Shown here: positions 1 through 31,311 of the stretch, one piece after another | Numbering within the stretch: position 1 is the first letter of the stretch | Layout: the number at the start of each line of letters is the position of its first letter | IMG/VR virus record: IMGVR_UViG_3300005613_000273 | Span: 1-31,311 of that record | Strand: one strand, 5' to 3' | DNA: 31,311 nt | DNA from: a virus | Position numbers and translations under genes: made by a program | The notes under the pieces: model-generated | The model's database searches: none | What the model saw: the letters and a program-made list of their open reading frames with translations, nothing else | Told to the model about the DNA's origin: nothing

Positions 1-144
1 CTGTTAAGTGAGACCGGAAACTATAAAGGATTCGGTTATGTATACAAGGACGATGTAAGGCCATGCTTTCCAGATAAAGTAGGCGCCGATGCTTCTAATC
101 CCGCGTGGGATAAATCCCGTGACATGCGCAGAAAGTATTACTAA
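1..144 (+). CDS. 3' end of an unknown protein (partial)
   Basis: Frame 1 is open from the window edge to a TAA at 142-144 and gives the last 47 residues of a protein that starts upstream. The tail is hydrophilic, with aromatic and basic residues near the C-terminus (ending RRKYY). No domain is recognisable in this fragment. It lies 23 bases before the next gene on the same strand, so it probably belongs to the same run of small early-type genes. Confidence 0.6.
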   Translation: MLSETGNYKGFGYVYKDDVRPCFPDKVGADASNPAWDKSRDMRRKYY

Positions 145-167
145 ACCACACTAAACTCACACTAACA

Positions 168-380
168 ATGAACTTACAAGCTCAACTTGATCATTATCTC
201 ACCCAGTGGGATATCAAACAATCCACCAAGCGTGGATATAATCCATTCGCTCTAGGTATCTACCTAGAACGGGCAGAACGTTTAGCTAAGGATGTAGCTC
301 AAGGCGTCACAATTAGTGACGCTATTGATGTACACTTCAACGACAGAATTGCAGCCATGCTGCACAAAAAGTTCTCTTAA
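168..380 (+). CDS. small hypothetical protein (70 aa)
   Basis: ATG to TAA, 70 residues, predicted mostly helical with no membrane segment. The leader has no Shine-Dalgarno sequence; it is A/C-rich and carries CACTAAC-like units just before the ATG, as do several other leaders in this part of the window. It sits in a tight plus-strand run with the next gene 12 bases away. The family is not recognised. Confidence 0.6.
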   Translation: MNLQAQLDHYLTQWDIKQSTKRGYNPFALGIYLERAERLAKDVAQGVTISDAIDVHFNDRIAAMLHKKFS

Positions 381-392
381 TTTACCACGTAA

Positions 393-563
393 ATGAACTC
401 CGCAATGACAATTAACAAACTCGATTTGCTGACTGCTAGGGAACAATTAATGGAAGACATTGATTGCATCCTTGATGAATACTTCCAGGAGTATGGTATT
501 ACAAACGACCCTCAACTTGTTAAGGTCTTATGTGATGCCGTATGTAACAACTTTCCTTTCTAA
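393..563 (+). CDS. small acidic hypothetical protein (56 aa)
   Basis: A short frame from ATG 393 to TAA 561-563 encodes 56 residues with an acidic helical middle (EDIDCILDEYFQEYG). A second in-frame ATG at 405 is an equally possible start. It fills the gap between two other small plus-strand genes with little intergenic space, which supports it. The function is unknown. Confidence 0.5.
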   Translation: MNSAMTINKLDLLTAREQLMEDIDCILDEYFQEYGITNDPQLVKVLCDAVCNNFPF

Positions 564-585
564 CTCACCACACACACTAATCGTT

Positions 586-798
586 ATGATCACTACTAAG
601 ACTGTGTTGATTAACAACACCGAATACGAACTCTCCGCTGTTAACAACCTAACACGGGTTGAGATTAACAACCGACTGCATTACTTAGGTGATCAAATAC
701 TTAAGTTACGTATGCAACAAGATGAACTAATTAAGATGCGAGATGAGTTAGATACTCAGCCCATAGACTTATTTCATGCGATGTTCGAAACAACTTAA
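586..798 (+). CDS. small hypothetical protein with helical coiled region (70 aa)
   Basis: ATG 586 is preferred over the upstream in-frame ATG at 460, because the upstream stretch overlaps the 393-563 gene and reads like out-of-frame sequence. The 70-residue product starts MITTKTVLINN and has a heptad-like central helix (LGDQILKLRMQQDELIKMRD). The leader before the ATG is A/C-rich (CACACACTAA) with no SD. The family is not recognised. Confidence 0.6.
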   Translation: MITTKTVLINNTEYELSAVNNLTRVEINNRLHYLGDQILKLRMQQDELIKMRDELDTQPIDLFHAMFETT

Positions 799-875
799 AT
801 CACTATCCCGTTTGTATTAGTGGGCTGCGCATACTTACCACGCAGAACTTAAACATCCACATCCAAATTATTACA

Positions 876-1601
876 ATGAAACGCCCTCAAGGTTTTGTTT
901 TGTGGGAGGGATTGTCGCCTCTCGATGGATCCCCAATCGTATGCATTGCAACACTTAAATCAGTCAATCGCAAGACTGGTAACATGATCCAAACATTCAT
1001 ATTGCACCAGGATATTAATCCTGTGGCTGCACTTAAGAGCGGCGATGATTTAGCGATCTGCGGTAATTGTTACCACCGAGGATCAGGCTTTGCAAACAAC
1101 AAGCCGCGCAGGAAAAGATCTTGCTACGTAAATGTAGGCCAGGCGCCTAACAAAGTATGGAACGCATATGTGCGCCTCGTTTACCCTAAATACGATGCAA
1201 CTATACACTCTAAGTATTTCAAAACACGGAAGATTCGCTGGGGTAGTTATGGCGATGGCGCTATGTTGCCCGCTGAGTTAGTTACATATTTCAATGACCT
1301 ATGTATATCCCACACAGGATATACTCACCAATGGCGAGAATCATTCGCTCAATGGTGCAAAGGTGTATTTATGGCATCATGTGATGGGCTACAGGATTAC
1401 ATTGAAGCATCCGCTCATGGTTGGAAGACCTTTGCAGTTGTAGCAAAGAACTCTGTAGCATTCAGTGGTAAACAATGCCCAGCTACAGTAGATAACAGCC
1501 AGGCGCAATGCCTAACATGTAGCCTATGCGATGGTACTAAAACAGATATCTTTGTAGAAGTACATGGCACTGGGGCTTCTAACTTTGTGGCCGCAGTGTA
1601 G
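876..1601 (+). CDS. conserved Cys-rich phage protein of unknown function (241 aa)
   Basis: ATG to TAG, 241 residues. Cysteine and histidine motifs are visible: CGNCYHR near residue 62, then CYVNVG near 82, a GYTHQW motif near 148, CPA near 200 and a C-terminal CLTCSLCDG followed by VEVHG. I recognise this arrangement (CGxCxHR, CYVNVGxxPxxVW, GxYGDxA, HTGYTHQW, CxxCxxCxG) as a protein found in many phages and some plasmids, always of unknown function. The paired Cys motifs suggest metal binding, which is inference. It is the largest gene of the left 4 kb. The A/C-rich leader has no SD. Confidence 0.85.
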   Translation: MKRPQGFVLWEGLSPLDGSPIVCIATLKSVNRKTGNMIQTFILHQDINPVAALKSGDDLAICGNCYHRGSGFANNKPRRKRSCYVNVGQAPNKVWNAYVRLVYPKYDATIHSKYFKTRKIRWGSYGDGAMLPAELVTYFNDLCISHTGYTHQWRESFAQWCKGVFMASCDGLQDYIEASAHGWKTFAVVAKNSVAFSGKQCPATVDNSQAQCLTCSLCDGTKTDIFVEVHGTGASNFVAAV

Positions 1602-1651
1602 CTGAAACCATAAACATGATGTACACTGCCTATGCAATTTAGATTTAATCC

Positions 1652-1816
1652 GTGGCAGACAATGTAACCACGCGGCATTACAGAATTGAATTAGTTATCG
1701 AAGTTAGTGCAGATAAAGCTAGCCCTTTAGTGTGGTTATCTGAATGCATCTATGAGAACATCGACTTAAACAACTGCGAAGATCTTAAATCATTCAACAT
1801 GGAGGAACTCAAATGA
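1652..1816 (+). CDS. small hypothetical protein (54 aa, GTG start)
   Basis: The frame opens right after a TAA at 1646-1648, and GTG 1652 is the only start codon near its 5' end. The product is 54 residues, acidic toward its C-terminus (MEELK). Its TGA at 1814-1816 overlaps the ATG of the next gene (ATGA), a typical translational-coupling arrangement. No recognisable domain. Confidence 0.5.
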   Translation: MADNVTTRHYRIELVIEVSADKASPLVWLSECIYENIDLNNCEDLKSFNMEELK

Positions 1817-1977
1817 ACTGGCGACCTGAAACAATTGAAGAACACATTCTTGCACTTGAGCGAGAACTTGAGGAGGTAAACTCTGACAATGAGTGGGAGT
1901 TTATTAACAACAAGCTGGAAAACTTAGAGCTCAAACTGTTGCATAGCTGTGTTGAGTATATGGAGATTGCCTATTGA
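1813..1977 (+). CDS. small acidic helical protein (54 aa)
   Basis: ATG 1813 overlaps the previous stop as ATGA. A real Shine-Dalgarno (GGAGG, 1801-1805) lies 7 bases upstream, unlike most leaders in this region. The 54-residue product is almost wholly helical and acidic (LERELEEVNSDNEWEF), so a coiled coil or small adaptor is possible. The family is unknown. Confidence 0.6.
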   Translation: MNWRPETIEEHILALERELEEVNSDNEWEFINNKLENLELKLLHSCVEYMEIAY

Positions 1978-1988
1978 CAATTAAATCC

Positions 1989-2018
1989 TCGCTCGCTTCG
2001 CTCACTGCGGGCCAACGC
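1989..2018 (+). repeat. intergenic GC-rich repeat, copy A
   Basis: A short GC-rich block between genes contains CACTGCGGGCCAACGCAC (2001-2018). It matches CACTACGGGGCAACGCAC at 3803-3820 in 16 of 18 bases. The preceding CTCGCTTCGCTC is an imperfect hairpin. A looser third copy lies at 6641-6666. All three lie between genes just upstream of a leader. Confidence 0.5.
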
Positions 2019-2050
2019 ACACACTAACCTAACACTCACTAACTAACATC

Positions 2051-2275
2051 ATGGAAACCTACAGAGTAACTGCAATCGAGTTCAGTTTAGAAGATGACGA
2101 AGATCTGACAAAGTACGAAGCAATTCGTATTAATGAAATACTCGAAGAAAAGTATCTTCATAGTGAATGGACTGTAGAAGATGGAGACGAAGGGTTTAGC
2201 ATTGCAGATTTAATATCTGACGAATGTAAATGGGGCGTAGACTCCATTGATTATAAATTAGTCGAATCTAATTAA
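2051..2275 (+). CDS. small acidic hypothetical protein (74 aa)
   Basis: ATG to TAA, 74 residues, strongly acidic, predicted mixed alpha/beta with no membrane segment. The leader is a striking run of ACTAAC/CTAAC units with no SD. The next gene follows after 4 bases. The family is not recognised. Confidence 0.65.
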   Translation: METYRVTAIEFSLEDDEDLTKYEAIRINEILEEKYLHSEWTVEDGDEGFSIADLISDECKWGVDSIDYKLVESN

Positions 2276-2279
2276 CCTA

Positions 2280-2627
2280 ATGGAAAACTTTCCCTGCACA
2301 AGTTGTGGTCTTTGCTGTAAGATTGTCGGTCACGTTTTAGCTGACGTTGACAAAGTTACAGACCCAGTGATTAAACAACTGTTTAACGACTTTCCCTATG
2401 AAACCACGGATGGTGTTTGTAGTATGCTACAGCCGGATAATACCTGCGCTGTGTATGACAATAGACCGGACATGTGCAACATTAAAACTATGTCTAAGAT
2501 CCGTGGCATTACTGATCTAAATGAGTATTACAAAATTAATGCTCAGATATGCAATTCTTGGATTCAACTTAACAAACTCGATTCTTCCTACCTAATCAAC
2601 CTGGAGCAATTTAACCATGCTAAATAA
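2280..2627 (+). CDS. YkgJ-like cysteine cluster protein
   Basis: The 115-residue product begins with CTSCGLCC (Cys6, Cys9, Cys12, Cys13), followed by CSM, CAVYDNRPDMCN and a late Cys. This CxxCGxCC plus CxxYxxRPxxC pattern is the signature of the YkgJ/CxxCxxCC family (putative Zn or Fe-S binding). Members also occur in phages, but their biochemical role is unknown. The first codon follows 4 bases after the previous stop. The 3' end overlaps the next gene by 11 bases. Confidence 0.8.
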   Translation: MENFPCTSCGLCCKIVGHVLADVDKVTDPVIKQLFNDFPYETTDGVCSMLQPDNTCAVYDNRPDMCNIKTMSKIRGITDLNEYYKINAQICNSWIQLNKLDSSYLINLEQFNHAK

Positions 2628-2850
2628 GTACAAGTTCACTGTTTATGTTGAGACAAACTCTGGCGAACGCAAGAATCATTCAATTGTTCGTATGTTTTAT
2701 AAGAAGTCAGATGTGGATCGTTACTTAATCGGATTTGCTGACGGTTTAGCCATCGCTTATGACGGAGTTATCCTCCGTGGTACAGCTGAAAACCTCAACG
2801 AATTGGATGAACACACCAACCAGGTTAAATCTTTAATGAACTGTAGTTAA
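2617..2850 (+). CDS. small hypothetical protein (77 aa)
   Basis: ATG 2617 lies inside the end of the YkgJ-like gene, an 11-base overlap, so the two are probably co-translated. The 77-residue product looks alpha/beta, starting with a strand-rich segment (KYKFTVYVET). Its 3' end overlaps a convergent minus-strand micro-ORF (2825-2995) by 26 bases. The family is unknown. Confidence 0.6.
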   Translation: MLNKYKFTVYVETNSGERKNHSIVRMFYKKSDVDRYLIGFADGLAIAYDGVILRGTAENLNELDEHTNQVKSLMNCS

Positions 2851-2995
2851 TTTTAGGGGGAATTTTAGATTGTCCGAAGCGTTCCTCAGAATAAGTAGGA
2901 GGTTTAGATAACATCGATGGAGCCACGAAACCACTTTCGCCTCCAATCATCGGAACCTGCAAGTATTTATTGAGGAACGCAATCGGATTGTTCAC
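2825..2995 (-). CDS. minus-strand micro-ORF (56 aa, GTG start)
   Basis: Reading the minus strand from GTG 2995 gives 56 residues to a TAA at 2825-2827. The composition is protein-like, with a hydrophobic start (NNPIAFLNKYLQVPMIGG) and a Pro/Lys-rich end. It resembles the short virion-type ORFs on the minus strand at the right of the window, not the acidic plus-strand early genes around it. The GTG lies inside a GATTGT-N2-ACAATC dyad (2986-2999). It follows the 3003-3086 ORF by 7 bases. No family is recognised. Confidence 0.45.
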   Translation of the reverse strand: MNNPIAFLNKYLQVPMIGGESGFVAPSMLSKPPTYSEERFGQSKIPPKINYSSLKI

Positions 2996-3002
2996 AATCA
3001 GC

Positions 3003-3086
3003 TCACTTTTTCATGCCGCCTTTACTACCTTTAGCGCCAGCTTTAGTGCCTTTAGATGCACCACCTTTTTTAGTCATGCCAGCCAT
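3003..3086 (-). CDS. 27-residue Lys/Gly-rich basic peptide
   Basis: The minus strand from ATG 3086 to TGA 3003-3005 encodes 27 residues made almost only of Lys, Gly, Ala, Ser, Thr and Met (MAGMTKKGGASKG start, GGMKK end). Tiny Gly/Lys-rich basic peptides are known in phage virion regions, but this one could be chance. It is the first ORF of a two-ORF minus-strand unit reading out of the AT-rich divergent region. Confidence 0.4.
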   Translation of the reverse strand: MAGMTKKGGASKGTKAGAKGSKGGMKK

Positions 3087-3419
3087 GAGAGTTAAACCGA
3101 AGGACAACCAATTCTAATCTTAAAAATCTAATTAACGATTCTTAAGTTCTCTTTTATCTGTATATTTTCAAAAATTAATTGATGATAGAGCTTTGCGTTA
3201 AGCGCAAGAAACATTACAAATAAACTATAAACATTGTATAAATTCTAACCAATGCGCAAGTTGCGACTCATATTCAATAGTCAGAAAAGAGTTATTACTA
3301 AGGTATAGGAAGCAAACACACTAATGCACTATGCGTTATGTAAACTTATGTTTTCTTACTTATTTTGCTCTTGACTTTTAATCTTATTTTGCCATCATGT
3401 ACCTGGATTCAGACCACCC
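3087..3419. other. 333-bp AT-rich divergent intergenic region with dyads
   Basis: This is the longest stretch without a gene. It lies between minus-strand micro-ORFs on the left and plus-strand genes on the right. It holds two related dyads: TTGCG-N5-CGCAA (3193-3207) and CGCAA-N1-TTGCG (3255-3265). The AT-rich DNA between them has a repeated AAACATT and -10-like boxes (TATAAA, TGTATAAAT). TTGACT at 3372-3377 could be a -35 toward the plus genes, but no good -10 follows it. It may be a promoter/operator region or a replication origin. No ORF of useful length was found. Confidence 0.45.
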
Positions 3420-3596
3420 ATGCTATTGAACAGCTCCAAAACCCTTCAAAAATTTGACGTTTTTATCCGAGACAAAGGACGTTGGAAGTTCAGTCACTCA
3501 ATAGAGGAACTAGACGAATCAACCGTAAAGATGAAGTTCTTAAACGAAAATGCTGACGTTGACCCTTCCTCAATTAGTGTGTATCCAACCCGTTGA
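3420..3596 (+). CDS. small hypothetical protein (58 aa)
   Basis: ATG 3420 to TGA 3594-3596, 58 residues. The middle, KFDVFIRDKGRWKFSHSIEE, looks like a small alpha/beta fold. It is the first plus-strand gene downstream of the AT-rich region, and the next gene begins 6 bases after its stop. Function unknown. Confidence 0.5.
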   Translation: MLLNSSKTLQKFDVFIRDKGRWKFSHSIEELDESTVKMKFLNENADVDPSSISVYPTR

Positions 3597-3602
3597 TTAC
3601 CG

Positions 3603-3737
3603 ATGAACACGATTGCCGCAATAAAAGTGATTGGAGTTGCTTACATAGCTATGGCTGTGTATTGCTTTTTTTCCATCAATTACTTTTATGGAATTGTGTT
3701 TTCAATCTGCGCAGTGACCCTACTGCGCATTCGCTGA
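3603..3737 (+). CDS. 44-residue membrane peptide
   Basis: ATG 3603 to TGA 3735-3737 encodes 44 residues that are almost entirely hydrophobic, with two possible membrane spans (about residues 5-22 and 24-41) and a basic end (LLRIR). No SD is evident. Such short membrane peptides are common in phage early regions, but this one belongs to no family I recognise. A tRNA-like element begins immediately after it. Confidence 0.5.
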   Translation: MNTIAAIKVIGVAYIAMAVYCFFSINYFYGIVFSICAVTLLRIR

Positions 3738-3796
3738 CAACATAGGTTTCTTAGTGGTTAAACACTAAGACGCAGGTTCGATTCCTGCGGTTGCCT
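3735..3796 (+). other. tRNA-like element (T-arm and 3' acceptor half); possible attachment site
   Basis: A perfect T-arm is present: stem GCAGG 3772-3776, loop TTCGATT, stem CCTGC 3784-3788. GGTTGCC follows, then a discriminator T, exactly as in a tRNA 3' end. Upstream is an 8-bp perfect hairpin TCTTAGTG/CACTAAGA (3749-3770) with loop GTTAAA, too long for an anticodon arm. GACAACA at 3735-3741 pairs only 5 of 7 with GGTTGCC. There is no normal D arm and no 7-base anticodon loop. I therefore read it as a tRNA 3'-half mimic or decayed tRNA. Phage attP sites often copy tRNA 3' ends, and this window encodes an integrase. Confidence 0.45.
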
Positions 3797-3824
3797 TTGC
3801 CTCACTACGGGGCAACGCACCTAT
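3797..3824 (+). repeat. intergenic GC-rich repeat, copy B
   Basis: CACTACGGGGCAACGCAC (3803-3820) matches copy A at 2001-2018 in 16 of 18 bases. GCC and GGGGC around it can pair as a weak hairpin. It directly follows the tRNA-like element and precedes a TATAGT box (3831-3836). Confidence 0.45.
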
Positions 3825-3830
3825 TGCTTT

Positions 3831-3836
3831 TATAGT
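3831..3836 (+). promoter_or_regulatory. possible -10 box (TATAGT)
   Basis: TATAGT lies 60 bases before the ATG at 3896. No convincing -35 is seen at 16-18 bases. The same hexamer serves as the likely -10 of two minus-strand promoters in this window (19027-19032 and 28161-28166). A GGGAG-ACAG-CTCCC hairpin (3859-3872) follows in the leader and could affect translation. Confidence 0.3.
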
Positions 3837-3895
3837 TCTGAGGTGCTACATTGTACATGGGAGACAGCTCCCCTCCTTTATCCTTCTTAAATCAC

Positions 3896-4321
3896 ATGAA
3901 CACCCCCAACTTCACGACCCTGATTAAAGACGCTGAGCTCGCTGCACACTCATGGAACGAGTTTGACATAGCAACCCTGTCTTGCAATGAGGCTTTTGGT
4001 CTGCCTTTTAACGCAGCCAAAGAGACCTTGACTAACAACGTTACCGTTGCTGAGTCACGCAAATTTGATTTGTCTGTATTCAGTGGCGCTGAATCTGCTT
4101 TTAAGTTCCCAGCCCTTGAGACAAACATTGTTGTTCGAGTAACACGTAAGCCCACAGCTCACTCAAAACTCGAACGGATCGACGATAAGATCGAGCAATT
4201 AGAACAGAAACTTAAAGTGGCAAAGATCGAACGTAAGAAGTTGATCGAGCAGCTTGCTGTAACTGGTGATGTAGATATGATTACCGATAAAATCAACCTC
4301 GCATTTACTCGCTTAAAATGA
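3896..4321 (+). CDS. hypothetical protein with C-terminal coiled coil (141 aa)
   Basis: ATG 3896 is chosen over the in-frame TTG 3851 and ATG 3857, because the upstream codons run through the hairpin leader and look noncoding. The 141-residue product has a C-terminal coiled coil (RIDDKIEQLEQKLKVAKIER), so it probably forms an oligomer. The TGA overlaps the ATG of the next gene (ATGA). The family is unknown. Confidence 0.6.
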   Translation: MNTPNFTTLIKDAELAAHSWNEFDIATLSCNEAFGLPFNAAKETLTNNVTVAESRKFDLSVFSGAESAFKFPALETNIVVRVTRKPTAHSKLERIDDKIEQLEQKLKVAKIERKKLIEQLAVTGDVDMITDKINLAFTRLK

Positions 4322-4479
4322 TCTACCGTTTCGCTTCCTTCACACTTCTTAGCCTCATGTTTGGGGTTATAACTTGCGCAGCGTTAGGCTACGATCCTCT
4401 GGTTTTAGCCAAAAGACCAGGTTACCAGATTCAAATCTGCAAAAATCCTGAAATCCATACAAATGGATGCCTTCCATAG
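4318..4479 (+). CDS. small secreted or membrane-anchored peptide (53 aa)
   Basis: ATG 4318 overlaps the preceding stop. The 53-residue product has a short basic start, a hydrophobic core (FTLLSLMFGVITCAALG) and a hydrophilic tail with two Cys (QICKNPEI, GCLP). This looks like a signal peptide or single membrane anchor, with a small Cys-bearing mature part of about 30 residues. A Cys at position 20 could be a lipobox (ITCAA is a poor match). A strong terminator follows 27 bases later, so this is the last gene of its unit. Confidence 0.5.
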   Translation: MIYRFASFTLLSLMFGVITCAALGYDPLVLAKRPGYQIQICKNPEIHTNGCLP

Positions 4480-4506
4480 TATTGTATGGCCGGGCCATGG
4501 GAACCC

Positions 4507-4536
4507 TGGGTCGTTTACAGCAACGACCCATTTTTC
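4507..4536 (+). terminator. rho-independent terminator
   Basis: A perfect 9-bp stem TGGGTCGTT / AACGACCCA (4507-4515, 4522-4530) with a 6-base loop is followed by TTTTTC. It separates the left small-gene block from the coiled-coil/MoxR/VWA block. Confidence 0.8.
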
Positions 4537-4568
4537 TTTATTAACCTTCACTTTTCTTGTAACTAACC

Positions 4569-5762
4569 ATGAACTATTTGCTTTCTTGTACAATTTCCGC
4601 CAGTGTTCGTCAAAGCATTCAGATTAAATTTGACGATCTCAAACTTCCGCAATCAGTTGTAGACACGTTAGAGAAGAACAACACTGTTTCTTTACGACCT
4701 AATCTTTCTAACGCACTTAAATCTGAGTTAGATGCTCTTCGAGTTATGCAACGAGAGTTGTATGACGGCTACTGTATACACTTTGGCGACACTCATTTTG
4801 TAACAGCAAATTATTTCGATGAAGCAAACAAATTAATTAAACAAATTCGTGCGAAAGCTAAAGAAGCTAACGAACGTTTGTTTGGTTTCTGGGAGTCAGA
4901 GCACGGTAAATGGAGGAACACAGTAGAGGGTTTCTTGCTTCCTCTTTTTAAGGATGAAATGGAATACAAACTGGCTAGCGATGCCTATATGCGAGTGTTC
5001 CCGACACTGCAAGAGTATCGCAATCCAATTGGGGTTCATGTTGTTGGCCCTCTTCCAGTTTCTTTAGAAGTTGCTACGAAACCAGTTGAAGGTGACGTGC
5101 AAGGTTTGCTTATATATGAAAATTCAATAAATACTAAAGAAGTAATCGAAGCAGCCCACGCTAATGCTGCGGACAAAGCACTTTGTTTAGGTGCTGAATT
5201 ACTAGACGACTTAGATGTTAGGACTGTAACTAAAGTCGGACGACAACAAACAGGTGGAGATAAGAAGCGTGGGTCTTGGCAAGTAACAGCCGAGAAGCTA
5301 AAGCTAATTAGCGATTCCGTAGTTGGGTTTGATAACTTAGCTGGCTTAGCAGATCAACTGCTAGGTGCAGGCAACGCAATTCAATCACCAATGCGACAAG
5401 TTCGCGAGGAAGGATGTAAAAGATTCCAAGAATTGCAACAAGAAATTCGTACTGAATTGGAGTCGATCGTTGACACCCGTGATACATCTAAAGGACTAGA
5501 GACACTTCAAAAATCTCTAGCTTTATCTAACACTTATACAACTCTATGCGAACAAATTAAAACTGCAGAAAACTTAAATGCTCTGGACCTATTGGTTAAA
5601 GAAGCAAACATTGAGTTGGACATTTACGCACAACGATCTAAGCATCTCAATAAGATGATTGGTCAGCGCCGCGAACTAATTAGTGTTGCTGGTGATGATT
5701 TAGATGATTTACTTTGTGGCATCAAAGAACCAGCGACAACTGAACCAACACCCGATTTCTAA
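4569..5762 (+). CDS. coiled-coil protein preceding the MoxR-VWA pair (397 aa)
   Basis: ATG 4569 to TAA 5760-5762, 397 residues. No enzyme motif is seen. The first half holds an aromatic-rich segment (GYCIHFGDTHFVTANYF) and a region around residues 120-180. The second half is helical with heptads (about residues 270-390) and an acidic end. Proteins of this general size and shape (some annotated DUF3150) occur beside MoxR and VWA genes on phages and plasmids; I suggest that link from context and cannot confirm it. The next gene overlaps by one base (TAATG), so the unit is probably co-translated. The leader is A/T- and C-rich with no SD. Confidence 0.75.
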   Translation: MNYLLSCTISASVRQSIQIKFDDLKLPQSVVDTLEKNNTVSLRPNLSNALKSELDALRVMQRELYDGYCIHFGDTHFVTANYFDEANKLIKQIRAKAKEANERLFGFWESEHGKWRNTVEGFLLPLFKDEMEYKLASDAYMRVFPTLQEYRNPIGVHVVGPLPVSLEVATKPVEGDVQGLLIYENSINTKEVIEAAHANAADKALCLGAELLDDLDVRTVTKVGRQQTGGDKKRGSWQVTAEKLKLISDSVVGFDNLAGLADQLLGAGNAIQSPMRQVREEGCKRFQELQQEIRTELESIVDTRDTSKGLETLQKSLALSNTYTTLCEQIKTAENLNALDLLVKEANIELDIYAQRSKHLNKMIGQRRELISVAGDDLDDLLCGIKEPATTEPTPDF

Positions 5763-5977
5763 TGACACAAACTGTTTATGCCTTTCATTCAAAGGAAGGC
5801 TTTCTCTCTGACATTGAAAAATACACTAACGATCCAGAAAAAGCTGTTACCTTTGTCTCTTTTGAAGTAGCTTCAAAACGATTAAACGGATTCAAAGATC
5901 GATTAAAACATACTTGCCGAATTGTATCTGTACAACTTCCTTTCCCACGAACAACGGCGGTGCAGTTTTATGCCTAG
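5762..5977 (+). CDS. small hypothetical protein (71 aa)
   Basis: Its ATG overlaps the previous stop as TAATG and its TAG overlaps the next ATG by 8 bases, so it lies within one translation-coupled unit. The 71-residue product looks alpha/beta, with a C-terminal strand segment (RIVSVQLPFP). No family is recognised. It lies between the coiled-coil protein and the 220-residue unknown upstream of MoxR. Confidence 0.6.
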   Translation: MTQTVYAFHSKEGFLSDIEKYTNDPEKAVTFVSFEVASKRLNGFKDRLKHTCRIVSVQLPFPRTTAVQFYA

Positions 5978-6632
5978 ATTAACAACAGTTAAGTTTCAAA
6001 CAATCTTACTTGAAGATTGTCCTACAAAAGAACCGGTTTTATTAGAAGTTAAGTATCGCAGACAATTAGATAAACCAGGTGTTTTTATAGTTGAAGGCTT
6101 TAGTGCTCGATTAAAAAACGATAAACATCTAACTATAGAACGGGCAATGCATTCGGACATACACAAACTAGTTGCGCAAGTTAAAGAAAAAATTATAAAA
6201 CAATATGAGGATAAAAACATAAAGTATAACGATTATGTTAAACGAACACCTTTAACTCTGCCTCACAAAGAATTGAACTATACATATTCATCCGAAGATA
6301 AGTTTCCCTGGCTTAGTAACGCAACTCAGGAACGATTTAAGATTGGAAAAAACTATAAAGGAGAGTGGGTTCGTTTTGTGACAACTAATCTTGAATGGGT
6401 GGTGATTGATAATATAGATGATTACGTACTTTTTGATCAAGCCAAGCAAACTGAATTCATAAGACAAACAACGCTTTTGTACGAAAACTTTAGAGAACAG
6501 AGAGAGAGTTTGGTTACTACGTACCAAACATTATGGAACAAAACATATGAGCAAATATTCAATGGGTTAACGTATGAGAACAATAAGGATAAGCCTCAAG
6601 AATTCGACGAGGTTTTACGAAGTTACATTTAA
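5970..6632 (+). CDS. hypothetical protein upstream of MoxR (220 aa)
   Basis: ATG 5970 is chosen over an in-frame upstream start at 5922, because it gives an 8-base overlap with the preceding gene and the extra N-terminal residues look like shadow. The 220-residue product is lysine-rich with many aromatics. It has a strand-rich middle (GEWVRFVTTNLEWVVIDNID) and a helical C-terminus (residues 160-215). It has no detectable enzyme motif or membrane span. Its place directly before the ATPase suggests a part in the same module. Confidence 0.65.
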   Translation: MPRLTTVKFQTILLEDCPTKEPVLLEVKYRRQLDKPGVFIVEGFSARLKNDKHLTIERAMHSDIHKLVAQVKEKIIKQYEDKNIKYNDYVKRTPLTLPHKELNYTYSSEDKFPWLSNATQERFKIGKNYKGEWVRFVTTNLEWVVIDNIDDYVLFDQAKQTEFIRQTTLLYENFREQRESLVTTYQTLWNKTYEQIFNGLTYENNKDKPQEFDEVLRSYI

Positions 6633-6640
6633 TTACACTC

Positions 6641-6666
6641 TCGCTGCTTTGCAGCAGCGGGGCAAG
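6641..6666 (+). repeat. intergenic hairpin, looser copy C of the GC-rich repeat
   Basis: CGCTGC-TTTGCA-GCAGCG (6641-6658) is a perfect 6-bp stem, followed by GGGCAAGC, which resembles the GGGCCAAC and GGGGCAAC cores of copies A and B. There is no T-tract, so it is not an obvious terminator. It lies between the 220-residue unknown and the MoxR gene. Confidence 0.4.
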
Positions 6667-6707
6667 CTCACAGTTTGCTACAATCCCTACAACATCACAT
6701 CACGCTC

Positions 6708-7901
6708 ATGAATGACACTTTATTCGCTTCTCTCCAAACCTTTCGCGCAAACCTAAACGCTGCCACGCTCGAACGTGAGTCTGTGGTTGATGGTCTGTTA
6801 GCAACCCTGATAAGCAAGCAAAACGCTTTCTTGTTAGGAGAACCAGGTACAGGTAAATCTGATCTAGTACGGAACATATGTAACGGGATCTCCGGAGCCA
6901 ACTACTTTGGTTATCTTTTAACTCCAACCACCGATCCTTCCGAGATCTTTGGCCCCGTGGCCGTTACCAAACTTCTTAATGACGAGTACACACGCGACGT
7001 TAAGGGGTATCTTCCAGACGCTCACATCGCATTCACGGATGAGTTATTTAGAGGCTCATCCGCTATTCTGAACTCACTGCTAACTCTTTTAAACGAGCGC
7101 ACTTTTAACAATGGAAAAGAAGTTATCCACACTCCGATTCAATCTATTGTTGCAGCAACAAATTCCTGGCCGGATGAAGAATCCCTTCAAGCATTTGCAG
7201 ACAGATTTTTGTTCCGACCCACGGTGGAATTTCTTAAGAAAAGCACATCGAAACGGATCTTGGATGGTTGGGCTCTTGGAGTCGAAGAACGACCTACCGT
7301 AGGTACACACTTAAGTCTTGACACCCTTACACAGTTACAGGACGCCGCTAAACAAATTAAAGTCTCAGATGATTTCGTAGATAAATATGGTGAAGTATGG
7401 GATATGTTAAGTGCCCGTGGTATTACAATTAGTGATCGGCGTCGTGTGCAAGTACTTAAGTTCTTAAGAGCTTGGGCAATTGTTCAAGGAGATGAAGAAC
7501 TTGTACCAGAACATATGCACGACTCTCTGGTTCATATTGTATATAGAACACCCGATGATAAGGAAACTATTAAAGAGATCCTTGATCAAGTGATTCCCAC
7601 GGCTAACAAAATATTTGCCGATGCTAAACGAGCTGCTTCTGGGATAATGACGGAGTATTCAACTACGACTCATAAAGCTCAACTACGTAGTAGTGGAATC
7701 TCTGAGTTAAATGATTTTGTTATTCAGTTACGTAAGTACCATAAAGATATGCAGACAGTCCGAGACAAAGTAGGGGAAGTTATTGATGGGAATAAATATC
7801 GTATGAATCTGAGCACAAGACAGACAGGCGTAAAATTACAGAAACAGCTTGAAAGTTACTGCGAAACGCTGACCGTTGCAATTAGCGACATTAGCAAGTA
7901 A
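6708..7901 (+). CDS. MoxR-family AAA+ ATPase
   Basis: ATG 6708 is preferred over the in-frame TTG at 6675, giving 397 residues. It is a AAA+ ATPase with Walker A GEPGTGKS (about residues 44-51) and Walker B AFTDELFRG with Asp111 and Glu112. The sequence LLTPTTDPSEIFGP between them and the sensor-1 region VAATNSWPDEE match the MoxR/RavA clade. The C-terminal 120 residues are helical and lysine-rich. MoxR ATPases work with VWA-domain partners, as in RavA-ViaA, CbbQ-CbbO and NorQ-NorD, to remodel protein complexes or insert cofactors. A VWA gene lies two genes downstream, so they form a pair. The target is unknown. Confidence 0.92.
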   Translation: MNDTLFASLQTFRANLNAATLERESVVDGLLATLISKQNAFLLGEPGTGKSDLVRNICNGISGANYFGYLLTPTTDPSEIFGPVAVTKLLNDEYTRDVKGYLPDAHIAFTDELFRGSSAILNSLLTLLNERTFNNGKEVIHTPIQSIVAATNSWPDEESLQAFADRFLFRPTVEFLKKSTSKRILDGWALGVEERPTVGTHLSLDTLTQLQDAAKQIKVSDDFVDKYGEVWDMLSARGITISDRRRVQVLKFLRAWAIVQGDEELVPEHMHDSLVHIVYRTPDDKETIKEILDQVIPTANKIFADAKRAASGIMTEYSTTTHKAQLRSSGISELNDFVIQLRKYHKDMQTVRDKVGEVIDGNKYRMNLSTRQTGVKLQKQLESYCETLTVAISDISK

Positions 7902-7926
7902 CCTGGGCGCGTAGCATCACATCAAC

Positions 7927-8085
7927 ATGACTGTCAAAACTGAAGACCTAAATCTCGTTCGAAAAAGACTGGCAGACTTTATAGAGTCTGCGGAGGTAAT
8001 CAGTCCTTCAAGTGCTTACGACAAACTTGTAGCTCTATTAGTCGATTTAGATCAAGCCATCATCAGATCCAAAAAACAAACATGA
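7927..8085 (+). CDS. small hypothetical protein between MoxR and VWA (52 aa)
   Basis: ATG 7927 to TGA 8083-8085 gives 52 residues, helical and amphipathic (LVRKRLADFIESAEV, KLVALLVDLDQAII). The stop overlaps the VWA gene's ATG (ATGA), indicating coupling. Its place between ATPase and VWA genes suggests an accessory of the module, but it belongs to no family I recognise. Confidence 0.55.
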   Translation: MTVKTEDLNLVRKRLADFIESAEVISPSSAYDKLVALLVDLDQAIIRSKKQT

Positions 8086-9632
8086 AATTAAACAAACACA
8101 CTGAATTTGTGAGGCTAACTCACAACGAACCTCTAACGCTAGCTTGCTCAGCACTTGCAGATTTTCTTTGGGAAGACTTTGTTGTAGATGGGAAACCTTC
8201 TGTAACTTATCTCATTGATCACTACAACATTAAAAAACTATCCCGCTTTGGCAAAGAGCTTTTCGAACGGTTGTATAACGCAGATGACGTAAACTGGATC
8301 ATTACAGAGCAAGCTTACGAAGATTATTTCAGAGCAAAACAAAATGGAGATGACATTAAATTTCCAGAAGGATATAAGCCTGAGAATGGAATGTGGTATG
8401 CGATTATGTCTGATATTAGTCTTGCCGCTGCTTGGCCTCATTTACTAGCTAGAAGTGTAGGTAATCAATTTAACGCAGGTAACAACGCAATCAATATTTT
8501 AAACCAACTGTCTGAAGTCATAGAAGAGTTAATTGAGAAAGATTTATTGGATGTTCAACTTGTATTCAACGCAGGAGACAAACTAGATGAGTTAAGAAAA
8601 CAATTTCAAGATGCTCAGGCTAAAGGCGATAAAGCTGCAATGGATAAAGCTCGTGCTGAGGGTAAAGAAATTAATCAAGCAATTCAAAACGCCATAGAAG
8701 AACTTAAAGATCAAATAGGATCGCAGACCAGCAGGATTGTAGATAAAACGAATAAAGATTGCGACGAAACAAATAGTTCAATTTCAACTTTGTTTGGAAA
8801 CGAAGAAGGTAAGGGAACCCACGGTGCAGATTTGCAAACTAAGAGAGACTTAGCGGAAAAGTTACAAAGAAACCCCAAGCTAAAAGCACTGGCAAAGAAG
8901 TTAGGTGCTCTCCGAAAAGTGTGGCAAGAACGAAAACGAGCGAAGATAACGAAGTCAACTTACGAAGCAATTAACGGAGCGGTTTTTTCAAATGACATTA
9001 CAAGAGCCTTTCCTGTAGAACTGGCACTAGCTAGTAGTAATGAGGGAAAACTTTTATTTGCATTGAAGTACTCGCAGAAAACTTTGCTTACAAAAGATTA
9101 CAACGCTCACCGAAAAGATATAGGTAAAGGTCCAATAATCATGTATGTAGACACCTCAGGTTCTATGGGTGGAGAACCAGAAGTCTGGTCAAAAGCTATT
9201 TCGTTTGTAATTTCTGAAGAAGCCTTAAAGGAAAATAGAGAAGTTCAGATCTATTTATTTGATACACGAATTGAACAGGGTGTAATCTTGAAGGGAAATA
9301 GAAAAACAAACAAAGAATTACTTGACTTTGTAGGCACTTGGCATCTCGGCGGAGGTACAAGTTTTAACTCCGTAATCTCCCACGCGGTCGAACTAACAAA
9401 GACCCAGGATCGTTCAGACATTCTTTTGATTACGGATGGTTATTCAGACGTTCGAGACTCTAATATGAGAGCGCTTCGGTCCCTCAAACAAAGGACAGGA
9501 GCCATGTGGAGTACAATCTGTATCGGAACACATGTTCCGGATATAGTGCATGAGTTTTCAGATGAAGCTTATGCGGTCGACATTTCTGCTCACGCAGAAA
9601 CCATTGACGTTATCCAAAAATGTATTAGGTGA
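8082..9632 (+). CDS. VWA-domain protein, partner of the MoxR ATPase
   Basis: The 516-residue protein has a long helical N-terminal region, with coiled-coil stretches around 150-290. A C-terminal von Willebrand A domain begins near residue 350. The MIDAS metal site is intact: DTSGS (Asp357, Ser359, Ser361), Thr426 in GGGTSF and Asp452 in ITDGYSD. This layout matches ViaA/CobT-like partners of MoxR ATPases. It is probably cytoplasmic, since no signal peptide is seen. The gene is coupled to the small ORF upstream, and its own stop overlaps the region of the next gene's start. Confidence 0.9.
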   Translation: MKLNKHTEFVRLTHNEPLTLACSALADFLWEDFVVDGKPSVTYLIDHYNIKKLSRFGKELFERLYNADDVNWIITEQAYEDYFRAKQNGDDIKFPEGYKPENGMWYAIMSDISLAAAWPHLLARSVGNQFNAGNNAINILNQLSEVIEELIEKDLLDVQLVFNAGDKLDELRKQFQDAQAKGDKAAMDKARAEGKEINQAIQNAIEELKDQIGSQTSRIVDKTNKDCDETNSSISTLFGNEEGKGTHGADLQTKRDLAEKLQRNPKLKALAKKLGALRKVWQERKRAKITKSTYEAINGAVFSNDITRAFPVELALASSNEGKLLFALKYSQKTLLTKDYNAHRKDIGKGPIIMYVDTSGSMGGEPEVWSKAISFVISEEALKENREVQIYLFDTRIEQGVILKGNRKTNKELLDFVGTWHLGGGTSFNSVISHAVELTKTQDRSDILLITDGYSDVRDSNMRALRSLKQRTGAMWSTICIGTHVPDIVHEFSDEAYAVDISAHAETIDVIQKCIR

Positions 9633-9637
9633 TCACC

Positions 9638-9874
9638 ATGCCACGACCTTCTGAAGATCAAATCCTAGAGCTTTGGCGCGACACTCAAGCTTCAGCTCGC
9701 ATAGACCATCCAGACCCTCCATTAGAGTTGATGATAGGCCGTTTTGCTGACTCGTTGTTAGACAAGTGGCAGTACGCTGAAGGGCGCTCAGACCTCGACA
9801 GTCTGTTTGACAATTCAAACTGGGTGTGGGCAGAGGAAGAGGACGAAGGAAAAAACAATGTGTGTGTTTTTTAA
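9638..9874 (+). CDS. small acidic hypothetical protein (78 aa)
   Basis: ATG 9638 follows the VWA stop by 5 bases. An in-frame GTG at 9629 that overlaps the VWA stop would add three residues. The 78-residue product begins MPRPSEDQILELWRD and ends acidic, then CVF. It is mostly helical. It could close the MoxR-VWA operon. The family is unknown. Confidence 0.6.
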   Translation: MPRPSEDQILELWRDTQASARIDHPDPPLELMIGRFADSLLDKWQYAEGRSDLDSLFDNSNWVWAEEEDEGKNNVCVF

Positions 9875-9909
9875 AAAGTAAGACTTTTATTTATTACGTA
9901 TTCTTTATT

Positions 9910-10122
9910 ATGACTCCTGACTTTTCTGAGTATTTTTACTTGGACTCCGCTATTTATAGCGGTCTAAGATGGAAAAAGAGAAACGGACGTATTGCTCCGG
10001 GTGAAAAAGCTGGAACCTTATATAAAACTAAAAAACATTATGTTGTTCAGCTTCTTGGAAAAAAATACAACTGTGACGACATTATCGCCAAACTTAAAGA
10101 AAATAAAAAGTTAGTTCGTTAA
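9910..10122 (+). CDS. HNH-nuclease N-terminal-type DNA-binding domain, stand-alone (70 aa)
   Basis: ATG 9910 is chosen within a longer frame, because the residues before it overlap the preceding gene in another frame. The 70-residue product contains SGLRWKKRNGRIAPGEKAGT followed by YVVQLLGKKYNCDDIIAKL. This pattern (LxWKxRxG...PGxxAGxxxxxxxYxVxLxGKxYxxHxL) is the N-terminal module of many phage HNH endonucleases. The His and the HNH core are absent here, so it is likely a catalytically inert DNA-binding remnant or regulator. The assignment is inferred from the pattern. Confidence 0.6.
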   Translation: MTPDFSEYFYLDSAIYSGLRWKKRNGRIAPGEKAGTLYKTKKHYVVQLLGKKYNCDDIIAKLKENKKLVR

Positions 10123-10150
10123 AATTACTAAACAACACACAGACAAACTA

Positions 10151-10414
10151 ATGGACGACTCTCAAATTTGCGATTCACTTCTTGACCACTGTTGTACCGT
10201 ATTTAACAACGTAAAATTTAATCTGGGTGTTAGCTCAAAAAGTGCGTGGCAACGAGAAGCGCGAGAACCAATGGCTGCGGTTTTTAGAACCTTGGCTGAG
10301 GAATTGGTTATTGATTTAACTAGTGATAAAGACGATAAACATAACCAAACCTTAACGTTAGTAAAACATTATTTGTTGAACAAAGCAAACGAACACTTGG
10401 ATGACGTAGTGTGA
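10151..10414 (+). CDS. small hypothetical protein (87 aa)
   Basis: ATG to TGA, 87 residues, predicted mainly helical with two Cys near the start (CDSLLDHCC). The leader is A/C-rich (ACAACACACAGACAAACTA) without SD. The TGA overlaps a GTG start of the next gene (GTGA). No domain is recognised. Confidence 0.6.
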   Translation: MDDSQICDSLLDHCCTVFNNVKFNLGVSSKSAWQREAREPMAAVFRTLAEELVIDLTSDKDDKHNQTLTLVKHYLLNKANEHLDDVV

Positions 10415-10869
10415 ACCACGCTGATGTAAACTCGGTTTTACTAGAACCAAGTAAAAGGGACGCAGCTACGGAAATAAAGCTTATAAAAGATATATATTAT
10501 TGGGATTCCAGTATTGAAAGTTTAGCTAACTGGATAATGGCTTCGTTATGGACTGCCGTAAACACAAAATCCCAGACTGAAGGAGATGACTATGTTTTTA
10601 AATATAAAGAATCTTGTATTGCATATAACTTTAAACAAAGAATATTCACTATTAATCTATGGAGCGAAGAAAATTCTTTTTATACTGTTGGTTTACATGT
10701 AAGTTCTTATTTGGAAACACTCTATGGAGTTAAAACATTTGCCGAAGTAGAGACTTCTTTAATATTTGACATTGTAGAAATTGAAAATTTATCAAAAACA
10801 ATAGCTAGGGATGTTGATACGTGGATAACAAATGTACCTAATATTTACAAAGAAATTTGTGCTGGTTAA
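10411..10869 (+). CDS. hypothetical protein (152 aa, GTG start)
   Basis: GTG 10411 overlaps the previous stop. The 152-residue product looks alpha/beta with several Trp and Tyr residues (YYWDSSIESLANWIM; FTINLWSEENSFYTVG). It has no transmembrane segment or signal. It is the last gene of its plus-strand unit and is followed by a convergent minus-strand gene 55 bases away. The family is unknown. Confidence 0.6.
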   Translation: MNHADVNSVLLEPSKRDAATEIKLIKDIYYWDSSIESLANWIMASLWTAVNTKSQTEGDDYVFKYKESCIAYNFKQRIFTINLWSEENSFYTVGLHVSSYLETLYGVKTFAEVETSLIFDIVEIENLSKTIARDVDTWITNVPNIYKEICAG

Positions 10870-10924
10870 TTTGCATATTTTTATGTCATTAGTTCGTTTA
10901 TAAACTGACCTACACTCTTTTTTT

Positions 10925-11104
10925 TTATTCAACTACGGTTTGGCTTACTTGTTGTTCACTATTCATTTCGTGTTTAATTTGGCACCACGTCCGATCGTTA
11001 GGTATTACCTCTGTTCCATAAGTCCAATCATCGTAACTGTCTAAATTTCTAAGTGCCCTAGCCAGGCTCTCAATGCTTTGATGTTTTTCTGGTGTTAAGC
11101 TCAT
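10925..11104 (-). CDS. small hypothetical protein (59 aa, minus strand)
   Basis: ATG 11104 to TAA 10925-10927 encodes 59 residues (MSLTPEKHQSIESLARALRN at the start). The ATG overlaps the stop of the upstream minus-strand gene (ATGA), strong evidence that the two form one unit. It is helical at the N-terminus with Trp residues in the middle. The family is unknown. Confidence 0.55.
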   Translation of the reverse strand: MSLTPEKHQSIESLARALRNLDSYDDWTYGTEVIPNDRTWCQIKHEMNSEQQVSQTVVE

Positions 11105-11343
11105 ACTGATTTTAGAAATCCCGGTAAATCTTGGCCTCCAGGATTTCTTATCTTACGTTCTTGAAGACGCCTCAAAAGTTCTGGTGTCGCATTTGGGATA
11201 CCTTGAACATCTTGATTACCTGGAAGTCGTGGTAAACGTAAATCAAAGCTAGGGGAACTAGCAATTAACTGCTCTTCTGCGAGGATTTCAGGGTGATCCA
11301 TAAGATACATATCTAAAAAAGTAGCCGCTTCGTCTTGCATCAA
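11101..11343 (-). CDS. small hypothetical protein (80 aa, minus strand)
   Basis: The minus-strand frame from ATG 11343 encodes 80 residues with an acidic helical N-terminus (QDEAATFLDMYLMDHPE) and a Pro/Arg-rich end. The composition, with PRLPGNQ and GGQDLPGF, resembles short virion-linked proteins. A -10 (TATAAT) sits 18 bases upstream of the ATG, and the next gene is coupled by ATGA. No family is recognised. Confidence 0.55.
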   Translation of the reverse strand: MMQDEAATFLDMYLMDHPEILAEEQLIASSPSFDLRLPRLPGNQDVQGIPNATPELLRRLQERKIRNPGGQDLPGFLKSV

Positions 11344-11361
11344 ATGGTTTCTTCTTAAAAA

Positions 11362-11390
11362 ATTATAGCCTCGCTCCTTTGTTTAAACAA
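11362..11390 (-). promoter_or_regulatory. promoter for the 10925-11343 minus-strand pair
   Basis: On the minus strand, a perfect TATAAT (11362-11367) lies 17 bases from a weak -35 TTGTTT (11385-11390). The -35 overlaps the palindrome GTTTAAAC. This is a sigma-70-type arrangement with a perfect -10, back to back with the plus-strand promoter at 11414-11441. Confidence 0.5.
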
Positions 11391-11413
11391 ATATTAAATT
11401 TTTGTGAAGCGGC

Positions 11414-11441
11414 TTGACACTATATTTACACCCATTACATT
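11414..11441 (+). promoter_or_regulatory. promoter for the 11464 gene
   Basis: A consensus TTGACA (11414-11419) lies 16 bases before TACATT (11436-11441, 4 of 6 to consensus). The ATG at 11464 is 22 bases beyond the -10, a short leader. This divergent pair of sigma-70-type promoters implies host RNA polymerase use. Confidence 0.5.
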
Positions 11442-11463
11442 GACCTTGTAAACGGACTTTCTT

Positions 11464-12243
11464 ATGGACATCAAGTTCAAATACCAGGGTTGCACCCTGG
11501 AAAACCCAGAAGCAGCGGCTTTAATGAAAGCTGCTAAAGCAAAGCAACCTTTTGAGATCGACCTTGAAACTCTGATCGATGTCAAAATAATGGACAGTGA
11601 CAAGCTGTTTAGCCTAAGCGTAGAGCAAAAGAGTTCCGCGCTGGCATCCCTAGCTTTTAAGCTAGCTACATCTGAAAAAGCAACTCCTAAATACTCTGCT
11701 TTGGTTAAGAACAAACCAAGCACAAAAAAACTCGAAACATCAAAAGATCCTCTAGACATTGTAGAGGAAATAAATAAGTCTGTTAGTTACCGTAGTGCAG
11801 GCGCAGCTTTATTGCTCCACCTTTGTACAACAACAGATTATCGCGCAATACGCGATATAGCAGTGGAGTTTGTAAATAAGTGTTCTTCGGAATACCGAAT
11901 CAAATCCACGTCAGCGGTGTATCGTGGGTTTAAAAAGAACGCTAGTAAAGTATTTGAGCCAACTGAACTTTCTCCCGGAACCCCTCGTCGTGATTCTTTC
12001 TACGTCTGCCCTTTATACATCTCTCTTCGTTCGGGCTTGCTCTATTGCGACAGTAATGGGCTGCTGTCTCTTCGTCAGCAATATTCCTGTGGTTCACGAC
12101 GAGAGGACGCTAGCTCCAAAGCTGAAGCGATGAAGCGGATGTTCTACACATTTAAACTAACCGACAAGGGAAATCAAGTTAAAGAGATGTGGGGAGACAT
12201 TGAAACATACCTTGTAAACTTCTACAAATCTCGTCAGGCTTGA
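11464..12243 (+). CDS. hypothetical protein (259 aa) upstream of the polymerase unit
   Basis: ATG to TGA, 259 residues. The N-terminal third starts with a strand (DIKFKYQGCTL) and reads alpha/beta. The middle is rich in basic and Ser residues. The C-terminal 90 residues contain a Cys/Tyr-rich stretch (YVCPLYISLRSGLLYCDSNG) and a helical end (NQVKEMWGDIETYLVNFYK). No catalytic motif is recognised. It is first in its unit, directly downstream of a TTGACA promoter, so it is probably an early gene. Confidence 0.7.
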   Translation: MDIKFKYQGCTLENPEAAALMKAAKAKQPFEIDLETLIDVKIMDSDKLFSLSVEQKSSALASLAFKLATSEKATPKYSALVKNKPSTKKLETSKDPLDIVEEINKSVSYRSAGAALLLHLCTTTDYRAIRDIAVEFVNKCSSEYRIKSTSAVYRGFKKNASKVFEPTELSPGTPRRDSFYVCPLYISLRSGLLYCDSNGLLSLRQQYSCGSRREDASSKAEAMKRMFYTFKLTDKGNQVKEMWGDIETYLVNFYKSRQA

Positions 12244-12247
12244 TCAA

Positions 12248-12493
12248 ATGGAAACTCTAAATTACCCTAGAACTTCGAAAGGTCTCACTGAAATTTGTTT
12301 CGATGCCTTCAACGAAACTATTGGGGAGTTCATTGACGACTTAGAACCAGAGGAGATTATGGATTGTTTCCGAGGAGCAATCTGTCATAACATTGATTAC
12401 CACACGGGTGAGACGGGGAAGTTTATGGAACTACTTTCTTATGTAGTTCCTGAACTGGAAGAAGAATCCGAAGAGCAAAACGACGTTTATTAA
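12248..12493 (+). CDS. small acidic hypothetical protein (81 aa)
   Basis: ATG 12248 is 4 bases after the previous stop. The 81-residue product is strongly acidic with a Glu-rich tail (ELEEESEEQND). Acidic small phage proteins often mimic DNA or bind host enzymes, but nothing specific is visible here. A strong terminator follows 13 bases later. Confidence 0.6.
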   Translation: METLNYPRTSKGLTEICFDAFNETIGEFIDDLEPEEIMDCFRGAICHNIDYHTGETGKFMELLSYVVPELEEESEEQNDVY

Positions 12494-12506
12494 CTTTTAG
12501 GTCTGC

Positions 12507-12555
12507 GGCGTCCTCGCGGTTTGCATTGCGGGGGCGCCTTTACTATTTTCTTTTA
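12507..12555 (+). terminator. rho-independent terminator before the polymerase gene
   Basis: Arms GGCGTCCTCGC (12507-12517) and GCGGGGGCGCC (12528-12538) pair over 11 positions with three G-U pairs and a 10-base loop. A T-rich tail (12539-12555) follows. The polymerase ATG is only 8 bases after the tail, so polymerase expression may depend on readthrough. Confidence 0.7.
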
Positions 12556-12563
12556 AACTTCTA

Positions 12564-14459
12564 ATGCACATCAACTACATAACAACACCCGACACGTACA
12601 CCGAATCCATTGGAATTCTTACCCAACATAAAAAGATTTGTCTTGACTTCGAAACAACAGGGCTACAAGCAAGGTTGGCTAAACCGCGTTTACTCCAGTT
12701 GTGCGACAGCAATCCAACTGATGAGGATCGTACTGTTTATGTTTTTGACTTATTTAAAGTTCAAGCTGACAGCGCGTTAAAAGAGTTAGTAGAGTCCCGC
12801 GAAATGATAATTGGTCAAAATTTAAATTTTGACTTGCAGTTCTTATATGAGTTAGGAATTGATTTTAAAAATAAAATTTATGATACTTACATTGCTGAGC
12901 GTGTATTACGCTCAGGTTTTAAAGAGAAAAAGATTAGTCCTCAAGCTCAAAAACCTTACTTTGCGGATTTGTCGTGCAGTTTAAAAGCCATCGCACTAAG
13001 GCGTCTTAACATTGAACTCGATAAAGAGCAGCGTCGAACAGATTGGTCTCAACCAGAACTAACGTTAGAACAAATAGAGTATGCAGCAAAAGACGTTGAT
13101 GTACTGCCACGCATTGCCGCAGATCAACTGGAAGAGCTGCGTGAAGAAAATTTAACTCCTATTTATAGCGTCGAGTCGCAGTGTGTTCGCCCTGTGGCTT
13201 TAATGTGTTACACAGGATTTGGGGTTGATGTGACGAAATTAATGGTGTTACGTAAACGTATTGAGGATGAACTGGTTGCAAAAACCGAACAGTTTATTAA
13301 CGAACTTGACTCTAGACTTCCAGAAGATTGCAAACTTCCAAGGTCTAGTGACGGTTCTATTGCTGTTGGAAAAAAACCAAAGAAAGAATTCAACCCCGGA
13401 TCAACAGCCCAGATCGTCAATGTCTTTAGTTCTTGCAATATCGAGTTGCCTAAAGATGCCACGACGGGCAAAACCACGCTTAACCAAATCGCCCTCTCTG
13501 AGTTTGATAGCGAAGACTCAACCTTGATTCTGTACCGAGAACGAACGAAGATTGAGACTCGATTAGAACATGTAAATAAATTAATCAGTAACATAAACCC
13601 TGTAACCCATAGGATACACTCTGGTTATAACCAAGTAGGTGCAAACTCCGGACGTTTTACCAGCAACGGATCCCCCAAGACAACTAAAACACAGGGAAAA
13701 ACCGTTTATGCAGTAAACATTCAGCAAGTTCCAAGGTCAAAAGATTTTAGAGAATGCTTTATTGCTGCTCCAGGTTATAAGTTGGTTATTTGTGACTGGG
13801 CTCAAATCGAGTTACGCCTGGGTGCGGAACTCATAAACATAGCTCAGATGAAAGAAGCTTTCGTTAAAAACATTGACTTACACACCTTGACTGCCAGCCT
13901 GATATATAAAATTGATATTTCATCGGTAACAAAAGAGCAGAGGCAAGAAGGTAAGACTCTGAACTTTGCTCTTTTATACGGTATGGGTTATCGAAAATAT
14001 AAAACCTATGCTGCTCAAAGCGGAAAGATGATTAGTTTATCGGAAGCTAAAATTGCCCACGCGGCATTTCACTTGGCTTACCCTCGCTTACGGGCGTGGC
14101 ACCAAGAAAGAGCATCTCTGGTACAAGAGGGTTGGGCTTATATCCGAACAGCTTGCGGAAGACGACGGTTACTAAGCTACGATGACGCGACAATGATGTG
14201 CAGCGCCAACACACTAATCCAAGGAAGTGGGGCTGATATTTTAAAGTTGGCAATCGCGGATTTAAACAAACATTTAAATGAAGATGTTCGATTAGTCGCT
14301 GCTGTCCACGATGAATTGGTCCTTGAAGTAAAAGAAGAATTAGCTGAGACTTATAAAGAGATTCTTGAGACAACCATGATTAAATCGGCTGAAACAGTTT
14401 TAAAATCAGTTCCTTCTTCTGCTGACGCTTCTGTAGGAAGTTCATGGGCCGCAAAATGA
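12564..14459 (+). CDS. polA: family A DNA polymerase with 3'-5' exonuclease
   Basis: The 631-residue protein has an N-terminal DnaQ-like proofreading domain: ExoI LDFET with Asp28 and Glu30, ExoII NLNFDLQFL, ExoIII YAAKDVDVL. It has a complete family A polymerase core: motif A CDWAQIELR with Asp411, motif B RQEGKTLNFALLYG with Arg460, Lys464 and Phe468, motif C HDE at 582-584. No 5'-nuclease domain is present. It replicates the phage genome. The residue matching E. coli Phe762 is Phe (Phe468). The stop overlaps the next gene (ATGA). Confidence 0.95.
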   Translation: MHINYITTPDTYTESIGILTQHKKICLDFETTGLQARLAKPRLLQLCDSNPTDEDRTVYVFDLFKVQADSALKELVESREMIIGQNLNFDLQFLYELGIDFKNKIYDTYIAERVLRSGFKEKKISPQAQKPYFADLSCSLKAIALRRLNIELDKEQRRTDWSQPELTLEQIEYAAKDVDVLPRIAADQLEELREENLTPIYSVESQCVRPVALMCYTGFGVDVTKLMVLRKRIEDELVAKTEQFINELDSRLPEDCKLPRSSDGSIAVGKKPKKEFNPGSTAQIVNVFSSCNIELPKDATTGKTTLNQIALSEFDSEDSTLILYRERTKIETRLEHVNKLISNINPVTHRIHSGYNQVGANSGRFTSNGSPKTTKTQGKTVYAVNIQQVPRSKDFRECFIAAPGYKLVICDWAQIELRLGAELINIAQMKEAFVKNIDLHTLTASLIYKIDISSVTKEQRQEGKTLNFALLYGMGYRKYKTYAAQSGKMISLSEAKIAHAAFHLAYPRLRAWHQERASLVQEGWAYIRTACGRRRLLSYDDATMMCSANTLIQGSGADILKLAIADLNKHLNEDVRLVAAVHDELVLEVKEELAETYKEILETTMIKSAETVLKSVPSSADASVGSSWAAK

Positions 14460-14737
14460 CTAAACTTGCAGAGAAATCTTTATTTTCAACACAGGTTGAA
14501 ATGGCTGCAAAACCTGAGTTAACACTTCGAGAGGCGTGGGTTATCCAAAACCCAGATGGAGACTACTTACGTTCATTTTTACAAGACAATACGGTCGTTA
14601 GTTACTGTTCCGAACGAGACGACGCAGAATGGTTTAATACTTACGAAGAAGCTTCTCTTCGTGCAAAAACTCTAGATATAGTAGTTCGTAAAGGACACAA
14701 ACTACACAGATTTATGACCAGAAGAATTAGCTTGTAA
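14456..14737 (+). CDS. small hypothetical protein (93 aa) coupled to the polymerase
   Basis: ATG 14456 overlaps the polymerase TGA (ATGA); an in-frame ATG at 14444 is less likely. The 93-residue product has a central alpha/beta region (EAWVIQNPDGDYLRSF) and a basic end (KGHKLHRFMTRRISL). It could be a replication accessory, judged only from coupling. The family is unknown. Confidence 0.6.
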   Translation: MTKLAEKSLFSTQVEMAAKPELTLREAWVIQNPDGDYLRSFLQDNTVVSYCSERDDAEWFNTYEEASLRAKTLDIVVRKGHKLHRFMTRRISL

Positions 14738-14770
14738 ACTTGCTAACATGGAACAGAACTAAAAAAAACC

Positions 14771-14941
14771 ATGCGCTTTGCAGGAGATACTTTTAGTCAG
14801 GTCGTAGAGCAAGAGGAGGAAAACCCCTCTAATCTAACTCGTTACTTCCCTGACTTAAAAAATATATATAAACCGGCTCTAAGAGTTAAAAAAGAGCAAC
14901 CTAAGACAGATGCTACTTCTGTCTCAAGGACAATCAGCTAA
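14771..14941 (+). CDS. small hypothetical protein (56 aa)
   Basis: ATG 14771 to TAA 14939-14941 encodes 56 residues with an acidic first half (VVEQEEENPS) and a Lys-rich, probably unstructured second half. It lies between the polymerase-coupled gene and the adhesin gene with short gaps. No domain is recognised. Confidence 0.5.
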   Translation: MRFAGDTFSQVVEQEEENPSNLTRYFPDLKNIYKPALRVKKEQPKTDATSVSRTIS

Positions 14942-14969
14942 CTGTTAACCTTCTTCAAGTATTTATCTC

Positions 14970-16322
14970 GTGGCTTATTTTTTCGGTGGAAAACGATTAG
15001 AACCAGGTAAGCCTTTTTCGGCTGGGGATACAATGTTCCCAGAAAACTATTTAGATTTGTCCACGCCGGAAGAAAGAAAAGCTCTTGGTATAACAGAACA
15101 AGAAGATGCAGAACCAATTCGGATAGCTGGTGAAGGCCCTACCTCACCAACAGAAGAAACCTCTCCAACAAATACAGCCAATACAACTTCTTTTCCAGAA
15201 ACAGATATTGATGACTCAACTAAACAATTTTTAGACTCTTTAGGACAAGATTTTTTTGATCAATATGTTAAACCTCAATATGCAGGTGATAAATTTAATG
15301 TACAAGAAGGCAGACTTAGCTACAACAAACCAGAGCACCAAAAAGGAGGTGTAATAAGATATGCAAGACCTGATAAGATTACTCCTCCGCCTACAGAGTT
15401 TTTACCTACTACAGGAGGAACACCTACTACAGGGGGAACACCTACTACACCTACTACACCTACTACACCTACATTTACGCCCCCACCTGGCGCTTCCCCT
15501 TCTATAACCTACCCTTCAGCACCGGATTTTAAAGCAGAAACTCCTTCTTCCGGGGGTGATGATGGCGGAGGTGATGATGGCGGAAGAGATAACCCTCCTT
15601 TAACTGAATCTCCAGGCGAAGATCCAAAAGAAACATTTAAAGTTCCAGACCCTACTCCTACACCTGACACTACTCCTACACCTGACGCTACTCCTGCGCC
15701 CAAAGCCACGCCACAAATTATGGCGATGGAGAGGTTCTTCAACCCTAGTGAAGGTTTACACTTCTTTACTTCAAACCCTGCGAACGAAACACTAGGCGGT
15801 TATGGAGGAGAAGGAAAAGCATTTAACCTCTACGCAGACTCAAATTTGGCTGAGGGAGCAACCGATGTATTCCGTTTGTTTAACCCCCAAAGCGGAGATC
15901 ACTTATTTACCACGAGTAAAGAAGAGGCTGATGCAGCATCAGCGGGAGGTTATAGAGCAGAAGGCGTTGCTGGAGAAGCTTACACAGAACGGAGAGAAGG
16001 CACGGAGGCAGTGGAGCGGTATTACAACCCAAACACAGGAGGTCACCTATTAACTAGTGATCCCGAAGAACAAAAAACGTTAGGATCTCTAGGTTATAAC
16101 TATGAAGGGACTGCTTTTTACGCTCCTGCACAAACCGCCAGGGAGTCAAGTAAACCAGCAGAATCACAACCAAATGCGGTCGAACAATATTGGCAAGCTG
16201 CAAATAGTCCCCCCAAAACAGAACAAAACGAGCCAGAAAATTGGGGAGGAAGCTACCAATTTGGGGGTTGGGATGAAAATGGAAATACTATATATGTTCC
16301 TGTAAATGACAGTGGAAATTAA
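14970..16322 (+). CDS. tail-fibre/adhesin-like protein with DUF5648-type repeats
   Basis: GTG 14970 start, 450 residues. The N-terminus (PFSAGDTMFPENYLDLSTPE) matches the N-terminus of the 30100-30717 protein. Residues 140-235 are Pro/Thr/Gly low-complexity with near-perfect TPTT repeats. Residues 251-390 hold three repeats of the form RxFNPxxGxHxxTxxxxE...GGYxxEG, the pattern of the DUF5648 repeat of surface adhesins and glycan-binding proteins. The C-terminal tail is Gln/Asn-rich. No signal peptide. I read it as a virion receptor-binding or head-decoration protein. Its place among replication genes is odd. Confidence 0.75.
   Translation: MAYFFGGKRLEPGKPFSAGDTMFPENYLDLSTPEERKALGITEQEDAEPIRIAGEGPTSPTEETSPTNTANTTSFPETDIDDSTKQFLDSLGQDFFDQYVKPQYAGDKFNVQEGRLSYNKPEHQKGGVIRYARPDKITPPPTEFLPTTGGTPTTGGTPTTPTTPTTPTFTPPPGASPSITYPSAPDFKAETPSSGGDDGGGDDGGRDNPPLTESPGEDPKETFKVPDPTPTPDTTPTPDATPAPKATPQIMAMERFFNPSEGLHFFTSNPANETLGGYGGEGKAFNLYADSNLAEGATDVFRLFNPQSGDHLFTTSKEEADAASAGGYRAEGVAGEAYTERREGTEAVERYYNPNTGGHLLTSDPEEQKTLGSLGYNYEGTAFYAPAQTARESSKPAESQPNAVEQYWQAANSPPKTEQNEPENWGGSYQFGGWDENGNTIYVPVNDSGN
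15403..15475 (+). repeat. tandem repeats coding for the Pro/Thr linker
   Basis: Repeats of ACACCTACT with some GGAGGA inserts code for TPT and TGGTPT units in the adhesin. A second array (CCTACTCCTACACCTGAC, 15649-15690) codes for PTPTPD. Such low-complexity DNA tends to vary in length between relatives and probably makes a flexible linker. Confidence 0.7.
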
Positions 16323-16324
16323 TT

Positions 16325-16906
16325 TTGACTCAAGAAAAAAAATATCAACTTGGAATAACTCAAAAAGATAAAACTATAGAGTTACACGTTCATGCAAATA
16401 ATAATAACCACGCGGTAGCTCAAGCAGAGGATATCTGCCGGGCACTAGATGCAAACTCTTATTTACTAAACTACGGAGATTGTAAACAAACTAACCTTTC
16501 TGATCTGTTTAAAAAATTAGCTTTAAACTTATTTGACTATAAACTATGTGAGCCTTGGAATGGTACATTTAGCAATAATGTTCCGTGTCTTTACGTATTT
16601 AAACAGCGTTATTATGTAAGAAATTTAATTTTAAAATACCTAGACGTTCCGCGAGAAGGTGCTGTAGCCCGCCCAAGTTGCAATTGTAAGTCGTGTATAA
16701 ATCCATATCATTTCTCTTACAGAACCGGAAAAAACTCGAAATTAACTGGCGGAGATACCAATATGCTACTAGCATTCATAAGCCAAGGTTCTGGCGTAAG
16801 CCAAGCAGCCAAGGCACTAAAGGTGCATCGCTCAACCATTTATCGGAAACTAAAGCATGAACATTTTTCTGTTGGGTCTGAAAATAACAGACACCGCGCA
16901 GGATAA
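16325..16906 (+). CDS. HNH-like zinc motif plus helix-turn-helix protein
   Basis: TTG 16325 starts 193 residues. Residues 117-137 read RPSCNCKSCINPYHFSYRTGK, with Cys119, Cys121, Cys124 and His129, close to the CxxCxNPxHL core of HNH homing endonucleases. The first catalytic His is missing, so nuclease activity is doubtful. Residues 145-177 form a resolvase-type HTH (GVSQAAKALKVHRSTIYRKL). It may be a former homing nuclease turned DNA-binding regulator. It overlaps the SSB-like gene by 50 bases. Confidence 0.65.
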   Translation: MTQEKKYQLGITQKDKTIELHVHANNNNHAVAQAEDICRALDANSYLLNYGDCKQTNLSDLFKKLALNLFDYKLCEPWNGTFSNNVPCLYVFKQRYYVRNLILKYLDVPREGAVARPSCNCKSCINPYHFSYRTGKNSKLTGGDTNMLLAFISQGSGVSQAAKALKVHRSTIYRKLKHEHFSVGSENNRHRAG

Positions 16907-17501
16907 CGAAGGCGTTATTAACGTCTTAGCTGATGCTCTCCCGTCAAACGACAAAAGAGTTTCAACAAAGGTCCAATTAATCCAGGACAAAAATCACTAT
17001 GTAGGTAAACTACTACAACAATTAAGCAAAAACGATTCTGTTTTAGCTATTGGTCCTACACGAGCCACGGTTGACGGTGTGCTTCAAATGCAACCAATGC
17101 TAGTTATCTCAAAAGATAACTTCGATGATCTGCTGGCAATCAACTTGTTTATTGCTGCGGGCGGTCTGGGTCCAAAAGCCGATGAGGTTGAGCTCTCAGA
17201 CACCACCGTCACGAATCGTTCCCTGGCTTGGCAAGCGGATAACGCCGAAACGTGTTGGTTTAAATTGACAGCATGGGCTGAATTATCCAAACAACTATCA
17301 GATTTGGCACCAGGCACACCGACTATTGCAGTCGGTAAAGTCTCTACTAGTGAAAAAGATGATAAAAATTACTTAAATTACACCTTGGATAAGATTCTTT
17401 ATCTTCCCAAGTCATCGAAGTCCGCCCCTAAAAAAGCAGTGGATCCTGAAAAAGGTAAAATTGCTGCGGCGGCTATTGGTTCAATCGATTTTTCCCTTTA
17501 A
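16857..17501 (+). CDS. SSB-like OB-fold protein
   Basis: ATG 16857 starts 214 residues beginning MNIFLLGLKITD. The second half, WFKLTAWAELSKQLSDLAPG followed by IAVGKVSTSEK and LDKILYLP, follows the SSB pattern (FxxxxWgxxAexxxxxxkGxxvxVxGxl). The first half (VQLIQDKNHYVGKLLQQL to MLVISKDNF) could be another OB-like unit, so this may be a two-fold SSB. The end, GSIDFSL, lacks the usual acidic tip. It would protect single-stranded DNA during replication. Its neighbours are the polymerase region and the 272-aa partner. The start could lie later than 16857. Confidence 0.65.
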   Translation: MNIFLLGLKITDTAQDNEGVINVLADALPSNDKRVSTKVQLIQDKNHYVGKLLQQLSKNDSVLAIGPTRATVDGVLQMQPMLVISKDNFDDLLAINLFIAAGGLGPKADEVELSDTTVTNRSLAWQADNAETCWFKLTAWAELSKQLSDLAPGTPTIAVGKVSTSEKDDKNYLNYTLDKILYLPKSSKSAPKKAVDPEKGKIAAAAIGSIDFSL

Positions 17502-17516
17502 TTCAGGTACTCAATC

Positions 17517-18335
17517 ATGGTTTTTATTGCCGGTAAATTCTCCGAAGACGAAATTCTCGCCAACGTTCCTCCCCACACACTACGAATTGACCTTCAAGCT
17601 CGCCGTTGGAAATCTGATGTAGACTCTGACTCTGCAATTATCGATGCAAACGATAACGGCATTCCAATTGAATTCATCCTTTTAGGTTTTACTCCCTATT
17701 ACGGAAACCTTGGAATGCGGAACCAAGAAGAGTTCATGCGTATTGCTTTTATCGGTGTAACTCCGAAGCACCGGCTTTTGCCGCCACGCTGTGTGACTAC
17801 CGCGATGATCTCGGGTAAGTCCAGTCAAAAGAATTTTATCTCTTATTTTCAAACCCTGTACAACAACAGGATTAACTGCGCTTCAGTGATCACGTCTAGT
17901 AAGTTTGTGACTCGTTCTTTTAACGAACGGGATCCTGTAACGGGAGCAGACGGTGCCAAGATTAATTTTAATGCCTTGGAGTTTAAGGACCGTCCGGCTC
18001 AAAATGAGCTTGAAGAAAAATTGGTCGAGGACGTTATCGCGTGGCTTGATTCGACGGGAACTGAATCTGTAGTGCATTGCTTGAAATCTCACATCCCTGG
18101 TTCGGACTTGGTAGAGCTGCCCCTTGGCTCAGATCACTCTGAGATTAAAGCTCAGTTTGCCGCTGCAAGGCCGCAAGCTTTAGAGGGAACAGGAGTGGCT
18201 CGTATGTTTGCTCCTGTTGCTGCTCCAGCAGCAGAGGATGTAATCGTAGTTAAACCCGAACCCCCGCAGCCGAAACGAAAAAAAGCTGTTGAGCTTACGG
18301 AAGAACAGGCCAAAGCTTTAGGAGTTGATTTTTAG
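17517..18335 (+). CDS. hypothetical replication-region protein (272 aa)
   Basis: ATG 17517, 15 bases after the SSB-like stop, encodes 272 residues. Residues 1-190 look alpha/beta (GIPIEFILLGFTPYYGNLGM; FMRIAFIGVTPKHRLLPPR), followed by a Pro/Ala-rich linker and a Lys-rich region. It ends LTEEQAKALGVDF. The short acidic, hydrophobic end resembles protein-interaction tips of replication proteins, but this is inference. A terminator follows, so it closes the polymerase unit. The family is not recognised. Confidence 0.65.
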   Translation: MVFIAGKFSEDEILANVPPHTLRIDLQARRWKSDVDSDSAIIDANDNGIPIEFILLGFTPYYGNLGMRNQEEFMRIAFIGVTPKHRLLPPRCVTTAMISGKSSQKNFISYFQTLYNNRINCASVITSSKFVTRSFNERDPVTGADGAKINFNALEFKDRPAQNELEEKLVEDVIAWLDSTGTESVVHCLKSHIPGSDLVELPLGSDHSEIKAQFAAARPQALEGTGVARMFAPVAAPAAEDVIVVKPEPPQPKRKKAVELTEEQAKALGVDF

Positions 18336-18362
18336 AGTACAGTAAACAAGTGAAGCCAATCG

Positions 18363-18388
18363 AGCGTCGGTAATCCCGGCGCTTTTTA
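18363..18388 (+). terminator. rho-independent terminator after the polymerase/SSB unit
   Basis: Arms AGCGTCGG (18363-18370) and CCGGCGCT (18376-18383) pair over 8 positions with one G-U and a 5-base loop. The tail TTTTT follows. The next ATG (18404) is 16 bases beyond. Confidence 0.75.
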
Positions 18389-18403
18389 CTTTTAATTTTT
18401 ATA

Positions 18404-18757
18404 ATGTTTTGCCCAAACCCAGACTGCAACAGCGTTGTCACTAACGTTTTAACAGTCCGTCAGAAAAAAAACGGAAAAACCAGGCGTCGCTTTTGTCCCA
18501 CGTGCGGTTTAAAATTTACGACAGAAGAGATTTTGTTAGTAAAAGATGGTCATAAATTAATAAATCCTTATAAAAAAGAAAGCAGAAACAGACAAGGTTC
18601 TTGTAATCCAGGAGCAATCTTAACAGATACAAATGTTAGAGATTTGAGAAGATTATATAGAGAAGGCAAGACTCAAAAAGAATTGAGCATCAAATACGGT
18701 ATGAGCAAAACTCAAATATATAGAATTATTCATCGCTTGAGCTGGAAGAACATTTAG
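18404..18757 (+). CDS. NrdR-like zinc ribbon fused to HTH, probable regulator
   Basis: The 117-residue protein starts with a four-Cys zinc ribbon (Cys3, Cys8, Cys31, Cys34). The spacing and signature (RRRFCPTCGLKFTTEE) closely copy the NrdR zinc finger, but it lacks the NrdR ATP-cone. Residues 76-112 form a resolvase-type helix-turn-helix (GKTQKELSIKYGMSKTQIYR). It should be a DNA-binding regulator of phage or host genes. The 3' end overlaps the convergent nblA gene by 32 bases. Confidence 0.7.
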   Translation: MFCPNPDCNSVVTNVLTVRQKKNGKTRRRFCPTCGLKFTTEEILLVKDGHKLINPYKKESRNRQGSCNPGAILTDTNVRDLRRLYREGKTQKELSIKYGMSKTQIYRIIHRLSWKNI

Positions 18758-19004
18758 TAGAGTTTCGTTTTAACGGATGGTCAACTTCACGTGGAGTTAA
18801 AAGTTCCGTTAACGGAGGAAGCATCACGCCAGAACGAACACACCAAGAAGACAAAGCCGAGAATAAACGTTTATGTAACAAATGTTGTCTATGTACCATT
18901 TCAAAAACCTCTATAAGTTGTTCTTTGTCCAGCTTCCTAGCGTCCCTGAGAACTCGCTGGTGTAAAAAATTCTGTTCTGTATCGAGCCACTCAAGATTTA
19001 ACAT
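18726..19004 (-). CDS. nblA: NblA-like phycobilisome degradation adaptor
   Basis: The minus-strand frame from ATG 19004 encodes 92 residues. Residues 8-52 (DTEQNFLHQRVLRDARKLDK, then EQLIEVFEMVHRQHLLHKRL) align without gaps to NblA as I recall it from Synechococcus. Shared positions include the EQxF motif (Glu10, Gln11, Phe13), a Leu/Phe pair, and an RQ followed by H and F. NblA binds phycobiliproteins and hands them to the ClpC protease, dismantling the light-harvesting antenna; freshwater and marine cyanophages carry it. This copy has a C-terminal extension (60-92, Ser-rich) beyond the usual ~60 residues. It has its own promoter (19027-19055). Confidence 0.65.
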   Translation of the reverse strand: MLNLEWLDTEQNFLHQRVLRDARKLDKEQLIEVFEMVHRQHLLHKRLFSALSSWCVRSGVMLPPLTELLTPREVDHPLKRNSTKCSSSSSDE

Positions 19005-19026
19005 TTAATAAACCTGGAATATGACG

Positions 19027-19055
19027 ACTATAACCATTCCTCAGTAGACAGGCAA
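19027..19055 (-). promoter_or_regulatory. promoter for nblA
   Basis: On the minus strand, TATAGT (19027-19032, 5 of 6) lies 17 bases from TTGCCT (19050-19055, 4 of 6). The nblA ATG (19004) is 22 bases past the -10. The -35 overlaps the dyad at 19047-19065. Confidence 0.55.
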
Positions 19056-19065
19056 CCTTCCTGTC
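19047..19065. promoter_or_regulatory. dyad GACAGG-N7-CCTGTC between nblA and the plus-strand gene
   Basis: Perfect 6-bp arms GACAGG and CCTGTC flank a 7-base loop (19053-19059). One arm overlaps the nblA -35. The dyad also lies within 10 bases of the ATG at 19074 on the other strand. It could be an operator for a dimeric repressor serving both divergent genes, or a leader hairpin for the plus gene. No T-tract follows, so a terminator role is less likely. Confidence 0.45.
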
Positions 19066-19073
19066 ACTACACT

Positions 19074-19637
19074 ATGAATCTCCACATGATCCTCATGACC
19101 GACTTTTATGTAGTTCCAGATGGGGTGACCCATACGCTGATTAAGCACACGTTTATATCGGGAAACATCTTAGTTCCTTACGATCCGCAACACGTTTTAA
19201 GCACACAACTTCAAAAACATAAATATACAGTCACAACAAATGAAGACCCTAATAACTTATTAGATCCTATCTGGTGGGTGTCCATGCGAGAGAAAAAATA
19301 CGATTGGGTCGTCTGCTCAACCATGGGTTTAAAAGACTACAGTGAATACATAATGGAATACGGAATGTCAATAGCGACTAATGGCATTGCTCTTTTAGAT
19401 AGGTTATCTTTCTTAGAACCGGTGTTTAAACGAAGAACATTCCTTCTAAAGAATAAATTATCGAACATGGTTGTTTTGTCGCCACGGCCAAAATTTCGAG
19501 CTGTAGGTTCGACTAAAGACTCTGTAACAGCTTGTTGGTTTGTTTTCCAAAAACCGGACAAGTGGATGGATGGCACGATGATCAGTTACGCAGTAAATTG
19601 GGAAAACATCGGAGCCCTTCCGGAACTTCCAACATGA
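19074..19637 (+). CDS. degenerate DNA methyltransferase-like protein
   Basis: The 187-residue protein resembles the C-terminal half of phage adenine-N6 methyltransferases. DRLSFLEPVFKRR is followed by VVLSPRPKF, then ACWFVFQKPD, in the order typical of those enzymes. The catalytic (N/D)PPY motif, expected in the segment YDWVVCSTMGLKD, is replaced by CSTM, and the SAM-binding N-terminal part is missing. It is probably inactive as an enzyme and may keep a DNA-binding role. The next gene overlaps its stop (ATGA). Confidence 0.55.
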   Translation: MNLHMILMTDFYVVPDGVTHTLIKHTFISGNILVPYDPQHVLSTQLQKHKYTVTTNEDPNNLLDPIWWVSMREKKYDWVVCSTMGLKDYSEYIMEYGMSIATNGIALLDRLSFLEPVFKRRTFLLKNKLSNMVVLSPRPKFRAVGSTKDSVTACWFVFQKPDKWMDGTMISYAVNWENIGALPELPT

Positions 19638-19999
19638 CATCACGTAGCAGAAAATTCGAGCTTTTTCAAAAGGCTGTTGTAGACAACCTGACAAAGCTAA
19701 ACGAAAAACTAGATAAGCTCTGTGCGCTAACCGTTTCGAACCAACTTCTCCAAGAGTGCGTTGGTCCAGACGGTAGCGTCAGATCAGCAGAAGAGTGTGG
19801 TGATATTGTCGTAGAGAGTTTTATGGCAGGCATCTGTTTAGCCGAAGACTTAAATAGTCGGTCTAAAGAATTCGATTATCAAAAATCAGAATTTTTTATA
19901 AACGGTGCAGATGAAGACGATGAAGAGGATGAAGAAGATGATGATGACGATAATTCACAGGATTTTAATGTCAATAGGTGTCCTGTTAATGCGTTTTAA
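19634..19999 (+). CDS. hypothetical protein with acidic C-terminal tail (121 aa)
   Basis: ATG 19634 overlaps the previous TGA. A longer in-frame start at 19532 lies inside the preceding gene and is rejected. The 121-residue product has a helical N-terminal coil (VDNLTKLNEKLDKLCALT), and residues 94-108 are nearly all Asp/Glu. Acidic tails of this kind occur in DNA-mimic and nucleoprotein-binding proteins; no specific function can be assigned. Confidence 0.6.
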   Translation: MTSRSRKFELFQKAVVDNLTKLNEKLDKLCALTVSNQLLQECVGPDGSVRSAEECGDIVVESFMAGICLAEDLNSRSKEFDYQKSEFFINGADEDDEEDEEDDDDDNSQDFNVNRCPVNAF

Positions 20000-20027
20000 C
20001 TAAGATACGCTAGAGTTTAGTTAATTC

Positions 20028-20043
20028 GACACAAGCTTGTGTC
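20028..20043. promoter_or_regulatory. 16-bp perfect palindrome over the nuclease start codon
   Basis: GACACAAGCTTGTGTC is its own reverse complement. The GTG start codon of the nuclease gene (20039) lies inside the right arm, and no SD is seen. It could bind a dimeric regulator or, in RNA, fold (GACACA stem, AGCU loop) and hide the start codon. Confidence 0.5.
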
Positions 20044-20809
20044 CCAAACTCGTTTAACAATTGATGGTTTACGTCATTACGTTTGTGATGGAGTACATAG
20101 ACCACTACCTTCAGTAACTAGTGTCTTATCCGCTACACAAACGGAAGATACTCAACGGAAATTAGCTCACTGGAATGTATTAAATCCGGGTGTAGCAGAT
20201 GCAGCGGCGGCAAGAGGTTCGTGGGTACACGGTGCAGTCGAAAACTATATCCGAGGTCTAATTGTCAAACCGCCTCAGGATTTACTTCCTTTTTGGCAAG
20301 ATCTTCCAGAAAAATTAGATGAGCTTTTAGAGAACAGTAAGGTGCTGTGGTCTGAAAAGCCATATAATCAGCCACAGTGGTCAAAATATGTGGGGGACGA
20401 TGGTATTGGCAGAATTCATTATTACGACAATACTACAGGCCATGGTTATGCCGGTTGTCCCGACATAATTTATAAAGATCAAAACGGGGAATGTATACTC
20501 GCAGACTTTAAAACTTCCGCAGGTCCTTATAGTTATAGATTTCCAAAACCCACTATGGACTTAGACGAGAAAACTCGTAAGGCTTTAGTTAGTGGTGTTT
20601 TTAAATTAAAAAAGACAAAGTTACAGCTAGCTGCATACTCTATTGCTGCAGAACATTGTCTAGGAGTTAAAATTGACAAAACTCGAATAATTGTGTCTAC
20701 TCCTGTTCCCGAGTATTCAGTTCAAATTTTTACTTTTGGTGCTAACGAATTAGATATAGACAAGAAACAGTGGATGGAAGTTTTAAAGAAATTTTACTCG
20801 AAAGTTTAA
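20039..20809 (+). CDS. PD-(D/E)XK nuclease (RecB/Cas4-type exonuclease)
   Basis: GTG 20039, 256 residues. The RecB-type nuclease motifs are present. GSWVHGAVENY holds His64 and Glu68. GCPDIIYKDQNGECILADFK holds Asp142 and the DFK core Asp156/Lys158. LQLAAYSIAAE gives Gln196 and Tyr200 (QxxxY). Such phage exonucleases act in recombination or DNA processing. No four-Cys iron-sulfur cluster is seen, so it is not a typical Cas4. It lies just before the primase-helicase. GTG is the only start codon upstream of the motifs. Its stop sits in the loop of an inverted repeat (20796-20824). Confidence 0.8.
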   Translation: MSQTRLTIDGLRHYVCDGVHRPLPSVTSVLSATQTEDTQRKLAHWNVLNPGVADAAAARGSWVHGAVENYIRGLIVKPPQDLLPFWQDLPEKLDELLENSKVLWSEKPYNQPQWSKYVGDDGIGRIHYYDNTTGHGYAGCPDIIYKDQNGECILADFKTSAGPYSYRFPKPTMDLDEKTRKALVSGVFKLKKTKLQLAAYSIAAEHCLGVKIDKTRIIVSTPVPEYSVQIFTFGANELDIDKKQWMEVLKKFYSKV

Positions 20810-20824
20810 CCCGAGCTTTCGAGT
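20796..20824 (+). other. 9-bp inverted repeat straddling the nuclease stop codon
   Basis: ACTCGAAAG (20796-20804) and CTTTCGAGT (20816-20824) are perfect complements with an 11-base loop containing the TAA (20807-20809). There is no T-tract, so a classic terminator is unlikely. It may be an mRNA-stabilising or processing hairpin between the nuclease and primase genes. Confidence 0.5.
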
Positions 20825-20879
20825 CTGACCGTGGTCTAATACGGGACATCGTGCCAAAATAGTAAGACGGAGCTAGCCC

Positions 20880-23630
20880 ATGCAATTTGTCTGTTCGTTA
20901 AATTCTGAAGTTAAAAAATATGTAAACCCTAAAACAGGGAAAATAAGTGCAGGTGGTAATTTTAAGTCATTCAATGAGAATTGGATTCCTGTTACCGAAA
21001 GCATTACTTTTATATCAGAACAAGTAAAAGAAGGTGAAGGTCTTTGTGCGTGGCATTTAGTAGATGGCAAACGCATTAAGGATAAAACTGGATGTATTCA
21101 AGCAGGCTTGATTATTATTGACATTGATAATCAATTAGACGGAAAAACAGAAGAAGGTGAAAAAATACAAAAGCAAGAATTAACTCCTACTCAAGCACTC
21201 GAATTAGATCTTTGTAAAAAATATCTGTCCTCTGCTTATTACTCCCCTAGTTCCACGGTGGAATGGCCTCGATTTAGATTGGTCTTTGGCCTAGAAAAAC
21301 CGATATTAGACCCAGATTTTTTTCAATGGTTTACAAGGCAAATCTCCCAACAAATTCCGGGCTCAGATCGTAGAGCGACATTAACAGTAAACCTTTTTTA
21401 TGGCTCAAAACAGGGAGAAGATCTCATATGCGTTACAGATAAATTTATACCAGCGGTAAAAATTGACGAAGCTTATATTGCTTACACACAAATTCCTAAA
21501 GAAGAATCTACAGAATCAGATCCGTTAGAGGCATTAAAAGTCGAATACGCCGACGAAGGAGCGGAGATTAGCAAACTGGTCAGTAACACGGTTAAGGAAA
21601 TACTCGAAGGCAATCAAGTCGAAGACAGGTCGTTTGCCATGGCTATGGTTCTCAAAGAAATCATAGGTTGGTGCAACTGGTTACGGGAAGCACAAGTCCC
21701 AACACGAGAAAAACCACTTGACATAGCACACCGTGCGTTCTATGCTCTGTATGACTACGCACCTGAGCTTGATGGCAAATTTAACCGAATCTTAAACAGC
21801 ATCACTGATGCTTCTTCTTTGAAGCCAGCTATCTCGCTTGCTGTAGAGAATGGAGAATTATCTCCGTGGAAAAAGTTAAAGTCTCACTATAAAGATCTCT
21901 TTGAGACCTTATGCCCAGATCAAATCAAATCAGACATCAAGAGTAGAAAAGCAAAACCAGTAAATTCAATACTGGCCTTTGACATTTTTTCGGAAGATTC
22001 TTTCCAAACAACATCAACATCAACACCTTTACCTTCCCCTGACTCAATGGTTACCACACCAGCAACACCGGCTCAGCTAATAAACTTGCAGCAAAACAAC
22101 AGGCAGTTTTCAGAGAATGATATTGCCGATGTTATTGTTAACAACTATGGCGATCGCTTTTTATTCGACTCAACCCTAGACGAGTTCTTTACTTACGACG
22201 ACGACCAAGGTATTTGGTATCTCCAAGACGATCAGCATATTAAACGTAGAATTGTAAAAACCCTAGACACTTTTGTTGTAGCTGGTGTTCTACCGAAATA
22301 CAACTCAGCTACCGTGGCTTCCGTTTATCAAATACTAAAAGCTAAAATGTTACGTTCGATTGATGGTGGACGTACATCCATATGGAACAAAGGTCGCCGT
22401 TTTATACCCTTTAAGAACGGTATTTTAGATCCGGACACACAACAATTTAACGCTGGTAACCATAAGGATTTGTTCTTACGAACAAAGCTAGGTTACGACT
22501 ACGACAAAAAAGCTACGTGCCCTAAGTTTATTACTTGGCTAGAACATGCTGTCGGAACAGAAAAGGTAGTTATTATCCAAGCATTTCTACGTGCGTTGGT
22601 AACAGGTTATGTCACAGGAGAAAAATTTCTTCACTTAATTGGTCCGGGCGGTACAGGTAAATCCACGCTGCAGCAAATTCTTATTGCCCTTGCTGGATTT
22701 GGTGGGACGCATACGAGCGATTTAGAAACAATTGAAACCAATCGGTTCGAGACGCACAACCTCATCGGCAAGCGGTTACTGCTTTTGACAGACGAGGCTT
22801 CTTTCTCAAAACGTTTAGACACGTTAAAAAAACTTACTTCCTCCTCTGACACTTTGCGGGCGGAGCGAAAGTATGGGACACAGACGATTAACTTTAAACC
22901 GGAGTTGTTGGTTTGTATTGCTTCTAACGAACACATATCGTCTTCCGATATTAGTAGCGGATTGGAGCGTCGTCGTTTAACGATTGTCATGGACAAAGTT
23001 GTCCCTCCTTCTCAACGTAAGAATCTTATAAATGTGTATGAAGATCGCATAGAAGGTGAACTAGCTCCAGAACTATCGGGGATTGTGAGTTGGGCTTTAG
23101 CAATGACGCGGGATCAGATGCGCGATGTGCTGAGCAATCCGGTTAAGCATTGCCCCACGCTGAATGCTACGGATATCGAAGCTTTGGTGTTTAATAATCC
23201 AATTTGCGCGTGGCTTTCGGATTGTTGTTTGTATGCGCCTAACTCCACTACAAGTATTGGTGGAGGTGCTTTCCGACCTTCCACGGATGAAAGCGAACGT
23301 GGTTTGTATGTTAAAAATGCATACGTTGAGCTTTACGCAAGCTACGTTAACTTCTGTAAATCAAATGGATACAAACATGCGGCTAAACAAAGATTTGTAG
23401 ATCGTTTAAAAGAAACAGCACAGAATGTCCTAAAGATTGAGAAGGTAGATCCTCGATTAATTGGAGGCAAAGCAGTCGTTACTGGTTTACAATTGAAGCC
23501 GTATGATGTCACTACAGATCGTGCGTCATATGGAGACACTCGTCTCCCGTCGCCGATCGAATGGGCATCAAACCCAACATATGACCTTTGGAAAATTGCT
23601 TTTGAAACTCATGACACTAAAACAACCTAG
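20880..23630 (+). CDS. primase-SF3 helicase replication protein
   Basis: 916 residues from ATG 20880, with a Shine-Dalgarno (GGAG, 20869-20872) 7 bases upstream. The N-terminal part fits an archaeo-eukaryotic-type primase/polymerase fold: hhhDhD core LIIIDIDN (Asp81, Asp83), a Ser-rich SSTVEWPRFRLVF segment. A helical linker follows (about residues 220-400), then a D5/Pox-type N-terminal domain and an SF3 helicase with Walker A GPGGTGKST (588-596), Walker B LTDEASF (Asp638, Glu639) and a LVCIASNEH motif C. It should unwind the replication fork and make primers. It overlaps the next gene by 20 bases. Confidence 0.9.
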   Translation: MQFVCSLNSEVKKYVNPKTGKISAGGNFKSFNENWIPVTESITFISEQVKEGEGLCAWHLVDGKRIKDKTGCIQAGLIIIDIDNQLDGKTEEGEKIQKQELTPTQALELDLCKKYLSSAYYSPSSTVEWPRFRLVFGLEKPILDPDFFQWFTRQISQQIPGSDRRATLTVNLFYGSKQGEDLICVTDKFIPAVKIDEAYIAYTQIPKEESTESDPLEALKVEYADEGAEISKLVSNTVKEILEGNQVEDRSFAMAMVLKEIIGWCNWLREAQVPTREKPLDIAHRAFYALYDYAPELDGKFNRILNSITDASSLKPAISLAVENGELSPWKKLKSHYKDLFETLCPDQIKSDIKSRKAKPVNSILAFDIFSEDSFQTTSTSTPLPSPDSMVTTPATPAQLINLQQNNRQFSENDIADVIVNNYGDRFLFDSTLDEFFTYDDDQGIWYLQDDQHIKRRIVKTLDTFVVAGVLPKYNSATVASVYQILKAKMLRSIDGGRTSIWNKGRRFIPFKNGILDPDTQQFNAGNHKDLFLRTKLGYDYDKKATCPKFITWLEHAVGTEKVVIIQAFLRALVTGYVTGEKFLHLIGPGGTGKSTLQQILIALAGFGGTHTSDLETIETNRFETHNLIGKRLLLLTDEASFSKRLDTLKKLTSSSDTLRAERKYGTQTINFKPELLVCIASNEHISSSDISSGLERRRLTIVMDKVVPPSQRKNLINVYEDRIEGELAPELSGIVSWALAMTRDQMRDVLSNPVKHCPTLNATDIEALVFNNPICAWLSDCCLYAPNSTTSIGGGAFRPSTDESERGLYVKNAYVELYASYVNFCKSNGYKHAAKQRFVDRLKETAQNVLKIEKVDPRLIGGKAVVTGLQLKPYDVTTDRASYGDTRLPSPIEWASNPTYDLWKIAFETHDTKTT

Positions 23631-24213
23631 TTCTTTTTTTGGCGTTCTTACCGGCATAGGTGCAGCAGCAAGTATTGGAGCAGCTTGGTTCCAACCCACA
23701 GCGTTTGCACCTATATTGGCTGCCTCAGGCGGTGTTCTATTTGGAGCGTCCGTTCTATCGGAAAAGAAAAGACAAGAAGAGATTGAAATTACAGAGGCCA
23801 CAAACGTGGCGTCAAACTTTAGTCGTTTATACGACACCAACAAAGGGATCGTATCGGCAGAACAACTTGCTATTAACTCAAACGTAAATATAGATCGGAT
23901 TAATGAGTTCCTTGGTAGGTTAGTCGAAGAACAAAAAGGGCATTTAATTAATACAGAAAAAGGAACGGTGTACTCTTTTCCACATCCCAATCACGTGCTT
24001 AATGAACTAACAAATAACGCTAAGAATTGGGCACTTGCTCAACAAGAACAATTACTTCAACAAATTAATACACTACAGCAACAAACTGCCATGATTGCTG
24101 CTCAACAAGCCGCAATGCGAGTCCCTTTACAACCTTTAGGACCAGACCAACAATCTTTAAAAAATAGTGAAGTCGCTAAACCTGGTGGCGATTTGTGGAA
24201 TAGTTTACTATAA
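23611..24213 (+). CDS. membrane-anchored winged-helix-like protein (200 aa)
   Basis: ATG 23611 is preferred over upstream in-frame starts inside the primase gene. The product starts with two hydrophobic, Ala/Gly-rich spans (about residues 8-25 and 30-48). A charged turn and a winged-helix-like region follow (NFSRLYDTNKGIVSAEQLAI; EFLGRLVEEQKGHLINTEKG). It ends with a Gln-rich coiled coil and a Gly-Asp tail. The fold assignment is inference. It overlaps the primase end by 20 bases, so it may tether replication complexes to the membrane. Confidence 0.6.
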   Translation: MTLKQPSSFFGVLTGIGAAASIGAAWFQPTAFAPILAASGGVLFGASVLSEKKRQEEIEITEATNVASNFSRLYDTNKGIVSAEQLAINSNVNIDRINEFLGRLVEEQKGHLINTEKGTVYSFPHPNHVLNELTNNAKNWALAQQEQLLQQINTLQQQTAMIAAQQAAMRVPLQPLGPDQQSLKNSEVAKPGGDLWNSLL

Positions 24214-24243
24214 TTAAAGAATGCGAACGCAGAGCGACTTAAC

Positions 24244-24265
24244 GGCGGGCCTAATTAAGCCCGCC
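24244..24265. terminator. bidirectional terminator between the replication block and thyX
   Basis: GGCGGGC (24244-24250) and GCCCGCC (24259-24265) form a perfect 7-bp stem with an 8-base loop. It sits between convergent genes (stop at 24213 on plus, stop at 24272 on minus). T-rich sequence follows on the plus side only weakly. Confidence 0.65.
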
Positions 24266-24271
24266 TTCGCT

Positions 24272-24967
24272 TTATCTATAGTTAATATTTAACCAACCAC
24301 GCAAACTGTGGTCGTCATTAGCGGCTGACATTACTGCTTCTGTCGTAATAGGAAGTATTGTAGATAAACTAAGTCCAATACCCGAGGCAATTTTTCGGTG
24401 TTCTTTTTGAGTTTCGACAGACGCTCGAAGCCCAACGTAATGTATAAAAGATCTAATAGTCCCAGTAATGTATATTTTTGTAGGAGAGCACATCATTAAT
24501 ACGTTTCTAGCACACTCTTTAGCTACACCTTCATTAATCATATCTTTATATAATTTTTTACTTTCATAAAAATGATCGTATATACGTTGTTTAAACTTTG
24601 CAACCGTCTCAATATCCATATTTTCAGTAGAGTTTTGTCTATTTGTTGGATCTTGTTTCCGTAAATCAAAATCCCAACAAATCGACTCTGATTCTTCTAA
24701 AAGATCCAACGGATCGCAATACCTTTGACTTAGCTCTTGAAAATTAAAAGATTTATGCCTAATAATTTGAGCTGATATAGCTCTTGAAGTTATAATCTCA
24801 AAGCTTGCCGATGCTTGCTCAAAAATACTCCAATGGCTATGCCGAATACAATACTTTAAAAGTTTTGTAAATTCAGCTTTATCAGGGTTTTTTGCACTAA
24901 CTCTGGCATGACGAGCTATAACTCGCTCAGCATCAGGTGTTACCCAATCAAGTTGGACTTTATGCAC
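24272..24967 (-). CDS. thyX: flavin-dependent thymidylate synthase ThyX
   Basis: GTG 24967 starts 231 residues. The ThyX signature RHKSFNFQELSQRY (Arg70-Tyr83) matches RHRxxSxNExSxRY with phage-type changes. The active-site-side helix RHSHWSIFEQ is also present. ThyX makes dTMP from dUMP using FAD, methylene-tetrahydrofolate and NADPH, and many cyanophages carry it. It follows the small 25014-25142 gene on the minus strand, with only the proposed frameshift tail between them. GTG is used because no ATG exists in frame at the N-terminus and a stop lies three codons upstream. Confidence 0.93.
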   Translation of the reverse strand: MHKVQLDWVTPDAERVIARHARVSAKNPDKAEFTKLLKYCIRHSHWSIFEQASASFEIITSRAISAQIIRHKSFNFQELSQRYCDPLDLLEESESICWDFDLRKQDPTNRQNSTENMDIETVAKFKQRIYDHFYESKKLYKDMINEGVAKECARNVLMMCSPTKIYITGTIRSFIHYVGLRASVETQKEHRKIASGIGLSLSTILPITTEAVMSAANDDHSLRGWLNINYR

Positions 24968-25013
24968 AAGAAGCTAAGCAACTTCGTCTACATTAAAGCC
25001 ACGTGGGGATTTT

Positions 25014-25142
25014 TCAAGTACGAGGAAATGCTTCTTGGTACCTAAGCCGCTTTGTAAGTTCGGACGGCGTGATACCTGCGACCCTCATGGGATCAAGACC
25101 CAACCTTGAACCCGCCATACGGACTGGAAAATCGTTATCCAT
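25014..25142 (-). CDS. small protein (42 aa), possibly extended by +1 frameshift
   Basis: ATG 25142 overlaps the stop of the upstream gene (TAATG). The zero frame gives 42 residues (start MDNDFPVRMAGSRLGL; end YQEAFPRT). In the +1 frame after codon 39 (TTT followed by C), a plausible ending continues as LVLEKSPRGFNVDEVA to a TAG at 24974-24976, making 55 residues. The shift would be a UUU to UUC slip. It could also be a genuine short protein or a sequence error. The product resembles virion-type small proteins. Confidence 0.45.
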   Translation of the reverse strand: MDNDFPVRMAGSRLGLDPMRVAGITPSELTKRLRYQEAFPRT

Positions 25143-25654
25143 TACTTACCCATCTGCTTCATTGCTTTAACTTTAGCCAAAATCATTAAGTTTGTTGGCG
25201 TATTGTGGCTGGTTACCATCTTATTATCGTTAATTTCTTGCGTATTTAAAAAGTACTGGTTTGGGTTTAACATTTCTTGCTGGAGTAATGCTCGTTGTTC
25301 CGGAGTATTTTGAGCAATAGAAGCCATGTACTGCATCTGACTCATATCATCAGCACTGTCTCGAAACGGAATCTCTTTCTGGTTGTACCCGGCAACCCCA
25401 GTTAACTCGGTGCTTTTCTTAATGTTGCCTTCGCTATACTCAACAGGACCAACGGGTGGTCTTGTGTAAACGCCACGGTTGTGCTGAATTTGTGCTGCTA
25501 TCCGACTAGAGTCGTCCATCTGGACACCACGACGGATCCCAATCTCCAAAGGAGTGTTGGCCGTCATCAAACCGGGAGGCAGAGCCGCCAACCCACCTAA
25601 CGGCTTTAGTTCCGCAGGCATTTTATTTTCGCCGGGACGAGGAAGAATAGCCAT
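25142..25654 (-). CDS. hypothetical protein, virion-like (170 aa)
   Basis: ATG 25654 overlaps the stop of the HNH gene (TAATG). The 170-residue product is Pro/Gln/Met-rich with little hydrophobic core at the N-terminus (LPRPGENKMPAEL) and helical segments in the C-terminal half (MSQMQYMASIAQNTPEQRAL). This composition suits a virion or scaffold-like protein. It is the middle gene of a coupled minus-strand set with the HNH gene upstream and the 42-residue gene downstream. The family is unknown. Confidence 0.6.
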   Translation of the reverse strand: MAILPRPGENKMPAELKPLGGLAALPPGLMTANTPLEIGIRRGVQMDDSSRIAAQIQHNRGVYTRPPVGPVEYSEGNIKKSTELTGVAGYNQKEIPFRDSADDMSQMQYMASIAQNTPEQRALLQQEMLNPNQYFLNTQEINDNKMVTSHNTPTNLMILAKVKAMKQMGK

Positions 25655-25884
25655 TAGTGTTTAGATCTGTTGGCGCTACGGGACATTACTCTAATGTTAG
25701 CAGGGCTATTATCCAGAGGGTTGCCATTTTTATGATCCACATCTTTTCCGTCGTGTTTACGTACGCGCCCTTCCTTCTCTAAATGACGCCTGGCTTTGTT
25801 GCGGGCCGCTCGACGTTTTCTTTGCTCCTCGGTCCCGTGATATTGTTTGTATTCTTTGTCGTAATCTCTCTCTCGATCAGCCAT
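25654..25884 (-). CDS. HNH endonuclease-type protein (76 aa)
   Basis: ATG 25884 starts 76 residues with a highly charged basic N-terminus (residues 1-44), then an HNH core (DVDHKNGNPLDNSPANIRVM). Asp50-His51, Asn63 and Asn72 occupy the expected positions. No zinc-binding Cys pairs are present. Small HNH nucleases of this kind occur in many phages, some near terminase genes where they aid packaging. The downstream gene overlaps its stop (TAATG), so it is likely co-expressed with virion-type genes. Confidence 0.75.
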   Translation of the reverse strand: MADRERDYDKEYKQYHGTEEQRKRRAARNKARRHLEKEGRVRKHDGKDVDHKNGNPLDNSPANIRVMSRSANRSKH

Positions 25885-25931
25885 GAAAATTAAGTTATTA
25901 CTTTAAGTTTACACAAGGAACAAGTTTGCAC

Positions 25932-26180
25932 TTAATAATTGGAAATCTTGGACACTAAGGAAGTCAACTCCCATCCTGGAAGCAAGTAACCATAATCACG
26001 TGGTTCTGTAACTGTTTTTGTTTCTAAACACACGCCGCAAACACCTTCGTGATAAGTCGAACACCTTTTTTGTTCGCGACTCAAGACTTCTTTTAGTTCT
26101 AACTGATAATAAAGTCCGTACTGTTCGCCACAAGACCAACAAACCCATTGGGGTTGATTTTTTGCAATTTTTATCTTCAT
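25932..26180 (-). CDS. zinc-ribbon protein (82 aa)
   Basis: ATG 26180 is chosen over an upstream TTG. The 82-residue product has two Cys pairs, WVCWSCGEQYG and CGVCLETK, with Cys and His between them (CSTYHEGV), which is a likely zinc site. The following TEPRDYGYL motif recurs in phage zinc-ribbon proteins as I recall. Its role is unknown; nucleic-acid binding is the simplest guess. Confidence 0.6.
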   Translation of the reverse strand: MKIKIAKNQPQWVCWSCGEQYGLYYQLELKEVLSREQKRCSTYHEGVCGVCLETKTVTEPRDYGYLLPGWELTSLVSKISNY

Positions 26181-26200
26181 AAAACTAAAAAACAAAAACT

Positions 26201-26395
26201 CTACAAAGATTCTTCTTCTAATTCAATTAAAATTTGTTCCCTTACCAAAAGAGCAGAATCTAATTTAAATTGTTCCCATAAACCAGTAAAGCAATGGTTT
26301 TTAGGTTTATATTCTTGATATAAAAACTCCATAAAAGTAGCCTTGTCTTGTTCCTCTAAATAATCTAATGTGCTGACTGTTTGAGCTGAGTCCAT
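26201..26395 (-). CDS. small acidic hypothetical protein (64 aa)
   Basis: ATG 26395 to TAG, 64 residues, acidic and helical (STLDYLEEQDKATFMEFLYQ), ending LIELEEESL. It lies between the endolysin gene and the zinc-ribbon gene on the same strand with small gaps. A short dyad CTAGG-N10-CCTAG (about 26405-26424) lies upstream of its start and could be regulatory. The family is unknown. Confidence 0.55.
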   Translation of the reverse strand: MDSAQTVSTLDYLEEQDKATFMEFLYQEYKPKNHCFTGLWEQFKLDSALLVREQILIELEEESL

Positions 26396-26463
26396 GAAGA
26401 AGACCTAGGTAACCTTGATCCTAGTCCGACACACCTCAGTAAAACAAAGTAAATTGTTAAAAA

Positions 26464-27702
26464 TTACTTAATGGCTTCGATATACCAGCCAGTCCCTGGA
26501 CCTTCCACGAGCCAACGAGGTCCTAGATTTTTTTTAGAGTACAGCAAATGGGATCCGTTAGAGTTTTGATACCCGCCATTGACGAGATCCATTTCCCCAT
26601 AGGGGTCATTGACTACATATGCCGTGTTATCTTCGTTTCGTCCAATAATAGTAAGCCAATGTCCTCCACCACTTGGTTTACTTACAGGGCCATGATGAAG
26701 AACCCCGATAGGAATAGGAAATCCTTTTGCTAGTTGCGAATCAATATCGCTCCAGCCACCATCTTGTCTGAACTCTACGTTCAATCCATGTTGCTCTAAA
26801 GCAGTCACTTGAGCGGAAGGTTCTGTAGTATCCCCATACTTATAAACAGTAACCATGTACTCATCGTCGCTCGTTATGCTATTTGGTTTCACGTATTTAA
26901 GAAGCATTGCACATGCACTTGAAAAGCAAGAACGCAAAGGATCTTTTTTATTATCTCTTTGGGAATAATAAGGTACGTCTAAGACAAGTTTTTTAGGATG
27001 TTTAAATTGAGGTTCAGTAGAAGTTACTTTAGGATCATTTATAATTTTCCAATGGGTTGGATAAAACCACCAGACTTGATTAGGTTGCGCTTCTAATGTA
27101 ATTTTGTAATCTACTTCACCAGGAACAATTGAAATGTTGGTCCAAGCATGAGCACTTCCTTTAGGCACAAATAGCTTCTGCTCAGGCGTCAGATCAGAAG
27201 TTTGACCTGGTTTACGCTTTAACCACGTGTCACGTTGGGCGAGGATTGTATGAGCCAAAACATCATTCTTTGCGCCTTTTAAGAATAGCTCACTCTCAGC
27301 TTTTCGCCTGCTGACCAACCCAGGTAGTGTTTGATTTCCCGCTTTAACCCACTTAGAAAACTCAGCGGCAACAACCTTTTTATCTGTTTTTTCGTTAATT
27401 AAGTTTAAAAGAGTAGATGATCTAAAAGCTGAAACTCCGACGTTATAAGTAAAACTTACAAGGGCATCAAATTGGTTCTGATTTACAGGTACTTTTAGAG
27501 ATTCTGTGACAGCTTTTTCAAAAATGGCGAGGTCAAAACGTAAATATTCTTCCGCTTTAACTTGCGATATGGTCTGACCTTCTTTAACCCCGGTGGTGGT
27601 ACCGAACCCAATAGTCCAGACGCCCACGGAATCCTGATACGCAGTAAGTCTGCAGCCTTCGAACTGTTTAAGAAGTTCAATACCAGCTGCAGAGATTTTC
27701 AT
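26464..27702 (-). CDS. bifunctional endolysin: GH24 lysozyme plus C39-like peptidase
   Basis: 412 residues from ATG 27702. Residues 1-145 are a T4-type GH24 lysozyme: catalytic Glu15, Asp24 and Thr30 have the T4 spacing (QFEGCRLTAYQDSVGVWTIG). Residues 155-225 may be an SH3-like wall-binding domain. Residues 240-400 resemble a papain-like C39 peptidase: DVPYYSQRD, Cys259 or Cys264, His348 (GGGHWLTII) and Asn365/Asp366. It should cleave the host peptidoglycan at glycan and possibly peptide bonds. The ATG overlaps the stop of the beta-rich gene upstream (TAATG). Confidence 0.88.
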   Translation of the reverse strand: MKISAAGIELLKQFEGCRLTAYQDSVGVWTIGFGTTTGVKEGQTISQVKAEEYLRFDLAIFEKAVTESLKVPVNQNQFDALVSFTYNVGVSAFRSSTLLNLINEKTDKKVVAAEFSKWVKAGNQTLPGLVSRRKAESELFLKGAKNDVLAHTILAQRDTWLKRKPGQTSDLTPEQKLFVPKGSAHAWTNISIVPGEVDYKITLEAQPNQVWWFYPTHWKIINDPKVTSTEPQFKHPKKLVLDVPYYSQRDNKKDPLRSCFSSACAMLLKYVKPNSITSDDEYMVTVYKYGDTTEPSAQVTALEQHGLNVEFRQDGGWSDIDSQLAKGFPIPIGVLHHGPVSKPSGGGHWLTIIGRNEDNTAYVVNDPYGEMDLVNGGYQNSNGSHLLYSKKNLGPRWLVEGPGTGWYIEAIK

Positions 27703-28142
27703 TACTGGTTGTAAATATCAACACCTATACGATACTCACAACCACTGCGCCCGTTAAGCTCAATGTACATGTAATGAGTCCCAGAAGCACTAATTCTTTT
27801 TTGAGTTACAGAGTTAGCACGGGCGCTTAATTTAGAAGGCTTTGCAGACATAATTTCGGTTCCTGAACCGTTCAAAATTACAACGTCGCGGACTCCATTT
27901 TGATCCCTGATATTGACTTGCAGAATACCAGTACCATTAATCGTTAAAGGGTAATAGTCAGAAAGAGCAAAGTATCCCTCCGCTGTATATTTTTTAGAGT
28001 TTGTTGTGTTGACTACCACGCCGCTGCCGTTTACTTGTCGACGTTGATCGAAGTGGCTAGACGTGGTGCGTTGGGCTCCACTTGTCGAAGTTCCACTAGC
28101 GAGAACAACGTTCAGTTCTAGGTTTTTAGACAGTTCAGACAT
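27702..28142 (-). CDS. beta-rich virion-like protein (146 aa)
   Basis: ATG 28142 starts 146 residues, rich in Ser, Thr, Gly and beta-type residues (GYFALSDYYPLTINGTGILQ; GTHYMYIELNGRSGCEY), with no Cys pairs or catalytic motif. Such folds are common in tail fibres, decoration and carbohydrate-binding proteins. It is translationally coupled (TAATG) to the endolysin gene and shares its promoter. The family is not recognised. Confidence 0.6.
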   Translation of the reverse strand: MSELSKNLELNVVLASGTSTSGAQRTTSSHFDQRRQVNGSGVVVNTTNSKKYTAEGYFALSDYYPLTINGTGILQVNIRDQNGVRDVVILNGSGTEIMSAKPSKLSARANSVTQKRISASGTHYMYIELNGRSGCEYRIGVDIYNQ

Positions 28143-28160
28143 TTGACAAGATACCCAATA

Positions 28161-28188
28161 ACTATAGTTTAGCCTAAAAAAATTTAAA
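28161..28188 (-). promoter_or_regulatory. promoter for the endolysin operon
   Basis: On the minus strand TATAGT (28161-28166) lies 16 bases from TTTAAA (28183-28188, 4 of 6 to TTGACA). The -10 falls inside the palindrome AACTATAGTT (28160-28169). The ATG 28142 is 18 bases beyond. The same TATAGT box occurs at nblA. Confidence 0.45.
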
Positions 28189-28227
28189 GGGCTGAGTTAG
28201 AATATATTCGTTGGTTAGGAGACGACA

Positions 28228-28476
28228 ATGGAAGCACTTGTTGCCTCTCTTGCGGGATTAATGGCTTTCTTCACCTGGTTACACGAACAAAGGCAGCGAG
28301 TTACGGATAAAAGATTTGAAAATATTAAAAAAAGATTAGAGACTGTGGAAGAAAAAATAGAGAAACTACCCATAGATTACGTTTTAAAGAAAGATTTAAA
28401 CAATGACTTGCACGAAATAAGAACGTGGTTACGTTCAATTAACGACAAAATAGATACCTTGATACTCTCTCGTTAA
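28228..28476 (+). CDS. small membrane-anchored coiled-coil protein (82 aa)
   Basis: ATG 28228 with a good Shine-Dalgarno (AGGAG, 28217-28221), 82 residues. One N-terminal hydrophobic span (VASLAGLMAFFTWL) is followed by a long coiled coil (NIKKRLETVEEKIEKL). This one-anchor plus coil shape fits a spanin-type or holin-partner protein in a lysis cassette, though sequence similarity alone does not show it. It is transcribed away from the endolysin operon. Confidence 0.6.
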   Translation: MEALVASLAGLMAFFTWLHEQRQRVTDKRFENIKKRLETVEEKIEKLPIDYVLKKDLNNDLHEIRTWLRSINDKIDTLILSR

Positions 28477-28513
28477 CTGTATGCTAGTATAAGGGCAGAA
28501 ATTTAATAGAACC

Positions 28514-28693
28514 ATGCTTGTTTACCTCACAGCTAACTGGTCGCAAATTTTAACTGCGATTGCCGCTGTCCACGCTGCAGCCCTTGTAATTGTAAACTTG
28601 ACAAAAACACCAAAAGACGACGAGTTATTGACCCGCGTTTACCGTGTTGTCGAAATATTGGCTGGTGTAGTTACAAAACTAGTTAAGAAGTAG
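28514..28693 (+). CDS. holin-like small membrane protein (59 aa)
   Basis: ATG 28514 to TAG 28691-28693, 59 residues. One hydrophobic segment (SQILTAIAAVHAAALVIV) is followed by NLTKTPKDDE and a second amphipathic segment (VVEILAGVVTKLVKK). The AIVN-TPTP-KDDE-IEILAGV pattern is one I recall from small phage holin-like proteins. It lies beside the endolysin operon, supporting a lysis role. A TAGTAT box (28489-28494) with a TG two bases before it could be an extended -10. It overlaps the convergent HNH gene by 11 bases. Confidence 0.55.
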   Translation: MLVYLTANWSQILTAIAAVHAAALVIVNLTKTPKDDELLTRVYRVVEILAGVVTKLVKK

Positions 28694-29129
28694 AAGTTTT
28701 TTTACTCTTTGTTTTTTTAACGACTTCTTCCGTTTCCGTCGAGGGAAGGCATAGAGGAAGTTTGCATATTTCCTCATACTCACGAGCCGCGATACTTTGT
28801 TCGTGGTTATAACTAAGCCATTCCCAAATAATGTCTTCTCTTTCTTGATTCCAAAAAGTTTGAGATCTATACCACAGCAGCCAGTCAATATCGGACTTTG
28901 CCAGGTTGCAGGTAGGGCAAGCGGCTAACAGATTACCCCTTTTCGTAGAACCTCCTTTGGCTCTAGGAATAATATGATCTAAAGTATGCGCTCTTGTATC
29001 TCCGCAATATGCACACTTATTGCCCCAGGCTTCAATTATGTCTTTTCTAAACTTTTTACGGGCGTTTCTCCGCTGAAGACAACTGAGATTAAAAACAAGC
29101 TCATTCTCTTCGGAGGCGCTCACGCACAA
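28683..29129 (-). CDS. HNH endonuclease with zinc Cys pairs (148 aa)
   Basis: The minus-strand frame starts at TTG 29129 or GTG 29123; no ATG precedes the domain. The 148-residue product has a classic HNH: CAYCG (Cys39, Cys42), LDHIIPRAKGG (Asp51, His52), RGNLLAACPTCNLAKSD with Asn66, Cys71, Cys74 and Asn75. It is a free-standing HNH nuclease, likely a homing or DNA-processing enzyme. The C-terminus is Lys/Ser-rich. It faces the holin-like gene with an 11-base overlap. Confidence 0.82.
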   Translation of the reverse strand: MCVSASEENELVFNLSCLQRRNARKKFRKDIIEAWGNKCAYCGDTRAHTLDHIIPRAKGGSTKRGNLLAACPTCNLAKSDIDWLLWYRSQTFWNQEREDIIWEWLSYNHEQSIAAREYEEICKLPLCLPSTETEEVVKKTKSKKTSTS

Positions 29130-29250
29130 GAAGCGTCTAAGTATAGTTTACTCCAAACAAAAACACAAAATTTAAAAATGTAAATAAATAAGACACAAGG
29201 TAGCGGCTGCGCGTTCTGTGCGTTAGAATAAACCTGATTTATTAACATAA

Positions 29251-30105
29251 ATGTCCACAACACTTCAACTTGCCTGGGTCCAGTTCAAAGCCGAACGAGC
29301 TGTCACTCTTTGTCCTACGAGTTTAACCGCAGATTATAAGCAGGTAGAAAAGTGGATAAACCGATGTCCAATCACAAATTTGGAAGAAGGCCGCCAAGTT
29401 ATGACTTGGGTACTAGGACAAAAACCGATTAAATCAAGTCGCAGAGTCGCTATGTACGTAAAAAGTCTCTACAAGTGGGCCGCTAGCGAAGACATTGCTT
29501 TATTAACAAAAAATCCTATAACAACTTTTAAAATGCCAAAACCTCCTCAAGAAGATATCGATGTTATCGTTATTCCTCAAAAAGAAACTTCAATAGTTTT
29601 AAGTGCTTTAGCCTCACGTTTTACAAGAAATGGGGCTAATTGGGCTCACTATGCAGAATTTATGCTTCAAACAGCAATGCGTACAGGCGAAGTCCGAGCC
29701 TTAAAGTGGGATGATATAAAAGAAAATAAAATATTAGTACATTGCAACTACACTTTAACCCACGGGCACAAAGATTCCACAAAAACAAACCGTAAGCGTT
29801 GGGTTCCTCTGAACTCAAGGGCTCAAGAGATCATACAACAAACTAAAAAAGTTGAAGATTATATATTTCCTTGGAATAGACTTGCTTTTCAGAGTTACTT
29901 TTACGACAGGATGTGTGAGCTGCACTCAACAGGTGCAATTGAAAACAGATATAGACCTTATGATCTGAGACACACGGCAATTAGTCGCTGGCTAGAGGCA
30001 CAAATCCCGGTGGCTCAAGTTGCAAATTGGGCAGGTAATAGCTCCGAAATTATCTGGCAACATTATGTAAACGTCACTAAAGAATACGAAATGCCCCTTT
30101 TATAG
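29251..30105 (+). CDS. int: tyrosine recombinase (integrase)
   Basis: ATG 29251, 284 residues. A SAM-like core-binding N-terminal half precedes the catalytic domain. Catalytic positions: Arg149 (TGEVRALKW), Lys178 (DSTKTN), Tyr237-Asp-Leu-Arg240 (box II, normally HxxR), Asn263 (AGNSS, normally GHSS) and Tyr272 (HYVN). The box II His is Tyr and the GH His is Asn. The GN form is known in cyanobacterial integrase-like proteins, so activity is plausible. It would mediate site-specific integration. It overlaps the convergent tail-fibre-like gene by 6 bases. Confidence 0.9.
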   Translation: MSTTLQLAWVQFKAERAVTLCPTSLTADYKQVEKWINRCPITNLEEGRQVMTWVLGQKPIKSSRRVAMYVKSLYKWAASEDIALLTKNPITTFKMPKPPQEDIDVIVIPQKETSIVLSALASRFTRNGANWAHYAEFMLQTAMRTGEVRALKWDDIKENKILVHCNYTLTHGHKDSTKTNRKRWVPLNSRAQEIIQQTKKVEDYIFPWNRLAFQSYFYDRMCELHSTGAIENRYRPYDLRHTAISRWLEAQIPVAQVANWAGNSSEIIWQHYVNVTKEYEMPLL

Positions 30106-30717
30106 AATTATTGTGTCTTCGCCACTGCTGCCAAATAAAACTGAACTACTGATTCCACCTGTGCTGCTTACACCAGTAAATATGGCATCTGTGCTTACTC
30201 CGGTAAGCCCGGAATCAGAAGTGCTTCCTGTAGCGGTCTCACTCACAACTACAGGTTGTTCTTGAGGAGGCCAAACAGGATAACCAGAACCGGTGATGTA
30301 AGTCGCTAGTTCGTCAGTAGTTGTAGTTGTGGTTATATAAACTACTTTTTCGTTACAACATGTACGTACATTTTGACGCCAAGATTGAACCCCGCTTGGG
30401 ACAGGTGTTCCGTTATCAACCATACGAACCACGGCCCAATCGGAAGGGCTTAAAAGAGTATTTGCAGTCGTTCTTGTTTGATCTACCCAACCTGAAACTA
30501 ATACACCGTGATCTTTTGGAATTAAAGTTCCGCTGGCGGTATAACCCCAATAAAAGCGCTGATCGTAATAAGGACTAGGAGGATCAGGAACCTCAGTTAT
30601 ACCTATTGCTGTTCTTTCCTCAGGGGAAGCTAAACGCAACCAATTTGCAGGGTAAAGAGTATCCCCTGCTTCAAAAGGAACATCTAGTGGTAAAGGGTGG
30701 CCGTTTAAAACAAACAC
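30100..30717 (-). CDS. tail-fibre-like virion protein (205 aa)
   Basis: GTG 30717, 205 residues. The N-terminus (PFEAGDTLYPANWLRLASPE) shares a motif with the 14970 adhesin: PFxAGDTxxPxNxLxL, then PEERxAxGITE. A middle section (YYDQRFYWG; LVSGWVDQTRTTANTLLSP; DWAVVRMVDNG) resembles a domain of phage tail-fibre and tail-tip proteins. The Thr/Ser/Gly-rich C-terminus looks unstructured or beta-rich. No signal peptide. It is read as a receptor-binding or tail protein. Confidence 0.7.
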   Translation of the reverse strand: MFVLNGHPLPLDVPFEAGDTLYPANWLRLASPEERTAIGITEVPDPPSPYYDQRFYWGYTASGTLIPKDHGVLVSGWVDQTRTTANTLLSPSDWAVVRMVDNGTPVPSGVQSWRQNVRTCCNEKVVYITTTTTTDELATYITGSGYPVWPPQEQPVVVSETATGSTSDSGLTGVSTDAIFTGVSSTGGISSSVLFGSSGEDTIIL

Positions 30718-30740
30718 GATAACGTATTTTTTTACGTACT

Positions 30741-31139
30741 TTAATTATAATCAAATTCAGGGCAGTCAGAAACCCAAGAACCGCATATTCTAAGTTCACC
30801 TCCTAGTAGCTCTTGAGCACTACTTCCATCAGGTGGCTTTTCAGAAGAAAAAGAAGGACTTAATCTAACTTCTTTGTCTTGTGTTGCCTTCTCGTATTGT
30901 CTAATGGCTTCATCCACGTCGCGAATTACTCTTCTATTTAAAAGAACAGGATCGTTTATTATGAAGTCGTTTAAAGGTTTGCTGGGGATATTTCTTTGAA
31001 TTTCGTCAACGGCATCATAAATTTTATCTTCGGGTATACCTGTACACTGTGACACCAACGTTACAATCGTGGTAAATAAAACGCCTATAAAAGCGTATGT
31101 GTAAATATTTTTTGTTTTTTTGCCAAAATTAAAGTTCAT
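30741..31139 (-). CDS. single-span membrane protein (132 aa)
   Basis: ATG 31139 is chosen over an upstream start at 31154. The product has a short basic N-terminus (NFNFGKKTKN), one hydrophobic span (YAFIGVLFTTIVTLVSQ), then a mostly helical and Pro/Ser-rich domain. The C-terminus contains two Cys (CGSWVSDCPEF). It is likely anchored in the membrane, with the bulk exposed on one side. It lies between the tail-fibre-like gene and another minus-strand gene. The family is unknown. Confidence 0.55.
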   Translation of the reverse strand: MNFNFGKKTKNIYTYAFIGVLFTTIVTLVSQCTGIPEDKIYDAVDEIQRNIPSKPLNDFIINDPVLLNRRVIRDVDEAIRQYEKATQDKEVRLSPSFSSEKPPDGSSAQELLGGELRICGSWVSDCPEFDYN

Positions 31140-31173
31140 TTTACAAAGACACAATACTGATTAGTGAGTTCGA

Positions 31174-31311
31174 CTACTCTTTATATTCGTCTTCAAAACA
31201 AAAGATATTATCTAATTCGAGCCAAATAGCGTCTTCAATTGCCACGTGGATTGAGTCCTCGCATGGATTTTCGGTGTGTTTATAAGCTCGACGATATCCC
31301 GCTCGAATGCC
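31174..31311 (-). CDS. 3' end of an unknown minus-strand protein (partial)
   Basis: The minus-strand frame is open from the window edge to a TAG at 31174-31176 and encodes 45 C-terminal residues with an acidic end (DNIFCFEDEYKE). The start lies beyond the window. No domain is visible in the fragment. Confidence 0.55.
   Translation of the reverse strand, partial: GIRAGYRRAYKHTENPCEDSIHVAIEDAIWLELDNIFCFEDEYKE

Follow-up and report, generated by a model that had tools for sequence, protein, structure and literature searches.

The window analysed here is the whole 31,311-nucleotide stretch of IMG/VR virus record IMGVR_UViG_3300005613_000273. Its minus strand carries a 92-amino-acid open reading frame (ORF) that resembles the protein NblA (Table 1). 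Relatives of this ORF are numerous in IMG/VR (36 close, and 108 in a wider set). In 30 of the 30 contigs compared, it occupies the same genomic slot, flanked by homologues of the two fixed neighbours listed in Table 1 and oriented opposite to them. Pooled pN/pS within the family is approximately 0.10 for residues 2-52, which comprise the core, and 0.25 for the extension at residues 53-78. Because of these relatives, the fixed slot and the pN/pS values, the ORF is a real, conserved gene under strong purifying selection, and a chance ORF is ruled out.

Table 1. Features of the NblA-like locus in the window, and NblA-like genes of related phages
Feature	Position	Strand	Basis or remark
NblA-like gene, 92 amino acids	18726..19004	(-)	ATG at 19004, stop TAA at 18726-18728; >100 relatives, kept position, pN/pS
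NblA-like core, residues 7-52 (EQxF region, turn at 24-26, two helices)	18849..18986	(-)	Ungapped NblA alignment and AlphaFold2 helices
Conserved C-terminal extension, residues 53-78, WCxxxxVxLPxFxELL	18771..18848	(-)	Family alignments, divergent members, pN/pS 0.25
Variable Ser/Asp/Glu-rich tail, residues 79-92	18729..18770	(-)	Low AlphaFold2 model confidence
Helix-turn-helix/HNH-like gene, converging on NblA-like gene	18404..18757	(+)	3' end overlaps NblA-like gene by 32 bases; only in close subgroup
Divergent neighbour, fixed flank of NblA-like gene	19074..19637	(+)	Weak DNA methyltransferase profile match
Other fixed flank of NblA-like gene	17517..18335	(+)	No function assigned
Putative sigma-70-type promoter for NblA-like gene, TTGCCT-17-TATAGT	19027..19055	(-)	Recurrence of -10-like box; weak
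Second NblA-like family, examples	L112:7265-7513, L115:5881-6132, L122:3867-4115 (-), L128:667-918		
NblA-like ORF of S-EIV1, AHV82245.1	KJ410740.1 73902-74222 (L260:34903-35223)		Annotated hypothetical; acidic C-terminal tail

The gene that converges on the NblA-like gene is missing from the same slot in other relatives, and is perhaps a mobile insertion. The putative promoter lies in the 69-base gap between the NblA-like gene and its divergent neighbour, and an upstream alignment places a -10-like box at the same position in most relatives. Because matches to the promoter consensus are no commoner than in shuffled sequence, the evidence for this promoter is weak.

Affiliation of the virus

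No near DNA match to the window was found among isolate phages. Kinship with Synechococcus phage S-EIV1 is suggested by the primase and by a virion-region protein of relative G001, and kinship with Pseudanabaena phages by the DNA polymerase. Homologues of S-EIV1 genes account for 10 genes of the window and about 25 genes of G001, although the kinship is distant. Judged from these similarities, the virus and S-EIV1 are distantly related. Because it is akin to S-EIV1 and other cyanophages, its host is likely a phycobilisome-bearing cyanobacterium, and this kinship supports the cyanobacterial side of the host inference in the sequence-only reading. The gene psbA, sought as a host marker, was not found in 28 related contigs. 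A search for a close prophage by means of the primase recovered just proteins of ~30% identity from cyanobacterial genomes, and the window gave no match to Rfam and no tRNA.

Some other genes of the window have features of their own. Positions 6675-7901 and 8082-9632 hold adjacent genes for a MoxR-type ATPase and a protein with a VWA-like DxSxS motif, present in nearly all relatives. Related N-terminal regions are shared by the products of 14970-16322 and 30100-30717, both of which hit the same ORFs in relatives, a pattern that would fit duplication of a module. A tyrosine integrase gene (29251-30105), with homologues in some relatives only, suggests temperate potential.

Relationship to NblA

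In cyanobacterial hosts, the protein NblA tags the light-harvesting antennae for breakdown. When 24,736 Pfam families were searched, NblA (PF04485) was the sole match to the 92-amino-acid ORF (E=0.047), at 14.6 bits against a curated cut-off of 25 bits. Because the ORF alone falls under this cut-off, its identity as NblA rests on its family. Six of the first eight family members match Pfam NblA; one full-length member, L357, exceeds the cut-off (25.6 bits), as do two further contigs (25.4 bits each). A Pfam match above the cut-off was thus obtained for members of the family but not for the ORF itself. The best sequence match in the PDB is likewise an NblA, 3cs5 (E=0.071 for the ORF alone, E=0.007 for the family profile). 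As a yardstick, accepted NblA structures score just ~20-23 bits against each other.

In a profile-profile comparison, the window family and NblA align over 48 gap-free columns with 29% identity (E=1.6e-5). The score is 31.8, whereas 300 column-shuffled alignments reach at most 19.1 and the reversed alignment reaches 11.4. Over residues 7-52 the alignment is ungapped, as the sequence-only reading had described for the EQxF, RQ, H and F positions: among 39 aligned relatives, E10, Q11, F13, H38 and F48 are invariant, and Q40 is nearly so. Among the 22,344 unique ORFs in all the loci retrieved (a pool enriched for NblA-like families owing to how the loci were chosen), a profile of cellular NblA matched at E<=10 only cellular NblA, the window family, the family of an S-EIV1 ORF and one further phage family.

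It is conceivable that the ORF encodes an unrelated small helical phage protein, such as a regulator or anti-defence protein, whose likeness to NblA arose by chance. Individual scores are indeed weak. The window ORF is near the bottom of the NblA-profile matches, its near-identical copy L040 is at E=0.078, and some members (for example, L070) score nothing. In a reverse search of 386 cyanobacterial genomes, the family profile gave weak matches (E about 0.005), and the best two were a bona fide nblA and an unrelated short ORF (L212). Nevertheless, the specificity for NblA among all Pfam families, the shuffle control, the lack of decoys in the ORF pool and the member above the Pfam cut-off make a chance resemblance very improbable. 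Sequence evidence therefore supports the ORF as a divergent NblA homologue. No full-length member of its family turned up in the 386 cyanobacterial genomes or in a GTDB pattern scan, and the family goes unrecognised by PHROGs and NCBIfam.

AlphaFold2, given the 39 relatives, predicts helices at residues 9-23 and 27-58, which form a helix-turn-helix. Block-mean pLDDT is 82-90 over residues 11-60 (mean pLDDT 73.5, pTM 0.42). The predicted turn at residues 24-26 coincides with the MS turn of aligned NblA. Foldseek and VIA-align comparisons of this model with the PDB gave no useful match of any kind, NblA included; Foldseek is weak for such small hairpins. Both the NblA signal and the two-helix hairpin on which the sequence-only reading had staked its case are present, the hairpin as a prediction.

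In common with cellular NblA (PF04485; 3cs5, 1ojh, 2q8v, 2qdo), the window family has the ungapped EQxF core, the predicted helix-turn-helix and the position of the turn. Unlike cellular NblA, to which profile identity is ~29%, it carries 20-40 extra C-terminal residues, in part conserved and in part variable, and lacks the KHxWG ending.

C-terminal extension and additional NblA-like genes

The motif WCxxxxVxLPxFxELL follows the core in nearly all members, often succeeded by HP and then by a variable tail. Sampled cellular NblA proteins stop shortly after KHxWG, in the region where the window family has WCxxxx. An extension had been noted from the sequence, at about 30 residues; it is real but rather longer, with ~40 residues past the core, of which ~26 are conserved and the rest are variable and rich in Ser, Asp and Glu. 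Homology, phage context and extension are all supported in the original NblA interpretation. Its weaker points are the sub-threshold score of the ORF taken alone and the phycobilisome breakdown and amino-acid supply that it presumes.

The literature assigns ClpC binding to a motif close to the N terminus of NblA, and phycobiliprotein binding to one close to its C terminus (PMC4103541). With these motifs placed on the alignment, the window family appears to keep the ClpC-docking region and to change the phycobiliprotein-binding one, and the C-terminal half is the part least like NblA. An NblA-derived adaptor that still docks on ClpC might therefore, through its conserved C-terminal motif, redirect host Clp to a different substrate, delivering another host or phage protein instead of phycobilisomes; another NblA-like protein of the phage might take part. 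Retention of the EQxF end, replacement of the phycobiliprotein-binding end by a different conserved motif under constraint, and the frequency of a second, different NblA-like gene in related genomes would fit such retargeting. However, divergent phage NblAs are still able to act on phycobilisomes (PMC9602691), and no alternative target is known. We consider retargeting doubtful, both as an account of the protein and as a role for its motif.

The second NblA-like family consists of proteins of ~83 amino acids (LTLEDEF...RERAY), found at 59 IMG/VR loci in the late region of related phages. In several relatives, the gene adjoins a transglycosylase gene. It occurs together with the window family in six contigs, and also in 11 of 16 further contigs that bear the second gene. 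This co-occurrence raises the question of whether the window protein needs the second protein as a heterodimer partner in order to function. A precedent exists in Synechocystis, which requires an NblA1/NblA2 heterodimer according to Baier 2014 as cited in PMC7966870. Yet the second gene is located in the late, virion region, so the timing of the two genes may differ, and no second NblA-like gene was seen in the window, which is a genome fragment. We therefore regard an obligate heterodimer as quite unlikely.

A third family is typified by the S-EIV1 ORF in Table 1. It has 31 IMG/VR relatives; profile comparison of the family with NblA gave a probability of 96 (E=2.3e-9), and one member, L280, scores above the Pfam NblA cut-off (26.5 bits).

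Proposed role and comparison with known phage NblAs

We favour the interpretation that the gene product is a divergent proteolysis adaptor of the NblA type, carried by a cyanophage related to S-EIV1, and that it probably promotes phycobilisome breakdown. Its N-terminal part retains the EQxF region and the predicted helix-turn-helix core. By analogy with NblA, the N-terminal motif would dock on the host ClpC chaperone and the C-terminal half would grip a phycobiliprotein. The host Clp protease could then dismantle phycobilisomes, which would free amino acids and lower light absorption during infection. The extension may add to or alter the target-binding end. Early expression is suggested by the location of the gene in the midst of replication genes, where it may have a promoter to itself.

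Known phage NblAs cause loss of phycobilins when they are expressed in cyanobacteria (PMC9602691). The nblA of Microcystis phage Ma-LMM01 lies in a DNA-processing region and is expressed early (PMC4103541). Its product (YP_851019.1) and relatives are, like the window protein, phage-borne and encoded among DNA-metabolism genes. However, the Ma-LMM01 protein scores 51.8 bits against Pfam NblA and ends soon after the core, whereas the window family has diverged much further and is extended. The sequence-only reading had placed known phage NblAs in freshwater Microcystis and Planktothrix phages and one marine example. This list is incomplete, as marine cyanopodoviruses and cyanomyoviruses also belong on it: NblAs are predicted in marine cyanopodoviruses, S-TIM5, S-SCSM1 and uncultured marine cyanophages (PMC9602691). 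These homologues, too, were detected partly through remote homology, but a tblastn search with the window family found no member among isolate phages, marine ones included, at E<=10. Phage NblA is thus already known; against the cellular and isolate-phage NblAs compared, the window gene represents a new, divergent and widespread NblA family with a conserved extension.

These findings extend phage NblA to a widespread group of uncultured viruses related to S-EIV1. Normal search cut-offs miss the window family, so that counts of phages attacking light harvesting are probably too low. With its conserved extension and the second gene that often accompanies it, the family also offers a way to ask whether phages turn NblA against phycobilisomes only or use it as a general Clp adaptor scaffold. 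Since S-EIV1 has been isolated and its host is in culture, the wider NblA-like set includes a member that is open to experiment. Its ORF, from a related virus, shares the NblA core and a C-terminal extension with the window protein, but belongs to a separate family (with a weak profile score to the window family) and lies in the late region. A 2017 survey gave the S-EIV1 reference genome without a listed photosynthetic gene (PMC5332604).
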